A DNA stretch of 64,000 bases from Sulfolobus acidocaldarius SUSAZ (GTDB taxonomy: Archaea; Thermoproteota; Thermoprotei_A; Sulfolobales; Sulfolobaceae), in contig CP006977.1 of the NCBI GenBank assembly GCA_000508305.1, positions 962,621 to 1,026,620 of the forward strand. The letters run 5' to 3'. The translations under genes were made by a program, and so were the position numbers. Under the pieces are notes generated by a model, which was given only the letters and a program-made list of their open reading frames with translations, searched no databases and was not told where the DNA came from. Below, one piece after another: positions 1 to 64,000 of this stretch (within the stretch, counting starts at the first letter, position 1; each line of letters starts with the position of its first letter).

Positions 1-162
1 ATGAAGTATGTAAATATGGCTAAAATGAGTATGGTGAATTTTAGACCTAAACTGCCTCCTAATACCCTGCCGGAGTTGGCTAACATATTGCAAGGAACAT
101 TAGTGGTAGATCCAAGGAGGAGACTGACCAGCTACGACATAGTAAACATATTAGAAAGGTAG
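1..162 (+). CDS. 3' end of a Ser/Thr protein kinase (probably ArnS), partial
   Basis: The frame is open from the first base to a TAG at 160-162, giving 53 codons. The end of the peptide (TLPELANILQGTLVVDPRRR, then LTSYDIVNIL) has the layout of the last helices of a eukaryotic-type kinase domain, where a conserved D-P-x-x-R precedes the final helix. The gene begins upstream of the window, so the catalytic part is not visible. In S. acidocaldarius the archaellum locus is followed by arnS (recalled as Saci_1181), a membrane-bound starvation-activated kinase; the later gene order agrees with that placement. Kinase C-terminus is seen in the sequence; the ArnS identity is inferred from synteny. Confidence 0.7.
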   Translation: MKYVNMAKMSMVNFRPKLPPNTLPELANILQGTLVVDPRRRLTSYDIVNILER

Positions 163-209
163 TAAGGTTTCATTTGACATTTCTATGATGATACGTTTTA
201 CTAGTAAAA

Positions 210-640
210 AATTAAATCTTAATTTTTCTCCTTCAATCGAGAAGTCTGTTTTATATTAGAAACTACAGCTGATTTCAGCATCTGGTCTTCCACCTTCTAC
301 AATGTTTTTGTGCAGTTATCCAACCCTCTAGCGATGCAATGTGGAACAATGTATGCCTACCGTTCGCGTCTCCTGGGGCATAAATGTTATCTAGCTTAGA
401 AGCCATACTATAATCAACCTCTATCTCACGTTTCTTACCTTAAGGTACTATAACCCGCTATACCACTGGTTTCTTGAATTCTGCCAGTAGATACTAAAAC
501 TTCATCAAGGTACCTCTCAGCTTTCTCACTTATCACCTTCTTTTCCCTCCATTCTCTGCCTTTACTCCCTTAAATCTCTCCTTAATTATTTCATCACTCA
601 ACTCTCTAAGTCTGTTTTCTAACACCTACTGAATAAGCAT
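210..640 (-). pseudogene. Decayed minus-strand coding relic, family not recognised
   Basis: Read on the minus strand, short coding-like pieces follow each other in different frames: ENRLRELSDEIIKERFKGVK, then EKKVISEKAERYLDEVLVST, then GKKREIEVDYSMASKLDN. Stops and frame changes separate them, so no intact product is possible. The pieces have normal amino-acid composition for this genome, unlike random intergenic sequence. I do not recognise the family. An IS200/IS605-like hairpin lies about 600 bp away, so a transposon passenger is conceivable but unsupported. Confidence 0.35.
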
Positions 641-777
641 GTGTGGACAACAATTTTGTCATTTTGATTTAAATTGAATTTTCTTTATGTGGAAAAGTAT
701 TTTTAGGGTGAGTTTATTTTATGATGGCGAGAATGTGAACAAGTTTGATTTCCTCATCCTTACCCAAATAATTTCTA

Positions 778-1160
778 CCTAAGGAATATGTTAAAAACAT
801 TTTTAAGGCACTAGGTAGTGTTTATTGAGTTACAGAGGATATGTTAGACTCTTGGACCGCTTTAGTGGGAAGCGGCCCCCGCTTTTATCTCAGAAATTAT
901 TGATGCCTTTGCCTTAGGTGCAGTTGCTTGTGGAATGCCTAGGGGTGTGACTTATTATGCCATACTTGACATGATTGAAGGGACTATAAAGATACTGAAA
1001 AATAATTTGAATCACTCCCATGATGCTCAGGGATCAGGTTATTACTCCTGCAGCTACTATAATTAGAGGTTTGATGGTAATGGAGAGTGAGGGCGTTAAG
1101 CCGGCATTAACTAACACTATTGAGTCAGCATATCAGAGGAGATATGCAATAGGAGAGTAG
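778..1160 (+). pseudogene. proC: proC relic (pyrroline-5-carboxylate reductase, C-terminal part)
   Basis: Joined fragments read as the C-terminal half of pyrroline-5-carboxylate reductase, the last enzyme of proline synthesis: EYVKNIFKALGSVY, then VTEDMLDSWTALVGSGP, then AFISEIIDAFALGAVACGMP, and finally LRDQVITPAATIIRGLMVME, matching the conserved SGP-A-F and L-R-D-x-V-T-P-x-x-T-I-x-G-L segments. Lesions are visible: an in-frame TGA at 826-828 where the family has Trp, one extra C in the C run ending at 880, and a one-base shift near 1026. The NAD(P)-binding N-terminal half is not recognisable upstream. A functional proC must be elsewhere if the cell makes its own proline. Confidence 0.8.
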
Positions 1161-1253
1161 ATTGATGGGAAGTTGAGAGAAAATAGTGATGGTCAGAAGA
1201 GGAGGATTTCTACTACTTTTTCTAGACCTTGTCTACCGCTCCATAAACTGACT

Positions 1254-1300
1254 TTCTTCCTGCCCTAAAGGGTGAAGTTTTCCTGATTTTGTAATTTGAA
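1254..1300. repeat. IS200/IS605-like terminal hairpin, copy 1 (degenerate)
   Basis: The block CTTCCTGCCCTAAAGGG followed by TGAAGTTTTCC and ATTTTGTAATTT closely resembles the block at 57119-57170. The centre GCCCTAAAGGGT can form a short stem. Hairpins of this CCC-TAAA-GGG type are found at ends of IS200/IS605 elements in Sulfolobus genomes. No intact transposase is present here, so this looks like an element scar or a non-autonomous remnant. Confidence 0.5.
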
Positions 1301-1350
1301 CAAAGTTTAAGTTAAGATAGGGCACTATAAGAAACCTAAAACTTGAACTA

Positions 1351-2076
1351 TTAGAAATCACCTTCAATGTTCTTCATGATTATCTCATCGAACTCCTTAG
1401 GTCTAGGAAGTTTTATTGAATTTAGCGAATTGATAAATTCCTCTTTATTGTTTATATTAAATAACTTGTTGTACTTTTTCTCAAAACCTATTGTGGACGA
1501 AGGTTTTCCACTTATCCCAAATCCACAAGCAGAACCAGAAGTGTGAGCTGGGAAAACTTCAACGTAATCCGGTAATACCTTAATTTTTTGTAAACTATAA
1601 AAGAGTTGTTCAGCGGAGTTCTCACCTACTATATCTATTCTACCAATTCCACCTACAAATAACGTGTCTCCAGTTAATACCGCCCAAGGTTCTTCTCCTC
1701 TCCTTAAGTCAGTTATAATTATAGAAACGCTGTCCGGAGTATGCCCCGGGGTATAAAGAAACTTTATTTTAACGTTACCCACTTTAATTTCTTCATTATC
1801 CTTAACTTTTTGCGCAAATTTAACCTTCGTGCTCTCATGCATATAAACGTTAGCTCTAGTCATTTCACTTAACTTCTTAGCTCCAGATAAATGATCAGCG
1901 TGAGTATGAGTGTCTATAATATAAGATATCTTCATGTCGTATAACTCTGATAAGTTCATTAATTCTTCTATCAAATCTATTTTTGGGTCAATAATTATTA
2001 GTTCTCCAGCTTGAGTACATCCAATGACATAAGTTAAACACCCTCCACTTCTTGAGATCAATTGCCTAAATAACAT
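1351..2076 (-). CDS. Metallo-beta-lactamase-fold hydrolase, persulfide dioxygenase / glyoxalase II type
   Basis: A 241-residue protein with the complete metal-binding set of the family: THTHADH at 56-62, His112 in TPGHTPDS, Asp137 in TGDTLF and His178 in PAHTSG. Length and the arrangement GDTLFVGGIGRIDI fit ETHE1-like persulfide dioxygenases and related glyoxalase II proteins more than beta-lactamases or RNases. In the first case it would oxidise glutathione-type or other low-molecular persulfides in the cytoplasm, plausible in a sulfur-metabolising archaeon, but the substrate cannot be read from sequence. It is the only clearly intact gene among several decayed neighbours. Confidence 0.85.
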   Translation of the reverse strand: MLFRQLISRSGGCLTYVIGCTQAGELIIIDPKIDLIEELMNLSELYDMKISYIIDTHTHADHLSGAKKLSEMTRANVYMHESTKVKFAQKVKDNEEIKVGNVKIKFLYTPGHTPDSVSIIITDLRRGEEPWAVLTGDTLFVGGIGRIDIVGENSAEQLFYSLQKIKVLPDYVEVFPAHTSGSACGFGISGKPSSTIGFEKKYNKLFNINNKEEFINSLNSIKLPRPKEFDEIIMKNIEGDF

Positions 2077-2135
2077 ATGTTAATATTATTGAGATACTAA
2101 ATAAGAATTATTCACTATTTCCAGTTAAATATTCA

Positions 2136-2584
2136 TTAGCCCACGTCTAAACCCTTTAAATTAAATTTTTCAACAAGCTCCTTAGGTGAAATGCGTAGTA
2201 ATGTCTTATCATCTCTTCCACCACAATAGACGTAATCACTTTCACTAACTAAATCCAAACTTACAACAGTTTTCACTCCTTCTATAATGGTAAGGAACTC
2301 AGTAAATCTGATAATCTCTCAATTCCCTTACCTCCTTAACCTTTTCTATCCTGACCTCGCTAGCTCTTAAAACTCCTTTAACTTTATCTAAATTTTACTT
2401 TTTTATCACCTCTTATAAGCACCGCTATTGGCTTATTATCTGCAACAATAATTGAGGTCTTCGCTATTCTCCTTCCATCAACTCCTAAAGAGTTAGAAGC
2501 ATCTTTCACTGTCTTAGCGTCTTTAACTTTGACAAAATGGTAATTAATTCCTTTATTTTTTAACATTTCTTCTACAGAAATCAT
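2136..2584 (-). pseudogene. Broken YbaK/ProX-type aminoacyl-tRNA deacylase gene
   Basis: The first 66 codons (from ATG at 2582-2584) encode a YbaK-domain start with TVKDASNSLGVDGRRIAKTS and PIAVLIRGDKKV. A one-base shift in the A/T run near 2390 ends the frame. In the next frame the family continues as DKVKGVLRASEVRIEKVKEV, then after a second lesion and apparent deletion as IEGVKTVVSLDLVSESDYVY and TLLRISPKELVEKF, ending at TAA 2136-2138. YbaK/ProX proteins clear mischarged tRNA. The start codon overlaps the stop of the upstream TrmB-type gene, suggesting the two were once translationally coupled. Confidence 0.75.
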
Positions 2585-3260
2585 TAGTTATCACTTTCCA
2601 ATATTAACTTAAAGTGTTCCATTGAATGAACCATGCAACCTAGGCAAGACTCCACAGTAATATAAGATTCATCGGTAAAAATAGCAGTTACCTCGTCATT
2701 AAAAATTATAAACCTAGCATTGACTTTATCGCTGTATTTAATCTTTCCTTTCAAATCTTTAACCTTTTCCATATCTTCACTTCTTACTACTAAGTATAAT
2801 TCGCCGTTGAATTCCCTTAATAACTTTGTCATCCAACTTGGTATTCTAGGGTAAACTACCCTAAGGATCTTAGCCTCACTGATCATATTTTTCATAAAGT
2901 TCATCACTTCTCTCTTTCCCTCAATCACAGCAGACCTTTCCTTACTCTTATCCTTAGTAATCGTGTTTACTTCAGTTATTATTTCATCTATCTGCTCTAC
3001 AATGCTTTGCTTATAATTTTCAAAACTTATGTGAGGATCAACAAGTTTAACCCTCTTTGGTCTCCCATTTACTACTTTAACAAAACCTCTTTCTTCTCAA
3101 GTCTCGAAACTACATCATATACCTTTTGATATGGAACGCCAGAGAGTTCTGCTAATTCCCTCATTTTGGCGTTACATAGCCTAGTTAATGAGGAGTAGAC
3201 TTTGCTCTCATAACTTGAAAAACCTATCTTAATTAATTTCTCCTCCAATTCACCACTCAT
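2584..3260 (-). pseudogene. TrmB-family transcriptional regulator with one frameshift
   Basis: The N-terminal part (from 3260) is a TrmB winged helix-turn-helix: IGFSSYESKVYSSLTRL, then ELAELSGVPYQKVYDVVSRL. The frame ends at 3072, but a one-base shift near 3090 restores GFVKVVNGRPKRVKLVDPHI and runs without a stop through the effector-like C-terminal region to 2584. The joined protein would be about 225 residues, normal for small TrmB proteins, which usually sense sugars. Only one lesion is visible, so it could be a recent mutation, a sequencing error or a recoded gene. It ends exactly where the broken YbaK-type gene starts. Confidence 0.75.
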
Positions 3261-3301
3261 AGTGAATAATACTAATTTATTGTTAATAAGACTTTATAGA
3301 T

Positions 3302-4385
3302 ATGAGTGGAAACAAAAACTTTCATCTCTTCACCTTGTTAGTCTTCTTCACGGGAATTTACTTAGGAATATTTAGGGTTAGCCTTTCCCGTATTAGAAAT
3401 AAATGAGTATAATTTCGTACTGTACTCGATTATTATTTTTGGTTTTACTAAAGCTTTAATGAATTATATCTCTGGGCACTTATCTGACGTAATAGGTAGG
3501 AAAAAAGTGTTAATATTGGGCTGGTTAGTCTCGATTCCCTTACCATTAATAGCAATCATAATCAAATCTCCTATATTAGTTACATTATTTACATTGTGGT
3601 TAGGAGTAAATCAAGCTTTAACCTGGACCACTACAGTGACTTCTCAGATCGATATATCTGGCAAAAGAAGGGCAGGATTAGCAGCTGGGGTAAATGAAAC
3701 TTTTGGATATCTAGGTGTCTCAATAGGGAGTTTTCTCTCTGGTTTAGTAATTTCTTCCTTCTTCTTCTCACCTTATTACTTAATGTTACTGATAGGGCTA
3801 TTTGCTTTAGGATTCTCAAATATATCATCAGAAACTAAACCTACCACAGGTATAGGTAAAGGAGGTATCATATCCTCTTTACTTATAGGTATCGCTGGAC
3901 TGTTGGAGAAGTTCGTAGACGCGTTCTTCTGGGTTCTAGTCCCACTATATTTATCGGTTAAAGGTCCGTTAGAGATTTCTATCATAGTAACGATATATAC
4001 ATTAACATGGGCATCATTACAAATCCCTTTTGGATATATAAGTGACTTAAAGGGCAGACTCTCACTATTAGTGTTAGGATTCATTGTCATGGGGATTGGA
4101 ATTTCTATCTTCACTTTTCAGTATTACATTATTTCCGCCTTTATATCTGGATTGGGAATGGCAATGGTATACCCTATTCTTATAGCTTATGTAAATGACC
4201 ACTGTAGCAATATGAATAGAGGGAAGTCATTAGGAATTTATAGGTTGTTGAGGGATTCAGGTTATGGATTCGCTGGGTTAATTTTCCTATTAATATATAA
4301 AGACTTATTTATAGCAGTGACGCTAGTAGTTCTCTTACAACTCGTTTCAATATTTCCCCTAGTATATGTTAAGAGTAGAGTTTAG
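3302..4385 (+). pseudogene. MFS transporter with one frameshift near the N-terminus
   Basis: ATG at 3302 starts MSGNKNFHLFTLLVFFTGIY, the first membrane helix of a transporter, but the frame stops at 3404. A one-base shift near 3371-3377 gives GLAFPVLEINEYNFVLYSII and joins the long frame that runs to 4385. The family motif between helices 2 and 3 is intact (GHLSDVIGRKK), and a second copy is in the other half (GYISDLKGRLSLL). About 360 residues and 11-12 helices would result. If no frameshift occurs in vivo, an internal ATG at 3459 would give a 308-residue protein missing the first two helices. It diverges from the TrmB-type gene. Confidence 0.75.
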
Positions 4386-4649
4386 ATTTTCCTGAGTGTG
4401 ACGAGATATTTAACCTTAAAACATCATTTTTTCAAACAACGTTTTTTGTGAAAATCTCTAGAACAATATTATACGGTTATATTAATCATCAAGCTTATTC
4501 ACGGATTTAGTTTCAATACTTATATATTTATTTCCACCTTTTCATCTTCCTAGACGTTTTTACTTCTTTGTATAATCTATTGGAGGTTAGTATCACTGAT
4601 TGGTCTATAAATGAGTAGAAAAGGACATAAACGAGAAAAAGTTTTGTTT

Positions 4650-6086
4650 TCAAACCGCACTCTCAGCTGTTGTTCTAATCTTTTGTTTTAAAACATAATT
4701 CCTGGTAAGTAGTGCAACCAGTAAGTTAACAAACATTAAGCAAATTCCTACAACATATATATAATGGAATGCTTCAGACGACGGAACTGACGCTATAGGC
4801 AAATATTGATTATTAAATAAATAACCTATCCATGCTGTATAAGTATCCATAAATACGGTAGATATAACTGGTCCTACTGAACTTCCTATTGACCTTATTA
4901 AAGTATTCATCCCAATCCCAACTCCTCTTTGATCTTCTGGTAAGGATACTGCTACCATATTCACTAACGGTATCATCAGGGATATTATGCCAACTGATGC
5001 TACTACAGTATCTAGTAGGACTTGAATATTAGTTGAGTTGAAAGCATTTAACAATAAAAAGCCTAGAATCCCCACCATTGAGCCAAATATAAGCAAAGGC
5101 TTAGGACCGGTACTATTGATTAGCCTTCCTACAATGGGACCTACTACCATCATTGTGAGTGCTACAGGAGCCATTAGTAACCCAGAGTCAATTATACTTA
5201 AGCCAAGACCGTAAGGCTTGGGTAACTGGGCATAATAAGTCAAGCCAATAAACATGAGGAACATCGCAGTACCTGCTATTAAACCAGATATATTAGCTAC
5301 CATAATATTCCTTATTCTAAACAGGTCTAATTTCATGAGAGGTTCTGCTACTCTTCTCTCCACAAAGATAAACGCACCAAAACCTATAATTGAAGTTAGA
5401 AGAAGTGAGAATTGAGTTGCTGACAACCAACCGATAGATGGTCCCTCTGTTAAGTAAACTAATAGTGATATTACAGCCAACATTAAGAATACAGCCCCTA
5501 AATAGTCAATCTTCTCCTTGGTTTTTGATGGTATCTCTTGGATAAACCTTATGGATATAAACATAAGGATTAGCGAGAGTATGAATGCAGTATGAAAGGC
5601 ATACTGCCAACCTAAGTCTTGAACTATGTATGCACCAATTAATAGACCTAGGGCTGGACCTAATGCCAAGGTTGCACTTAGTATACTTTGAGCCCATGCT
5701 ACTCTTTCCCTTGGAAATAAATCAGTGATTATTGCGATCGCAATTGGAAAAACTGCAAAGCCTAGACCCTGAATAGCTCTAGCAAATATAAGCATATAGA
5801 TATTCGTTGAAAATCCTGCAATTAACACCGCCAAGGAATAGAAGGCTATAGCTAAAAGATATATTTTCTTTTTACCGTACTTATCTCCTAATTTTCCGAA
5901 AACTGGTGACGCAACCGCCCCGACAATTAGATATGCTGAAGTGATCCATGCAACGGTAGTAGCTGAAGTGGAAAACTGGTCCTCTATTTTTGGAAGTGCC
6001 GGTATAACCATAGTCTCTACATAATTCACCAGCACTAACATGAGAGAAAGGGTAACTAGAGTGGTTGTTGCTCCCTTATGATCCAT
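4650..6086 (-). CDS. MFS drug exporter of the 14-helix DHA2 (EmrB/QacA) type
   Basis: A 478-residue, strongly hydrophobic protein. The early motif (residues about 66-75, GKLGDKYGKKK) is the MFS motif A, and the next segment PALGLLIGAYIVQDLGWQYA corresponds to the antiporter motif C region that marks proton-coupled drug exporters. The length is that of the 14-helix DHA2 subfamily rather than 12-helix carriers. It would sit in the cytoplasmic membrane and expel lipophilic compounds; the substrate is unknown. The gene diverges from the surface-protein gene at 6500, and the region between them carries matching palindromes, so the two may be co-regulated. Confidence 0.88.
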   Translation of the reverse strand: MDHKGATTTLVTLSLMLVLVNYVETMVIPALPKIEDQFSTSATTVAWITSAYLIVGAVASPVFGKLGDKYGKKKIYLLAIAFYSLAVLIAGFSTNIYMLIFARAIQGLGFAVFPIAIAIITDLFPRERVAWAQSILSATLALGPALGLLIGAYIVQDLGWQYAFHTAFILSLILMFISIRFIQEIPSKTKEKIDYLGAVFLMLAVISLLVYLTEGPSIGWLSATQFSLLLTSIIGFGAFIFVERRVAEPLMKLDLFRIRNIMVANISGLIAGTAMFLMFIGLTYYAQLPKPYGLGLSIIDSGLLMAPVALTMMVVGPIVGRLINSTGPKPLLIFGSMVGILGFLLLNAFNSTNIQVLLDTVVASVGIISLMIPLVNMVAVSLPEDQRGVGIGMNTLIRSIGSSVGPVISTVFMDTYTAWIGYLFNNQYLPIASVPSSEAFHYIYVVGICLMFVNLLVALLTRNYVLKQKIRTTAESAV

Positions 6087-6499
6087 GGATACTATTAAAA
6101 ATTTTCGTATAAATAAAGTTTTCGATATATCTGTAGTACTGAATATTATTCAATTAGGGTATATATAGTATCGATAGAATATACTATTATAAGTCACCCA
6201 ATTTACTAATATGTGGTTTGCTTAAGTTATTTTATTAAAAACTTTTAACATTTTTGCGTGGCTAAAGATCAAGTTTTACCTTTTATCATGAAAATTGTGA
6301 ATAAGCAAGAATTATAAGATATAAATTAGATTATCGATATCGATAATTTCCTAGAAGGGGCTTTATTATTTTTTAATATCTAATTAAGAATTGAAAATGG
6401 TCTTACTTATGAACCACATATTGGGTTCTCTTCAATTAGGTTATTGCTTATATACGAATATTTTAAATATCCCGATATATCGGTATAGTATAGATATGT
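6087..6499. promoter_or_regulatory. Divergent promoter region with repeated CGATATATC / TATCGATA palindromes
   Basis: This 413-bp gap separates the divergent MFS exporter and surface-protein genes. It holds GATATATC at 6124-6131 (about 40 nt before the MFS start), TATCGATA at 6169-6176, a perfect 18-bp palindrome ATTATCGATATCGATAAT at 6330-6347 and the perfect 12-bp palindrome CCGATATATCGG at 6472-6483 (16 nt before the surface-protein start). The outermost motifs sit where a bound regulator would cover each transcription start. No coding sequence is seen. Operator function is inference; the palindromes are seen directly. Confidence 0.55.
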
Positions 6500-8731
6500 A
6501 TGAAGAAAAGGGTTTCCCTAATATTATTGATACTATCAGTAATTTTTATCTCTACTTTCTTTAGTTACGTTATATCGACTGCTACACCAAACATTCAAGG
6601 ATACTCGTCTTCCCCTGAGCTTATAACACCAGGAGAACAAGAGATACCTATAACATTTCACCTGATAAATTCAAACCCCTATGCCCTATATAATGTACAA
6701 ATTTCACCGACAGATACATATCCTTTCTACTTATTCAACTACTATAATGTTAACCCAACAGTCACTATACCAGAATGGACTCCAGGACAAATGATAAATG
6801 TCACATATATCTTCAATGTGGCAAATGGAGTTAAGGACGGAATTTATGAAGAGTTATTAAATATCCAGGCAATAGCCAATAACCAGAGCATATATACTCA
6901 AGTATCAGTAGGAGTTCCAGTTTTGGGTTATGTTAACTTCACAGCATCATCAGTATGGGGAACACCATCAAACCCAACAGTAGTAGGACCAGGACAAACA
7001 AACACACCACTAACAATAATACTACAAAATCTTGGAAACGCATTAGTTACTAACGTTACTTTAGAGTTTAGCTCCCAGTTCCCCGTTAAATTCCTACAAA
7101 ACAACGCAACAATTTCAGCCATAGAGCCGGGATATTATGGGGAGGCAACAGTCTTTGCAACTGTATATCCTAACGCTACAGAAGGAGTATATTACATAAA
7201 ACTTAAGGTGAATTATTACCAGAATAGTGTTCAGTATGTCACGGTCCCTATCGATATAGGCGGAAATAATAATGTATCGTTAACAGCTGTATGGGGAACA
7301 CCATCAAATCCTCAACTGGCTGCGCCTGGTTCCTCACTTTTACCCCTCACAATCTATGTGGAGAATTTGGGAGAAAACCTACTATCAAACGTAACACTAA
7401 CACTAAAATCACACTACCCAATACAATTCCTACAAAACAACGCAACAATAGGCTTCGTACCAGCAGGACAATACAACTACGCAACAGTAATAGCCGATAT
7501 ATATCCCAATGCGTCCTCTGGAGTTTACTACATACCAGTTACAGTAAACATGTACAATGGGTACAAAGAGACTGTGATGCTTCCTGTTGAAATACTAGGT
7601 TACGTGTCAATACAAGCTCAGTCTTTATGGGGTAGTGTAAATTCACCCATAACAGTAAGTCCTGGAGAGACACAGGTGCCATTGACTATTCTCCTTAAGA
7701 ACACAGGAGATGTAAACGTACTTAATGCGACATTAACCTTCTCTAGCAACGAGTACCCATTAAAATTCTCTCAAACTAATGCACAAGTAGGCATTATACC
7801 AGCAGGGCAAGAGAACTACGCTACTGTAACAGTCAGTGTTTACCCAAACGCAACTCCTGGAGTATATTACATACCAGCTACACTAAACTATTATAATTAT
7901 AAGACCGAAATAACGGTGCCAGTGGACATTTACAGTCCAAACGTTTCCATAAATGTAGTTACCCTTCCTCCACAGGTATTCCCAGGTTATTATGATGTGA
8001 GATTGCTAACAATATTGACGAACTACGGAAATGGAATAGCTGAAAACGCCAGTATAAGTATGTCATCGCCATTCCAAGTGATCTCATCACCTGAGATTAA
8101 GATTGGAGCACTACCTATAGGATCACCTGTAAATGTTACTTTCTTAATTAACATTCCAAATAGCACTATTCCAAAGACTTATACAGTAAACTTTACCGTA
8201 ACATTTGACGGAGGTAAGGCAAATTACCAGTACGCATTAAATGTATATCCCAAAGCTAATATCATAATCACCAATGTCAAGTACTCCACAATAAACCCAG
8301 GAGATAGTAATGTGCCCATAACCATTACATTAAAGAACGCAGGTAATGCAACAGCCAAAAATGTAATAGCCAGACTAGGGACGTCAGATGTAATATATCC
8401 TCATGTTAGTTCCTCTAACCCACTACAAGCGCTTACCGCATCAGAGGTATTTGTAGGGGACATTAATCCACAACAGACTGTAAATGTGACATTTGTTGTT
8501 GACATAAGTGGAGGAGCTTCTCCAGGTGTTTATCCATTAGCAATTGCAGCAACATGGAACCAAACAGGAGCTATATTTCCATTTGAGCAATCTGACACAT
8601 TCTATGTGACAATATCCCAGCCGTTCATCTCGCAACTATTTAGCTCTCCGCTAATCTACGTCATAATAGCTATAATTATCATCGTAATAATAATAGTGGT
8701 TGTCTTAGCAAGATTTAGAAGGAAAAAGTGA
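6500..8731 (+). CDS. Repeat-rich exported surface protein with C-terminal membrane anchor
   Basis: A 743-residue protein with an N-terminal hydrophobic export segment (residues about 5-28) and a C-terminal helix (about 714-738) followed by RFRRKK, a stop-transfer tail. Between them are about six tandem modules of 100-120 residues with the pattern PGQ-x-x-x-PLTI-x-L-x-N-x-G-[ND], then NVT, then PG-x-Y-x-ATV and YPNA-x-x-GVYYI, as in CARDB/NEW3-like (COG1361, S-layer-associated) Ig folds. Many Asn-x-Ser/Thr sites suit heavy N-glycosylation outside the cell. Modules 1 and 2 share long identical DNA stretches. Divergent from a drug exporter; related proteins often accompany exporters in archaea. 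Exact role unknown. Confidence 0.8.
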   Translation: MKKRVSLILLILSVIFISTFFSYVISTATPNIQGYSSSPELITPGEQEIPITFHLINSNPYALYNVQISPTDTYPFYLFNYYNVNPTVTIPEWTPGQMINVTYIFNVANGVKDGIYEELLNIQAIANNQSIYTQVSVGVPVLGYVNFTASSVWGTPSNPTVVGPGQTNTPLTIILQNLGNALVTNVTLEFSSQFPVKFLQNNATISAIEPGYYGEATVFATVYPNATEGVYYIKLKVNYYQNSVQYVTVPIDIGGNNNVSLTAVWGTPSNPQLAAPGSSLLPLTIYVENLGENLLSNVTLTLKSHYPIQFLQNNATIGFVPAGQYNYATVIADIYPNASSGVYYIPVTVNMYNGYKETVMLPVEILGYVSIQAQSLWGSVNSPITVSPGETQVPLTILLKNTGDVNVLNATLTFSSNEYPLKFSQTNAQVGIIPAGQENYATVTVSVYPNATPGVYYIPATLNYYNYKTEITVPVDIYSPNVSINVVTLPPQVFPGYYDVRLLTILTNYGNGIAENASISMSSPFQVISSPEIKIGALPIGSPVNVTFLINIPNSTIPKTYTVNFTVTFDGGKANYQYALNVYPKANIIITNVKYSTINPGDSNVPITITLKNAGNATAKNVIARLGTSDVIYPHVSSSNPLQALTASEVFVGDINPQQTVNVTFVVDISGGASPGVYPLAIAATWNQTGAIFPFEQSDTFYVTISQPFISQLFSSPLIYVIIAIIIIVIIIVVVLARFRRKK

Positions 8732-8903
8732 GCCTTTTTCAAAATAATCAATGTTTTATATTCTTTTTAGTTTTATTATAATAATCCATGTTTAGTGCTT
8801 TTAAACTATTGAAAAATCTCCTTCCTACCTCAAGAAGGAGTATTAGATATCATGCTTCTCTCACTGATTTTAATGCAGAGTTAACTGGACTTCTATCAGA
8901 TTT
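8732..8903. terminator. Convergent intergenic region with T-tracts and a hairpin
   Basis: The surface-protein gene and the acyl-CoA synthetase gene converge here. Several T-runs follow the first stop codon (8733-8775), as expected for crenarchaeal termination. An inverted repeat CTCCTTC / GAAGGAG with a 9-nt loop lies at 8818-8840. Termination in either direction is plausible, but no transcript evidence is available. Confidence 0.35.
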
Positions 8904-10868
8904 TCATTTTTTTAAGGATTGTTTAAACTCCTCAATTGCTCTCTTTATTTCCTCCATAGATGTCTCATCTTCTATCGTAGAAATATCTCCTGTAGATTGA
9001 CCTAACATTACCGCTTTTATTACTCTCCTCATAACTTTACCTGACCTCGTCTTGGGTAACTTCTCTACGAAGTGTATTTCAGGAGTAACTATGACGCCCA
9101 TATGACCTCTCACATATCCTTGTATTTCCGTTGCTAGTTCTGGTGAAGGATTATATCCTGTCTTTAATACAATGAAAATATGTATATTCTCGCCCTTTAC
9201 TGGGTCAGGTAACCCTATAGCAGCGGCTTCAGCAACGACATGGTGTGAGGTAGTTATTGATTCAACTTCTCCAGCTCCAATTCTGTGCGCAGCAACTTTA
9301 ATAGTTTCGTCTGCTCTTCCCATTACCCAGATATATCCCTCCTCGTCAATCATGGCATAGTCTCCACTGTAATATATCCCAGGGAATTTACTGAAATATG
9401 ACTTTTTTAGTCTCTCATTTCCAGGATCATTCCACATTCCTATCATCATTGATGGGGGATATGGTGGTAACATTACTAAATAACCCCTATCCCTAGGCTT
9501 AGTGGTGTTGCCATTTTCATCAAGTATTTGTATTTTGTTACCTGGTAAGGGAAATCCGCATGTAGGACCTGATTTCATTGGCAAGTAAATTAGACCAGGC
9601 ATATAGCCTAAATTTGGAGATCCTGTCTCGGTCTGCCACCATTGATGAGACATGTAAATTCTACCATTACCTATTACCTCGAGACCCCATTTCCAAGGTG
9701 CATAATTTAATGGTTCGCCCGCGGTAACTATTACTCTGAGAGAGGAAAGGTCGTGTCTTTTAACTACCTCGTCTCCATATTTCATGAAAGATCTAAGTGC
9801 AGTCGCTGAAGTGCCAAAAACAGTGACTCTATTTTTCTCTATAATTTCCGCCCACTTATCTACATAAGGATAGTCTGGCGCATCCTCATATATAACAACT
9901 GACCTACCCATCACTAGAGGTGCATACGTTATATAGGAATGTCCCACTACCCAACCTATATCAGAAGTATTAAACAATGTGTCATTCTCTTCACTCATAC
10001 CATAGGACCAAAGTAGCATAATCGAAGTTCCAACTAAGTATCCAGCAGTACTATGAACTATACCCTTTGGTTTTCCTGTAGTTCCGGATGTGTAAAGTAT
10101 ATAAAGAGGATGCGTTGATTCGACAGGCTCAGGCTCGATAGGTTTATATTTAGATATTTCTTCAAAATACAAATCCCTTTTGTCGTCAAAAGGAATTTCA
10201 GAACCAGTCCTCTTATAAATGATAACTTTCTCTACTGGGCTGTTTTTACCAAGTAACCTTATGGACTCGTCTACAGCTTTTTTTAATTCTACTAACTTTC
10301 CCCTCCTATAATACGCATCTGCAGTAATAATGACCTTGGAACCTGCATCAGCTATCCTATCTGCAAGGGCTTGAACTCCGAAACCTGCGAATACAACGTT
10401 GTGAATTGCGCCTAATCTGGCTACAGCCAGCATAGAGATCACCCCTTCCGGAGTTAATGGCATATATATCGTTACTCGGTCGCCTTTTCGTACTCCTATT
10501 TCCCTTAGTGCATTAGCCCATCTATTTACTTCATAGTACAAGTCTTGATAAGTCAAAACTTTCCTTTCATACCTTCCGCTTTCCCAAATTATGGCAGCTT
10601 TAAATTTCCTATTAGAAAAAGCATGTCTATCTACAGCATTATACGAGGCATTTAGCTTTCCGTCAACAAACCACTTTGTGAGCAAGCCTTCCTCTTGAAT
10701 AAAGGTTTTTTTCCAGGGTTCGAACCAATATATTAGATTCTCTGCTATTCTATCCCAAAACTTACTTGGCTCTTCTATGCTTTGCTTATAAATATTCTTA
10801 TATACCCGTAAATTATAATCAGCTTTCTCCTCCAATTGCTGAAGTTCATCAGTTGGTTTCTCTGTCAT
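8904..10868 (-). CDS. AMP-forming acyl-CoA synthetase, probably 3-hydroxypropionyl-CoA or acetyl-CoA synthetase
   Basis: A 654-residue member of the acetyl-CoA synthetase family. Visible are the P-loop-like A3 motif YTSGTTGKPKGIVHST, the A5 region SHQWWQTETGSPNLGY, the hinge region with YYSGDYAMIDEEGY, and the C-terminal catalytic lysine motif KTRSGKVMRR. The start EEKADYNLRVY and the ending ISTIEDETSMEEIK resemble, as I recall, the 3-hydroxypropionyl-CoA synthetase of Metallosphaera (3-hydroxypropionate/4-hydroxybutyrate cycle). Activity with acetate or propionate cannot be excluded, since the two groups are close. It stands alone, divergent from an MFS transporter. Confidence 0.85.
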   Translation of the reverse strand: MTEKPTDELQQLEEKADYNLRVYKNIYKQSIEEPSKFWDRIAENLIYWFEPWKKTFIQEEGLLTKWFVDGKLNASYNAVDRHAFSNRKFKAAIIWESGRYERKVLTYQDLYYEVNRWANALREIGVRKGDRVTIYMPLTPEGVISMLAVARLGAIHNVVFAGFGVQALADRIADAGSKVIITADAYYRRGKLVELKKAVDESIRLLGKNSPVEKVIIYKRTGSEIPFDDKRDLYFEEISKYKPIEPEPVESTHPLYILYTSGTTGKPKGIVHSTAGYLVGTSIMLLWSYGMSEENDTLFNTSDIGWVVGHSYITYAPLVMGRSVVIYEDAPDYPYVDKWAEIIEKNRVTVFGTSATALRSFMKYGDEVVKRHDLSSLRVIVTAGEPLNYAPWKWGLEVIGNGRIYMSHQWWQTETGSPNLGYMPGLIYLPMKSGPTCGFPLPGNKIQILDENGNTTKPRDRGYLVMLPPYPPSMMIGMWNDPGNERLKKSYFSKFPGIYYSGDYAMIDEEGYIWVMGRADETIKVAAHRIGAGEVESITTSHHVVAEAAAIGLPDPVKGENIHIFIVLKTGYNPSPELATEIQGYVRGHMGVIVTPEIHFVEKLPKTRSGKVMRRVIKAVMLGQSTGDISTIEDETSMEEIKRAIEEFKQSLKK

Positions 10869-10974
10869 ACTACTCAGTATAAATAATTTAAACTATATTA
10901 AAAAATTTTTACTCTATCGTTATATTTTAACAGGAATCAAGAAAGTAAATTAGGATGCAAATTCAGTAAACTCT

Positions 10975-12006
10975 ATGAATAGAGTAGCACTACTATCTGC
11001 AAGCTGGTTCATATGGGGAATTGCTTACTACTTATATTATCCTTATACTTCTATATACGCTTCAGAATTCATTAGAGAGAGATTAATACCATTAATCTAC
11101 ATAGCATATACACTAATAGGGATTCCCTCAGCGTTATTGAGCGCTAAAGTATCTAGATTTCTAGGGATGAAAAGATCTATCTTAATATTCATGGCTCTAT
11201 CTGGAATAGGTCTTGTGATTGTTGCCATAGCCACAACTCTACCAGTATTAATTCTAGGGTTTACAATATCCTCCTCTTCCCTATTAATCGCCTTACCTAA
11301 CTATTACTATTACATGAATAATTTGGGAAAAGGTGTCATTTCAAAAGTGTGGGCTATATCCATTTTACCTGCAGTCTTTACGCCTGTAATAGGAGGGACC
11401 ATTGCCCAGTTACTGGGAATTAGGTATGTTTTCTTAACTGCAGGGTTATTCATGACTCTTTCAGGGTTACCTGTTCTAGGCTTAAAATATGAAGAACAGA
11501 GTGTTGTTTTTTACCAGAGTACTAAAAAACTGAATCCTTTGCCTGGTCTCGTAATTATCCCTATCTCATTGGCATCTCCTTTCGTATTCCTTGTCACTAA
11601 GGACATGTACAATTTGTCTTATATAACATTAGGAGTGTTAGCTACAATGAGTGAAGTCATAGGCATGATAGTGGTGTTCTTTTCTGCGGGCAAGAATAAG
11701 TTGCTTCCGATTTATCTTATATTGTTTTCACTTGTTTACCTAGTGTTTTTTAACCCCCTATTTTCCCTAGCATTTGGTCTATGGGAAGTTCTCATCCCAT
11801 TAGCTATAGAGGAAGTAAATGGAAATAGTGTCAGTGCTTATTCAAGAATGATCTCTATTCAACAGACCTTCTGGCTTATAGGATATTTTGCCTCCCTTCT
11901 TGCGTTATCTGTAAAATTCTCCCTACTAATATCAGCTATCTCGTCCTTAGTTCTTGCATTCATAGCCTGGAAAACGCGGAACTTTAAAATATTCCTAGAT
12001 AAATAA
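10975..12006 (+). CDS. MFS-type transporter
   Basis: A 343-residue protein of about 10-12 membrane helices starting MNRVALLSASWFIWGIAYYL. A weakened MFS loop motif is seen after helix 2 (SAKVSRFLGMKRS). It is shorter than typical 400-residue carriers, and the loop between the two halves is brief. The substrate cannot be predicted. A small winged-helix gene starts 8 bp after its stop, so the two are probably cotranscribed. ATG at 10975 is used. Confidence 0.7.
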   Translation: MNRVALLSASWFIWGIAYYLYYPYTSIYASEFIRERLIPLIYIAYTLIGIPSALLSAKVSRFLGMKRSILIFMALSGIGLVIVAIATTLPVLILGFTISSSSLLIALPNYYYYMNNLGKGVISKVWAISILPAVFTPVIGGTIAQLLGIRYVFLTAGLFMTLSGLPVLGLKYEEQSVVFYQSTKKLNPLPGLVIIPISLASPFVFLVTKDMYNLSYITLGVLATMSEVIGMIVVFFSAGKNKLLPIYLILFSLVYLVFFNPLFSLAFGLWEVLIPLAIEEVNGNSVSAYSRMISIQQTFWLIGYFASLLALSVKFSLLISAISSLVLAFIAWKTRNFKIFLDK

Positions 12007-12013
12007 TAGTAAT

Positions 12014-12298
12014 GTGGACATCTTAGAATTAGCTATACTTACATTGCTGTCAGACCAAGAGGAACTAAGTATAAGGGAAATTGGAAATTATCTAGGAGTA
12101 AGGAATATCAGGTTATCAAAATCACTTAAAGAGTTAGAGAAGAAGGGGTTGATATTCACTAAAGCTCTCATAGGAAATGGAGATATGATAATTGGTATTA
12201 CTGAGGAGGGTGTAAAAGAATTATATAAGAATTATATTGTATTGAGAGATTTGGTTAAAGAAATGGAATACAGCTTATGCACTAAATTTGACTGTTAG
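12014..12298 (+). CDS. Small winged helix-turn-helix regulator
   Basis: A 94-residue protein from GTG at 12014. The segment [20 protein letters not shown], then [20 protein letters not shown], is a MarR/ArsR-like winged helix with the recognition helix around residues 25-42. The C-terminus (about 65-94) is a likely dimerisation helix ending with two cysteines (C-x-x-x-x-C). It sits 8 bp behind the MFS gene and probably controls that operon. Its last codons overlap the convergent nucleoside hydrolase gene by 4 nt. Confidence 0.65.
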
Positions 12299-13230
12299 AA
12301 CCACTTGAGTAAATCGTATAAGAGCTTTAAAAATTCCCCCTTATTTATTTCATAAATTACCTCTGTGTTAGGATCTTTCTTCCAGATAGAGAGATAATCT
12401 ATGACCACCATACCTCTTGTCAAACAATCACAATTCTCTACATCTACAAAGTGCTTGTCTGATCTTTTAACTACACTCTCGTAGTCTAAAGCTACTGCTG
12501 TAGTAATTAAATCAGGATGAGGCGTACCTCCGATTTTTTCATTTTTCATTGAATACTCTCTATAATGAGTGTAAATATCTATATAGAACTTAGACATTTT
12601 AGTATTCATGTTCCTAATCTCCTCCCACTCCCTATTTTCCACGGGATAGTTCACTATAACGTCCCAAGGCACCATTGTTATATCAAATCCTGCATTAAAT
12701 ACTATCTTAGCAGCATCGGGATCAACCCAAATATTGTATTCAGCAACTGGAGTTATATTGCCTCTACCCCAAGCTGTTCCACCCATTACCCAAACTTTAC
12801 TTATCTTTTCGGTTAACGTCTTATCTTTCAAATATGCCAACGCTAAATTTGTGAGTGGGGATATAGCCAAAATTTCCAGTTCCCCAGGGTATCTGTCAGC
12901 AATATCAACAATAGCGTCTAATGCCTTTTTGTTCTCAGGTTTGAGTTTTTGTGGCTTTACAATTTTATCCCCTATTCCTCCTTTACCATGAACTTCTTCT
13001 ACACTCCTAAAGTCCTTGACTAAAGGCTTGTCACTGCCAGGATAAACTCTCACATTTTCCTCTCCTATATACTCCAAAGCCCATAACGCATTGTTAACCT
13101 CCTGTTGGTAAGAAATGTTTCCCTCGACAATCGTTACCCCTTCCACACTTATTCTGTGTTTTAAAAGCATGAATAAACTCATTATATCATCCTCTGCAGT
13201 GTCACAGTCAATAATGAAGTGTCTTACCAT
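12295..13230 (-). CDS. Inosine-uridine-preferring nucleoside hydrolase family protein
   Basis: A 311-residue protein of the IunH/RihA family, which cleaves the N-glycosidic bond of ribonucleosides in the cytoplasm for base salvage. The N-terminal calcium-binding cluster appears as DCDTAEDD (residues 8-15; family D-x-D-x-x-x-D-D). The conserved [14 protein letters not shown] segment, the [19 protein letters not shown] substrate loop and WVDPDAA are present. Histidine 239 or neighbours in [16 protein letters not shown] correspond to the C-terminal catalytic region. Nothing in the neighbourhood fixes base specificity. Confidence 0.88.
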
Positions 13231-13331
13231 AATAGTAATTTAAGTAATGATCTTATATTTGTTGTCTCTAACGTACTTCATAATTTCACTTAGAAATTTT
13301 TATTTTTAATAAAAACACAGATTGTTTTGAT

Positions 13332-14693
13332 ATGTTAAACGAATTCCTAGAGAAAGTTAGTGATCAAGGTATATTAGTTCTAAATGATTCTGAAGGTTTT
13401 AAAAGGGATTGGACGCCGTTATTAGCCTTGAGGGAATTTTTAGGACAAACAATTGGAAAGCCGAGTGCGGTTATTAAACCTAAATCTGTGGAGGAGATCG
13501 CTAAAGTAATAAAACTAGCTAATAATTACAACGCATGTGTTGTTCCTTATGCTGGAGGATCTAGTGTTGTAGGAGGTGCTTATCATAACTCTTGCACGAT
13601 TTTAGATCTATCTGAATTAAATAAGGTATTAGAACTTAATGAGGACGATCTAACAGTAACAGTTGAAGCCGGAATCAAAATTAAGGATCTAGAGGACAAG
13701 TTAAATTCCAAGGGTTATACATTAGACTATCACCCACAATCGTTTTTCCTGGCAACTATAGGAGGAGCTATAGCCCATAAAGGGTCTGGCTCCCATAGTA
13801 GTAGCAATATAGAAGAGTTATTGTTGTGGATTGAGGTAGTTTTACCCAACGGAGAAATTGTCAGAATAGGTCCAGATAAATCAGTCAGGAACTCTATGGG
13901 ACCAGGAATGCTAAGTCTTTTTATAGGTTCTGAAGGTACATTGGGAGTTATCACCAAAGCAAAGCTGAAAATTAAACCCTTAGCAAATTATCACAAGGAT
14001 TTAGCATTTTACTTCAATTCAATAGACGACGCCATAAAATTTGCAAAAGAATATACAGTAAGATTACCACCACCATATAGAGTTGTAGTTCATGACAGTG
14101 AAAGCGCTAATTACATGTTAGGTCTTCCGTATTTCATCTCCCTGGTTAGAGTCAGGGGCTATGACCAAGAGCTCGTCGATGTAGAAGAGAGACTCATAAA
14201 AAATATTGCGTTAAAGTATGGTGGCAAAGAGGGAGAGAAAGAAACTGTAAGGAAATGGAGGGACGTCTTTGCAAGGAACTATGAGGCGAATTTTTTGAGT
14301 CTGGTTCAGTCTGGATATTTCACCGATACTCTTGACTTAGCTGGAAGTTGGAGTATAATTCCGAAAATTTACAAGGAGTTAAGGGAGAATTTGTACTCGA
14401 TTAATGGAGTTAAAAGTGTGCTTTCAAGATTTACTCATCTATATACAAATGGCACATGTTTATACGTTATGGTTATTTTGAGACAGGACCCTGAAGTACT
14501 TTTGAAAGTCTGGGAGACTGCAGCTAAGGTGGTCATAAAGTGGGGAGGAACTACATCTCATCACCATGGTGTAGGGTTCCTGAAAAAACCATGGATTTTG
14601 AGAGAAAAGGAGGATGAAGTGAGACTATATAAAATGTTTAAGCTATTACTAGATAGTAAGGGGATTATGAACCCCGGTAAGTTAGTAGATTAA
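13332..14693 (+). CDS. FAD-linked oxidase (GlcD / alkyl-DHAP synthase-like)
   Basis: A 453-residue flavoprotein of the vanillyl-alcohol-oxidase/PCMH group. The FAD-binding half shows IKPKSVEEIAKVIKLAN, PYAGGSSVVGG (residues about 74-84), GYTLDYHPQSFFLATIGG and FIGSEGTLGVIT. The C-terminal half ends TTSHHHGVGFLKKPW, the His-rich motif found in alkyl-dihydroxyacetonephosphate synthase-like proteins, and MNPGKLVD. The substrate could be a 2-hydroxy acid or a glycerol-ether precursor; I cannot decide. It converges with and overlaps by 4 nt another FAD-domain gene, which may be a functional partner. Confidence 0.8.
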   Translation: MLNEFLEKVSDQGILVLNDSEGFKRDWTPLLALREFLGQTIGKPSAVIKPKSVEEIAKVIKLANNYNACVVPYAGGSSVVGGAYHNSCTILDLSELNKVLELNEDDLTVTVEAGIKIKDLEDKLNSKGYTLDYHPQSFFLATIGGAIAHKGSGSHSSSNIEELLLWIEVVLPNGEIVRIGPDKSVRNSMGPGMLSLFIGSEGTLGVITKAKLKIKPLANYHKDLAFYFNSIDDAIKFAKEYTVRLPPPYRVVVHDSESANYMLGLPYFISLVRVRGYDQELVDVEERLIKNIALKYGGKEGEKETVRKWRDVFARNYEANFLSLVQSGYFTDTLDLAGSWSIIPKIYKELRENLYSINGVKSVLSRFTHLYTNGTCLYVMVILRQDPEVLLKVWETAAKVVIKWGGTTSHHHGVGFLKKPWILREKEDEVRLYKMFKLLLDSKGIMNPGKLVD

Positions 14694-15550
14694 TTAAAGA
14701 TATTTTTAACGTCCAATAATTTCTTTAACTTTAGGTAGATTTCTTTTGGTCTATCCCTTGAATAATACTTAAACTGGCTTAACTTCTCCACGTCAGCATC
14801 AAATATTACAAAGACTTTAGAATTATATATCCAATAGGCATAGCTAGGATTTGAGAGCTCTATTATCTTCTTAAAACTTTCAAAAGTGTCGTCTCCTTCA
14901 ACAATTATTTCATCTCTTTCCCTGTCAACCTCCACCATAGGGACACCCTCGTCTACGCTGAATCCCTGTAATAGCACTTCTTCGGAAAAAGATGCATGGA
15001 CATTAAATCTCCCGTCATATTCTACCAGTAATACTAATGGTCTAAATGAGGAAACTTTCATAATTTCCTCTTCAGTTGCATCGTTTTTGTCATATGTCAA
15101 TATTCTTCTGGGCTTTTCAAATAATTTTAATTCAGCACGCGAAATAGCCCCCAAAAGACCCATGGAACCAACAAAGACTTTCCATTTCATCCCACCATAA
15201 GGTGTTAGAAACCTAGTCCATAGTGTGAAATCTGATGGTCTCCCATAAGATGTGGTCAGTGGAGATATCGGATTAATAGCTAATAGCCCGCCTATTGTAC
15301 CATCATAAAGTGTTGGAAGTAGTAGCCCATTCTCGCTAGCTTCCTTCCTAATCTTTGTTACATCAGCACCAGCTAATGCTTGAACTTTTCCATCCTTAAT
15401 CTCATACCAATTCATGTTTTTAGTGTAGACATATTCATCAACTTTAGATATCCTACCATGTCTACCATAGCCTAAGACCTGGATCTTCTTATTGTCAAGG
15501 TATGCTGACCGTATAATTCTAAATAATTCTTCTTCACTGTGAATATCCAT
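14690..15550 (-). CDS. FAD-binding (PCMH-type) protein, GlcE-like
   Basis: A 286-residue protein with a shortened PCMH-type FAD domain: IQVLGYGRHGRISK replaces the usual glycine-rich loop, followed by LAGADVTKIRKEASENGLLL, TIGGLLAINPISPLTTSYGR and FVGSMGLLGAISRAEL. The order and size resemble GlcE, the small FAD subunit of glycolate oxidase. The C-terminal region is not recognisable. It overlaps the 3' end of the neighbouring GlcD-like gene on the opposite strand, an unusual arrangement if both act in one complex. The substrate is unknown. Confidence 0.65.
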   Translation of the reverse strand: MDIHSEEELFRIIRSAYLDNKKIQVLGYGRHGRISKVDEYVYTKNMNWYEIKDGKVQALAGADVTKIRKEASENGLLLPTLYDGTIGGLLAINPISPLTTSYGRPSDFTLWTRFLTPYGGMKWKVFVGSMGLLGAISRAELKLFEKPRRILTYDKNDATEEEIMKVSSFRPLVLLVEYDGRFNVHASFSEEVLLQGFSVDEGVPMVEVDRERDEIIVEGDDTFESFKKIIELSNPSYAYWIYNSKVFVIFDADVEKLSQFKYYSRDRPKEIYLKLKKLLDVKNIFN

Positions 15551-15641
15551 TTGAAAATTATATGTTTATAAAAAGTTTAAATACCATATCTCTACATCAG
15601 AAAGTCTTAATGTTTTTATTTTATCTTGTCTCAATTAACCT

Positions 15642-16115
15642 ATGCCCAAAGTTGCGGTAATTATGGGAAGTAAGAACGATTGGGAATATATGAAAGATGC
15701 AGTGGACATTCTGAAAGAGTTTGGAGTGGAGGTTGAGGTAAGGGTTGTTTCAGCCCACAGAACCCCAGAGTTTATGATGGAGTTTGCGAAAACTGCATCC
15801 CAAAAGGGTATTGAAGTAATAATTGCTGGAGCAGGAGGAGCAGCCCATTTACCAGGAATGACAGCTTCCTTAACTCACCTACCTGTTATAGGTGTTCCTG
15901 TGCCTTCTAAGAACCTAAATGGACTTGACTCACTGTTATCTATAGTTCAGATGCCTTATGGGGTTCCAGTAGCTACAGTTGCTATAGGAAATAGTAAAAA
16001 CGCAGCATTGCTAGCATTAAGAATATTAGGAATTAAGTATCCTGAGATCAGCGAGAAAATTAAAAAGTTTATGGAGGACATGAAGAATGAAGTCCTTAAC
16101 ACAAAACTCCCTTAG
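15642..16115 (+). CDS. purE: N5-carboxyaminoimidazole ribonucleotide mutase
   Basis: A 157-residue PurE. The signature [13 protein letters not shown], then [15 protein letters not shown] and [20 protein letters not shown], is complete, including the active-site Ser and His. It isomerises N5-CAIR to CAIR in purine synthesis in the cytoplasm. The gene overlaps purK by 29 nt, giving the usual two-step purK-purE pair. A T-rich TATA-like element lies about 30 nt before the ATG at 15642. Confidence 0.95.
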
Positions 16116-17181
16116 AATTGGGATATTAGGTGGAGGACAATTAGGATGGATGATGATATTAGAGGGAAGAAAATATCCCTTCAGTTTCTATGTTTTAGAT
16201 GAACCAAATGCGCCTGCATGTAGAATAGCAGATAAGTGTTTTCCACCAGAAAAGTACAAAGAAATGATAGATGAAGTTGACGTGGTTACTTTCGAATTTG
16301 AGCATGTGTCAGATAAAGCCTTAGAATATGCACAAGGTAAGGAGAAACTATTCCCTGAAATTAATAGCGTGGAGTTGAAAAGAGAAAGATACAAGGAGAA
16401 ATTGTACTATAAAGAACATAATTTACCTACACCTAGGTTTCTTGTCGCGGAAGACGGGGAAGAAGCATTGAAAATACTTAAAGAGGAGTTTAACGGTATT
16501 GGTGTACTTAAGGAAAGCTTAGGTGGATATGATGGGAAAGGACAATATTTCATTAAAGGTGACGTTAATAAATATGAGAATTTAAAGAGTAAGAAAGTTA
16601 AATTTGTAGTTGAAGAGTTCGTAAACTTTGACTATGAAGCCTCAATAGTTGCTATGAGAGATAAGAACGGTAATTTTAAGGCATATCCACCCACCTTTAA
16701 CTATAACGAAAAAGGAATCTTGGTCTATAATTATGGACCGTTATACGATAATAGGTTCGAGGAGATTGCTAAAAGACTTGCAGACTCTTTGAACTATGTA
16801 GGTACCATGGGCATAGAATTCTTTGTTAGGGATGGTGAAATTTTAATAAATGAATTTGCCCCCAGAGTTCATAACACAGGTCATTATACACTAGACTCAG
16901 CTTACATTTCTCAGTTCGAACAACACATTAGAGCAATTACAGGGATAGAACTAGGTAGTACTGAATTACTTACTTTTGGAGGAATGGTTAATATACTGGG
17001 GACAGACGATGTCCCTCCAGAGGTACTAAGGTACGGTAAAGTTTACTGGTATGGAAAATCAGAAGTTAAAAAGAGGAGAAAGATGGGTCACGTAAATGTA
17101 ATAGGAAAAGATTTAGAGGAAGTAAAACAAAAAATTGATATTATTATGAAACTAATATATAAACAAGGTTTAGATTTATGA
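16087..17181 (+). CDS. purK: N5-carboxyaminoimidazole ribonucleotide synthase
   Basis: A 364-residue ATP-grasp enzyme that carboxylates aminoimidazole ribonucleotide with ATP and bicarbonate. The N-terminal [12 protein letters not shown], the ATP-grasp lysine in [15 protein letters not shown] (about 136-150), [16 protein letters not shown], and the metal-binding end [18 protein letters not shown] are all intact. Start at 16087 overlaps purE by 29 nt; a later ATG near the glycine motif would cut the family start, so this is preferred. The next gene starts 4 nt before its stop. Confidence 0.94.
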
Positions 17182-17522
17182 AAATCAGATTCAAGCTATG
17201 GCTAGAGACAGATGATGGAAGACCAGTATTAGGAAAGGGTGGTATAAATCTTTTGAAGGAAATTACACTTACTGGATCTATTTCTAAATCTGCGAAATCA
17301 ATGAATGTATCTTACAAGTTCGCTTGGGAGTACTTAAAGAAAGTAAATGAAATTTTAGGTGGGATTGACATGAAGAAAGGTGGTAAAGGAGCTGGCGGAA
17401 CAATACTGTCAGAGAAACTTGTGGATATAGTAAATTTGTATGAAGAAGCCCAAAAGGAAGTCCAAAATGTACTTGACAAGTACGAAAAGAGACTTAACGA
17501 GATTTTAGAGAAGTCAGATTAA
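17178..17522 (+). CDS. ModE-like winged-helix DNA-binding protein
   Basis: A 114-residue protein with the ModE N-terminal DNA-binding fold only: [20 protein letters not shown], then [16 protein letters not shown], then [13 protein letters not shown]. In bacteria ModE also carries molybdate-binding TOBE domains, which are absent here. A C-terminal coiled helix (about 80-114) could allow dimerisation. It overlaps purK by 4 nt, so it is translated from the pur mRNA, and converges with arnC, overlapping by 4 nt. The ligand is unknown; a link to molybdate is family-based only. Confidence 0.75.
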
Positions 17523-19510
17523 ATCTCTGAGTAGTTTAGAGGTAAATTATACCCATACTCTGTCCTAGTTATCTGCTTAAGTTCTCTGCTTATTCCCTCT
17601 ATCGTAATCTCACCTCTAAGACCTCTAAGTATTAGGTCATGAAACTCTGAAGGGACATAATCTAATCTCGGATCCATATTGTAGAAATCTTTTATCACAT
17701 TTTCCCTCTTGGATGGATCTATAACAGCCTCCTCAATTTCCCTTTCTAACCATTCTGGGAATGGGAAATTATTCGTTAATGCAACGTAAAGGGATATGGT
17801 AAGCGAATAAACATCGAAATTGTACTCAGCTCTTCCACCGAATCTTTGTAGAGGGTGCGCATAATATGGAGTATAATGTATCACGGGAGTTCCCACTTTC
17901 ACTGAGGAACCTAGGTCGGAAATCTTTGGAGTAATTTTCTCCTCAAGAAGTGCTTGTACAGCTTGTTCACCATACTTCGGTAATTTTCCATTAAGCAATA
18001 TATTGGAGGGCTTTATGTCACAATGCACATATCCGTTTTTATTAACGTGGATAATTGCATCAGCTATTTTGGAAAACATTATTGACACTATCTCTGGCCA
18101 TCTAGAGGAATGTCTCAACGTCGAATATTCATTATTGGTTATAATTTGTCTAAGATCTCCTCCCTCCATATATTCCATCACAATTGCTGGGGGAGAAGAA
18201 TAATAATCGGTGAAATTCTCGTCCACAAAACTTGCAAATATCCTCACTATGTACTTGGAACCCTTAGATATCTCCTGTAATTTTGCAATTTCGTATAACA
18301 TCTCGTCGTACCTAAACTCTTTCTTCACTATCTTCATAGCGAACTTTCTCATGCCCTTCTCTACCAACAAGACATAACCCATTCCTCCACTTCCTATTAC
18401 TTTTTCCACCTTATACCCATAGAGTACATAACCAATCCATGAATTAGGGTCAAACTCATTTTGAGGTGTATATAACTCATAAACCTTGATCTTCCCACAC
18501 GCATCAACTAAACCCTCCCTACAAGCGAAAAAGAATTCCTTCTGCGCCTCCATGGGGGCATTCAGGTACTCCAGAGCAATTCCCTTAAGGTAAGCCGTAG
18601 AAGAGTTTCTCCTAATCTTTTCAGCTTCTTGTATTGTATCTAGAGCCTCCTTGAACAGTTGGTTCTGTATGTAAGCGTTAGCCAGAGATAAAATGTTTGT
18701 GAAGTCTCTTCTTCTCCTTACAGCCTCCTCAAAGTATTTAACAGCTTCCTTATGATTTTTCTTCCTCATGAAATACCAGCCTAACTTTATTGCAGGTGCA
18801 TCATAAGTAGGCAGTATGGACAGAGCCTCGAATAAAGACTTGACATTGTATGTCCTCTCAAACTCATCAATCAACAAATTCACTTTATCCCTTAATCTTT
18901 TCTCTAGTTCTCTGTACTTCTGCTCAGAGAAGAATGAGTATATTTTAAGTGCCTCTAGATATTCCTCTCTTCTCTCATAGCATTCAGCCACAGCTAATGA
19001 TTCCTCAGGATACTTTTTCTCAAGCGAATTGTATAATGTGATTGCCTCATCACATTTATTCATGCCTACAAGGGATATTATTGACCTCCTCACTACCTCT
19101 CCATACTTAGGAAACTCCTTGAGTAAGTATTTCACCAACTCATAATTACCTTTCATTAAATCGAATAACTGGGGTAAGTTAGTTTTCAAAATAGGCTTTC
19201 CGTTTACGAAAACGTAAGTGTTATCCTTCTTTACCTCATCTATCGAGCCGAAATGGATTATCAGAAAATCTTTGGCGTCAAAGACACATGCGTTTAGGTT
19301 CTTTATCTCTTCAACTAGTTTAGCCTCAATTATTTCCTTAACTTTAGATGACTCATGGACTGGTATCGAGGAAAGTTTAGGTTTTCCTTCCCTATACTCT
19401 TTCAGTACATAGCCAATAACATTATCCTTCACCTTGAATTCGCTAGTTCTTATCAACGAACCATTCATGTAAAGGTAATAAACTCCGTCCTTAACGAATG
19501 CTAAATCCAT
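17519..19510 (-). CDS. arnC: Ser/Thr protein kinase with N-terminal TPR-like repeats (ArnC)
   Basis: A 663-residue soluble protein. Residues about 120-340 are helical repeats of TPR type (for example MRKKNHKEAVKYFEEAVRRR). The kinase domain spans about 365-620: glycine loop VIGSGGMGYVLLVEKG, lysine FAMKIV (K393), catalytic loop HCDIKPSN (D498) and metal motif SDLGSS (D532, DLG in place of DFG). Published S. acidocaldarius work names the kinase of this locus ArnC (recalled as Saci_1193); it phosphorylates ArnB and affects archaellum expression. The divergent promoter has a good TATA element about 28 nt before the ATG. Kinase call is certain; the name rests on synteny and recollection. Confidence 0.88.
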   Translation of the reverse strand: MDLAFVKDGVYYLYMNGSLIRTSEFKVKDNVIGYVLKEYREGKPKLSSIPVHESSKVKEIIEAKLVEEIKNLNACVFDAKDFLIIHFGSIDEVKKDNTYVFVNGKPILKTNLPQLFDLMKGNYELVKYLLKEFPKYGEVVRRSIISLVGMNKCDEAITLYNSLEKKYPEESLAVAECYERREEYLEALKIYSFFSEQKYRELEKRLRDKVNLLIDEFERTYNVKSLFEALSILPTYDAPAIKLGWYFMRKKNHKEAVKYFEEAVRRRRDFTNILSLANAYIQNQLFKEALDTIQEAEKIRRNSSTAYLKGIALEYLNAPMEAQKEFFFACREGLVDACGKIKVYELYTPQNEFDPNSWIGYVLYGYKVEKVIGSGGMGYVLLVEKGMRKFAMKIVKKEFRYDEMLYEIAKLQEISKGSKYIVRIFASFVDENFTDYYSSPPAIVMEYMEGGDLRQIITNNEYSTLRHSSRWPEIVSIMFSKIADAIIHVNKNGYVHCDIKPSNILLNGKLPKYGEQAVQALLEEKITPKISDLGSSVKVGTPVIHYTPYYAHPLQRFGGRAEYNFDVYSLTISLYVALTNNFPFPEWLEREIEEAVIDPSKRENVIKDFYNMDPRLDYVPSEFHDLILRGLRGEITIEGISRELKQITRTEYGYNLPLNYSEI

Positions 19511-19693
19511 CCTAATTGTTGGGTATTATCCTAAAACTGTATTTAATAAAACTGTAAATAATACATATCAAATCACTTCGTCTCTGAAATTATGGGTTTA
19601 ACAGATTTGGCTTGACTTGTATTAATAGGGATAAAGCTTATATGGAAGTGATGCGTATGTATATGAAAAAAGTCGACAAATAGGTGATATAAA

Positions 19694-19870
19694 ATGCAAC
19701 AGTACAGAGTTGTTTTCGAAGGGGCGTTCTACAAAATAGTTCAGGACGATATGGCTGAAATATTACTTTTCGAGGGTAAGCCTGTGTCAGCGACTTGCGT
19801 TGAACATGGAACACATAGAGATCTAAATTGTCCCCATATAGAAAGCCTTTTAAAAAAGATTTTTTATTAA
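19694..19870 (+). CDS. Small Cys/His protein, possible zinc binder
   Basis: A 58-residue protein (ATG at 19694, stop at 19868-19870), with a GGTGAT ribosome-binding sequence upstream. The C-terminal half holds C-V-E-H-G-T-H and N-C-P-H-I-E, a spacing that could bind one zinc ion. The N-terminus (YRVVFEGAFYKIVQDDMAEI) looks like a beta strand followed by a helix. It is divergent from arnC and converges with ridA, 1 nt apart. I do not recognise a family; consistent codon use and the ribosome site support it as real. Confidence 0.65.
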   Translation: MQQYRVVFEGAFYKIVQDDMAEILLFEGKPVSATCVEHGTHRDLNCPHIESLLKKIFY

Positions 19871-19871
19871 C

Positions 19872-20249
19872 TTAACCTTTCGAACAAATTACACTTATTT
19901 CTATTAATGAATCTCTGGGTAATTTGGCTACCTGCACAGTGACTCGAGCGGGAGGTTTGTTTAGAAAATATGTTGAGTATACTTCATTAAAGTCATTGAA
20001 CATATTCAAATCTTTTAGGTAAACGTTAGACATTACCACATCTTGTAGAGTGAATCCGGCTGATTCAATTATCGCCTTTAGATTCTCCATCACAGCTTTA
20101 GTCTGTTCTTTTATTCCACCCTTTACAAGTTCGCCTGTCTTTGGGTCTATTGGTATTTGACCTGAAACGAATAGGAAATTTCCTACCTTAATAGCTTGAG
20201 AATATGGACCTATGGGTCTTGGAGCCTTTTCTGTATATATTACATCCAT
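19872..20249 (-). CDS. ridA: RidA family enamine/imine deaminase
   Basis: A 125-residue YjgF/YER057c/UK114 protein that hydrolyses reactive enamines and imines released by PLP enzymes. [20 protein letters not shown] at the N-terminus, [37 protein letters not shown] with the catalytic Arg (in PPARV) are all in place, as is the final glutamate-rich strand. It forms trimers in known members. Its gene lies 41 bp after the four-CBS gene and may share its transcript. Confidence 0.93.
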
Positions 20250-20289
20250 AATTTATACTCGATAGAGAGGAATAATATAGTTTTCACTT

Positions 20290-21108
20290 TCAACGAGCTA
20301 GATGTAGCTGGTAGTGAAGGGCTATAATCAGGTCTCTTTCAGTTACAATAGCAGTAGGTACATTATCGTTATCAACAACTATCAATGAACCTATTCTCTC
20401 TAACAACATCTTTGCCGCTGCCTCATTTATAGACTTATTAGGATCTATAGTATGTACATGAGGAGTTTTAATATCCTTTATTTTTTCATAGTAAAATGTA
20501 TCTAAGTTGTTTTTTGAGAGATGTTTCAAGAAGTTCTTAAGTATATCTGCGGCGGTAATTACACCTACTAGTTTACCTTCAGTATCGACTACTGGTAGTC
20601 TCCTAAACCCTCTCTTAACCATTAATTTTGCTCCCTCTACAACAGGCATATCCTCATAAATAGTTGTGACCCTTTTTGTCATAAACTTACTAACCGGATA
20701 AACGTGATCTAGATCCTGAAAAATTAGCATCATCTCCCTTTCCGTCACTATCCCTTTCACCTTTTTCTCCACATCAATCACAGGTAAGGAGCCTAGATTT
20801 CTGGCAACCATTATGGTTAATGCGTCTATCACATCATCATCCTCATAAACATAAGCAGGCTTTGGTGACATCACTTTACTGATTTCCTTATTCAATAATT
20901 CATATAATTGAGCCTGGTTACAAGTTTTCTCACATGCGTCCACAATACATGAAATTAAATCACGAGTTGAAACTATACCCTCAAGACTCTTATCGACAAT
21001 TATGACTCTTCCGATCCCCCTTGTATTAATTCGTTTAAAGGCATCATATAGTTTATCATATAAGCTTAACACTGGAGGATCTTGTAACATTATTGTTTTT
21101 ATTTGCAT
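20290..21108 (-). CDS. Protein with four CBS domains
   Basis: A 272-residue protein made almost wholly of four CBS motifs in two Bateman pairs. Each has the characteristic V-x-D-x-x-x-x-x-G-[IV]-[VI]-T-x-[RA]-[DE] ending: VIIVDKSLEGIVSTRDL, PVIDVEKKVKGIVTEREM, PVVDTEGKLVGVITAADI and VVDNDNVPTAIVTERDL. Such proteins bind adenine nucleotides and sense energy state. The gene lies just downstream of the glycogen-debranching gene on the same strand (23 bp), so it may link nucleotide level to glycogen turnover, which is inference. Confidence 0.88.
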   Translation of the reverse strand: MQIKTIMLQDPPVLSLYDKLYDAFKRINTRGIGRVIIVDKSLEGIVSTRDLISCIVDACEKTCNQAQLYELLNKEISKVMSPKPAYVYEDDDVIDALTIMVARNLGSLPVIDVEKKVKGIVTEREMMLIFQDLDHVYPVSKFMTKRVTTIYEDMPVVEGAKLMVKRGFRRLPVVDTEGKLVGVITAADILKNFLKHLSKNNLDTFYYEKIKDIKTPHVHTIDPNKSINEAAAKMLLERIGSLIVVDNDNVPTAIVTERDLIIALHYQLHLAR

Positions 21109-21131
21109 TATAATAAATTATGATTCACCTT

Positions 21132-22964
21132 TTATAAAGATATGAGTTTATTCATGGCTCTGTATACCTCAGCTACACTCCAAGCTTGAGCAATAGCTCC
21201 TCCGTTGGAATAAGGTGGAACGTCCTCAAATAACTCAGGGATAAAACCATTGTGCAGCTTCGCATATTCCAACAAAGGTTTGAAAGTATCCAATAGAAGT
21301 TTAGATCTCACTATATCAGTCTCATACCTCAGCTTAGCATCGACATAAGCTCCTATTAACCATGGCCACACTAGACCATTATGATAAGCTTCATCCCTTT
21401 TTGCTCTTTCTCCTCTATAAACTGGTTTATATTTAGGGTCTTTAGACGATAGTGTACTTAACCCGTATGATCTTAAAAGCTCCTTTTCTATGGTTACCAT
21501 TACACTCTTTCCCTTTTCAATAGGCAATATATTAAATGGAAGGGATATGGCGAAAATCTGGTTAGGTCTTATTGTGTTATCCGGTGTAAATGAGGGAGTA
21601 AGGTAATCATAAAGACCCCAATTTGTGACAAACCTCTCCATGAAGGACCTTTTGACCTTTTCGGCAACTTCCCTATACAGTGAGCTTGAGTCCCCCAAGA
21701 TCTTAGAGAAATAATCAAGTATCATCAATGCATTGTACCACAAGGCATTGATCTCAACAGCTGCTCCCTCTCTGGGGGTTACAATTCTACCATTATAGCT
21801 GGCATCCATCCACGTTCTTGGCGCACCCCTGTGAAATAGAATTTCCCCCATTGTATATACAATTCCGTTCCCCTTCATATAGGACTCAACGATATCCTGA
21901 AGTATCGGGTAAATCTTTCTTATAAACTGAGTATCACGGGAATAACTGTACAGTTTATATATCGCATTGATCGCCCATAAGCTCACGTCAACCCCGAGGT
22001 AAATCGGTTCTCCGGATGGGGTAATATGATTAGGCAAGAGACCCTTATTATTGTATTGTAGGTATCTATTAATTATTTCCTTTGCTTGATCGTATAGTCC
22101 CTGTAATAGTAGTATTCCCTCAAGAGATATGAATGTATCTCTACCCCATTCATCAAACCAATGGTATCCTGTTACTATGGAATAGCCCTCATGACCCTTT
22201 ACAAGAAAGTTTAATGATGACTCCCCGAGCAATTTAATAATGTCTGAAGGAGTCTCCTTGATCTCAGACTTATCGAAAGAATTATGGTATGCATGGATTG
22301 TCAGTTCATTCTTTTCACTTGTTAAGAAAAATGGATTGTATAGGTTCTCCTTGCTATTATTCCCTAATTCATAGTCTATTACGTAAAAGAAGTCATAGTA
22401 TGAGTAACCAGTGTTGGTAAGTTTAAACTTATTTTCCACGACGAAATTTAGAGCTAACGACCCATCGTATCTGTAAAGGCTGACCAAATTATCCTTTACT
22501 TTTTGCGTGAATATAAGGTTCTCAGGCTGAGAGACTAGGTGATGACTCCTAAATGTCATCAGCGGATAGACCTTTATTGAACCATCTGTAGCCTTATATT
22601 TTATTGTTACACCATTGGTACCTTGGCTTGCGATGAGTAGCTTTTCAACAATAATTCCGTTAACATCGTAAATCCACTTTACGTAATTTCTCCCCCAATG
22701 GAAGTGCTTAAGATATTTATAACCATCAGGATAATAGGCATTAGAATAATGATTTGTTGAGAGCGGAAAGTCCTCTCTATTTAAAACTAGAAAGTCCTCA
22801 AATTTTGAGAGAATTAAATATCTCTTATGTGGAGGATTAAGAGGGACTACTAGATAACCATGGTAGGTTCTTGAGTTAATACCACATATCGTCGAAGAAG
22901 AATACCCGCCAGTGCCAAAAGTCAGCAACCACTCTTTTCTCTCGCATTCTTCGGGTGTATGCAT
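21132..22964 (-). CDS. Glycogen debranching enzyme (amylo-alpha-1,6-glucosidase type)
   Basis: A 610-residue protein. The N-terminal domain (about 1-220) begins EWLLTFGTGGYSSSTICGIN, then SRTYHGYLVVPL, the archaeal/bacterial GDE signature. The C-terminal (alpha/alpha)6 barrel contains WFDEWGRDTFISLEGILLLQ, GAPRTWMDASYNGRIVTPRE and GLVWPWLIGAY, ending PPYSNGGAIAQAWSVAEVYR. These match the GH133/GDE_C catalytic region that removes alpha-1,6 branches from glycogen. It belongs to the glycogen gene block (glucoamylase, nucleotidyltransferase, GH57, glycogen synthase). A 173-bp gap separates it from the glucoamylase gene. Confidence 0.9.
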   Translation of the reverse strand: MHTPEECERKEWLLTFGTGGYSSSTICGINSRTYHGYLVVPLNPPHKRYLILSKFEDFLVLNREDFPLSTNHYSNAYYPDGYKYLKHFHWGRNYVKWIYDVNGIIVEKLLIASQGTNGVTIKYKATDGSIKVYPLMTFRSHHLVSQPENLIFTQKVKDNLVSLYRYDGSLALNFVVENKFKLTNTGYSYYDFFYVIDYELGNNSKENLYNPFFLTSEKNELTIHAYHNSFDKSEIKETPSDIIKLLGESSLNFLVKGHEGYSIVTGYHWFDEWGRDTFISLEGILLLQGLYDQAKEIINRYLQYNNKGLLPNHITPSGEPIYLGVDVSLWAINAIYKLYSYSRDTQFIRKIYPILQDIVESYMKGNGIVYTMGEILFHRGAPRTWMDASYNGRIVTPREGAAVEINALWYNALMILDYFSKILGDSSSLYREVAEKVKRSFMERFVTNWGLYDYLTPSFTPDNTIRPNQIFAISLPFNILPIEKGKSVMVTIEKELLRSYGLSTLSSKDPKYKPVYRGERAKRDEAYHNGLVWPWLIGAYVDAKLRYETDIVRSKLLLDTFKPLLEYAKLHNGFIPELFEDVPPYSNGGAIAQAWSVAEVYRAMNKLISL

Positions 22965-23137
22965 TCATATCGAGATTAGAATGAGTAGTAATTAAAACTA
23001 TTTACTTAGATTTCTGTGATTCTATACACAGTGTATAAAAACGTACTTATTCAGTGAAATGTTAAACTGTTGAGATGGTAATGATTTGTTTACGGGATGA
23101 GGCTTAAGATCATTACATGGACTCTTAGTTAGTCTTA

Positions 23138-24991
23138 TCAAATTGCTTCTTTCATCTGATGAGATGCAATGACCAATTCGGAATGAGACCAGACCAATGG
23201 TAAGACAGACGTGCTTTGAAGATTATCAGGATCAACTTGTTCAGGAAGTAGACCAGTAGGAACGGCTCTATCTAAAACCCAACTTATGTACTCATTAGCT
23301 TTCTGAACATTGCCCACTCTTAAATAATACTCTGCTACCCAAAGAGTAGTTATTAACCATGGATTTGGTCTACTCTTATTTCTCCTATATGTATCACCTT
23401 CATATCTTATAATACCGCCATTGACCTTTAACGCAGACTCAATTGCATTGATAGTTGATACCATTATTGGGTCTTTAGGATCAATAACGCTGAAGAAAAA
23501 TGGAGAATACATACTGGCATCAATCGTAGTATCCACATTTCCGTTCTCATCCAATCGTCTAATAAATCTCCCATTATATGTCATCTTCCTCAAGATCATA
23601 CTTTTCATGTACTCTGCGATCGAAACCATGTCACTTGCCATTACCTCATCTCCCATGTCATAAACTAGTTTAGACGCCTCAGTTAACGCGCCATACACAG
23701 TTGACACTGTATATATATGAATGCCGTAACGTTCCTCCCAGAGGTCAAAACTAGGTTTAGGCAGACCGTCTTCTATGAATTTCATCAGAAACTTTAAGGC
23801 TGGCTTGATGAAACTTCTGTATATTTCTACTAGCTCATCAATGTCTTTATAAATCCTGTAATGATTTGCTATAGCCCACACCTCTAGTGCGGTCTCATCT
23901 TCCTGAATTGGGAGTATTCTTTTTCCTTTGTAAATCCAAGGATGCCAAGAGCTAGCTAGTGTTGAATCAGGATTATATTTGTGGTAAAGAAAACCCTCTT
24001 CACTGATAAGTTTAGATATGAATTTATAGTGTTTTAAGGCAAGTTCTCCATAACCTGCAATATCTAAAGCGTAGGCTGAGATAGCCGAGTCCCTTGGCCA
24101 ACAGTAGGTGTAAGCGTCACCATAAATTCCCATGAAGGAATAGTCTGAGGATGCAATTATAGATCCGTTTTCATTCATGTGGTCTCTTATAGTCAGCAGG
24201 CTAATTTTATATAGATCATTCATCTTTTGTAAGCTAAATTTCCTTTCTGACTTCAACAACCAGTTGGACCAAAATGAATGATTGGCAACGAATGAGGATT
24301 CTATCTCAGTGGAATTTGCCCTTCTCAATAAGGTTTTTATCTCTGATAGACTTCTACCAAAGGCTAAGGCTAAATATGCCTTCTCACTGTTGGAAGGGTT
24401 GATTTCAAGCTCTAATGCTAAGGCCGACTGTACATCCCCATTTTCTATTGGTCGATTGCTAAGATAACCACGTCTTATCTCGTCCGCGATCTCCTCCTTG
24501 CCTACTGAGTATTCTTGCATGTCTTTCAGAATACTAAATAGTTCAATACCGATGTATCGTCTAGACTTGTAATGAACAATGGAGTTCGTCTCAGGTTCTA
24601 TGAATGCTGTATCGCCAAAGGGAGTTGAGTAAAGATCTAGATCGAAATTAAATATCAACTTAATTTTTAATGGTGAGTCAGTTGTGTTATAAACTTTTAA
24701 TATCCTATAGTACAATGGCGCATAAATATCTGAAAAATCATATGCTAATAATCGTATATCTGAATTTATAGATGCATTTATTTCTGCAATGTTCGTATTG
24801 TGGAAGTAATTTAGTGATACTCGCCACTCCTCATCAGGAATTAATTTTCCCTGCGTGAAAATGTATTGTCTAACTGGTTTCCCATTAGTGTGGTTTTCCA
24901 TTCCAGCATGTGGGTAGTAAATATCTATTATTCTCCCTAGCTGATCCAAATTAATCAATGTCCGTTCGTTACCAATACTGACGTATCTCAT
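23138..24991 (-). CDS. GH15 glucoamylase-type glycoside hydrolase
   Basis: A 617-residue GH15 enzyme with the N-terminal beta-sandwich ([20 protein letters not shown]) and the (alpha/alpha)6 barrel. Catalytic-region motifs are visible: [31 protein letters not shown] with the presumed general-acid Glu, and GLLPEQVDP with the presumed base Glu. No signal peptide is seen, so it likely acts on intracellular glycogen or maltodextrin; archaeal GH15 members also include trehalases, so substrate should be treated with care. The ATG overlaps the TGA of the nucleotidyltransferase gene (4 nt), showing cotranscription. Confidence 0.88.
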
Positions 24992-26241
24992 GTGAGTATC
25001 GTATCATATAGCTTACTATCCGCATTAATAACCTTATGTGGATAAATCTTTGAGTTCACTATTTCTGTTCCTTCATCCACTACTGCACCATCAGCTATTA
25101 CACTATTTACTACCACTGTTGGCTTTTTAGGTGAAGATCTAATCTCTACATGTCTACCCACTATTGATCTTTCAACAATTGCGTTATCTCCAATATATAC
25201 TCTGTCCATAACAGCACTCTTTATTACCTTAACCCTTCTACCGATTATTGTAAAATTATCTATTGATGATTCCTCTATATAAGTATCCTTACCTATCTGA
25301 CAGTGCCTGCCAATTAAGATATTTCCCTCAAGTTTCAATTCCCCGTTCCTATACATCCTTTTAATTTTGGCTCTCCTTTTTCTCGAGTCGTAACTAGTAC
25401 CTTGTACAAATATTCTCCTATTGCTTACGATTCTTACCCCATGGACATCCCTTTCATCCAATTCCCTAAGTAAAGTATAAACTGCATCTAGGTATCTACC
25501 AGGTGTTCCAACGTCAAACCATAAACCATCCATCTTATACGCGTATACAGGATAACCTTTTCTTATTAAATAAGGTATGATATCCTTGCCAAAGTCCATC
25601 TTACCCATTTCATACATCTCTCTGACCTCCTCGCTCTCGAATATTTTCCTGATTTCTGCGCTCAATACATATATTCCTGTGTTAACCAGATTTGATGGAG
25701 CCTCCTCTCTCCTTGGCTTCTCAACGAATCTCCTTATCTTGTTATCACTCTCCAATTCCGCAACACCAAACTCCTCAACATTTTCCATAGGTTTGATCAC
25801 TATTGTCATCATTGCTCTCTTTTCTTCATGATATTCTAATAATTTCTTAACGTCCAATTTGAAGAGATTATCGCCCTGTACAACAAGCACAGGATCATTG
25901 ATATTATAGTATTCCATGTTTATCCTTACAGAGTCAGCATTCCCTATACTATCTACTCTTGGTTGGTATTTGAAGTGTACTCTAGGTTTTATATGATACC
26001 TAGCTGAGAAACCTATGCCTTCCTGATAAATGTCAAATAAAGATCTATAGTTTACGTACCCTCTCACTCCAAAGATTATTTCTTTAATACCCTGTCTGGC
26101 TAACTCAATCAAGGTATATTCAATCAGTGGTCTATTCAGAAGCCTCACTGTAGCTTTCGATGTTTCAATAGTTAATGGTCTTAGCCTAGTAGCCTCACCG
26201 CCAATTGGTATAATCACTTTTATATCTTCTATTCTAGTCAT
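24988..26241 (-). CDS. Sugar-phosphate nucleotidyltransferase with left-handed beta-helix
   Basis: A 417-residue NDP-sugar pyrophosphorylase. The N-terminal Rossmann-type domain has [14 protein letters not shown] (GlmU/RmlA-type G-G-x-x-x-R-L-x-P-L-T), [11 protein letters not shown] and [15 protein letters not shown]. From about residue 300 a hexapeptide-repeat beta-helix follows ([20 protein letters not shown], then [13 protein letters not shown]). In this cluster it is the likely source of ADP- or UDP-glucose for glycogen synthase. It diverges from the GH57 gene across only 40 bp and overlaps the glucoamylase start. Confidence 0.88.
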
Positions 26242-26281
26242 CAGTAATAGTTTTTACTTATGAGACTATAAATATTCCCAT
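26242..26281. promoter_or_regulatory. 40-bp divergent promoter of the two glycogen operons
   Basis: Only 40 bp separate the start codons of the nucleotidyltransferase (minus) and GH57 (plus) genes. The box CTATAAATATT at about 26266-26276 reads as a TATA element for the minus gene, about 30 nt before its ATG. The only TATA-like element for the plus gene is the weaker TTTTTACTTA at about 26250-26259. Two promoters must overlap, so initiation in the two directions may be mutually exclusive. Confidence 0.5.
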
Positions 26282-27616
26282 ATGAGAAATGTCATCTTAG
26301 GGTTCGAAGTTCACCAACCCTTTAGAATAAAAGGAAGCTACTTTTGGAACCCACAATTTAGAGATAATCCGATCGAAAAATATTTTGATAACCAGTTAAA
26401 TAGGGATGTATTTCTTAGAGCTAAGCAAAAATGCTATATACCTGCAACTAAAATAATTCTAGATGAAATTGAGAGAGGAGAAAATGAAGGATACGACGTC
26501 AAGGTATTCTATTCGATATCAGGAACCTTCATGGAGCAGGCAGAAAAGTGGGGAAGAGAAGTAATAGACTTACTTCAACAACTCTCATATACAAAGAAGG
26601 TGGAGTTTTTATCTCAAACCTATTACCACTCGATAACAGGTTTGTGGGATGACTTAGATGAATGGAAAGAACAAGTTAAACAGCACTCAGAGTTAATAAA
26701 GGAATACTTTAATCAAACACCGACAACTTTTGAGAACACTGAACTACTAGTTACTCCCAGAATATTAAAGGAAGTTGAGAACTTAGGTTTCAAATCAATT
26801 ATAATGGAAGGAAAAGAGAGCGTACTGAACGGTAGATCACCAAATTATGTCTACAGAATAAAGAACAGTAAATTAGTAGGCTTACTGAGAAACTATAGGC
26901 TAAGTGATGATATTGCCTTCAGGTTTTCGAACAGGAATTGGGACCAATACCCACTAACTGCACAAAAACTCTCTGACTGGTTACTGTGGTCAGAGGGTGA
27001 TGTTGGATTAATCTTCGTTGATTATGAAACATTTGGGGAGCATCATTGGCCTGAAAGTGGAATCCTAGACTTCTTGAGGTGGTTACCAAGAGAACTTTCA
27101 AGAAGGGAAATAAAAATGAGATTGCCTAAAGAGGTATATGATAGGGCTGTTCAAGAGATAGAAATAACTCAAACATCATCTTGGGCTGATATAAACAAGG
27201 ATGAATCAAGTTGGTTAGGAAATATAATGCAATGGGCTTATGATGAAATGGTCAGAAGAACCGAAATGTTGGCAAAAGAGTTGGGTAAAGAGTATCTTAA
27301 AGCCTGGAAGTATTTCACAACTAGTGATCATTATTATTACCTGTTTTTAGGTAGTAGTAGCCCAGCAGAGGTCCACTCATATTTTAGCTCCTTTAACTCA
27401 CCCATTGATGCTTTCATAAACGAGATTTACGCTATCTCAATGTTTCAAGAGGAAATGAGAAAGAAGTTAAAGATAGAAAATGAACCGTTTATATTTTACA
27501 AGGGTTTGAAGAGAGGTAAGGAAGTTTGGACGATAGACCAGTATAAGGAGCTAATAAAACAAAAGCCAGAATATAAAGACTTCGAAAAGTATATTCAAGA
27601 GTGGATTAAGCAATGA
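26282..27616 (+). CDS. GH57 alpha-amylase-type glycoside hydrolase
   Basis: A 444-residue GH57 enzyme. Conserved regions are visible: EVHQPFRIKGS (region 1, His), EFLSQTYYHSITGLW (region 2), TFENTELLVTP (region 3, catalytic Glu in the FEN-T-E segment), VDYETFGEHHWPESGI with the DYETFGEHH block (region 4, catalytic Asp) and later QTSSWADINKDESSWLGN. It lacks a signal peptide and probably acts on cytoplasmic alpha-glucan. It overlaps the glycogen synthase gene by 4 nt, so the two enzymes are made together. Confidence 0.9.
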   Translation: MRNVILGFEVHQPFRIKGSYFWNPQFRDNPIEKYFDNQLNRDVFLRAKQKCYIPATKIILDEIERGENEGYDVKVFYSISGTFMEQAEKWGREVIDLLQQLSYTKKVEFLSQTYYHSITGLWDDLDEWKEQVKQHSELIKEYFNQTPTTFENTELLVTPRILKEVENLGFKSIIMEGKESVLNGRSPNYVYRIKNSKLVGLLRNYRLSDDIAFRFSNRNWDQYPLTAQKLSDWLLWSEGDVGLIFVDYETFGEHHWPESGILDFLRWLPRELSRREIKMRLPKEVYDRAVQEIEITQTSSWADINKDESSWLGNIMQWAYDEMVRRTEMLAKELGKEYLKAWKYFTTSDHYYYLFLGSSSPAEVHSYFSSFNSPIDAFINEIYAISMFQEEMRKKLKIENEPFIFYKGLKRGKEVWTIDQYKELIKQKPEYKDFEKYIQEWIKQ

Positions 27617-29313
27617 AGAGATATGAAAGCCTATGGTTTGAGGACGAACTAAAGCACGCCTGGATGATAAGCGCTGAGCTAGAGAAAGTAGCTAGTCTAG
27701 GGGGATTGGGGCCAGTAGTATATAATCTTAGTAAAGAATTAGTTAAGCAGGGCATAAAAGTAACTGTAATCATGCCAAGCCACGGTCGTCATCTTAATGA
27801 CTATTATAGGTCACTTCTTAAATTGAACGAAATATCTTTAGTTGCAGAAGGAGATAGAATAGGTATTGATGGTAAATCTTACCACTACAAGCTAGGGTTT
27901 GAACATGGAAATTTGGATGGAATTAACGTGGTTTTAATTAAAGGACTGGATTACAACACAGGAAGGATAATTGATTCCTGGAACATTTACGATAACGCCA
28001 TGGAGAAATCTTCACTCCTAGCTAGGGCTGTCGAGAAGTATGCAAAGTTCTCAATACCTAATGACATACCGTCCATAATACACGTACATGATTGGCACTC
28101 TGTAATTGCAGGTGTAATTGCTAAATTTACATTTGAGGCTAGGAGAGTAATAGTTCCTCTAGTATTTACAATTCACCTGTTAAACAAGGTTAGTGCACCT
28201 TGGCATTACGCATCAGAGGATTGGAGTGGACTGATAAATTATCCTCATTACATTTGGAGAATAATAAAACATGACTTGTACACAACTAGAGAAGTCTGGG
28301 ATTTCTTCTCTTCTGGTTCCATAGAAAAGTTTGGCTCTTATGAGGCTGATCTAATAACATCAGTTAGTAAAAGCTACCTTACATATGATATATTTAACTT
28401 CATAGGAAACTGGATAGAGAATAAGAGTTGTATTCATTATAACGGTACTGATTGGGAAATAGAGGAGACTAAAAAGTACGCTTACAGCAAGTTTGGGACT
28501 GAGGATAAGGCTGAAATAAGAAAAAGATTATTTGACGAACTAGAGGTCCTAAAAATAACCCCTGAGGATTACACTACACGTAACATACTTTGGAATAACA
28601 GATTCAATATAGGTATAAAGGATGACTGGACATATAGTAGACTAGAAAACGGTCCTCTAATTCTATTTGCAGGAAGAATGGTTTATCAGAAGGGAATAGA
28701 TTCATTACTTATAGCATTTGATGAAGTACTTAAGACCATTAACAATGCCCGTCTAATAATATTAGGATTACCCTCCTCAGACTATGGATTACTACAAAAT
28801 GTGGTATCTAATATATCTAGACACGGTAGTAACATTAGGATAATCCTAGGCAAAATGAGTAAGGAATTGTACAGGCTCTTCTACTATAGTGCCTCAGTAT
28901 TTGTGATACCGTCAAGATGGGAACCATTTGGGTTAGTTGCAGTAGAGTCAATGGCTGTAGGAACACCTGTAGTTGCATACTCAGTAGGAGGACTAAGAGA
29001 GAGCGTATTAGACATCAGGGTTGACCAAGAACAGGGAACAGGACTATTGGTAGAACCGGAAAACGTCTGGGAACTATCGAAAGCGTTAATCTCTGCCTTG
29101 TCATTGTCCATCGCTTCAGAAACAAACAATGGAGATTTTCTAAAATACTCTGAAGTTAAAACGAATGATGTGAAGTTATGGGACAAAATAAGGCAAAATT
29201 GTGTAAGGAGAGTTAATGAGAATTTCAGATGGTCAGCAGGTGCTAAGCAGTTACAGGAGTGCTATTCTAAGGCTCAAACTATGGCAAAATATAGACTGTT
29301 AGCATCATTTTAA
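27613..29313 (+). CDS. glgA: Glycogen (starch) synthase, GT5 family
   Basis: A 566-residue GT-B glycosyltransferase. The N-terminal donor-site motif appears as KVASLGGLGPVVYNLSKEL (family K-x-G-G-L-G), followed by HVHDWHSVIAG. The C-terminal domain contains LFAGRMVYQKGIDSLLIAFD and the catalytic E-x7-E block EPFGLVAVESMAVGTPVV. It transfers glucose from ADP- or UDP-glucose to the growing glycogen chain. Its length is somewhat above bacterial GlgA (about 480), caused by an insertion between the domains (about 250-350), usual in archaeal members. Confidence 0.93.
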   Translation: MKRYESLWFEDELKHAWMISAELEKVASLGGLGPVVYNLSKELVKQGIKVTVIMPSHGRHLNDYYRSLLKLNEISLVAEGDRIGIDGKSYHYKLGFEHGNLDGINVVLIKGLDYNTGRIIDSWNIYDNAMEKSSLLARAVEKYAKFSIPNDIPSIIHVHDWHSVIAGVIAKFTFEARRVIVPLVFTIHLLNKVSAPWHYASEDWSGLINYPHYIWRIIKHDLYTTREVWDFFSSGSIEKFGSYEADLITSVSKSYLTYDIFNFIGNWIENKSCIHYNGTDWEIEETKKYAYSKFGTEDKAEIRKRLFDELEVLKITPEDYTTRNILWNNRFNIGIKDDWTYSRLENGPLILFAGRMVYQKGIDSLLIAFDEVLKTINNARLIILGLPSSDYGLLQNVVSNISRHGSNIRIILGKMSKELYRLFYYSASVFVIPSRWEPFGLVAVESMAVGTPVVAYSVGGLRESVLDIRVDQEQGTGLLVEPENVWELSKALISALSLSIASETNNGDFLKYSEVKTNDVKLWDKIRQNCVRRVNENFRWSAGAKQLQECYSKAQTMAKYRLLASF

Positions 29314-29349
29314 CGCTATTTTAAATACTTACTATACAAGTTATAAACA

Positions 29350-29952
29350 ATGCAGAAAGAAGTTCCACCAGGACAAAAATATGTAAAACGATTCATTTAT
29401 TATGCAGCTTTAGGTGTACCCAAAGTAAACTTAAATGAGTATAGGCTCAAAATTTTTGGAGAGGTACAGAATAAAATAGAGATTACTTATGAAGAAATGC
29501 TGAAAATGATCGACGTAAAATATACTAAAGATTTTCATTGTGTCACAGGCTGGAGTGTAGAAAACGTTGAATGGGAGGGAATAAAGATGAAGACAATAGC
29601 TGAGAAGGCAAAAGTAAAGCCAGGAGCAAAATGGGTTATTTTCTACTCATTAGATGGTTACACTGCCGTAGTGCCATTAGAAGATGCCTTGAATGAGGAT
29701 TCCATAATAGCCCTTATGATGAATGGTAAACCCCTAGATATTAAGTCAGGATTTCCCGCTAGACCGTTTATCCCTCACCTATATGGCTGGAAAAGTGCCA
29801 AATGGTTAACAGCAATACAGTTCTCGAGAGAATATATTGACGGATTCTGGGAGGAAAGAGGTTATCATGAAAGAGGAAATGTTTGGGATGAAGAAAGGTT
29901 TAAGGGACAAGGAGTAAGTCATGAAGGGAAGAAAAGAAATCCTATACTTTAA
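29350..29952 (+). CDS. Molybdopterin-dependent oxidoreductase, sulfite oxidase-like (YuiH/MsrP catalytic domain)
   Basis: A 200-residue protein consisting only of the oxidoreductase molybdopterin-binding domain. [18 protein letters not shown] places the molybdenum-ligating cysteine at the usual position (HCVTGW). [20 protein letters not shown], then [14 protein letters not shown], completes the cofactor pocket. The dimerisation domain of sulfite oxidases is absent, as in YedY/MsrP-type proteins. No twin-arginine signal is seen, suggesting a cytoplasmic location. The substrate is unknown. It converges with the thermosome gene, with only 4 nt between the stops. Confidence 0.85.
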
Positions 29953-29956
29953 CTTT

Positions 29957-31576
29957 TTATCCCATAGGATATTGAGGCATTTGTTGTTCTCCAGCACCTC
30001 TCTGCTGTGTTGGTGAAGCTGCAATATAGTCATCTATTTTTAGTAATGCTGTGACAGCTTCTGTGGCACTCTTTAGTACACTCTCCTTAACTATCAATGG
30101 ATCAATGATGTTCTCCTTGGTTACGTCTTCTTCAACCTTACCCTTTAGTACATTAATTCCAGCAAATTTCATTCCACTCGCATGTAGATTCCTCAACTTC
30201 ACAACAGTATCTATCTCATCCATACCTGCAGTTCCTGCTAAGGTTGAGGTAATCTCCTCTAGAGCATTTGCGAAAGCCTCTATCGCCAATTGTTCTTTTC
30301 CACCAACCTTCTTTGACTCTTCTCTGATCTTCATTGCTAACTCAACTTCATAAGATCCGCCACCACCAACTATGTATGGGCTCTCTATAACGTTCTTAAT
30401 TGCGTTCAATGAATCTTGAAAACTCCTCTCTAGCTCATCCATTATGATTTCACTTGAACCCCTAATCAGAACCGTTACAGCTTTAGTGTCTTTGGAATCT
30501 TCTATGAGGATAACCTTTGAGTTACCAATTTTTCTCTCCTCCACTAATTCTGCTTGACCAAGATCTTCTGAAGAAACGTCTTTTAGTGAGGATATTATCT
30601 TAGCACCTGTAGCCTTAGCAACTTTCTCCACATCGCTCCTACTGACATTCTTTATCCCCATTATTCCTTTCTTAGCCAAGAAGTGTAACGCTATGTCGTC
30701 CATTCCTTTTTGAGTTATAACAACCTTTGCACCAATTTTTTCAAGGGTATCAATCATAGATCTTATGTACTTTGCCTGTTCCTCTAATGCTAACTTGATC
30801 TGAGAAGGATCATTAAAGCTCATCTTAGCAGAAATCTCAGGTTTCTCCACTTCCAGGGGGAAGTCTAGTATTGCTATTTTAGCTTTCTCAACTCTTCTTG
30901 GCATATTCTCATGTGCAACTTCCTTGTCCAAAATATATCCTCTGACTAAAGTTGTCTCGTCTACGCTTTCTCCCTTCTTCTTTATGAATTTAATATTAGA
31001 TAAATCCACCTTATAAGCATTGTCCACTTTTTCCACAACGGATAATATTGCATCTATAGAGACATCTATTATTCTGTTTAAGGTTTCTGAATTTGCAAAG
31101 AATTTACTTGATAATGCGGTAAAGGCGACATTCTTTAGCGATTTCCTATCCTGTGGGTTCACACTTAAACCTACTGATTTACCAGTTTCTAAAGCGATTT
31201 GAAGCGCTTTCTTATATCCTTCAATAATAACGATTGGATGTATTTTTTGATCAATTAGTTTATCAGCTTCATCTGCCAAGAATCCACTTAATACTACTGC
31301 TGAAGTAGTACCGTCTCCTACCTGAGCGTCTTGAGCTTTAGCAGCTTCCACAACTAATTTTGCTGCGGGATGCTGTATATCCATTTCCTTTACTATTGTT
31401 ACACCATCGTTTGTTATTGTAACATCTGACGTTCCTGAAATCAACATCTTATCCATTCCCTTTGGTCCTAAACTACTCTTCAACATTTCAGCCAAAGTTC
31501 TTACTGCTAATATGTTGTTCTTTATTACTGTGACACCACTTTGCTCTTTCGTTCCCTCTTTATATAGCGAGTACAT
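29957..31576 (-). CDS. Thermosome (group II chaperonin) subunit, probably gamma
   Basis: A 539-residue chaperonin subunit. The ATP-binding signatures NDGVTIVKEMDIQHPAAKLV and QVGDGTTSAVVLSG, and near the C-terminus SPYIVGGGGSYEVELAMKIR, are those of archaeal thermosomes and eukaryotic CCT. The N-terminus is shorter than usual, and the C-terminus lacks the Gly-Gly-Met tail typical of alpha and beta subunits, fitting the Sulfolobus gamma subunit (recalled as Saci_1203). A TATA element near 31597-31607 lies about 26 nt before the ATG. It folds proteins in a nine-membered double ring. Confidence 0.93.
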   Translation of the reverse strand: MYSLYKEGTKEQSGVTVIKNNILAVRTLAEMLKSSLGPKGMDKMLISGTSDVTITNDGVTIVKEMDIQHPAAKLVVEAAKAQDAQVGDGTTSAVVLSGFLADEADKLIDQKIHPIVIIEGYKKALQIALETGKSVGLSVNPQDRKSLKNVAFTALSSKFFANSETLNRIIDVSIDAILSVVEKVDNAYKVDLSNIKFIKKKGESVDETTLVRGYILDKEVAHENMPRRVEKAKIAILDFPLEVEKPEISAKMSFNDPSQIKLALEEQAKYIRSMIDTLEKIGAKVVITQKGMDDIALHFLAKKGIMGIKNVSRSDVEKVAKATGAKIISSLKDVSSEDLGQAELVEERKIGNSKVILIEDSKDTKAVTVLIRGSSEIIMDELERSFQDSLNAIKNVIESPYIVGGGGSYEVELAMKIREESKKVGGKEQLAIEAFANALEEITSTLAGTAGMDEIDTVVKLRNLHASGMKFAGINVLKGKVEEDVTKENIIDPLIVKESVLKSATEAVTALLKIDDYIAASPTQQRGAGEQQMPQYPMG

Positions 31577-31668
31577 GCATTTAAAAAGAACACCATAATA
31601 TTTAAAACTACATGATGTGACTCTGCGGAACTGACGTTTTGATGAGAGAAACAGGGTCTGAGAATTGC

Positions 31669-31986
31669 TTAATCGAACTCAGCCTGAATCTTCTTTTTAC
31701 CTTCTAGTAACTTAATGTTAAATGGAGGATTCTTCACTTCCTCTATACTTATGCCCATCCTCCTTAGCTCATTTACTGCTTTATCAATGTCATCTTCATG
31801 CGTCGCATACTTTATTCTCTCCTTTATCTGAATTAAAGAGCCATTCTGAGAATTGAATCTCTCTGCACTAACTGTGACCCATGTATTACCGTTTTTATAA
31901 ATAAATAACACATCTTGCAGGTATCCGGGAATTACATGACTTACTCCGGCAAAGTAATAATCATTATACTTGTATACCTTAACCAT
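31669..31986 (-). CDS. Conserved-looking hypothetical protein
   Basis: A 105-residue soluble protein, starting MVKVYKYNDYYFAGVSHVIP. The N-terminal half looks beta-rich; the C-terminal half has a helix (DDIDKAVNELRRMGISIEEV). No cysteine, signal peptide or membrane segment is seen, and I do not recognise the family. It stands between the thermosome gene and a methyltransferase-like gene on the same strand. Confidence 0.6.
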   Translation of the reverse strand: MVKVYKYNDYYFAGVSHVIPGYLQDVLFIYKNGNTWVTVSAERFNSQNGSLIQIKERIKYATHEDDIDKAVNELRRMGISIEEVKNPPFNIKLLEGKKKIQAEFD

Positions 31987-32044
31987 ATTTAACGATTCGC
32001 TTAGCGTTTTAATAAGATTTACTTACCCATGTTATCTACGCAAA

Positions 32045-32650
32045 TCATCTTACCTTTACTCCCTCTATTATCCAATACTTATTTACTTCGCTAGCTGAAA
32101 TTATTCTGAATTTTATAGAAAGTACCTTCAACGCGTCAACGGCGTTATTTTGTGGAACAATTATCATTCCCTTTCCTCCCCTTTTAGTTACTCTATGTGC
32201 CTCCCTAACAACATCATAATCCATGACTTCAGAGATTAGAACATTATCAAAAACAGAGTCCTTGAAAGGCAACGGAATTATCGCTCTTATCATTTCATCC
32301 TTACTGTCGAGCTTGTATGTGATCCCAGTTACGGTAATTGCGTCTTTTATTAATGGTGATCCTATTTGTAGTGTCCTCCCTTTTAATCTTAGATTAAGGT
32401 TGTTCTCGTAAATTTTAGGTGAGAAGAAATGTGAATTGACTATAATGAAGCCTTCAAAAGCAGATAACAGGCACAGTTCTCCGTCCAAAAGGTTTGGGGA
32501 TATTATGAAGTCATATGTATGTTCAGTAAGTGGTAGTATTTTTCCGTATGAAAGATTAATGCTCTTTGACTCTGTACAGTTTTTAAGCTCGGCATTTAAC
32601 ACTTCTTTCAAGTTACTGGACTTCTCAGGTAGTAGGCGTAATAGTATCAT
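32045..32650 (-). CDS. Methyltransferase-like protein lacking the SAM motif I
   Basis: A 201-residue protein. The C-terminal half resembles the end of a class I SAM methyltransferase: LPFKDSVFDNVLISEVMDYD, then VREAHRVTKRGGKGMIIVPQ. The glycine-rich motif I that holds SAM is missing, and instead a similar segment (KILPLTEHTYDFIISPNLLD) occurs near residue 40, so the protein looks like two partial copies of the post-motif-I half. It may be a non-catalytic relative or an unusual enzyme. ATG at 32650 follows an A/T-rich promoter. Confidence 0.5.
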   Translation of the reverse strand: MILLRLLPEKSSNLKEVLNAELKNCTESKSINLSYGKILPLTEHTYDFIISPNLLDGELCLLSAFEGFIIVNSHFFSPKIYENNLNLRLKGRTLQIGSPLIKDAITVTGITYKLDSKDEMIRAIIPLPFKDSVFDNVLISEVMDYDVVREAHRVTKRGGKGMIIVPQNNAVDALKVLSIKFRIISASEVNKYWIIEGVKVR

Positions 32651-32728
32651 TTATATGAGGTAATATTTATAGGCATTAATATTTTTATATGTAGATATTT
32701 CAGTCCTTATTCATCATATTTAATATCA

Positions 32729-33109
32729 TTAATAGATATCATGAAGTACCTTTGAAATATCAGTTATCGCAAACATACCAATTATGTTACCCTTCTTGTC
32801 TTTAACTGGCAGATGTCTTATTTTATTCTTAGTCATGAGGTCTATGGCAGTAAATGGATCTGTGTCTTCCTCAATTATTATTAAATTGCCCATAGTAGCT
32901 GCTAATCTCACCTCATCATTAGGATTAAGACCACTAGAGAAAGCCTTTACAGCGTCTCTATCGGTAAAAATTCCCTTTGGAGCCCCATTTTCTGTTATTA
33001 TTACAGACCCTACACCCTTCTCAAGCATTAATTTACAGGTTTCTTGTATTGATGTATTTAACTCTACTTGAAATATAGGTGTAGACATGTAAGTTTTTAC
33101 ACTTTTCAT
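32729..33109 (-). CDS. Two-CBS-domain protein
   Basis: A 126-residue single Bateman module: VKTYMSTPIFQVELNTSIQE, SVIITENGAPKGIFTDRDAV and HLPVKDKKGNIIGMFAITDI. Proteins of this size bind adenine nucleotides and act as dimers, often on a partner enzyme. The gene is 10 bp after a DsbA-like gene, which itself follows a vWA gene by 17 bp, so the three probably form one operon. Confidence 0.85.
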   Translation of the reverse strand: MKSVKTYMSTPIFQVELNTSIQETCKLMLEKGVGSVIITENGAPKGIFTDRDAVKAFSSGLNPNDEVRLAATMGNLIIIEEDTDPFTAIDLMTKNKIRHLPVKDKKGNIIGMFAITDISKVLHDIY

Positions 33110-33119
33110 AATATAAAAC

Positions 33120-33812
33120 TTAATCTTTTTCCCAATAAGCTTTTAATTTCACTTTAGTGGGCTGTTTATTTTGAAGCAAATCTATAATAACGTCCCTATA
33201 ATACTCCTCTGATTGAACTCCCCTAACCAGCCACTCGTCATTAATTAATATCGCTGGTACGCCCTTGATTCCCATAGCTTTAGCCTCCTCTTCGTCTTGA
33301 ATCACAGATAATCTAGTCTTCTTAGACTTTATATCCTCTCTAAATTTGTTTAAATCTAGATTTAACTCTTTCGCAATGCTTATCAAAACCTGTTCATCAG
33401 TTATATCTTCGCCCTGAAGAAAGAATCTATCTTGAGCTTTGTCGTAGAACTCCCAATGCCCTTCATCTCCCTTCTGAAACTCTGCAGCTTTACATGCAAC
33501 TAAAGGTGGAATAGACCATACATAAGTGAATTTACTTTTCTCAATTATCTTATCTAGATCATAATCTGGAAAATATTTCTTCACTATTTGGAATTCGTTG
33601 AAGAATAATTTCTTAGCCTCTTCCGGTGTAAATGCAACTTCTTTTAGATCTTCTAACGATGATATTATAGCAAAAGCCTTATGTTTCACAACTACTTGAT
33701 CCTTAAATTCAGTTATAACTCTCCTTAGACGCTTTGACGTAACATAGCAGAACGGGCATATTACATCATGAAAGAATGTTATCTTAATCATTGTGGTGAA
33801 TATCTGTTGCAA
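33120..33812 (-). CDS. DsbA-family oxidoreductase (FrnE-like)
   Basis: A 230-residue thioredoxin-fold protein with the active-site motif FFHDVICPFCYVTSKRL (CPFC, residues about 19-22) and the inserted helical domain of the DsbA/HCCA isomerase group. The cis-proline region is visible as GIKGVPAILINDEWLVRG. No signal peptide is seen, so it is probably cytoplasmic, like FrnE proteins linked to redox stress. Between the vWA gene (17 bp) and CBS gene (10 bp) it is likely part of one operon. Confidence 0.87.
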   Translation of the reverse strand: MQQIFTTMIKITFFHDVICPFCYVTSKRLRRVITEFKDQVVVKHKAFAIISSLEDLKEVAFTPEEAKKLFFNEFQIVKKYFPDYDLDKIIEKSKFTYVWSIPPLVACKAAEFQKGDEGHWEFYDKAQDRFFLQGEDITDEQVLISIAKELNLDLNKFREDIKSKKTRLSVIQDEEEAKAMGIKGVPAILINDEWLVRGVQSEEYYRDVIIDLLQNKQPTKVKLKAYWEKD

Positions 33813-33829
33813 ATATTTTTAAAATCAAC

Positions 33830-34912
33830 TCATGTCCTCATTGTTTTTGTAACTTCAGATAAATCAACTTTAGGGTCATTTACCAATTTCTTAGTTCTTT
33901 CTATTAATTCAACCCTTTTAGTTCTCTCTGCGGCTGTCAATAGTTCTGGCACAACTCTGGTAGCTTCTTCAGACTTTCCTTCCGATATAAGGTTACCATA
34001 ATACCTGAGCAACATGTAATAACTTACCTCATTAATTACTGTACGATCAAAATTACTTCTAACTTCATCGTCTGGAGCTCTCTTTACAGCTAGACTTTCA
34101 TCAATTTGTACGTTTTTATTGTTAACACTGTCTACATAATTCCCCGTGACTTTCAAGATATAATCAGTCTCTCCTGGAGGGATATTTCCAACAGCGTAGA
34201 CATTCACATCCCTGTCTACGACTGGAATATTCACAGGCATCTCATAGTTTATTACTTCAAGACCTTCTGAGAAATTCAGAGTAAGATTATAAGCAGCTAC
34301 CTTATCAGATTTCTGCTCCACAAGAGTGGTTGGTAGTTGTGAAGGGTCATTAATATGATAAAACACTCCTGAACCCTTATCTGCGAGTATCTTCATAATC
34401 GCCTCATTATAGTCCTCGCCTAACCCTATAGTAATAAGTTGTACATTCTTAGGGATTTGTAAGGACTCATAGTCTCTGGAATATCGTTTATCGGTAGGCT
34501 TTCCATCAGATAACAGGATTATTTTAACTGGTATCTCAGAACTCCTAAATTTTTCAAGAACTTTAGTAATTGCCTTATGTAAATTAGTAGTATAACCCAT
34601 ATTAATACTCTTTAAATCTATTTCTTTGCCAGATTCACCCTCATATAGTGTTTCTATATTATTGGAAAATAAGTATATTGATATGAAATTTCCAGGGATT
34701 ATATCTTGAACTAATCTACTTGCTGCAGCTAGCGCCAAATTTATTTTATTCTCCTTCTTCATGGATGGGCTATTGTCTATCATAACAACATAATGTATAC
34801 CTGAGAGGGAGGCAAATGAAGTAGGGCTTACCCTAACTATCAAACTGACCTGTGTGGGCTTCCCTGTAAACGCCAAATTAGTTGAAGATTTTAAAGAAAC
34901 GCTAACTGTCAT
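33830..34912 (-). CDS. vWA-domain protein, paralogue of ArnB
   Basis: A 360-residue protein with a von Willebrand factor A domain after a short beta-sandwich start. The metal-binding MIDAS is complete: DNSPS (D-x-S-x-S), the Thr in NMGYTTNLHKAI and the Asp in LLSDGKPTD. Its layout, length and C-terminal helices match ArnB, and the tail carries a similar Thr-rich motif (RTKRVELIERTKK, later SEVTKTMRT). It diverges from arnA with 59 bp between them. By analogy it may be a kinase substrate bound by an FHA reader, which is inference. Recalled tag Saci_1209. Confidence 0.85.
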   Translation of the reverse strand: MTVSVSLKSSTNLAFTGKPTQVSLIVRVSPTSFASLSGIHYVVMIDNSPSMKKENKINLALAAASRLVQDIIPGNFISIYLFSNNIETLYEGESGKEIDLKSINMGYTTNLHKAITKVLEKFRSSEIPVKIILLSDGKPTDKRYSRDYESLQIPKNVQLITIGLGEDYNEAIMKILADKGSGVFYHINDPSQLPTTLVEQKSDKVAAYNLTLNFSEGLEVINYEMPVNIPVVDRDVNVYAVGNIPPGETDYILKVTGNYVDSVNNKNVQIDESLAVKRAPDDEVRSNFDRTVINEVSYYMLLRYYGNLISEGKSEEATRVVPELLTAAERTKRVELIERTKKLVNDPKVDLSEVTKTMRT

Positions 34913-34971
34913 TTGTAATAATATATTATAGGGGTAAAACTATATATACTTTAATACAGAATATTACGTGT

Positions 34972-35592
34972 ATGACGTGGAAATGTAATTTATGCGGTTA
35001 TGAAAACGATGATGATGCATTATTTTGCATTAAATGTGGAGCTCAAAAGAGTTCAGAAGCACAACAATTACCACAGCAACAACCAAGTGAACCACAGGCA
35101 CAAGGAGTAGTAACACAGCAACAGGTAGTTACAAACCCTCCTGTACAGGCACCAGTAACAACACCTCAACAGCCCGTTCAACAGCCCGTTTTACCACAAC
35201 CAGAACCTGCTCAACCTCAGCCGGTCTCATCGACTCCAGCACCTCAACAGGCATCACAACCTACAAACAGATATTACATTTACTTTATACAAACACCAAA
35301 TGAGAATTTAGTAAACAAAAAAGTCCTACTTAATTTCGATCTATTTCCTAGTGTATCAATGGGTAGGAGTCCTGAAAACATTGTCATAGTTCCTGATTCG
35401 GAAGTATCTAGAAAACATGCCGTTATATATCTTGATAATAGTGAGCTTTACATTGAAGATCTGAATAGTACGAATGGGACTTATGTTTACGATGGAAAGC
35501 AGTTTACTCCAATTAAGGGGAAACAGAAGATAGAGCCTAACTCAATTATTAAACTTGGTAATCAGACAATAGTACGAGTATTAAAGGAGTGA
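34972..35592 (+). CDS. arnA: ArnA: zinc-ribbon and FHA-domain repressor of archaellum expression
   Basis: A 206-residue protein with three parts. Residues 1-25 hold a zinc ribbon (C5, C8, C19, C22). Residues about 30-98 are a disordered Gln/Pro-rich linker. Residues about 100-206 are an FHA domain with the phosphothreonine-binding residues Arg132 (MGRSPEN), Ser146 and His149 (VSRKHA), and Asn168 (LNSTNGTY). In S. acidocaldarius ArnA (recalled as Saci_1210) works with ArnB to repress archaellum genes. It sits 4 bp before arnB, so the two are cotranscribed. Confidence 0.9.
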   Translation: MTWKCNLCGYENDDDALFCIKCGAQKSSEAQQLPQQQPSEPQAQGVVTQQQVVTNPPVQAPVTTPQQPVQQPVLPQPEPAQPQPVSSTPAPQQASQPTNRYYIYFIQTPNENLVNKKVLLNFDLFPSVSMGRSPENIVIVPDSEVSRKHAVIYLDNSELYIEDLNSTNGTYVYDGKQFTPIKGKQKIEPNSIIKLGNQTIVRVLKE

Positions 35593-35596
35593 GTTT

Positions 35597-36739
35597 ATGA
35601 CCATATCAGTTAAAGCCGAATTAAGTCACAAGTACTCTTTTACCTCCCCCCTGAAAGGAGTGTTTAGATTAATTATAGTTCCGGAAAAAGTTTCGACTGC
35701 ACGTGGGTTTCATTACATAATACTCCTAGATACATCAGGCTCCATGTATGGTGTGAAAATAGAGACAGCAAAACAGGGAGCAATGGAACTATTGAGCAGG
35801 ATACCTGAAGGGAATAAGATATCCTTCTTGACGTTCTCAAATAATGTTAATATATTAAGCGAGTACGCGGATGCACCATCATTAGTTCAACAAATTAAAC
35901 AGATAAGGTCAGGTGGACAGACAGTCCTATTTAGAGCTTTAGAGAGAGCAATTGAAATAGCCAAAAAACACGATTTACCGGGATACATAATATTATTAAC
36001 AGATGGACAGCCTACAGATGTGCCTGAGATAGAAGCTTATGAAAAACTGAATTACCCTGAGGCTTATAAGGTAATAGCTTTTGGTATAGGTGACGACTAC
36101 AACGAAAGATTACTTAAGGTAATAACGGATAAGACTGCAGGAGTACTGTATCACGTAGAGGACGCTAAGGAAATAGCTGAAATGTTGCCACAGTCAGCGG
36201 TTACAGAAATAGGAGCTAAGAATGCTAGTATAGATATAGTTTCAGAGACTCAGGTAAAACTGTTAAATTACCCTGGACCACCAGTAAAGCTAGGTGCAGT
36301 GGAATCAGTGGTAAGAGTATATGGTGAGATAATAATTCCACCTAATTTCTCTGGAAGGCTTGCAACAGTTAAAATATCTTATGAGGATCCCTTGTCAAGT
36401 AGGATTAATAGATTAGAGGTCAACTTTGATATAACAAGAGCAAATGATGTAAAGCGTTTCCTAGATGGTATAAATAATGATTTGGTTAATGAATATCGTT
36501 ATTATGAGTTAATGAGCAAGTTAGCTAATCAATTGAACTCCAACAATTTATCAGATGCAACCAGAACGGTAGAACAAATGCAGATGATAGCACAGCAGAC
36601 TAGAAGAATGGAGTTAATAGAGACAACTAGAAGAATAAGTGAAAGTATAGAGACAACTAGAAGAATAGGTACAGTAGAGCAAACTAGAAAGATATCTAAG
36701 GAAATAACTAGTGAAGTTACTAAGAAATTGAGATCTTAA
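35597..36739 (+). CDS. arnB: ArnB: vWA-domain partner of ArnA with phosphoacceptor tail
   Basis: A 380-residue vWA protein. The MIDAS is intact: LLDTSGSMYG (D45-x-S47-x-S49), the Thr in GGQTVLFRAL and the Asp in LLTDGQPTD. The final 60 residues contain a repeated Thr motif: MELIETTRRI, then ESIETTRRIG, then VEQTRKISKE and EVTKKL. Published work shows ArnB (recalled as Saci_1211) is phosphorylated by ArnC/ArnD and binds ArnA, together repressing archaellum genes; the repeated Thr sites are natural docking points for the ArnA FHA domain. It is 4 bp from arnA in the same operon. Confidence 0.9.
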   Translation: MTISVKAELSHKYSFTSPLKGVFRLIIVPEKVSTARGFHYIILLDTSGSMYGVKIETAKQGAMELLSRIPEGNKISFLTFSNNVNILSEYADAPSLVQQIKQIRSGGQTVLFRALERAIEIAKKHDLPGYIILLTDGQPTDVPEIEAYEKLNYPEAYKVIAFGIGDDYNERLLKVITDKTAGVLYHVEDAKEIAEMLPQSAVTEIGAKNASIDIVSETQVKLLNYPGPPVKLGAVESVVRVYGEIIIPPNFSGRLATVKISYEDPLSSRINRLEVNFDITRANDVKRFLDGINNDLVNEYRYYELMSKLANQLNSNNLSDATRTVEQMQMIAQQTRRMELIETTRRISESIETTRRIGTVEQTRKISKEITSEVTKKLRS

Positions 36740-36752
36740 ACAAAGATCAAAT

Positions 36753-36917
36753 TTACCTTAGTTCTTCCTCAGATATCTTAACTATTCTAACTGTGTTATC
36801 CATCTCATCATATATTACTTTCACTAAATCTCCTTCTTTAATCGGAAATTTCCTTCTTATTCTAACCGGTATGGTTATCTGAAAATTCCTAGAGACCTTA
36901 ACAATATCTTCTACCAT
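36753..36917 (-). CDS. AbrB/SpoVT-type small DNA-binding protein
   Basis: A 54-residue protein from ATG 36915-36917 to TAA 36753-36755. VSRNFQITIPVRIRRKFPIK, then EGDLVKVIYDEMDNTVRIVK, is the swapped-hairpin AbrB fold (VT-x-K-x-Q-V-T-I-P pattern). Alone it would be a transition-state-type regulator; the same fold serves as an antitoxin, but no toxin gene is adjacent. It converges with arnB (13 bp), and the FAU-1 gene starts further away on the same strand. Confidence 0.8.
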   Translation of the reverse strand: MVEDIVKVSRNFQITIPVRIRRKFPIKEGDLVKVIYDEMDNTVRIVKISEEELR

Positions 36918-36968
36918 CAAATAATAAATTAAAAACTGAAAATATAAAGTTTTTGTTTCTTTTTTTAT

Positions 36969-38225
36969 TCAAATTTTATCCTCATTCAATTTGTCTTTAA
37001 TATTTTGAGCAATCTCCAGAGCTTTCTTGTACAAAAATTCACCTAGTATAGGCTTATTTGTCTCCAGCTCTTCCAGGTCAATAATGTTGACCGTATTATT
37101 TACTTTTACCACGTCAACCTCCAAGTCTAAGTATCTTATTCTATTTTTAAGTAATTCAGGAGGAGTGGAAATATTTACATATAAACCCTTTAGATTATTG
37201 TTTCTGTCATGATACCTGTGAATTTGATACCAGTTTCGGGAGTCTAGTTCGACTAAATCATAATCACCATCTTCAATCTTCAGATTTAAACCATCATAAA
37301 TTCCTCCACTCTTGAATTCCCTCCTTATTTTAAGCCAATAATAATCTCTACCGATCTCCTTCTGAACAATTGTACCACCCTTCAAGAGTATACGTTTACC
37401 ATTTGGCTTTACATGTTCAATGGCTTCAATCATATTATCTCCAATTAATGATGTCAACAATTTCTCAGGAGAAGGATTTACTTTACCTTCTTCAATATCT
37501 ACTTCGTTTGAATAGGTCATTTTGAGCATATGATGAAACTTAATGGTGTTAATTACCAAACTCCTAATGTCATCTAAGAATAGTTTATCCTCTAATGATA
37601 AGGTAACTTTCAGGAAGTACTCTCCCTGTTCTCTAAAGTCATTATAACTATATCTCATTGTTAAATTTTCCAATTCCTCCTTAAGCTCTGCAGTAGTCGC
37701 CATTGGTGCGTTACTTCTCCATTTTACATTATACCCTTTCTTATTAAATGGAATACTAATAGACAAAAGCCGTTGGCTATCTCTCTCATCAATATGCTCT
37801 GAGAAAAATGTTCTCCCATCTCCTTTCCAAACCATAGCAAATTTTCCTACTGCTCGGGGAGAGGAGAGTATTATCTTCCCTTCAACTGGAGGTTTTATCA
37901 CTAGACCTTCAGATAGGCAAGGCTCTACGACAAAATTCATGAATTTACAATCTTCAGTGCTTATTACTGAATATAACTTAATTGGAGACCTCCATATGGG
38001 AGAATATTTAAAAATAGACCTCATAAAGTTGTATATATCTTCACCTACGCTTACTATCTCCCCCTTGTCTATACCATCTTTTACAGTAACATCTGCAGGT
38101 GACCTAACAATATCCATAAAAAAACGCTCCGCTATTTGCGGAGTTTGTTGAACTATCTCGAAGCCATTCTTTAAAAAGAGGTAAGTAAGAGCAGTAGCAT
38201 AAATGCCTCTAATTCTGACTCTCAT
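36969..38225 (-). CDS. FAU-1 family RNA-binding protein / probable ribonuclease
   Basis: A 418-residue protein matching the FAU-1 family (AU-rich-RNA binding, RNase E/G-related N-terminus). The N-terminal part ([20 protein letters not shown]) is followed by an S1-like stretch, and the C-terminal part is the DUF402 domain: [20 protein letters not shown], then [20 protein letters not shown] and [20 protein letters not shown], ending [11 protein letters not shown]. In Pyrococcus FAU-1 binds AU-rich RNA and processes rRNA precursors. The start ATG lies inside the aconitase gene (17-nt overlap), so both are translated from one mRNA. Confidence 0.82.
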
Positions 38226-40755
38226 GTATTAATTTATTAAATACATACTTTAAAATTCCACCCTGTTTAGTGTACTCTAGCTCTACGTTGGTATCAACTC
38301 TAGCTAATCCTTGTACTTCAACTTTACTACCATCCTGTTTTATGAACTCCACCTTAACCTTAGACTTCGGCTTCAAATCCTTCAGATATACATTTACTAT
38401 CTCATCTCCCTTAATACCTAAACTCTTCCAGTCTGGTATTTCTATTGGTACAACACCCATAGCCACTAGGTTACTTCTGTGGATTCTCTCAAAACTCTCA
38501 GCCAATACAGCCTTAACCCCTAGTAGTGCAGTGACCTTGGCAGCCCAATCTCTTGAACTTCCAGATCCATATTGTTTACCTGCAACTATGACTAAAGGAA
38601 CACCTTCCTTCTTATACTGTTGTGAGGCTTCGTACACACTCATTACTTTACCATCAGGGAAATGTTTAGTAAAACCACCTTGAACATCTACTAGTAAATT
38701 CTTCAACTTAGAGTTTGCAAATCCCCCTCTAAGCATAACCTCATGGTCTCCTCTTCTAGCTCCGTATGTGTTAAGATCCTGTTCACCTAATTCTGAAAGA
38801 TATTTTCCTGCAACAGAATCCTTGTCGATTGGGCCGGCTGGTGATATATGATCTGTTGTAATTTTATCCCCTAAGAGTAGTAAGATCCTAGCATTCTTCA
38901 CGTCATCAAGTTTAAGATCTAGAGATATCCATGGAGGCATCCTTATATACGTGGACTTTTCATCCCAGCTATATAATTCGCTTTCTTTGACCTGTAATTT
39001 ATTCCAGTTTTCATCTCCCTCTAAAATATGCGAATAGACAGCCTTGTAGAACTCAGGATTCATTCCCAGCTTAATGTATTCTGAAATTTCCTTAGTAGTA
39101 GGCCATATGTCCCTGAGATATACAGGATTACCATTAGGATCATAATCAATTGGCTCATTGAAGAAATCAATATCTATTCTCCCTGCGAGTGAAAATGCAA
39201 CCACTAGAACTGGTGAAGCCAGAAATACTCCACTGAGATAGGGATTTATTCTGCCCTCATAATTCCTATTTCCGCTAATTACACCATAAACCTCTAACTT
39301 GTTTGATTTAACGTCCTCCTCTATCTTTTTGGGTAGAGGACCAGCATTACCTATACATGTTGTACATCCAAAACCAACAACGTGGAAACCTAGAGCTTCC
39401 AGATAAGGTAGCAAGCCAGACTCTTTAAGGTACTCAACAACAACAGGAGAACCAGGAGCCATACTGGTTTTTACATAGGATTTGCTTCTTATGCCGTGCT
39501 GAATAGCCTTCTTAGCTAAAATTCCAGCTCCTATCATAACTGTTGGATTTGATGTGTTAGTACAGCTGGTTATGGCAGTAAGTACTACATCGAGGTCTTT
39601 AACTAGACTTCCCTTTTTCTTATCCTTCCTCTCCTGAAATAGTTTTTTCAGGTCCTTCAGGGGAACTCTCTCATCTGGATTTTTAGGACCAGCTATTGCA
39701 GGTTCCACTTCAGACAGATCTATTGTAACTACTTCAGAATATTTTGGCTGACTCTCATAGAATAATCCCTGCGCTTTAGCATACTTTTCGACCAACTTGT
39801 ACTCCCTAGCAGTTGCAGCCAAATAGTTTAAGGTCTGATAGTCAATTGGGAAGTAACTTGCAGTAGCCCCATACTCTGGAGCCATATTTGCTATCGTAGC
39901 CCTATCAGGTACTGTTAGATTTCCAAGAGATGGACCAAAGAACTCAACAAACTTTCCAACAACTCCTTTCTTTCTTAGCTTCTCCGTTATATATAGTACT
40001 ATATCTGTTGGTGTTACCCCTTCTCTTATCTCTCCTACAAGCCTCACTCCCACTACTTCAGGAACTGCCATGGTATAAGGTTCTCCAAGCATTACAGCTT
40101 CAGCTTCAAGTCCACCAACTCCCCATGAAAGCACACCTAAACCGTTGGTCATTGGCGTGTGAGAGTCTGTACCTATCACAATCTCTGGGTAAGCTGTTAA
40201 CTGACCTCTAAATTCCTTAACATCTACTACTTTGCTCAGATACTCTAGGTTTATCTGATGGATTATACCCTTTCCTGGGGGAAATATCCTCAAATTCTTA
40301 AAGCTTCTCTGAGCCCATTTAAGGAACTTATACCTCTCAACATTCCTTTCAAATTCCTTCTCCTTATTCAGGAGTAATGAAGAAGCAGTCCCATAGTAGT
40401 CAACTTGTACTGAGTGATCTATAATTAAATCAGACTGAACTATAGGGTTTATCTTTAGGGGATCCTCTCCCCTCTTAGACATCTCATCTCTCATTGCAGC
40501 TAAATCCACAAGAAGGGGAATACCAGTATAGTCCTGTAAAACAACTCTAGTAGGCAGGAAAGAAAATTCCTTACCTGTTTTCCATGAAGCTATTGCGTCT
40601 AAGTCCTCCTCAGTTATTTTTACGTTATCAAGGTTCCTAAATGTGTTCTCCACCAGGATTTTTAGAGAATATGGCAAGGAGTCTACGTCATACCCTCTAT
40701 CTTTCAACTGCTTTATTGGATAATACCTTATATTAGACTCTAGGATTTGACTCAT
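38209..40755 (-). CDS. acnA: Aconitate hydratase
   Basis: An 848-residue aconitase of the AcnA/IRP type. The [4Fe-4S] cluster cysteines are visible in [20 protein letters not shown] and [15 protein letters not shown] (C-x-x-C). The substrate-binding blocks [20 protein letters not shown] and [21 protein letters not shown] are complete. It interconverts citrate and isocitrate in the citric-acid cycle. The start follows a TATA-like element, and the stop lies within the following FAU-1 gene's start region, giving a 17-nt overlap. Confidence 0.95.
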
Positions 40756-40806
40756 CGAATATATATTGTAAGCGCTGAGAATAAGAATTTTACCATATAC
40801 AGAGTA

Positions 40807-42096
40807 TTACTCACTCTCTTTACCCAGACTCTTTATCCAATTCGTGATGTCTTTTAAACACTCCTGTGCATAACTTATCTTAATCTTACCGTCCTTATCC
40901 CTATTGACTATAGTGAAGTATCTACCCATACCGGCATGGGATATCATCTCATATTCTGAGATCTCACAATCTATTTTACTTTCCCCAATAGGTACATTTT
41001 CTAACCAATCTAGTACCCTGCTGTTTCCCAATCTTATTAAGTAATCAAGAATATACTCACCGTCATCCTTAAGCCCAGCTAATCTCTTCAATATTTCTAA
41101 TTCCCTTTTAATCAGAGACCTAGCTGGCTCATTATATACATCTATTAGCTTTAGTAAATCGTCTAAAGTGTACTCACCGGTCTCCGATTTAACCTTGTAA
41201 GCTTCGATAAAGTGATATCCCATAAAGTAATAGGGAGCTGTATTGTATGCTCTGACCCCAGAACTGACAAGATATTCCTTTTCCTGCTCCTTCTTGGAAA
41301 CAGTAATACTCTCTTCTATTTTTTGCATAAAGTCCTCAGGTTTAGTCAATTCTTCTACACCGTTCAAAAGATACAATAATGCCAATGGAAACCCCAACTG
41401 TAAAGCTCTCCCTATAGCGAATAACTCCGATTTGCTTAAAGTTGGCATTCCCTTAGCTAACTTTATCTCCTGTAATGTCAAATAGTCAGATATATCGATA
41501 TTCCTTATCGTTGATTTCTTTAGAGTAATTATTTTATTAGCGAAGTCAGTAGAGAACTCAATTAGAGGAATATCAGCTTTTCTTTTTGTTATATAATAAT
41601 CTTGAATAGCTAGTTTAGCCGCGTCTGACGTGTAATAAGTGAGGTAAGATGTTGTTTCACTTAAATCCAGCATCACAGTGTCGGGATTGTATCTAGTCAA
41701 TGCATTATAAACCGAATAGTATACTGAGAAATTGAAATTACCTAAACTGTTATCATGAATATGCATAAAACCATCAGCGTCAATAGTTCCAGATGAAGGG
41801 ATTACCTCAACATCAATCCCCTGAAATCTCTTTAGAACCTCCTCTTGTATACGCTTCTTAAGATCTACATATGTATCCGGTAAGTCTTGAGTTTTCAGAT
41901 ATGCAGATAAAAATGAGGGAAGTAAAACTAACATGTCTACTTGTTCCTCTGATTCCCTTAGGAATTTGAGCTCAGCTAGTGATGGTTTGCTCTCAACAAC
42001 TTCACGTTCTGTCTCCTCTCCTCTCTCATTAATTATCTCGTATTTATTTTCTCTATTATTCAAATTTGTCCATATTGAAATTAGTAATATCTTCAT
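40807..42096 (-). CDS. Stand-alone Csx1-like CARF-HEPN protein
   Basis: A 429-residue protein with the layout of Csx1 (CRISPR-associated cyclic-oligoadenylate-activated RNase). The CARF part begins MKILLISIWTN, has VIPSSGTIDADGF and a diverged D-x-T-H-G-like strand LDLSETTSYLTYYT at about 144-156. The C-terminal HEPN part has MISHAGMGRYF (His387) where Csx1 proteins have R-x4-H within R-N-x-I-A-H-[AS]-G. Here the arginine position is Tyr382, so RNase activity is doubtful or altered. No cas gene or CRISPR array is in the window. Identification is by motif pattern; a structural search would settle it. Confidence 0.7.
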   Translation of the reverse strand: MKILLISIWTNLNNRENKYEIINERGEETEREVVESKPSLAELKFLRESEEQVDMLVLLPSFLSAYLKTQDLPDTYVDLKKRIQEEVLKRFQGIDVEVIPSSGTIDADGFMHIHDNSLGNFNFSVYYSVYNALTRYNPDTVMLDLSETTSYLTYYTSDAAKLAIQDYYITKRKADIPLIEFSTDFANKIITLKKSTIRNIDISDYLTLQEIKLAKGMPTLSKSELFAIGRALQLGFPLALLYLLNGVEELTKPEDFMQKIEESITVSKKEQEKEYLVSSGVRAYNTAPYYFMGYHFIEAYKVKSETGEYTLDDLLKLIDVYNEPARSLIKRELEILKRLAGLKDDGEYILDYLIRLGNSRVLDWLENVPIGESKIDCEISEYEMISHAGMGRYFTIVNRDKDGKIKISYAQECLKDITNWIKSLGKESE

Positions 42097-42202
42097 CTGT
42101 TTAATATCTTACTTCTCGTTATTAACTTTTATGATAATAGTGAGGTAGAAACACTCTAAAAAAATAGCAATAAGGAGAGACTATGAATTTTTTCATCATT
42201 AA

Positions 42203-42218
42203 CTTTTTTACCTTTAAA
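42203..42218 (+). promoter_or_regulatory. TATA-like promoter element that decides the start of the 42234 gene
   Basis: A T-tract followed by CCTTTAAACT lies 16-31 nt before ATG 42234. The reading frame is open further upstream to ATG 42183, but that codon lies before this element, so transcription starting near 42234 makes the downstream ATG the likely, leaderless start. Confidence 0.45.
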
Positions 42219-42233
42219 CTCTATAATTATATT

Positions 42234-42707
42234 ATGTCAACTGAAGAGGAAAAAAGAGATTTAGAGAGAGCTGAGGAGTATGAACATATTACCGCAAGAG
42301 CTACTGTAATAGGAAAAAATAAGATAGAATTAAGCACGGGTCTTATAATAGCAGCAAGGTATGCAGATAAGTTAAGGAGGGTCGCTCTCGTAGCATTCAG
42401 TAGAGTTGCCCCTAAAGAGGTAATTGTAAGGGATGTAGCTGAACTTAACAAGAAACTTTATGACATGATAGCAAAGGAAATGAAACTTAACAAGCTATCT
42501 GTGATAAGAATACTAGTTGATGCTGAATATAACGAAAAGGACAACAAACTTGAATTCGATAACATTAGGGTAATTAGATATCTCTCTCAAGAGGAATGTG
42601 GTAACCAGTTAAAGCAATTGAATGAAAAAATCAAAGATCTCGAAAAAGAACTCCAAACATATAAGGAAAAAATTAAGAAAATTGAACAACTATTATCTTC
42701 TGGTTAA
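42234..42707 (+). CDS. DUF2258-like conserved crenarchaeal protein
   Basis: A 157-residue protein starting MSTEEEKRDLERAEEYEHIT. The central part ELSTGLIIAARYADKLRRVA, then LVAFSRVAPKEVIVRDVAEL, is the pattern I associate with the crenarchaeal DUF2258 family. The last 40 residues (QLKQLNEKIKDLEKELQTYK and on) form a coiled coil. It is soluble, and the function is unknown. I chose the start at 42234 because the promoter element lies between it and the upstream ATG. Confidence 0.65.
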   Translation: MSTEEEKRDLERAEEYEHITARATVIGKNKIELSTGLIIAARYADKLRRVALVAFSRVAPKEVIVRDVAELNKKLYDMIAKEMKLNKLSVIRILVDAEYNEKDNKLEFDNIRVIRYLSQEECGNQLKQLNEKIKDLEKELQTYKEKIKKIEQLLSSG

Positions 42708-42730
42708 CAAAAAATCTTAATCTATTTTTG

Positions 42731-43030
42731 TTAGCCTTTTACTAAGCCTATAACAAATCCTATTATGAACAATATAGAATTATATGGCAGATAATTTATT
42801 ATTCTTGATACATATTGCTCAGCCTGCGTTGCATACACACCCATACTTTGAAGACCAGAAACTACTGTATGGGGTGAAACTACTCCGATGGCTATTAGTA
42901 TAACTATTATAGCTAGCACTATTATGCCGATCTTTATTACATTTTTTATCAGATAGCCTACTAGAAAACCCAGCACAAATGCTACTATAGCCGTTACTAT
43001 TTCAGTATAAGGAATACCTGCTATTGCCAT
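42731..43030 (-). CDS. Small membrane protein with three predicted helices
   Basis: A 99-residue, very hydrophobic protein. Predicted helices are at about 7-27, 30-50 and 80-98 with a polar stretch (QSMGVYATQAEQYVSRIINY) before the last. No signal cleavage or known motif is seen. The C-terminal segment FIIGFVIGLVKG echoes the first helix FVLGFLVGYLIKN, suggesting an internal repeat of glycine-spaced helices. Function unknown; it may associate with other membrane proteins. Confidence 0.65.
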   Translation of the reverse strand: MAIAGIPYTEIVTAIVAFVLGFLVGYLIKNVIKIGIIVLAIIVILIAIGVVSPHTVVSGLQSMGVYATQAEQYVSRIINYLPYNSILFIIGFVIGLVKG

Positions 43031-43054
43031 TAATAGAATATAATAAAGGAGAAG

Positions 43055-43286
43055 TTTATATGATTAACCGTAATAAGAAAATTCAATAGAAAATTTTTAG
43101 GTACCACATTTTTCTTAAAAAATAGAAATATATGGTTTATTTTCTTATGTCGTTACGGATTATACTTACAAAATAAAGAATGAAATATACTCCTAATAAA
43201 ATACTATTAATTAGAGCTTAAACTATCTGTTAACTTGAATATTACTAAAAATTATGAAACAAGAAGTCAGCTTTATATGATTAACC
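43055..43286. repeat. 15-bp direct repeat TTTATATGATTAACC
   Basis: The sequence TTTATATGATTAACC occurs at 43055-43069 and again, identically, at 43272-43286. The second copy contains the TATA position for the gene at 43301 (about 25 nt before its ATG). The first copy points in the same direction but has no ORF downstream, so it may be a duplicated promoter or a binding site. The rest of this 270-bp gap shows nothing else I can interpret. Confidence 0.5.
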
Positions 43287-43300
43287 CATAATTAAATCAT

Positions 43301-43678
43301 ATGAAAGTTGTAAAATATGTGCTAACAGCAAAAATTGATTATGATGGAAAAGAAATAGAGATAAAAAGATCTTTTAGACATAGAAAGAATATATTTGAAT
43401 TTCTTAAGAATGCTGATTCTAATTTAAAGGGAGCACTGAGTGAGTATGCTAAGCAGAATAAGGTTAAAAGCACAGACTTACCCCTTAATGAGTTCATCAC
43501 CTGTGGCGAGGTTGAAGAAGAACAAGGTATTATGAGAGCTGAATGCAAAGGTAAAGAAAAAGTTAGTATGAAGATTGAAGTACAGACACAGAAAATAAAG
43601 AAGAAGAAAAAGGAGGAAAGTAAGGAAGAAAAGAAGGGACAGAAGAAGGAGGAAAAGCAAGAAGAAAGTAAAAGTTAG
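43301..43678 (+). CDS. Hypothetical protein with a Lys/Glu-rich C-terminal tail
   Basis: A 125-residue protein. The first 95 residues form a mixed globular region with two cysteines (ITCGEVEEEQGIMRAECKGK). The last 30 residues are nearly all Lys, Glu, Gln and Ser (KKKKKEESKEEKKGQKKEEK). Such tails are unstructured and often aid nucleic-acid or protein contacts. It converges with the Lrs14 gene at 43689, 10 bp apart. I do not recognise a family. Confidence 0.6.
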   Translation: MKVVKYVLTAKIDYDGKEIEIKRSFRHRKNIFEFLKNADSNLKGALSEYAKQNKVKSTDLPLNEFITCGEVEEEQGIMRAECKGKEKVSMKIEVQTQKIKKKKKEESKEEKKGQKKEEKQEESKS

Positions 43679-43688
43679 ATACTTTAGT

Positions 43689-44078
43689 TTAGATACTTTG
43701 CATTCTTTCCTCTAACTCTTTCTTTATCTGAGAGGCTAACGTCTCTAGATCTCTCTCCAGTTTCTCGTAAAGTCTCTCTCCATCTACCCAATATATATAA
43801 CTTGGTCTTCCCTTCTTTTTCTCTTCTCCTGCTTCCTCTTTCTCTCTTAAAATTAACCCTTTATCATACAGGTTATTAAGTGATTTATTTATAGATGCCT
43901 TACTGACCTTCAATACATCTGCAATTTCATCACTACTCATCCTTCTCTTTTGTGAGATAAGAACCTGTAATACATCAATATCACTTTTAGGCAAACCGTA
44001 GATAAATGATATTAGGTCACCCATGGTTACTTCTTTTCCACCTGGGAAAGACACTTTCATCTCTTTGCTCATAAGCAA
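43689..44078 (-). CDS. Lrs14-type winged-helix regulator (first of three)
   Basis: A 129-residue protein. VSFPGGKEVTMGDLISFIYG, then LPKSDIDVLQVLISQKRRMS, leads into the winged helix SSDEIADVLKVSKASINKSL, then NNLYDKGLILREKEEAGEEK and KKGRPSYIYWVDGERLYEKL, ending with a coiled helix for dimerisation. This matches the Lrs14 family, abundant in Sulfolobales and tied to biofilm and motility (recalled as Saci_1219). It diverges from the importer SBP gene at 44225, and both promoters lie in the 146 bp between them. Confidence 0.85.
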   Translation of the reverse strand: MLMSKEMKVSFPGGKEVTMGDLISFIYGLPKSDIDVLQVLISQKRRMSSDEIADVLKVSKASINKSLNNLYDKGLILREKEEAGEEKKKGRPSYIYWVDGERLYEKLERDLETLASQIKKELEERMQSI

Positions 44079-44203
44079 TATAAAGTTATTAAAAATAAAA
44101 AAACTTTACCTTCGATTTTTATAAAACTATACGTCAATTAATTAAATCGGCTTACGTTAATAATAGAGATAATTGAAACGAAGAGAAAAACTTTAAATAA
44201 TAT

Positions 44204-44216
44204 GGATAGCCTATCC
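44204..44216. promoter_or_regulatory. Palindromic operator GGATAGCCTATCC before the SBP gene
   Basis: A perfect odd-centred palindrome (GGATAG-C-CTATCC) lies between the TATA-like TTTAAATAATAT and the ATG of the SBP gene, ending exactly 8 nt before the start codon. A near copy stands in the same position before the permease gene. A protein bound here would cover the transcription start, so repression is the simplest reading. Confidence 0.7.
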
Positions 44217-44224
44217 TACTACAC

Positions 44225-45220
44225 ATGAAAACATCAAGTTTAGTCTCAATCCTTTTAATTATAGTTATTTTGGTTGGGATTTCTTTAACACTAATACATA
44301 TTAACAACACAAACCAAACACAAAAATCAGGCAGTACTAACACAACAACTAACATTGAAAAGCCGCGAATAGTTAGTTTAGCACCATCAGATACTCAGAT
44401 ACTAGTCTCACTAGGTTTAGGAAAGGATATAGTAGGAATGGACATATATTCTTATCAGTTACTCCAGACCTTGAATATGACTTCAATGATCCCCTCTAAT
44501 GTAACCGTGATATCCTCTGTTATTAACCTAAATATAACAGGAATTATAGCATTACAGCCTACTGTCGTTGTTTTAGAGTACGGATTAAGTGGAAGCTATA
44601 TCCCTCAACTGGAGAATGCAGGTTTGAAAGTACTTGTGACAAACAGTGACTATGCCTCGAACTTGGAAAACGTAATGAATACCATTTCTCAAATAGCAAC
44701 TTTCTTCAATGTTACAACTCAAGCAAATCAGTTAATTAAGTGGATGAACGAAAACATAGTGAGCTACCCACAAACAAATGTGTCTGTTGCATATTTTGAC
44801 TGGATAGATAGCGATGGAACGGCTTACAGCATAGGTAATAACGTGTTTATTAATGATTTAATAAACAGAGCCGGTGGATTCAACTCATTTTTTAACTTTA
44901 CAGGATATATTACAGTTACACCATCTCAAGTTTTACTTGCTAATCCACATGTAATAGTCGCACAGGAAATTTACAATTATTCCTATACCATTTACTTAAT
45001 ACACAAATATTTTAACGACACATATGCTGTCAAAAATAATCAAGTATACGTCATAACCGGTCTGGCTACTGATGTTATTGACGAGCCATCCATCTTATCT
45101 GTTTATGCTATTCCCTTATTTCATGATATAATAACTGGTGTACCTGTACCACACTACATTAACACCAACTGGTTTATGATTAAATTAAATATAACGTTGC
45201 CAATTTTTGACCAAAATTAA
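44225..45220 (+). CDS. ABC importer substrate-binding protein (BtuF/FepB-type)
   Basis: A 331-residue protein with an N-terminal membrane segment (residues about 7-25) followed by a Thr/Ser/Asn-rich linker (about 27-45), typical of membrane-tethered archaeal binding proteins. The rest is a two-lobe fold of the iron-complex/cobalamin type: RIVSLAPSDTQILVSLGLGK, then VVVLEYGLSGSYIPQLENAG, then INDLINRAGGFNSFFNFTGY and LLANPHVIVAQE. It captures a metal complex (siderophore, haem or cobamide) outside the cell. Several N-glycosylation sites are present. It precedes the permease and ATPase genes and has its own operator. Confidence 0.88.
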   Translation: MKTSSLVSILLIIVILVGISLTLIHINNTNQTQKSGSTNTTTNIEKPRIVSLAPSDTQILVSLGLGKDIVGMDIYSYQLLQTLNMTSMIPSNVTVISSVINLNITGIIALQPTVVVLEYGLSGSYIPQLENAGLKVLVTNSDYASNLENVMNTISQIATFFNVTTQANQLIKWMNENIVSYPQTNVSVAYFDWIDSDGTAYSIGNNVFINDLINRAGGFNSFFNFTGYITVTPSQVLLANPHVIVAQEIYNYSYTIYLIHKYFNDTYAVKNNQVYVITGLATDVIDEPSILSVYAIPLFHDIITGVPVPHYINTNWFMIKLNITLPIFDQN

Positions 45221-45429
45221 ACGAAAAACTTAATAAAAATTATAATATTTTTTCACACGTCCCACCTCTCTCTTATGAATGAGCCATCTACATAAAAAAT
45301 CAGTATTAACTTGACTTACGTAGTGCTCAAGTACTATTTCGCATAATATGTTGAAAACTTACATTACATGGTTTATTAGCCTCAAGAGAAAACCGCTGAA
45401 CTTAATAAAATGAGAAAATTTTATTATAT

Positions 45430-45442
45430 GGATAAGCTATCC
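45430..45442. promoter_or_regulatory. Palindromic operator GGATAAGCTATCC before the permease gene
   Basis: This 13-bp element (GGATA-AGC-TATCC) matches the one before the SBP gene in both half-sites and lies at the same distance, 8 nt before the GTG start at 45451. A T/A-rich promoter (TTTTATTATAT) precedes it. The two promoters therefore look controlled by the same regulator even though the genes are 230 bp apart. Confidence 0.7.
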
Positions 45443-45450
45443 ACATTATT

Positions 45451-46449
45451 GTGAAATCTACTAAATCAACGTATTTAAAGATCTTATTATTACTCATACT
45501 TCCTTTTACATCCCTTCTATTGTCACTGATATATGGAGACGTATATATTCCTCCTCATGAAATTCTACATCCCTCAAAGATTTACGGGGTAATACTTTAT
45601 GATATTAGATTACCCACTATAATAACGGCAGTCCTTATAGGAATAATCTTATCAGTATCTGGAAGTATAATGCAACATCTTTTACGAAATCCCTTGATAG
45701 ATCCTTATATAGCGGGGACATCGTCTGGAGGAGCATTCGGGGCAATATTAAGTTATTTCCTTTTGGGATTTAATTTACCTTTATCAGTAATGATATATTT
45801 CCAACCACTAGTAGCATTCTTCTTCTCATTTCTAGCCACAATAATAACTGTTCTAATGGGAAAAAGTAGAGGAGTATACGGGCTCATAATTGCAGGTGTA
45901 GTAGTATCATATATCTTCTCATCTGCCTATTCTATATTACTAGTATTACTTCAGGAAAAATACCCACAGATACCTCCAATCATTTTTTGGTTGATGGGGC
46001 AGATTACAGTTGTAGGCTGGTCACTAATTCCAGCCCTTACTACACTTACCCTAGTCCTTTTAATTTTAGCTTATAAAATGTCAAGAGCCTTAGATCTAGT
46101 ATCGATAAGCGACGAAATAAGTTACACACATAGTATAAGACCAAATAGATTTAGAATATTTTGGCTAGGTTTGATTAGCTTTGTTGTTTCCTTCACTATA
46201 CCCATAGCTGGAGTCATAGGGTTCATTGGAATTTTGGTTCCACATTTGGTTAGATTAAGTGTTGGAGGCGATATGAAAACATTACTCGTATACTCAAGTG
46301 GAGTAGGAATAACTGTTATGTTATTAAGCAACATAATTGCTAATGGAATGTTAGGAACTATAATCCCTTTAACCCCTATTCTCGCAGTAATCGCATCACC
46401 CTTTCTCATACTTTTCCTGGTGAGAAAAAATGATAGTGAAGGGGCTTAA
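45451..46449 (+). CDS. ABC importer permease, FecCD/BtuC family
   Basis: A 332-residue protein starting at GTG 45451 with about 9-10 membrane helices. Family hallmarks are DIRLPTIITAVLIGIILSVS and GSIMQHLLRNPLIDPYIAGT, GASSGGAFGAI-like TSSGGAFGAI, and near the end GVIGFIGILVPHLVRLSVGG, the cytoplasmic loop that contacts the ATPase. Together with the SBP and ATPase it imports a metal complex such as cobamide, haem or a siderophore. It overlaps the ATPase gene by 20 nt. Confidence 0.92.
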   Translation: MKSTKSTYLKILLLLILPFTSLLLSLIYGDVYIPPHEILHPSKIYGVILYDIRLPTIITAVLIGIILSVSGSIMQHLLRNPLIDPYIAGTSSGGAFGAILSYFLLGFNLPLSVMIYFQPLVAFFFSFLATIITVLMGKSRGVYGLIIAGVVVSYIFSSAYSILLVLLQEKYPQIPPIIFWLMGQITVVGWSLIPALTTLTLVLLILAYKMSRALDLVSISDEISYTHSIRPNRFRIFWLGLISFVVSFTIPIAGVIGFIGILVPHLVRLSVGGDMKTLLVYSSGVGITVMLLSNIIANGMLGTIIPLTPILAVIASPFLILFLVRKNDSEGA

Positions 46450-47089
46450 AGTTAAGTTAGGTAAGAAAATTGTTCTCGATAACGTAAATATTGAGCTAAA
46501 ACCAGGTATTACTGCAATATTAGGACCCAACGGGTCTGGCAAAACTACTCTGTTAAAGACAATAATCGGTATGATTGAACCAACTGAAGGCAAAGTAATA
46601 GTTAACGAGAATTTGTCATATTCTCCCGCAGAATTCTATACGGTAAATATGAAAACGATTGATGTTATCCTGGCTGGACGAAAGAAAGGGGAATACCAAA
46701 AATACATTGAACTATTTAACATAGCGGATCTTATGGAAAATGACTTTCAAAATTTAAGCTCTGGTCAAAAGAGACTGATCCTAATAGTAAAGGCTTTAGG
46801 CGAAGGAGACGTGGTAATAATGGATGAACCCTTTGCCAACTTAGATATGAAAAACAGGATAATTGTATTAGATGCCTTATTGAAATTGAAGAGTGAGAAG
46901 AATTTTATTATTACATCACATGAGCTAGAAGTTGTAAATTACGCAGATGAAATAATCTTGATAAAAAAAGGAAAAGTAGTATATTTAGGAAGTAAGGAGA
47001 ATATTAGCGACTTGATTCTCTCTGAAGTTTATGATGTGAGAATAAGATCTTTAGTTATAGCTGGAAGGAGATTCTTTTTCCATGAGTAA
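46430..47089 (+). CDS. ABC importer ATPase subunit
   Basis: A 219-residue ATPase with Walker A ILGPNGSGKTTLLK, Q-loop region, signature LSSGQKRL, Walker B VVIMDEPFANLD and switch His in ITSHELEVV. It is shorter than the usual 250 residues because the C-terminus is reduced. The ATG at 46430 lies inside the permease gene (20-nt overlap), so translation is coupled. It powers the FecCD-type permease. Confidence 0.92.
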   Translation: MIVKGLKVKLGKKIVLDNVNIELKPGITAILGPNGSGKTTLLKTIIGMIEPTEGKVIVNENLSYSPAEFYTVNMKTIDVILAGRKKGEYQKYIELFNIADLMENDFQNLSSGQKRLILIVKALGEGDVVIMDEPFANLDMKNRIIVLDALLKLKSEKNFIITSHELEVVNYADEIILIKKGKVVYLGSKENISDLILSEVYDVRIRSLVIAGRRFFFHE

Positions 47090-47295
47090 AGGCTAGTTAA
47101 ATAATAATTGGTAATTTAAGCTCTTGTCTCTATGTCAGAAATACCATTCTTTACGGAGCAAATAGTATATATTTTGTTTTTGACATAGTATAATATAGGG
47201 TAAGCGGTCAATCCGCGATAATATAGTAGGTAAGTGTTATTAGGGAGATCCTATTTCTTCTTATATAATTTTATATGTTAGTGGTTCTTTATGTA

Positions 47296-47311
47296 CAAAT
47301 GTACACATTTG
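47296..47311. promoter_or_regulatory. Palindrome CAAATGTACACATTTG upstream of the second Lrs14 gene
   Basis: Half-sites CAAATGT and ACATTTG are exact inverted repeats around a 2-nt centre, just before the TATA-like TTTTTTAATATA at about 47315. The start codon of the regulator gene is 65 nt further on. Lrs14 proteins are known to bind their own promoters, so self-regulation is a reasonable guess. Confidence 0.5.
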
Positions 47312-47375
47312 CATATTTTTTAATATATCACTTTTTTTAGTTAGCAAAAACAAGTAATATTTGGAGTGATACAAA

Positions 47376-47747
47376 ATGGAGACAGTACTTCAAATTCCAT
47401 ATCAAAAGAAAACACAAATTGAAAAACTACTTGAGTTCATATATGGACTCAATGAAAAGGAAGTACAACTAATATTCAGATTACTATACTCTGATACAAA
47501 ACTAAATATAGAGGAATTAGCTGAGGAATTTAAGGTAAGTAAGGCGCTGATAAGTAAATCCCTAAGTGAATTAGCTAATAAAGGTCTTATAGAGAGAGAA
47601 AAAGTATCTAATGAGGGAAGAAAAGGAAGACCAATATATGTTTACTATGTTGATAGGGAACAACTATTTAAGAGAATAAACAGAGATCTTGAAGAACTAG
47701 TACAAGCTTCAATAGCGAAGTTAAAAGAGTATATTTTTAAATCTTAA
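47376..47747 (+). CDS. Lrs14-type winged-helix regulator (second of three)
   Basis: A 123-residue protein closely similar to the product of the gene at 43689: [20 protein letters not shown], then [20 protein letters not shown], then [20 protein letters not shown] and [20 protein letters not shown]. Recalled as Saci_1223, one of the six Lrs14 proteins tested for effects on biofilm and motility in S. acidocaldarius. GGAGTGA stands 8 nt before the ATG, so this gene uses a Shine-Dalgarno site rather than a leaderless mRNA. It overlaps the Sm-like gene by 4 nt at the 3' ends. Confidence 0.85.
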
Positions 47748-47977
47748 ACAGGAGACACTAAGATAACATTATCTCCTCTTATTACTATAGTACCTACTTT
47801 TCTTGTACTTCCGTCATTCATTATCTCTTCAGAATTCTCTAAGACTAGGTTCATATGCATATCATAACTTTTTAGAGTACCTCTTACTATTTTTTCTCCT
47901 TTCAGTTTAACTAGAACAGTCGAACCCAAAGATTCAGCTAAAACCTTATGAGCTGTTTCTGACACTATTACACCCAT
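47744..47977 (-). CDS. Sm-like archaeal protein (LSm)
   Basis: A 77-residue Sm protein: [20 protein letters not shown], then [20 protein letters not shown] (Sm1 motif with D-x-H-M-N), and [15 protein letters not shown] (Sm2 motif). It forms RNA-binding rings. The open frame extends upstream to 48028, but that part is not conserved in kind and would cross the divergent promoter. A TATA-like TATTTAA at 47998-48004 is about 24 nt before ATG 47977, so a leaderless start at 47977 is preferred. Confidence 0.88.
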
Positions 47978-48014
47978 TATCATACATGATCTAAGGATAT
48001 TTAACTTTAATGAT

Positions 48015-48422
48015 ATGCCAAACCTCATTAACAGAGTATCGAGAGTTTTAGTTTCAGGCTACAGTAAGACATTTAAAAATGCTGAAATAAACATGGATGA
48101 AATAGATCTGAGAACAATCGATAGTAAATTTGTGGAAATCCTTCTTGAAGAGTATTTTGCGGATAATAATTCAGTGATAAATGACTTTTACATTATAAAA
48201 CTATCAGAAGATATTGAAAAGAAGGTGTTCCGATTTAAGGTATGGCTATCCAGACCCACAGATAATAAGATAGATGGATTTACAGGTTACCTTTTCTTTT
48301 ATCGAAACAGAGTAAAGATAAAGCTACCTATGATAAAGGAGAAACAAATTGATGATGCTGTAATACTTAAAGCTGTCCAGTTATTCCAGAGAATTTACTT
48401 CACTAAACGTGTTTATTACTGA
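48015..48422 (+). CDS. Hypothetical protein
   Basis: A 135-residue soluble protein. It begins [20 protein letters not shown]; the middle has acidic helices and strands ([20 protein letters not shown]) and the C-terminus is basic ([10 protein letters not shown]). I recognise no family. It diverges from the Sm-like gene over a very short promoter and converges with the next unknown gene, overlapping it by 20 nt at the 3' ends. Confidence 0.6.
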
Positions 48423-48933
48423 CAATGAAGTCCTTTAACCACTGAATAGTCCTCACGTCATTATTATCGTTAAGAAATTTCAGAAGTTTAGTTATAAACT
48501 CGTCCCTAGTTGATGACTGTGTAGCTAGACTAATTAACGTTTTTATAACCTCATTTTTATTTATCTTATACTCCATTTCATTTTCTCCAACTTTTACTAC
48601 GGTTCTATCATTATATAAGACAATTCTATCGTTAATGTAACCTCTCTCATCGATTATGTCATATTCTACACCGTATATCTCCTCAGACAGAAAAGTCCCG
48701 TCATCAAAAACCTTTAATTTCTTACCAGAGTAGTTACCTCCTTTTATAACGACTATGCCTAAGGACCTCAAATAGACCTTTACAGCTTGTATGAGCTCCC
48801 TTTCACTACACAGTAGTTTCTTCTCGTTTCCTATTAAACGTTTTAGCTCGTCCTCGTAAACTACCTTTCCATATATTAGGTTACTATTGAAAATGATGTC
48901 AATTATCCTAAGTGCTTCCTTATCACAATTCAT
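48403..48933 (-). CDS. Hypothetical protein
   Basis: A 176-residue soluble protein. N-terminal helices (EALRIIDIIFNSNLIYGKVV, then YEDELKRLIGN) are followed by a beta-rich middle (VFDDGTFLSEEIYGVEYDII) and C-terminal helices (EFITKLLKFLNDNNDVRTIQ). There is no motif I can assign. The 20-nt 3' overlap with the convergent gene at 48015 could produce antisense pairing between the two mRNAs. Confidence 0.6.
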   Translation of the reverse strand: MNCDKEALRIIDIIFNSNLIYGKVVYEDELKRLIGNEKKLLCSERELIQAVKVYLRSLGIVVIKGGNYSGKKLKVFDDGTFLSEEIYGVEYDIIDERGYINDRIVLYNDRTVVKVGENEMEYKINKNEVIKTLISLATQSSTRDEFITKLLKFLNDNNDVRTIQWLKDFIVSNKHV

Positions 48934-49057
48934 ATAATCTAACTCTGATTAGGAATTTATAACATTTCTTTATCCTTACAAAAGAGATTAGAATATAAAA
49001 ATAGGAATAAAATGAGAGGATGTAAAAAGTTATTTAAATGGAGATTCAAATAATCAG

Positions 49058-49125
49058 TAAACGCTGGGATGCTGATAAGTGAAGAGAGACCACCGGTCTG
49101 AATGTATGATGTTTTAGAACAAAAG
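49058..49125 (+). ncRNA. Possible small RNA with C/D-box-like elements
   Basis: A TATA-like TTATTTAAATG at 49030-49040 would start transcription near 49058, 96 nt before the photolyase start. The following sequence has a C-like box GTGAAGA (49079-49085), a 12-nt spacer, CTGA (49098-49101), and a C'-like box ATGATGT (49106-49112), the order C-guide-D'-C'. A terminal D box (CTGA) is not seen, so this may instead be the photolyase 5' leader. Low certainty. Confidence 0.25.
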
Positions 49126-49153
49126 ATTATTTAGTTGTAGTATAATCATTAGT

Positions 49154-50446
49154 GTGGATTGTGCAGTAATATTTAGAAGGGATTTGAGATTATTCGATAA
49201 TACAGCACTTGTAAACGCTGTCTATCACTGTAATAAAATCTATCCCATTTTCATTGTTGATCCTAGACAAATGATAAACAATCCTTATAAATCAGAATTC
49301 GCAGCTACTTTCCTCATAAATTCCTTAGTTGAATTGGATAAAGAAGTAAATGGAAACTTAAACGTATATTACGGGTATCCTGAGAATATAGTCTCAAAAC
49401 TAGATATGGTAAATGCGGTTTTCATCAACGAGGACTACACACCATTCGCCATTCAACGAGACGAGAAAATGAAGGAAAATGCCTTGGATAAAGGAATTAA
49501 ATTCTTCTCGTATCCAGATGTCTTACTTTCAGCTGAAGAAAAGAAAATTAAAATAGGTAGGAGCTTTACACCATTTTACACTAAGGTAAGAGAACTAGAA
49601 GTGCCCAAACCACAATCTGTGGACAAAAGTATAAATGTGGAACGAATAAGCAATAGTTTATCAACAGATTTTCTATTGACTTTCAAAAAAGTTGAGTCAC
49701 CCTTACTTAAGGGAGGAAGACCTGAAGGTTTGATGCTATTAGATAGGGAGATAGACTACTCCAGAAAGGATTACCCAGCTGAGAAGAACTACTCTATGTT
49801 ATCACCTCATTTAAAATTTGGTACAGTATCTCCCAGAGAAGTATACCACAAAAAAATATCTGACCAAGCCTTCACTAGACAACTTTACTGGAGAGACTTT
49901 TACACATTATTAGCATATCAAAATCCTTACGTATTTGGTCATTCATTCAAAACAGAGTATGACAAGATAAAGTGGGAAAATAGTGAACAATACTTTAATG
50001 CGTGGAAGAATGGGATGACGGGTTATCCAATAATAGATGCAGGAATGAGAGCACTAAATACCACAGGTTTCATAAATGGAAGAGTGAGAATGTTGGTTGC
50101 GTTCTTCCTTACAAAAGTACTTTTTGTTGACTGGAGACTGGGAGAGAGGTATTTTGCGACAAAATTAGTGGATTATGACCCAGCTGTAAATAATGGGAAC
50201 TGGCAATGGGTAGCATCAACAGGCACAGATTACATTTTCAGAGTATTTGACCCTTGGAAACAACAGGAAAAATATGACCCAGAAGCTAAGTTCATAAAGG
50301 ATTATGTAAAGGAGTTAAGAGACTATCCACCATCAGTAATTCATAAAGTATACTTACATAAAATAACAGGTTACCCGTCACCGATTCTGAATTGGCGAGA
50401 AAGAGTGGAAATGGTCAAACAAACATACTTTAGCACAAAGGCATGA
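49154..50446 (+). CDS. phr: Deoxyribodipyrimidine photolyase
   Basis: A 430-residue class I photolyase from GTG at 49154 (MDCAVIFRRDLRLFDNTALV). The antenna-cofactor domain is at about 1-130. The FAD domain has SPHLKFGTVSPREVYHKKI, then QLYWRDFYTLLAYQNPYVFG, GYPIIDAGMRALNTTGFING, and NNGNWQWVASTGTD. It repairs cyclobutane pyrimidine dimers with visible light, important for a surface-living thermoacidophile. Light repair and a phr gene are established for S. acidocaldarius (recalled as Saci_1227). It converges with the ATPase gene, 31 bp apart. Confidence 0.95.
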   Translation: MDCAVIFRRDLRLFDNTALVNAVYHCNKIYPIFIVDPRQMINNPYKSEFAATFLINSLVELDKEVNGNLNVYYGYPENIVSKLDMVNAVFINEDYTPFAIQRDEKMKENALDKGIKFFSYPDVLLSAEEKKIKIGRSFTPFYTKVRELEVPKPQSVDKSINVERISNSLSTDFLLTFKKVESPLLKGGRPEGLMLLDREIDYSRKDYPAEKNYSMLSPHLKFGTVSPREVYHKKISDQAFTRQLYWRDFYTLLAYQNPYVFGHSFKTEYDKIKWENSEQYFNAWKNGMTGYPIIDAGMRALNTTGFINGRVRMLVAFFLTKVLFVDWRLGERYFATKLVDYDPAVNNGNWQWVASTGTDYIFRVFDPWKQQEKYDPEAKFIKDYVKELRDYPPSVIHKVYLHKITGYPSPILNWRERVEMVKQTYFSTKA

Positions 50447-50477
50447 CCACAGAAGAAAAAGTATAAAGAAAAAATTA

Positions 50478-51830
50478 CTACGTTGCCACTGCATTAAAAT
50501 TATTTTGCACGTTACTAGTCTGGTCATCAGACACTAACTCTTTTAGAATGCTTCGTGTCCTCTCCTCAAGTATTAATGAATCACCTCTTATAATTCGTAT
50601 AACCTCTAATGTAGGTATCTCCACCACATCAACACCTTGGACATTAATCTTGGTATTAGTTATTATGAACTTCTTCCTTATCTTGTAGATTTTCTTGTCA
50701 TTTTCAACCTGCTCCACATAAGGTAGCAACGAAATCTCGTCCCCTGATATCTCATTTCCATTAGATAACTTAACAATACCTAGATACCCGTAATCGTCCT
50801 TAGCGAAGAATATACCTACAGTTATGTTCTTACCCTTGACCTCGACTCTCTTTCCCCTCTGATGTACATAAGATACTCTAAACTCTTTAGATAGTGACGA
50901 GATTGTCTCTCTAAGCATTTTCTCTAGTGTCGTGGAATTCTCCTCTACGTTCTTTAACGTATATGAGGATTGAATACTGTCCTTTATACACTCCACATTT
51001 CCTTCACAATCAGTTTCAATCCTTTCTACCTCTGATTTTATGAACTGTAGGATAGAGCTTACGGTGGTTAATTCTCTACCATTCCACATTGCCAAAATTA
51101 TCGGAAATAACACGTCAGATATTGGCTTGCAATAAGCTTCCACTATCTCTTTAATATCATCAGATGTGAGAGCACTGTCTAAACTTATCCTGCTCTCATC
51201 TAGTCTTCTCCTTATGGCTAAATCGGTAACTTTATTGTAAGCATCAGTTGGAATTGCCATTAAAATAGGCACATTTAGACCAGAATTTATCAGTCTATGT
51301 ATTTTAGATAGATGACCGTCCCTAATCTCATCAACTAAAATTATGACATCCATGACGTTTTTCAAATCATTTACAAACTTCAGTATACCGTCAAAGTCCC
51401 TACCGTAGTCTAAACAATATAACCTCAGTAAGAAATCATCCAGTTTACCGCACATGGAGTAAAGGTGATTTTCAAAACTTACTCCAGTTAGCTTCTTCAG
51501 GAAGCCGTACTTGTACTTTTTCCTATCCATTTTGCCTATTACAATGTTCTTCACCATGAATGTATCAATCTTGTCCCAGAATTCACTCTCTATATCTCCC
51601 TTGCTTGAAAGGTCTAGGAATAATGTGAACTTTTCTTTACTGACAACCTCCTCAACCTTCTTGAGAATGGTTGTCTTCCCCATACCAGGTTGCCCTATAA
51701 TGGACGCAATATCCTTGTTCTTTATGACTTCTAACGATTTACTCAAATATTGCTTATATGTGGGTCCAGCTAAAATAACATTCTTAGCAGACCAAGTTGT
51801 AACTGTAACCTTGGGTATATTACATATCAT
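50478..51830 (-). CDS. P-loop ATPase of unknown role, paired with a winged-helix protein
   Basis: A 450-residue AAA+/STAND-like ATPase. Walker A is IIGQPGMGKTTILKKVEE (about 44-61), Walker B is VIILVDEIRDG, and an Arg-rich stretch DLAIRRRLDESRIS resembles sensor 2/arginine-finger regions of Cdc6-like proteins. About 300-450 forms a second, beta-rich domain I do not recognise (FRVSYVHQRGKRVEVKGKNI). Its ATG follows a winged-helix gene by 6 bp with AGAGGTGA as ribosome site. The pair may form a DNA-directed switch, but no substrate is visible. Confidence 0.7.
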   Translation of the reverse strand: MICNIPKVTVTTWSAKNVILAGPTYKQYLSKSLEVIKNKDIASIIGQPGMGKTTILKKVEEVVSKEKFTLFLDLSSKGDIESEFWDKIDTFMVKNIVIGKMDRKKYKYGFLKKLTGVSFENHLYSMCGKLDDFLLRLYCLDYGRDFDGILKFVNDLKNVMDVIILVDEIRDGHLSKIHRLINSGLNVPILMAIPTDAYNKVTDLAIRRRLDESRISLDSALTSDDIKEIVEAYCKPISDVLFPIILAMWNGRELTTVSSILQFIKSEVERIETDCEGNVECIKDSIQSSYTLKNVEENSTTLEKMLRETISSLSKEFRVSYVHQRGKRVEVKGKNITVGIFFAKDDYGYLGIVKLSNGNEISGDEISLLPYVEQVENDKKIYKIRKKFIITNTKINVQGVDVVEIPTLEVIRIIRGDSLILEERTRSILKELVSDDQTSNVQNNFNAVAT

Positions 51831-51836
51831 ACTTTT

Positions 51837-52340
51837 TCACCTCTTCTTTCTTTTCACTATTCCATATACAGCTCCTTTCCTTACGTATCCCTCATTTCCT
51901 CCTGCAATTAAATCATAATTAGATTCCACATAAGACCTAAATTTAGAATAAAATTCCTCTTTTGTCAGCCCAAGTTCAACCCTGATATTTTCTAATGACG
52001 CATATCCCAGGTTGTCTTTAACCTTATCATAGATCTCGTCAAAAGAACCAACGTTAAGTTTCCACTTCTCACCAACTATTTCCTCAAGTTTCTTTATCTC
52101 GTCCTTTATTTCTCTTAATAAACCTATTACAATAGCATTAGAATCAACTTTAACGAGCTCATATGATTTTCCACCGTTAACGTCATACTTCTTTACTAAA
52201 CCCTCACTCTCCAATTCAGTTAATACTTTCTCTATGTCCTCAGGATCCTCCTTAATTCTTCTTTTTATTTTTGAAAAAGCTATCGGTTTTCCATCATAAA
52301 GTTCCTGAAGAACTGAAATAACCACGTCCTTATTAATCAT
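51837..52340 (-). CDS. Winged-helix protein, partner of the P-loop ATPase
   Basis: A 167-residue protein with an N-terminal winged helix (VVISVLQELYDGKPIAFSKI, then EDIEKVLTELESEGLVKKYD), a central helix of coiled type (LLREIKDEIKKLEEIVGEKW) and a second helical domain (YASLENIRVELGLTKEEFYS, then KFRSYVESNYDLIAGGNEGY) that resembles another HTH. It precedes the ATPase gene by 6 bp, and no other gene is in this operon. DNA binding is likely; target unknown. Confidence 0.65.
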   Translation of the reverse strand: MINKDVVISVLQELYDGKPIAFSKIKRRIKEDPEDIEKVLTELESEGLVKKYDVNGGKSYELVKVDSNAIVIGLLREIKDEIKKLEEIVGEKWKLNVGSFDEIYDKVKDNLGYASLENIRVELGLTKEEFYSKFRSYVESNYDLIAGGNEGYVRKGAVYGIVKRKKR

Positions 52341-52631
52341 GATTCTAAAAGTTTGACCAGAAGAATTTTAAACCAAAATGCTACATAATACCAATCGCTC
52401 TGACGTGCAGTCATCATTGTTCAGTAAAGACCAATTCGCTCACTAGTTACTATAAGAAACTCACGTTTTTAGATTTTATTCACATTAAAACAGAAGTAGG
52501 AACACTGGTTAACTCAATAGAAAAATAAATCTCCATAGTGGTATTAACTTAATCAGTAATACAACTAAAACAAACAAAAAAGAGATGTATCCTTTAAATC
52601 ACAGTCTAAGGTAAAAGTCGGTGAAAATAGA

Positions 52632-53288
52632 TCATGCTTTAATCTTAAAAGGAAACCTTTCTAATCTATAAGCCATATCCCAGAACATATACTCGAAAAT
52701 TGATGCTAGTCTAAAGTGCTTAAACATCATTTTCTCTTGGCTATCAGTCAATTTAAAAGAATTTATTATATTTAATACGTTCTTAACTCCAACTTCGTAC
52801 TCTTCTCCTCCATAAGTATCTATCCATCTTTTGTATAATGGATTTGGAGAGCCTTTCTTTGTTAACTCCCTGCCTACTTCCATATAAATCCAATAGCAAG
52901 GAAGAACAACAGCCACACCTTCATAGAAGGGTCTTGAATATACAGTAGATAATAAATAAGAAGTATACATAAGGTTAGACGGAGATTGTTCAAAATCTTC
53001 AGGATTTATCTTCCAGTTAGTGAAGAAATAATTATGAAGATCCCTTTCCACTTTTATAACATCTGAAACATGTGTAGCAAATAGAACTGATTGCTCTTGA
53101 GAGTCTGCTTTAGCCGACAAAACGGCTAGTGCTTTACTGAAATCTTTTAAGTAATGATAGTCCTGAATTATATAATATTTAAACCTTTCTTCTTCTAATT
53201 TTCCACTCACTAATCCTGTAATAAAAGGATGTGATAATATTGCAGAATAAACATCAGATATTGACTCCCATAGACGTTCAGAAAGCAC
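52632..53288 (-). CDS. tenA: TenA-family aminopyrimidine aminohydrolase / thiaminase II
   Basis: A 218-residue TenA-C type protein. FKYYIIQDYHYLKDFSKALA, then VVLPCYWIYMEVGRELTKKG with the active-site Cys, and FEYMFWDMAYRLERFPF at the end with the conserved Glu. It salvages 4-amino-5-aminomethyl-2-methylpyrimidine (or hydrolyses thiamine) for thiamine synthesis. The upstream 290 bp show no clear TPP riboswitch. It lies 32 bp downstream of a membrane-protein gene's stop on the same strand. Confidence 0.9.
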   Translation of the reverse strand: MLSERLWESISDVYSAILSHPFITGLVSGKLEEERFKYYIIQDYHYLKDFSKALAVLSAKADSQEQSVLFATHVSDVIKVERDLHNYFFTNWKINPEDFEQSPSNLMYTSYLLSTVYSRPFYEGVAVVLPCYWIYMEVGRELTKKGSPNPLYKRWIDTYGGEEYEVGVKNVLNIINSFKLTDSQEKMMFKHFRLASIFEYMFWDMAYRLERFPFKIKA

Positions 53289-53320
53289 GTTATAAAGTTT
53301 AATAAAACAGTTATATAAAT

Positions 53321-54985
53321 TTACGTACCGTGTTCATATCGTAAGTTTATATCTTGAAAGCCTTGGTAAACTGAGTAATATGCATTTATCATCAATATTT
53401 TAGTGTCTGGGCTAATGTAGAGTTGAGGCAGAGGTGCAGATATATTAACTATTTCCCATTCTCCACTTTTGAGGTTGGTGGAATTCGATATCCAGACAAA
53501 TCCATTAGGTGGACCTGCTGAATCAACAAGTATTCTGAACAACGGAGTGATTGGACTAGGACCATTATAGCTCACATTCAGGAGCATACTCATTATGTAA
53601 CCCTGACTGTCATAATCTACCTTTAGTACGTCGATATGAATTGAATTGGAATATGAGAGAAAATTGTAATGGAAAAAGAATGCGAAGCCTAGTATAGCTA
53701 GAAGAAACATGGAAATTATTACTGTCTTACTCCCTCTGCCCAGTGAAATACTACTGTTATCGTTATTATTTAGAGTGTTTGTATAGCAGAACATTGGCCA
53801 ATATATTAGATAATTCCACAGTACCCTGTACAAAAATAGAAAGGCGAAATATGCTATCCCATACCATTTATTTCTAAAGAGAATCAGACCCATTATGACT
53901 ATCAGAATTGGGGCTACAGTGAAGAACAGTGGGTAAAGATAAAAGATATTGGTAAACGATAACAAATTATAACCATAACCTATCTGTAACAGGGAGCTAT
54001 CCATAGGCGTTACTACACCTTGAATATAGTAACTAGGATTAATCAGAATGAAATAACCATTAAAGAGGAAAAATATCAACACTGCTGGGATAAGAAATTT
54101 CTTTAGATCCTTTCTATATGATATTAAGTAAAATGGCAAAATTACAAGGGGAGTCTGCTTATATGCTATTGATAGACCATAAAATACACCCTTCCATTTT
54201 ACGTCTTTTACTAGCAAAGATAATAATAGAAAGAACACCCATACGATATCAGTAACTCCTCCTGTTGAATAAAATATGTATGAGGGTATTAGGTAGGCAC
54301 TTATAAATAAAGCATATTCCTTTTCAGACAGGTAAAAGAATGTAATGATACCTATCAATAGATCAAATGTCAGATAAACGTAGTTTGGAGAAATCTTTAG
54401 CAGGACTGCAGGTATAAGAACGAGAAATGATAATGAAGGATAATTCAGGTTAGTCACAAAACCGCCAGTAAGTATGGGAGTTGGATAAGAGAGGTAAATA
54501 TTTTGATGGTAAAACTGGTAGACATTAGCAGTATTTATAGGATTATAAGGGTTAAGACCATGCAAAAAAAGGTACGCAGAGTAGTAAGATATCATTGAAG
54601 AATCCGTACCGAAAAACACTCTTATTTGTAAAAAATAGATCATTGAAGCTAAGAAAAATATTAGGCTAAAGACTTTCAATTTTCTGAAATATATACCTAG
54701 ACCCAAAATCACATACGTGAACAGAAATAACCATATATTCTGAGTAAGTATGATGTAAAAGATTGGAATTAGTGCCAGTTCGGTGTAAATTATATATGTA
54801 AGTATACGCTCATTTACCTCTTTGAAATCTAAGAACAAAACAATTCCAGCCAATGTCACTATTACGAGATCAGCAACAACTGTCCATGTGTTAAGATAAG
54901 CGTTTGCGCCCATTATACTGGTCGCAAGGAACAGGAGAAACTGGGAGATGTTAGCATTCAGAGACTCTTTGTACCTTAGTGCCAC
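53321..54985 (-). CDS. Multispanning membrane protein, GT-C glycosyltransferase-like
   Basis: A 554-residue protein with about 11-12 membrane helices and a C-terminal extracellular beta-domain (about 440-554, SISLGRGSKTVIISMF and on). A segment after helix 3-4 (FFGTDSSMISYYSAYLFLHG, then LNPYNPINTANVYQFYHQNI) has the D/acidic-loop layout of GT-C transferases such as the DUF2029/GT87 group, which use lipid-linked sugars. It may act on glycolipids or the S-layer glycan. No neighbours confirm it. The start ATG at 54985 is used. Confidence 0.6.
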   Translation of the reverse strand: MALRYKESLNANISQFLLFLATSIMGANAYLNTWTVVADLVIVTLAGIVLFLDFKEVNERILTYIIYTELALIPIFYIILTQNIWLFLFTYVILGLGIYFRKLKVFSLIFFLASMIYFLQIRVFFGTDSSMISYYSAYLFLHGLNPYNPINTANVYQFYHQNIYLSYPTPILTGGFVTNLNYPSLSFLVLIPAVLLKISPNYVYLTFDLLIGIITFFYLSEKEYALFISAYLIPSYIFYSTGGVTDIVWVFFLLLSLLVKDVKWKGVFYGLSIAYKQTPLVILPFYLISYRKDLKKFLIPAVLIFFLFNGYFILINPSYYIQGVVTPMDSSLLQIGYGYNLLSFTNIFYLYPLFFTVAPILIVIMGLILFRNKWYGIAYFAFLFLYRVLWNYLIYWPMFCYTNTLNNNDNSSISLGRGSKTVIISMFLLAILGFAFFFHYNFLSYSNSIHIDVLKVDYDSQGYIMSMLLNVSYNGPSPITPLFRILVDSAGPPNGFVWISNSTNLKSGEWEIVNISAPLPQLYISPDTKILMINAYYSVYQGFQDINLRYEHGT

Positions 54986-55105
54986 GGACTTTGGTATCCG
55001 TGACTCAAAATAAATTTTTTGGAAATAGAGAATAGATTAAGCATGATCTTTCGTTAAAAATCCCTTTTATAAAGAAACTCTAACAAAAAAAGAAAAGATA
55101 AAACA

Positions 55106-55873
55106 TTACAGTACAGTTAAACCACCATCTACAACCACAGCATCTCCGTTTACAAAGTATGCCTCATCTGATGCTAAAAAGACTATTACATTAGCTATAT
55201 CTTCTGGCTCAGCCAATCTTGAAGAAAGACTCATAAGTTTTGTAAGAGTCCTCATACCTAATTCACTAGGCTTAGAACTACCAAGCCCTATATTTGTCTT
55301 AACTGTACCAGGAAGAACAGCTACAGCCCTTATTCCCTGATCACCATAATGCGCAGCAATACTTCTGGTCAAACCTATCAAACCGTGTTTTGCGACTGTG
55401 TATGGAGCACCAGCAAAGCCTCCCCTTATACCAGCAATTGATGCAGTATTTATAATAACACCTTTACCCTGCTTGAGCATTATAGGGATTACAGCCCTCG
55501 AAGAGTAAAATGCTGAATATAGGTTTACAGCTAAAACCCTCTCCCATAACTCATCACTAACCTCAGCTACAGGAGTAGCTCCGTCCATTATTCCTGCGTT
55601 GTTACAAAGTACATCAATCCTAGAATATGTTTCAAAAGTCTTTCTCACAAATTCCTCTACGTCTTTTTTCTTTGAAACGTCAGCCTTTACCCCAAGTACT
55701 TCTTTGCCCATGCCCCTTAACTCCTGAACAATCTGATTTAACCTATCCTCTAACAGCTCAACTGCTACAACGATAGAATCGTTAAGAGCAAATTTCTTAG
55801 CTATAGCTTTACCTATTCCACTTCCTGCACCAGTTACAATTACAACTTTATTTTTCAAACTCTGATATGACAT
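55106..55873 (-). CDS. Short-chain dehydrogenase/reductase
   Basis: A 255-residue classical SDR. The cofactor motif is VIVTGAGSGIGKAIAKKF (T-G-x3-G-x-G), followed by NNAG, the catalytic Ser in NTASIAG and YTVAKHGLIGLTRS (Y-x3-K). It matches the FabG / glucose-dehydrogenase-like group that reduces ketones or oxidises alcohols with NAD(P). An Asp/Glu after strand 2 (VAVELLEDRL) suggests NAD preference. The substrate is unknown. Confidence 0.93.
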   Translation of the reverse strand: MSYQSLKNKVVIVTGAGSGIGKAIAKKFALNDSIVVAVELLEDRLNQIVQELRGMGKEVLGVKADVSKKKDVEEFVRKTFETYSRIDVLCNNAGIMDGATPVAEVSDELWERVLAVNLYSAFYSSRAVIPIMLKQGKGVIINTASIAGIRGGFAGAPYTVAKHGLIGLTRSIAAHYGDQGIRAVAVLPGTVKTNIGLGSSKPSELGMRTLTKLMSLSSRLAEPEDIANVIVFLASDEAYFVNGDAVVVDGGLTVL

Positions 55874-55921
55874 AGACTACTATGCATTTTGATAGATAAT
55901 AAACTATACTAGACGCTCGTC

Positions 55922-56454
55922 TTATAAGTATTTTAGTTTTCCGTTTTCTATCCTAGCGCACTCTGTAAGCCTATGACTAATAGTCTTATTCTTTCCGAGT
56001 AAGTGAATAACTTCCACTGATTTGTAGTAGAGCCAATCAGATATTATCTTCCTATGGCAGTTCCACGGAAGGCTTTCAGCACACATTATAGCTACCGTGC
56101 TAGTTGAACATAAGTGCAAAAGGTCTTCCAGTGCTTTTTTAGCATCAACTGACTTGAGGATATACGTGGCAAAGGCTCTAAAGGTATCGTCCTTAAAACA
56201 TCTTCCAATACCCTCGTCTTTGATGTCTTTGCCAACTCCTATACCCTCCTAAACTCTCAAACCAGATATATTGAATACCGTTATCCTCAAGAGTTATGGA
56301 TAAATTCTCCTTAGTTAAAATGAGGGAAACTCTTATTCCTAGGCCATCTCCTAACATCAATTAAAACCTCTATTTTACAGGCTAAAAGAAGATTTAAGAA
56401 CTCGCTAATGGTCCTGTTTGAATGCCCTATTGTATATGCTTTGATAGCTGCCAT
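55922..56454 (-). pseudogene. DUF488 gene broken by two frameshifts
   Basis: From ATG at 56452-56454 the minus strand encodes AIKAYTIGHSNRTISEFLNL, then VLIDVRRWPRNKSFPHFN, the start of DUF488. A frame change follows in the T run near 56324. The next piece KENLSITLEDNGIQYIWFES, then LGGYR, is in another frame, and a second change near 56255 leads to VGKDIKDEGIGRCFKDDTFR and on to MCAESLPWNCHRKIISDWLY, the family's C-terminal C-H-R block, ending at 55922. All family motifs survive, so inactivation seems recent. A 65-codon downstream piece alone is not a credible gene. Confidence 0.8.
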
Positions 56455-56636
56455 GCGTGGTCACTAGTTTCTGACTATAAAATAACTTCATGACTGTAGG
56501 TGAGATAAACTTGACTGCTTCAGCGCTAGGATACGAGAACATGATTAAATGTCAGGATTAAATGTTATGCTGTAGCGTTTTTATTCTCCCTTAATCCATC
56601 TAAGAGTCTTTCAGCGAGAAAATAGGATCAATTTGA

Positions 56637-57044
56637 TTATTGCTCTCCAACAAATTCATATGGACTCTCAGTTGGCCAATTAGGTAACAAAGGAACAAAC
56701 ATAATTCCAGCTACTGCAACATACCTAAGCGTAGTCTTACCTGTATTAAAGACCCTGTGTGGAGTATTCTCCTTAATATAAACTGAATCGCTAGCCTTAA
56801 TCTCGTATTTTACTCCATTAATTTCAACTACACCTTCTCCGTCTAGAATATAATATACTTCTTCGCAGTTATGTCTATGAAGAGGAGTTGAGTTATTTGG
56901 CTCTACCTCAACTACACCTAAAACTAAGGATTTAACAGGAAAACCAGTCTCTGGATATATTACTTTCCAATCCTTAACGCCACGTCTTATTTCCATCGCC
57001 GATCCTGGTTTCCACTGATCTCTTCTAATTACAACTTTTGTATC
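56637..57044 (-). CDS. Cupin-domain protein
   Basis: A 135-residue protein from ATG 57044 (MDTKVVIRRDQWKPGSAMEI). The cupin motif 1 is PLHRHNCEEVYYILDGEGVV with the metal-binding His and Glu, and motif 2 is ENTPHRVFNTGKTTLRYVAV. The frame is open further up to 57116, but those extra 24 residues abut an IS-like hairpin and are not of cupin type, so the inner start is preferred. A TATA-like TTTTTATT lies about 30 nt before it. The substrate is unknown. Confidence 0.82.
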   Translation of the reverse strand, partial: DTKVVIRRDQWKPGSAMEIRRGVKDWKVIYPETGFPVKSLVLGVVEVEPNNSTPLHRHNCEEVYYILDGEGVVEINGVKYEIKASDSVYIKENTPHRVFNTGKTTLRYVAVAGIMFVPLLPNWPTESPYEFVGEQ

Positions 57045-57118
57045 CATATATATCGTATTGTGAAGTCTCAATAAAAATCGATTACTCTCCCATTTTGTTA
57101 TTTTAACTCTCATCATCT

Positions 57119-57170
57119 GGCTTCCTCCCCGCCATAAAGGGCGAGGCTTTCATTAATTTGTAATTTTAGG
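57119..57170. repeat. IS200/IS605-like terminal hairpin, copy 2
   Basis: The block GGCTTCCTCCCCGCC, ATAAA, GGGCGAGGCTTTC, followed by AATTTGTAATTTTAG, matches the block at 1254-1300 in order and spacing. It can fold as a GC-rich stem with an ATAAA loop. It ends right before the longest possible start of the cupin gene. No transposase ORF is nearby. Confidence 0.55.
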
Positions 57171-58009
57171 ACTATGAGTCAGAAAACATGGAGAAATAAG
57201 GGAAAATTAATAAGTTATAATTTCTATTAACTATCACTGTATTTCACAGAAAAAGCTTCTAATTTGAGCCTTTCAACAAAAAAATAGCATATGCTACCGC
57301 AACACCTGACTTTTGAAATTTAGATAAAGAAATAAGCTATGTCAGTGGAGTTTTCCTTATGTGTAATACGTAAGTACCGTATTACTTTCAATTTATGTTA
57401 TGATTAAAAAATCCTCTGTTTCCTCTCCATTTTAGGTTTTCTGCTTTCTCTAAATCAAGACAACATAATACAGTGTTAAGTTAACTTCAACTTAACTTGA
57501 TAACTTTACACCCAGTTTTCAACCACCTTAGTAGCAACAAAAATAAGGATAAAACGTTGAAACAAGATAAAGTTTAAAGATTGCCAAGTTTCCACTCCAC
57601 CAACAATTTTTCGCGGAAAATGATAGTATAAATCAATAAAACTATAGAGAAAGAAGATTAATGTTAAATTCTCCTAGAACTGAGAATTAATGAATAATTA
57701 TTGACAACATAAAATTTAATCCCTAAAATTAACGTATGTAGACTCTAGAGATAGGATATAGATAGTTGTTATGAAAGATACTTTATTTAGTTAAAAGAAA
57801 TTAAAATTATTTTAAAAAGATTAAGATAAATTGTATTGCACCTTGCTTCACATATTAGTAACTGGTATCAATATAATCTGTATAGCTATAACATGAGGTT
57901 GACTTCAAAACCTAGTTTCGAGACAAAGGTTGTGAAAAGCTTAATCAATTTGTTTGGGAAGGTTGTTAACAAAGTAAACTTTATTTATATCCTTAACTAA
58001 CTATAACAT
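57171..58009. other. Gene-poor region between the cupin and VapBC genes
   Basis: About 840 bp of A/T-rich sequence without a convincing gene. A perfect inverted repeat GTAATACG / CGTATTAC with a 7-nt loop lies at 57363-57385. A 35-codon open frame at 57894-58001 (MRLTSKPSFETKVVKSLINL and on) has a plausible start and might be a relic of a longer gene. The sequence just before 58010 (TTTATTTATATCC) looks like the VapB promoter. Otherwise nothing is recognised. Confidence 0.4.
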
Positions 58010-58255
58010 ATGAGTACACTTGTCAGAGTAGATGATGAAGTAAAAAGAAGCCTTATCAGAATATCGTCAGAACTGCAACAAAATAAGGGAGAAAAAGTAA
58101 GTATCAACGATACAATAAAATTCCTCATAGACTTTTATGACAAGAGTAAAGAGGTAAAAAAAGATCCTCAATTATTGCTCTCACTACTCGGTTCAATGAA
58201 AGGGATTAGGGAAGAATTAGAGAAGGCTAGGGAAGAAGATGAAAGCAATTATTGA
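58010..58255 (+). CDS. vapB: VapB-type antitoxin
   Basis: An 81-residue protein starting MSTLVRVDDEVKRSLIRISS, an N-terminal ribbon-helix-helix-like start, with a charged C-terminal helix (IREELEKAREEDESNY) able to wrap around a toxin. It overlaps the PIN toxin gene by 17 nt, the usual antitoxin-first order. It would bind and neutralise VapC and repress the operon. Confidence 0.8.
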   Translation: MSTLVRVDDEVKRSLIRISSELQQNKGEKVSINDTIKFLIDFYDKSKEVKKDPQLLLSLLGSMKGIREELEKAREEDESNY

Positions 58256-58631
58256 TACCGGCGTTCTAGTTGAAATTCTTGAGGGCTCAGATATAGGAGA
58301 AAAGATAACAAGATTAATTATCCAAAACCAAATTGAGCCCCTAATAACAGACCTTACCTTGACAGAGCTACAATATGTTACATGTAGAAAATATGGGAAT
58401 AAGAGGTCAAGCGAAGTTATTCAAAAACTACTAAAAAGCGGATTTTTCGGAATAGTTGATAGTATGAGGTTTGCTAGGAAGGCTGCTGAAATAAAATGTG
58501 CCCACAGTCTTTCTATAGTGGATGCGTTTAATATAGGAGCTGCTCAAGAACTGAAAATCAACGCTATATTCAAAAAAGAGAAAGAGATAGATAAAAGCAT
58601 ATCAAACGTTGTCTTCGCGGATGAGCTATAA
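58239..58631 (+). CDS. vapC: VapC-type PIN-domain toxin ribonuclease
   Basis: A 130-residue PIN protein. Catalytic acidic residues are visible: Asp6 in IIDTGVLVEIL, Glu in LTLTELQYVTCRKYG, and Asp in LSIVDAFNIGAAQELK. It would cleave RNA (often tRNA or rRNA) when released from VapB. The pair sits in an isolated, gene-poor stretch, typical of mobile toxin-antitoxin modules. Sulfolobales carry many such pairs, linked to heat stress. Confidence 0.87.
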   Translation: MKAIIDTGVLVEILEGSDIGEKITRLIIQNQIEPLITDLTLTELQYVTCRKYGNKRSSEVIQKLLKSGFFGIVDSMRFARKAAEIKCAHSLSIVDAFNIGAAQELKINAIFKKEKEIDKSISNVVFADEL

Positions 58632-59449
58632 CGTAGAATAGTTAATATGATTGGAATTAGTGTTTTGTCATAATTTCTAAAATTGGTAGAGAAGGACAGT
58701 GCTGTGAGGAGAGAAGGAAAAGGTGATGAAATATAAATTTGTATTCCTGTTATTGATTATCTCTTTTGGATAATCACTATTTCTTGAAGGGTTTTAACAT
58801 AGACTTACTACAGGTAAGGAAATAGTTGTTTTTAACGACTATTTTTATTATTTCCACTCATTTTCATTAGTTAGGTCTCTTCATCTAGACCAGTAAATAA
58901 CAGGAGATTAAAACTAGATCTAAACCCAGAGAGAAGGATATTACGAACATGGATATTACAACTCAAAGCAATCACCAAGGAGATATACCTTGGATGTAAT
59001 TTCCTTATTGTATTTATATTTGGAAGGAAAGTATAACTCAGTATGCATTCAAAAAATAGATATCAAATGAATTCATTTAATAAAAATTAGCGGTATAGAA
59101 CTAACTAAACTGGAATAAATTTCTATTTGTTCTATGTTTTTTTAAAGAAATTAAGCCAATAAAATTATCTCTAATATCTTGACATAGTGGTATTACTTGA
59201 TTAGCGTAATACTCAATAACTTTGTTTCACAGAGCTATACTAATAATGTGTTTTCTCAATAGTAATATTTATTGTAATCAAAAATTTTTATTTTAGTAGG
59301 TAAAATGGCTTTAATGATAAATATTTTATTTAGACTTTAAAATTGATAAAATTGGTTAATTAATAAAACACTTTTTTTGTATTATAATTTAAAATCATTA
59401 AGTTTTTAGTATTTATAACTGATAATTAGCCCTCTCCTTTATTAATGTT
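58632..59449. other. Gene-poor region after VapBC
   Basis: About 820 bp, very A/T rich towards 59250-59400. I see no intact gene, RNA or insertion sequence. A short open stretch around 58925-59030 (RRILRTWILQLKAITKEIYL) could be a gene fragment, but no family is recognised. The end (TTTATAACTGATAATTA near 59411-59427) is probably the promoter of the gene at 59450. Confidence 0.4.
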
Positions 59450-59794
59450 GTGAAGGAAAAAGTAATAGGTGAAATGAATGAGCCCTTCTATTTTAAATCA
59501 TATGATAAAGTAGTAGGAGTAGCCCATAACGAAAAAGAACTTGAAAGAGAGATTATGAGAATTGGTTCAGCTGATCCTCTATGTGTTAATTGGCATTTAG
59601 AGCAAGGTCATATAGTAGCATGGTTAAGATATATTGGAAATAACACCTTAGCGGAAATGTTGAAGGGTGTAAAAGATTACCGAGAGGCTCTTGCTAGAAT
59701 AAGAGATTACTGGGTCTTATCTGAAAATAAGAAAGCTAAAGAGGTAGATAGAGCTACAGAGAAGAGGAAGGCGAGATATAGTTTAAGGAGATAA
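59450..59794 (+). CDS. Small DUF5752-like protein
   Basis: A 114-residue protein from GTG 59450. PFYFKSYDKVVGVAHNEKEL, then VNWHLEQGHIVAWLRYIGNN, then LAEMLKGVKDYREALARIRD. The H-x-x-x-G-x-x-x-x-W-[IL] pattern occurs in DUF5752-type regulatory domains found beside signalling proteins. The last 30 residues are rich in Lys and Arg (KKAKEVDRATEKRKARYSLR). Function unknown. An ATG six bases upstream is in another frame, so GTG is required. Confidence 0.55.
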   Translation: MKEKVIGEMNEPFYFKSYDKVVGVAHNEKELEREIMRIGSADPLCVNWHLEQGHIVAWLRYIGNNTLAEMLKGVKDYREALARIRDYWVLSENKKAKEVDRATEKRKARYSLRR

Positions 59795-59839
59795 GTTGGA
59801 AGGCAATCCCAAATTCCCATCAGTATTATCACTGTTACA

Positions 59840-60463
59840 TTATTCTATCTTTTTTCTCGGTAGTTCCCATTTTAGTTCCATTGCTAAAATCCGTAAAATC
59901 AAAGTTATTAGAAATGAGACAATTAAAGCTACATCTTCAGGCACAGAGAGATCAGAGGCTATGAAATACACAAAAGAACCTATTACAGCTGTGGTAGCAT
60001 AAAACTCTCTAGTGAGGATTAAAGGCACTTCATTTGATAGTATGTCCCTAATAACTCCACCTCCTACTGCTGTTATAGCTCCCACTATTACAACTAGGAT
60101 TACATTGTTGGAGACTGAGTAGGCTAATGAAGCACCTGAAGATGCAAAAGCGCCTAACCCAATTGCATCAGCGTACAGTAGAGGTTTTCCCATATTGGTG
60201 AATATCCTATAGAAAATGAAGGTAGCTAAACTAGCGAGAAATGCGATAATAGGATAAGGATAATAGATTAAATTTGTGGGGGGAGTTTTACCTAGCAATA
60301 AATTCGATATAATACCTCCTCCTAAGGCTGTTGAGAAACCTAATACTAGAACTCCTAAAAGATCCATGCCCCTCTTTACTGCTTTTATTGCCCCTGAGAT
60401 TGCAAAGGCAACTATACCTATGTAATTAAATATATCAAATACTATTGATGACGAGACAATCAC
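59840..60463 (-). CDS. TRIC-type (UPF0126/YadS) membrane channel
   Basis: A 207-residue protein with seven membrane helices made of two repeats of the UPF0126 glycine helix: GFSTALGGGIISNLLLGKTP and GAITAVGGGVIRDILSNEVP. Prokaryotic TRIC proteins are trimeric potassium-selective channels; older names suggest glycine transport. SSIVFDIFNYIGIVAFAISG near the N-terminus is the first helix. It diverges from the TPR gene at 60629. Confidence 0.88.
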   Translation of the reverse strand: MIVSSSIVFDIFNYIGIVAFAISGAIKAVKRGMDLLGVLVLGFSTALGGGIISNLLLGKTPPTNLIYYPYPIIAFLASLATFIFYRIFTNMGKPLLYADAIGLGAFASSGASLAYSVSNNVILVVIVGAITAVGGGVIRDILSNEVPLILTREFYATTAVIGSFVYFIASDLSVPEDVALIVSFLITLILRILAMELKWELPRKKIE

Positions 60464-60628
60464 GTGTGTGATGAATTGAGTTTTGATTTAAAAAGTCTCT
60501 CTTCCCCTTATTACTTTGTCCTTTCAGAGCTAGGAATATGTTTTCTTACGGATTTTAGATGATGATAAAGGTTTTTTGATATTAAATAAAAAAAGGAGTT
60601 ATAAGTTGAGTAATCATATTTTTAATAT

Positions 60629-61381
60629 ATGGAGGAAGTTGTAAGAGCTTACCAAGAGGGTAATTTAAACTATGCACTAAGAAAGATTAATGAAATTATT
60701 AAGAGTAGTCCATCCCCCGACATATATAACTTATTAGGAAAGATATTATTGGAGTTAGGTAAGGATGAAGAGGCACTTGAAGCCTTTAGACAGGCTAATA
60801 ATAGGCTCGAAGTAGCTAGAATTTATATTCAAAAGGGTTTGTATCAAGACGCATTAAATGAAATAAAGGACGAAACAACTGATGAATCAAAGATATTGAG
60901 AGCATTAATTTACATTAAAATGGAGAATTTTGATAAGGCAAAAGAAGAGATAGCTAATATAAACTCCAACTCTCCTCTGTTCCACAAGGTAAAGGGAATA
61001 GTGGATTACCATACTGCAAATTATTATGGGGCACTGAGATCTATAACAATAGCCTTAAGAGAATACCCTATGGATGCTGAGCTATACTATTACAGAGCTC
61101 TAGTGAAAGCAGAGCTGGGGTTAGAATATGAGGATGACATAGATATGGCGATCAACCTAAACCCATATTATGCTGAGTTATACTTTAGTAAAGGCATAAT
61201 ATTGGAACAGAGAGGTAAATTGAATGAAGCCGTAAACTATTACAGTAAGGCGATAAAGTATAAGCCTGAACTAGTTAAGGCTTATTACAGGAGAGCTAAA
61301 GTTTACATGAAGCTAGGAATGGATCAAGAAGCAGAAAAAGACATAGAAAAAGTTAAGGAACTAACTGACAACAAAAGTTGA
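60629..61381 (+). CDS. TPR-repeat protein
   Basis: A 250-residue protein built almost entirely of tetratricopeptide repeats: DIYNLLGKILLELGKDEEAL, LYFSKGIILEQRGKLNEAVN and LVKAYYRRAKVYMKLGMDQE. No catalytic domain or membrane segment is seen, so it is a protein-binding scaffold. It overlaps the convergent phytoene-desaturase-like gene by 21 nt. Partners are unknown. Confidence 0.85.
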   Translation: MEEVVRAYQEGNLNYALRKINEIIKSSPSPDIYNLLGKILLELGKDEEALEAFRQANNRLEVARIYIQKGLYQDALNEIKDETTDESKILRALIYIKMENFDKAKEEIANINSNSPLFHKVKGIVDYHTANYYGALRSITIALREYPMDAELYYYRALVKAELGLEYEDDIDMAINLNPYYAELYFSKGIILEQRGKLNEAVNYYSKAIKYKPELVKAYYRRAKVYMKLGMDQEAEKDIEKVKELTDNKS

Positions 61382-62644
61382 CCTAGTAAAGTACTTCCTT
61401 AGTATTAAATTGGCTACATTCACTGCAGGAATGCCTGTAACTTGACCACCTGGATAAGTCCCTGCACTACATAAGTAAACATTATCATATTTTGTTTCAT
61501 ATCCAAGCCTCTTTTCAAGGATAAATTCCTCCCTCATTGGTAGATGGTTCAAATCGCCGTAAGGCAAGTTATAGATCTTTTCTGCGTTAAATGCATCCAA
61601 TTCATCGACATACTTGACTTTACTTTTAAGATCTGGGAACATTTCGTAGAGATCTTCCAGGTCAGCCATGGTTTCCATCACTACACCGTTTCTACTTTTA
61701 TCTAAGATAGATGGGAATAACAACTCACCAAATTCAGTGTCAAGAAGGGAATTCTCAAGACCCTTAAGCTTCTCAGGAAACCTAGGGTAGTCCGATAAAA
61801 TAACATTGTATTTCTTCCATCCGGGGTAATACCCTCTCTTAGGGACATTGGGAACGAGCTCAGGAAATTGTAACGGACTAGTGGCTATCACAAATACATC
61901 ACCGTCAACCACAGTGTTACCCAACCTTACACCAACCACCTTATCGTCTCTTACTATGAACTCTTCTACCTTGCTGTTCACTCTTACTTCCACTCCCCTA
62001 TCGATAGCATACTCTGCAATTTTCTGACTTACTGTACCCATCCCACCCTCTACCAAAGACCATTCAGGGGAAAAGAAGTAGGCAATAACATACGCTGAAG
62101 TCCTCTCCATTCCTGGATATATAAAGAACTCATGGTACTCCTCAGATATGTACTCTGACAGTACTTTCTTAGCTGGTTCCTCAATGAATTCCTCTAAACC
62201 GTATTTCTTGGCTTCTTCAAGGATTGAATCCTTTGTTGGTGGTTTCTCTACAAAGGTAAATTTGTCATAGAGCATCTTCTTAAACTTCAACAATTTATCT
62301 TCAAATTCAGGATATCTAGTCTCACCAGCCTTTATCATTTCTTCTATTCTCTTCCTTGAATCTCTGTAGAATGGTATTACCTTATTGTTGACGTAGAAGA
62401 CCTGAAAGACATCATTGTAAAGTAATGGAATTTTAAATTTATTGATAAGAAAACCTGGCATGAGACCCAATACATATGATGCTCTACTTAACTTCACACC
62501 CTTTATTTCGATAGTATCTGCCATTCCCCCTAACTTATTGTTAGCCTCTAAGAGTGTTACCTTAGCACCCTGTTCAGCGAGTAATGCAGAAAGTATTAAT
62601 CCGTTATGACCTCCGCCTACAACAACTATTCTTTTCGTTGACAT
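61361..62644 (-). CDS. Phytoene desaturase-like FAD oxidoreductase
   Basis: A 427-residue flavoprotein. The dinucleotide motif is VVVGGGHNGLILSALLAEQG, then EANNKLGGMADTIEI, as in CrtI/amine oxidases. The C-terminal FAD motif is NVYLCSAGTYPGGQVTGIPA. It is shorter than CrtI (about 490), so it may be a saturase or other polyisoprenoid-modifying reductase rather than a carotenoid desaturase. The adjacent hotdog thioesterase (4 bp upstream) is probably cotranscribed. Substrate unknown. Confidence 0.82.
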   Translation of the reverse strand: MSTKRIVVVGGGHNGLILSALLAEQGAKVTLLEANNKLGGMADTIEIKGVKLSRASYVLGLMPGFLINKFKIPLLYNDVFQVFYVNNKVIPFYRDSRKRIEEMIKAGETRYPEFEDKLLKFKKMLYDKFTFVEKPPTKDSILEEAKKYGLEEFIEEPAKKVLSEYISEEYHEFFIYPGMERTSAYVIAYFFSPEWSLVEGGMGTVSQKIAEYAIDRGVEVRVNSKVEEFIVRDDKVVGVRLGNTVVDGDVFVIATSPLQFPELVPNVPKRGYYPGWKKYNVILSDYPRFPEKLKGLENSLLDTEFGELLFPSILDKSRNGVVMETMADLEDLYEMFPDLKSKVKYVDELDAFNAEKIYNLPYGDLNHLPMREEFILEKRLGYETKYDNVYLCSAGTYPGGQVTGIPAVNVANLILRKYFTRSTFVVS

Positions 62645-62648
62645 TATA

Positions 62649-63077
62649 TCACTTTCTTAAGATATGCCAAGTTCCTAGAGCTTTTGCCCCTAGGACATTA
62701 TTTGCGTCATATAGGCTTAAGTCAACTACGACTGTAGTTTTACCTGCTCTTATTACCTTACCTATACACTTGAAGGGACCATCTTTCATAGCTTCCAGAA
62801 AGTTAACCTTTAATTCCTGTGTAACTTGGTTGAACCCTTCATTAACTGTCATAGTGGCAATTCCACCTGTGTAATCTAATACTGTCATTATAACTCCGCC
62901 ATGGAGAATACCGCCTAATCTTGTGACGTTTTCAGAGTAGTCAAAAGTGGTCTCTGCATATCCTTTACTTACCTTAACAACTTTGAGACCTATGTATGAG
63001 GCAAGTTTCTCTAGATTTAACATATATGTTATTTTTTCCTGATCAAAAAATCCGCTACTTTCATCGGTCATAAACAT
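62649..63077 (-). CDS. PaaI-type hotdog-fold thioesterase
   Basis: A 142-residue acyl-CoA thioesterase-like protein. The signature GGILHGGVIMTVLDYTGGIA (H-G-G with the catalytic Asp) and LKVNFLEAMKDGPFKCIGKV match the PaaI/YbgC group. It would cleave a CoA thioester in the cytoplasm. It lies 4 bp upstream of the FAD oxidoreductase gene, suggesting one operon for a lipid or isoprenoid step. Confidence 0.9.
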   Translation of the reverse strand: MFMTDESSGFFDQEKITYMLNLEKLASYIGLKVVKVSKGYAETTFDYSENVTRLGGILHGGVIMTVLDYTGGIATMTVNEGFNQVTQELKVNFLEAMKDGPFKCIGKVIRAGKTTVVVDLSLYDANNVLGAKALGTWHILRK

Positions 63078-63429
63078 TACTATAAATATCTCATAAAAAA
63101 CTCTTTCTTTTAAGATATTTGATTACAACACACTGTGTCCTAGTCATATGACGAATTACTATTTTATTACGACTAAGTAATCCTTATGTTGCTCTTAAAA
63201 ATACTTAGTATATTGACAGTAAAATTTCTTGGCATCTAATATGTTTTAATCCGTTTGCTTAATCAAAAATAACCTTTATTTTTAAAGATTCATAAAGTTG
63301 CACATACCAAAAGTTTTATATTATGCTATGATTGGCAAAAAATTGCAATATCGCAATTAGTTATGTAATTGAATATAACATAGTATAAACTAGAGAAATT
63401 TTTATTAGGTTAAAAATTGAATATATTAT
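63078..63429. promoter_or_regulatory. Divergent promoter region with an AATTGC / GCAATT inverted repeat
   Basis: This 352-bp gap separates the thioesterase gene and the third Lrs14 gene. An inverted repeat AATTGC-AATATC-GCAATT lies at 63341-63358, about 75 nt before the Lrs14 start, close to the position of the palindrome before the second Lrs14 gene. TATA-like TTTTTATTAGG is at about 63399-63409. No gene or RNA is seen. Confidence 0.45.
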
Positions 63430-63777
63430 GTGAGCCAAGAAAAAATGGGCTTAAATAAAGAAGTAATACGATGTTGTTATAAGATTTCGGACACTGATGT
63501 TGACTGTTTATTAAAATTGATAGAACTGAGGAAGTCTATAACGTCTGAAGAGCTATCTGACATGATGAAGGTTAGTAAAACAACAATAGAGAATAGTCTC
63601 AAAAAATTGATGGATATAGGTTTAATCACAAGGGAAAAGAAGACAGATAAAAGGATAGGAAGACCAAAGTATTACTACACTCTGATTATTAACTTTGAGG
63701 ATAAAATGCGAAATGATTTACTGAATTGTTCTAAACTCATTGACCAAGTCATAAGTGAGGATATGGCTAGGATATAG
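63430..63777 (+). CDS. Lrs14-type winged-helix regulator (third of three)
   Basis: A 115-residue protein from GTG 63430. CYKISDTDVDCLLKLIELRK, then EELSDMMKVSKTTIENSLKK, then LMDIGLITREKKTDKRIGRP and KYYYTLIINFEDKMRNDLLN. It has the same layout as the genes at 43689 and 47376 but diverges in the N-terminal helix and has four cysteines (two in a C-C pair near residue 15). Recalled as Saci_1242. It probably regulates itself and neighbours. Confidence 0.82.
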   Translation: MSQEKMGLNKEVIRCCYKISDTDVDCLLKLIELRKSITSEELSDMMKVSKTTIENSLKKLMDIGLITREKKTDKRIGRPKYYYTLIINFEDKMRNDLLNCSKLIDQVISEDMARI

Positions 63778-63780
63778 AAC

Positions 63781-64000
63781 TCATTGATTCTTGGCTGTCT
63801 CATGTTCTATTAGATCCTTCATTATCTGATAATCTTTTTCTCCTCTATACTTCTCTATAAGCTTAAGTATGTTATCTAGTTCCTCTTTAGAGTATGGAAT
63901 CTCAACCATTTTAGCTAATTTCTCTAAAACGTCTACTAAAGGTTGAAGTGCCTCTATATATTCAGGTATTGTTGTTTCAGGTCTTTTCTCATATAAACTT
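63781..64000 (-). CDS. 3' end of an unidentified gene, partial
   Basis: The minus strand is open from the window edge (base 63999) to TGA at 63781-63783, giving 72 codons. The peptide (TTIPEYIEALQPLVDVLEKL, then KEELDNILKLIEKYRGEKDY, then MKDLIEHETAKNQ) is all helical and highly charged, like the C-terminus of a regulatory or coiled-coil protein. The gene starts beyond the window, and the family is not recognisable from this part. Confidence 0.6.
   Translation of the reverse strand, partial: SLYEKRPETTIPEYIEALQPLVDVLEKLAKMVEIPYSKEELDNILKLIEKYRGEKDYQIMKDLIEHETAKNQ

Follow-up and report, generated by a model that had tools for sequence, protein, structure and literature searches.

The window analysed here is a stretch of 64,000 nucleotides from Sulfolobus acidocaldarius SUSAZ, and it carries the genes of a predicted importer. 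A btuF-like gene (44225..45220, + strand) encodes a substrate-binding protein of 331 aa, which matches Peripla_BP_2 (PF01497) with 56.5 bits, above the cut-off; its match to the BtuF model falls below the cut-off of that model. The btuC-like gene (45451..46449, +) has a GTG start and encodes a permease of the FecCD family of 332 aa (PF01032, 210 bits). It is overlapped by the btuD-like gene of the same unit (46430..47089, +), the product of which is an ATPase (ABC_tran, 68 bits).

Each of the two units is preceded by a palindrome. GGATAGCCTATCC (44204..44216, +) lies 5' of the btuF-like gene, and GGATAAGCTATCC (45430..45442, +) lies 5' of the btuCD-like genes. In the extended frame they read TGGATAGCCTATCCT (44203-44217) and TGGATAAGCTATCCA (45429-45443), respectively, the latter agreeing with the full consensus derived below. 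The gap between the end of the palindrome and the start codon (ATG 44225 and GTG 45451) is 8 nt in both cases. Upstream of each palindrome a TATA-like element may be recognised from the sequence: TTTAAATA (44192..44199, +) at the btuF promoter, which agrees with the TATA-like columns of 98 aligned sites, and TTTATTAT (45420..45427, +) at the btuC promoter, the position of which fits the profile of the same 98 sites. The coordinates of the palindromes, their 8-nt spacing and the presence of the TATA-like elements had been reported in an earlier note on this DNA and are correct. The two palindromes are the only exact matches to the motif in the window; with up to one mismatch there are six matches, compared with a mean of 2.9 in shuffled sequences.

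The genome (2.06 Mb, one contig) was scanned for the pattern GGATAN3TATCC, with the reversed pattern as the control. Because there are seven exact sites and five matches to the reversed pattern, the motif count alone is not significant. Five of the seven exact sites, however, are placed at gene starts (binomial P about 2e-5), and all five precede B12 or cobalt genes, namely btuF, btuCD, bluB, the cbiX-C/H/D/T/L/F operon (in which CbiH, CbiD, CbiT, CbiL, and CbiF are encoded behind cbiX-C), and the gene for a NiCoT nickel/cobalt permease. The other two lie within unrelated ORFs. A genome-wide search had been set beforehand as the test on which the proposal could fail, and the motif proved to have a positional preference. 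Among the products of the site-bearing genes, BluB (5,6-dimethylbenzimidazole synthase) matches TIGR02476 with 248 bits (cut-off 150), the fused CbiX-CbiC protein matches NF004449 with 525 bits (cut-off 298), and the NiCoT permease matches TIGR00802 with 330 bits, just under the cut-off of 333. No site was found before cbiB or cbiG/E in this genome. The one-mismatch sites examined outside the regulon genes in this genome are all intragenic, and a regulator controlling its own gene is therefore not indicated.

In bacteria, B12 riboswitches control a similar set of genes, comprising the btu importer, the cbi operon, cobalt transporters, and bluB. Since bluB, cbiX-C, and NiCoT share the site with the importer of the window, the latter is taken to be corrinoid-related, and the predicted operator marks this Peripla_BP_2/FecCD importer as corrinoid-specific, not as an importer of siderophores or haem. 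The earlier note had offered siderophores, haem, and cobamides as substrates; of these, the gene set of the regulon points to cobamides (or cobalt). Its proposal of a dedicated regulator for the importer holds in that a genuine operator is predicted, but this operator is not confined to one importer.

Conservation was assessed in 31 Sulfolobaceae genomes of 11 genera. An ortholog of btuF is present in all 31 genomes and has the site at its start in all 31, with 23 exact sites (G007 among them) and eight with one mismatch, so that the conservation before orthologous importer genes anticipated for a true operator was borne out. Where btuC is transcribed separately (G001, G007, G008, and G009), the same site lies upstream of it. 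The site is found at bluB in 25/25 cases, of which four (including L187) have one mismatch and the others (including L192) are exact. The head of the cbi operon has the site in about 20 of 22 cases, and the cbiX-C gene itself in 18 of 22; in G018 and in a contig matching G016 the operon begins with cbiG and the site is there, the cbi locus of G011 has no site, and G008 was left unscored in this count. A NiCoT copy with the site occurs in about 20 of 23 genomes, the copy in L220 being preceded by an exact one. Summed over the Sulfolobaceae, there are 255 sites versus 132 reversed-pattern controls (P 2e-10), compared with 92 sites versus 79 controls in the further families of the order that were sampled. 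In seventeen loci of 15-16 kb, 23 of 255 genes have a site, and these are at btuF, btuC, or the cbi heads with two exceptions, namely neighbouring genes in opposite or divergent orientation that share a site. The cbi loci of Vulcanisaeta contain no exact site. A spread to Euryarchaeota was considered for contig L345 (JAFMDM010000085.1), which bears that label, and rejected: the Sulfolobaceae genome G016 encodes an identical CbiX-C, and a taxonomic mislabel is probable.

Alignment of 98 sites yields the 15-bp consensus TGGATARNYTATCCA, in which the outer T is present in 95% and the outer A in 93% of the sites. These outer T/A and the inner R/Y positions were absent from the search pattern, and thus provide independent support for the consensus. 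A/T-rich, TATA-like columns occupy positions -10 to -3 relative to the operator. On its other side, the box typically either overlaps the start codon or is separated from it by 0-8 nt; in the overlapping case, ATGGATAN3TATCC is read as M-D-x-L-S. In Sulfolobales the spacing from TATA to transcription start is usually about 26 nt, which puts the predicted start at or near the start codon and hence the box between TATA and start. As far as may be judged from the sequence, this is the position of a repressor operator, between TATA and a near-leaderless start and overlapping the region of initiation. Tandem copies occur 24, 27, and 29 bp apart (L142, L227, and L234/L239/L240) and 14 bp apart (L345), some of them flanking the TATA box, and suggest cooperative binding in some species.

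The NiCoT genes exist in copies with and without the site. In a tree of the g4 and g6 sequences, the operator-bearing copies form one clade with a support of 100/100, and the operator-less paralogs fall outside it. The operator-less copy L230 (G015) adjoins an ORF which by eye resembles hypA, and such a neighbour suggests nickel rather than cobalt as its substrate. A further NiCoT gene (G024:C2:1884046-1885085) is broken into two parts, of which the second contains stop codons, and looks like a decaying paralog. The question of nickel or cobalt has been left open for NiCoT (PMC2667541); the copies with the operator are predicted to import cobalt, and the operator-less ones nickel.

Two further kinds of site-bearing genes were observed. 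An APC-type permease has the site at its start in four genomes of three genera (G004, G021, G024, and G027; loci L104:1226-2515, L128, L430:2489-3790, and L433). It has a weak AA_permease match and no NCBIfam match, and is a possible extra member of the regulon. In G002 (L445:2388-3290), an exact site directly precedes the ATG of an ORF the product of which resembles a second corrinoid-binding protein of the BtuF type.

The sites observed, together with their conservation, their position, and the identities of the genes behind them, make it probable that the palindromes serve as operators in a vitamin B12/cobalt regulon which extends across the family Sulfolobaceae and would be under corrinoid feedback through a dimeric repressor. 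A putative dimeric DNA-binding protein would bind the consensus box between the TATA box and the near-leaderless start. When corrinoid (probably adenosylcobamide) is plentiful, this repressor would block the recruitment or the start of RNA polymerase; when corrinoid is scarce, import by btuF/btuCD, corrin-ring synthesis by cbiX-C, lower-ligand synthesis by bluB, and cobalt uptake by NiCoT would be turned on together. We infer that the box serves repression and not activation, that it is read by a protein and not by an RNA, and, from the gene content only, that the signal is a corrinoid and not free cobalt.

Other explanations may be weighed against the same data. That the palindromes are chance matches in an A+T-rich promoter context would agree with the exact count in this genome, which is near that of the reversed control, but the position of the sites, the identity of the genes, and the conservation in 31 genomes leave this explanation with practically no probability, and the conservation by itself has already refuted it. 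An inverted repeat near a start codon is also what would be expected of an RNA hairpin in the mRNA leader, acting as a riboswitch-like or translational element, and B12 genes in bacteria do use riboswitches. At most sites, however, the element has TATA 3-10 nt before it and the start codon 0-8 nt behind it, and this spacing places the predicted transcript start after the element, which argues against an RNA element. Moreover, the stem of 5 bp bears little resemblance to a cobalamin aptamer, and an Rfam search yielded no cobalamin riboswitch. The RNA reading is therefore considered very improbable.

Among proteins, the signal may be free cobalt, sensed by a metal-dependent repressor such as the single-copy DtxR-type protein, which would bind the palindrome with Co(II). 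One full-length DtxR protein is found in 31/31 genomes and is thus present wherever the operator is, a distribution compatible with its reading the box, and the inclusion of NiCoT in the regulon fits a cobalt sensor. DtxR/IdeR operators are likewise inverted repeats, and their core, TAGSCTA, is the centre of the present consensus; this was counted in favour of DtxR. In contrast, the outer half-site letters differ, the genes here are those of B12 and not of iron or manganese, and bluB and a corrinoid importer would be odd targets of a cobalt sensor. In addition, dtxR is located apart from the regulon genes and lacks an upstream GGATA site, a different conserved element being found there; a 2015 survey reportedly linked the DtxR protein of Sulfolobales to iron. 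On balance, DtxR appears an unlikely reader. A regulator encoded next to the importer and controlling only the importer would be an Lrs14 protein, the HTH-Cys protein (g4 and g9), or a double-wHTH Lrp-like protein (g5), all of which are favoured by their physical adjacency to btu genes. In the window an Lrs14 gene is divergent from btuF, and it belongs to a conserved block consisting of a small membrane protein, an MKVVKY protein, Lrs14, and the HTH-Cys protein (window 43689-44078, L406-L422). The HTH-Cys protein has 108 aa and a C-terminal Cys cluster, is a member of the block in many genera, and gave no confident match in Pfam or NCBIfam. This block, with Lrs14 and HTH-Cys together, lies away from btuFCD in g3, g5, g6, and g10; co-conservation of Lrs14 with the operator thus fails, and the adjacency in the window is an inherited neighbourhood rather than evidence. 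A characterised Lrs14 protein, furthermore, is a nucleoid protein which binds DNA without sequence specificity (PMC12529230), and the adjacent Lrs14 proteins, named in the earlier note as candidate regulators, are not supported by these comparisons. A member of the HTH-Cys family adjoins btuCD in g4 and g9, but the family is associated with Lrs14 and not with btu, and none was found in g1, g2, g7, g8, and g11, though operators are present there. The double-wHTH Lrp-like protein is encoded directly next to btuF in g5; as a general regulator it was rejected, because g1, g4, and g9, which have operators, lack any member of its clade. A neighbour-encoded regulator is thus largely refuted, and its probability is low indeed.

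For a corrinoid-responsive repressor, the reading preferred here, the kind of system is known already, as archaeal B12 boxes and a CblR regulon have been predicted before. A comparative-genomics paper of 2003 is said to have reported that some archaea possess a CBL-box as the target of a hypothetical B12 regulator, and this box may already cover the Sulfolobaceae element. The archaeal CBL-box and the CblR of RegPrecise likewise concern a DNA box before genes of cobalamin biosynthesis and transport with a hypothetical regulator, whereas here the box, its position, and the gene set are defined for the Sulfolobaceae. In a passage drawing on RegPrecise, a cobalamin regulon is predicted for Pyrococcus furiosus with its regulator given as 'unknown', and ThiR and RbkR are named as predicted regulons (PMC10746257). 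The latter two are archaeal vitamin-biosynthesis regulons under DNA-binding proteins, as is proposed here, but for a different vitamin. The bacterial AdoCbl riboswitch (B12-element) regulon comprises the same kind of gene set, and nickel/cobalt transporters preceded by riboswitches have been described (PMC2667541). In contrast to the riboswitch, the element found here is a short palindrome in the DNA, situated before the predicted start, and has no Rfam match.

No fused enzyme-HTH protein linked to the B12 regulon was found, and no experimentally identified archaeal B12 regulator was found in the literature searched. It is quite possible, and put forward tentatively, that the reader of the box is a new archaeal corrinoid-sensing transcription factor outside the known B12-sensor families such as CarH. 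As a fixed operator of 15 bp stands in front of the same genes in 31 genomes, and Sulfolobus is genetically tractable, the regulator can be tracked down directly there. If the reader is indeed such a new factor, the Sulfolobaceae would control their B12 supply by protein-DNA repression through an orphan regulator.
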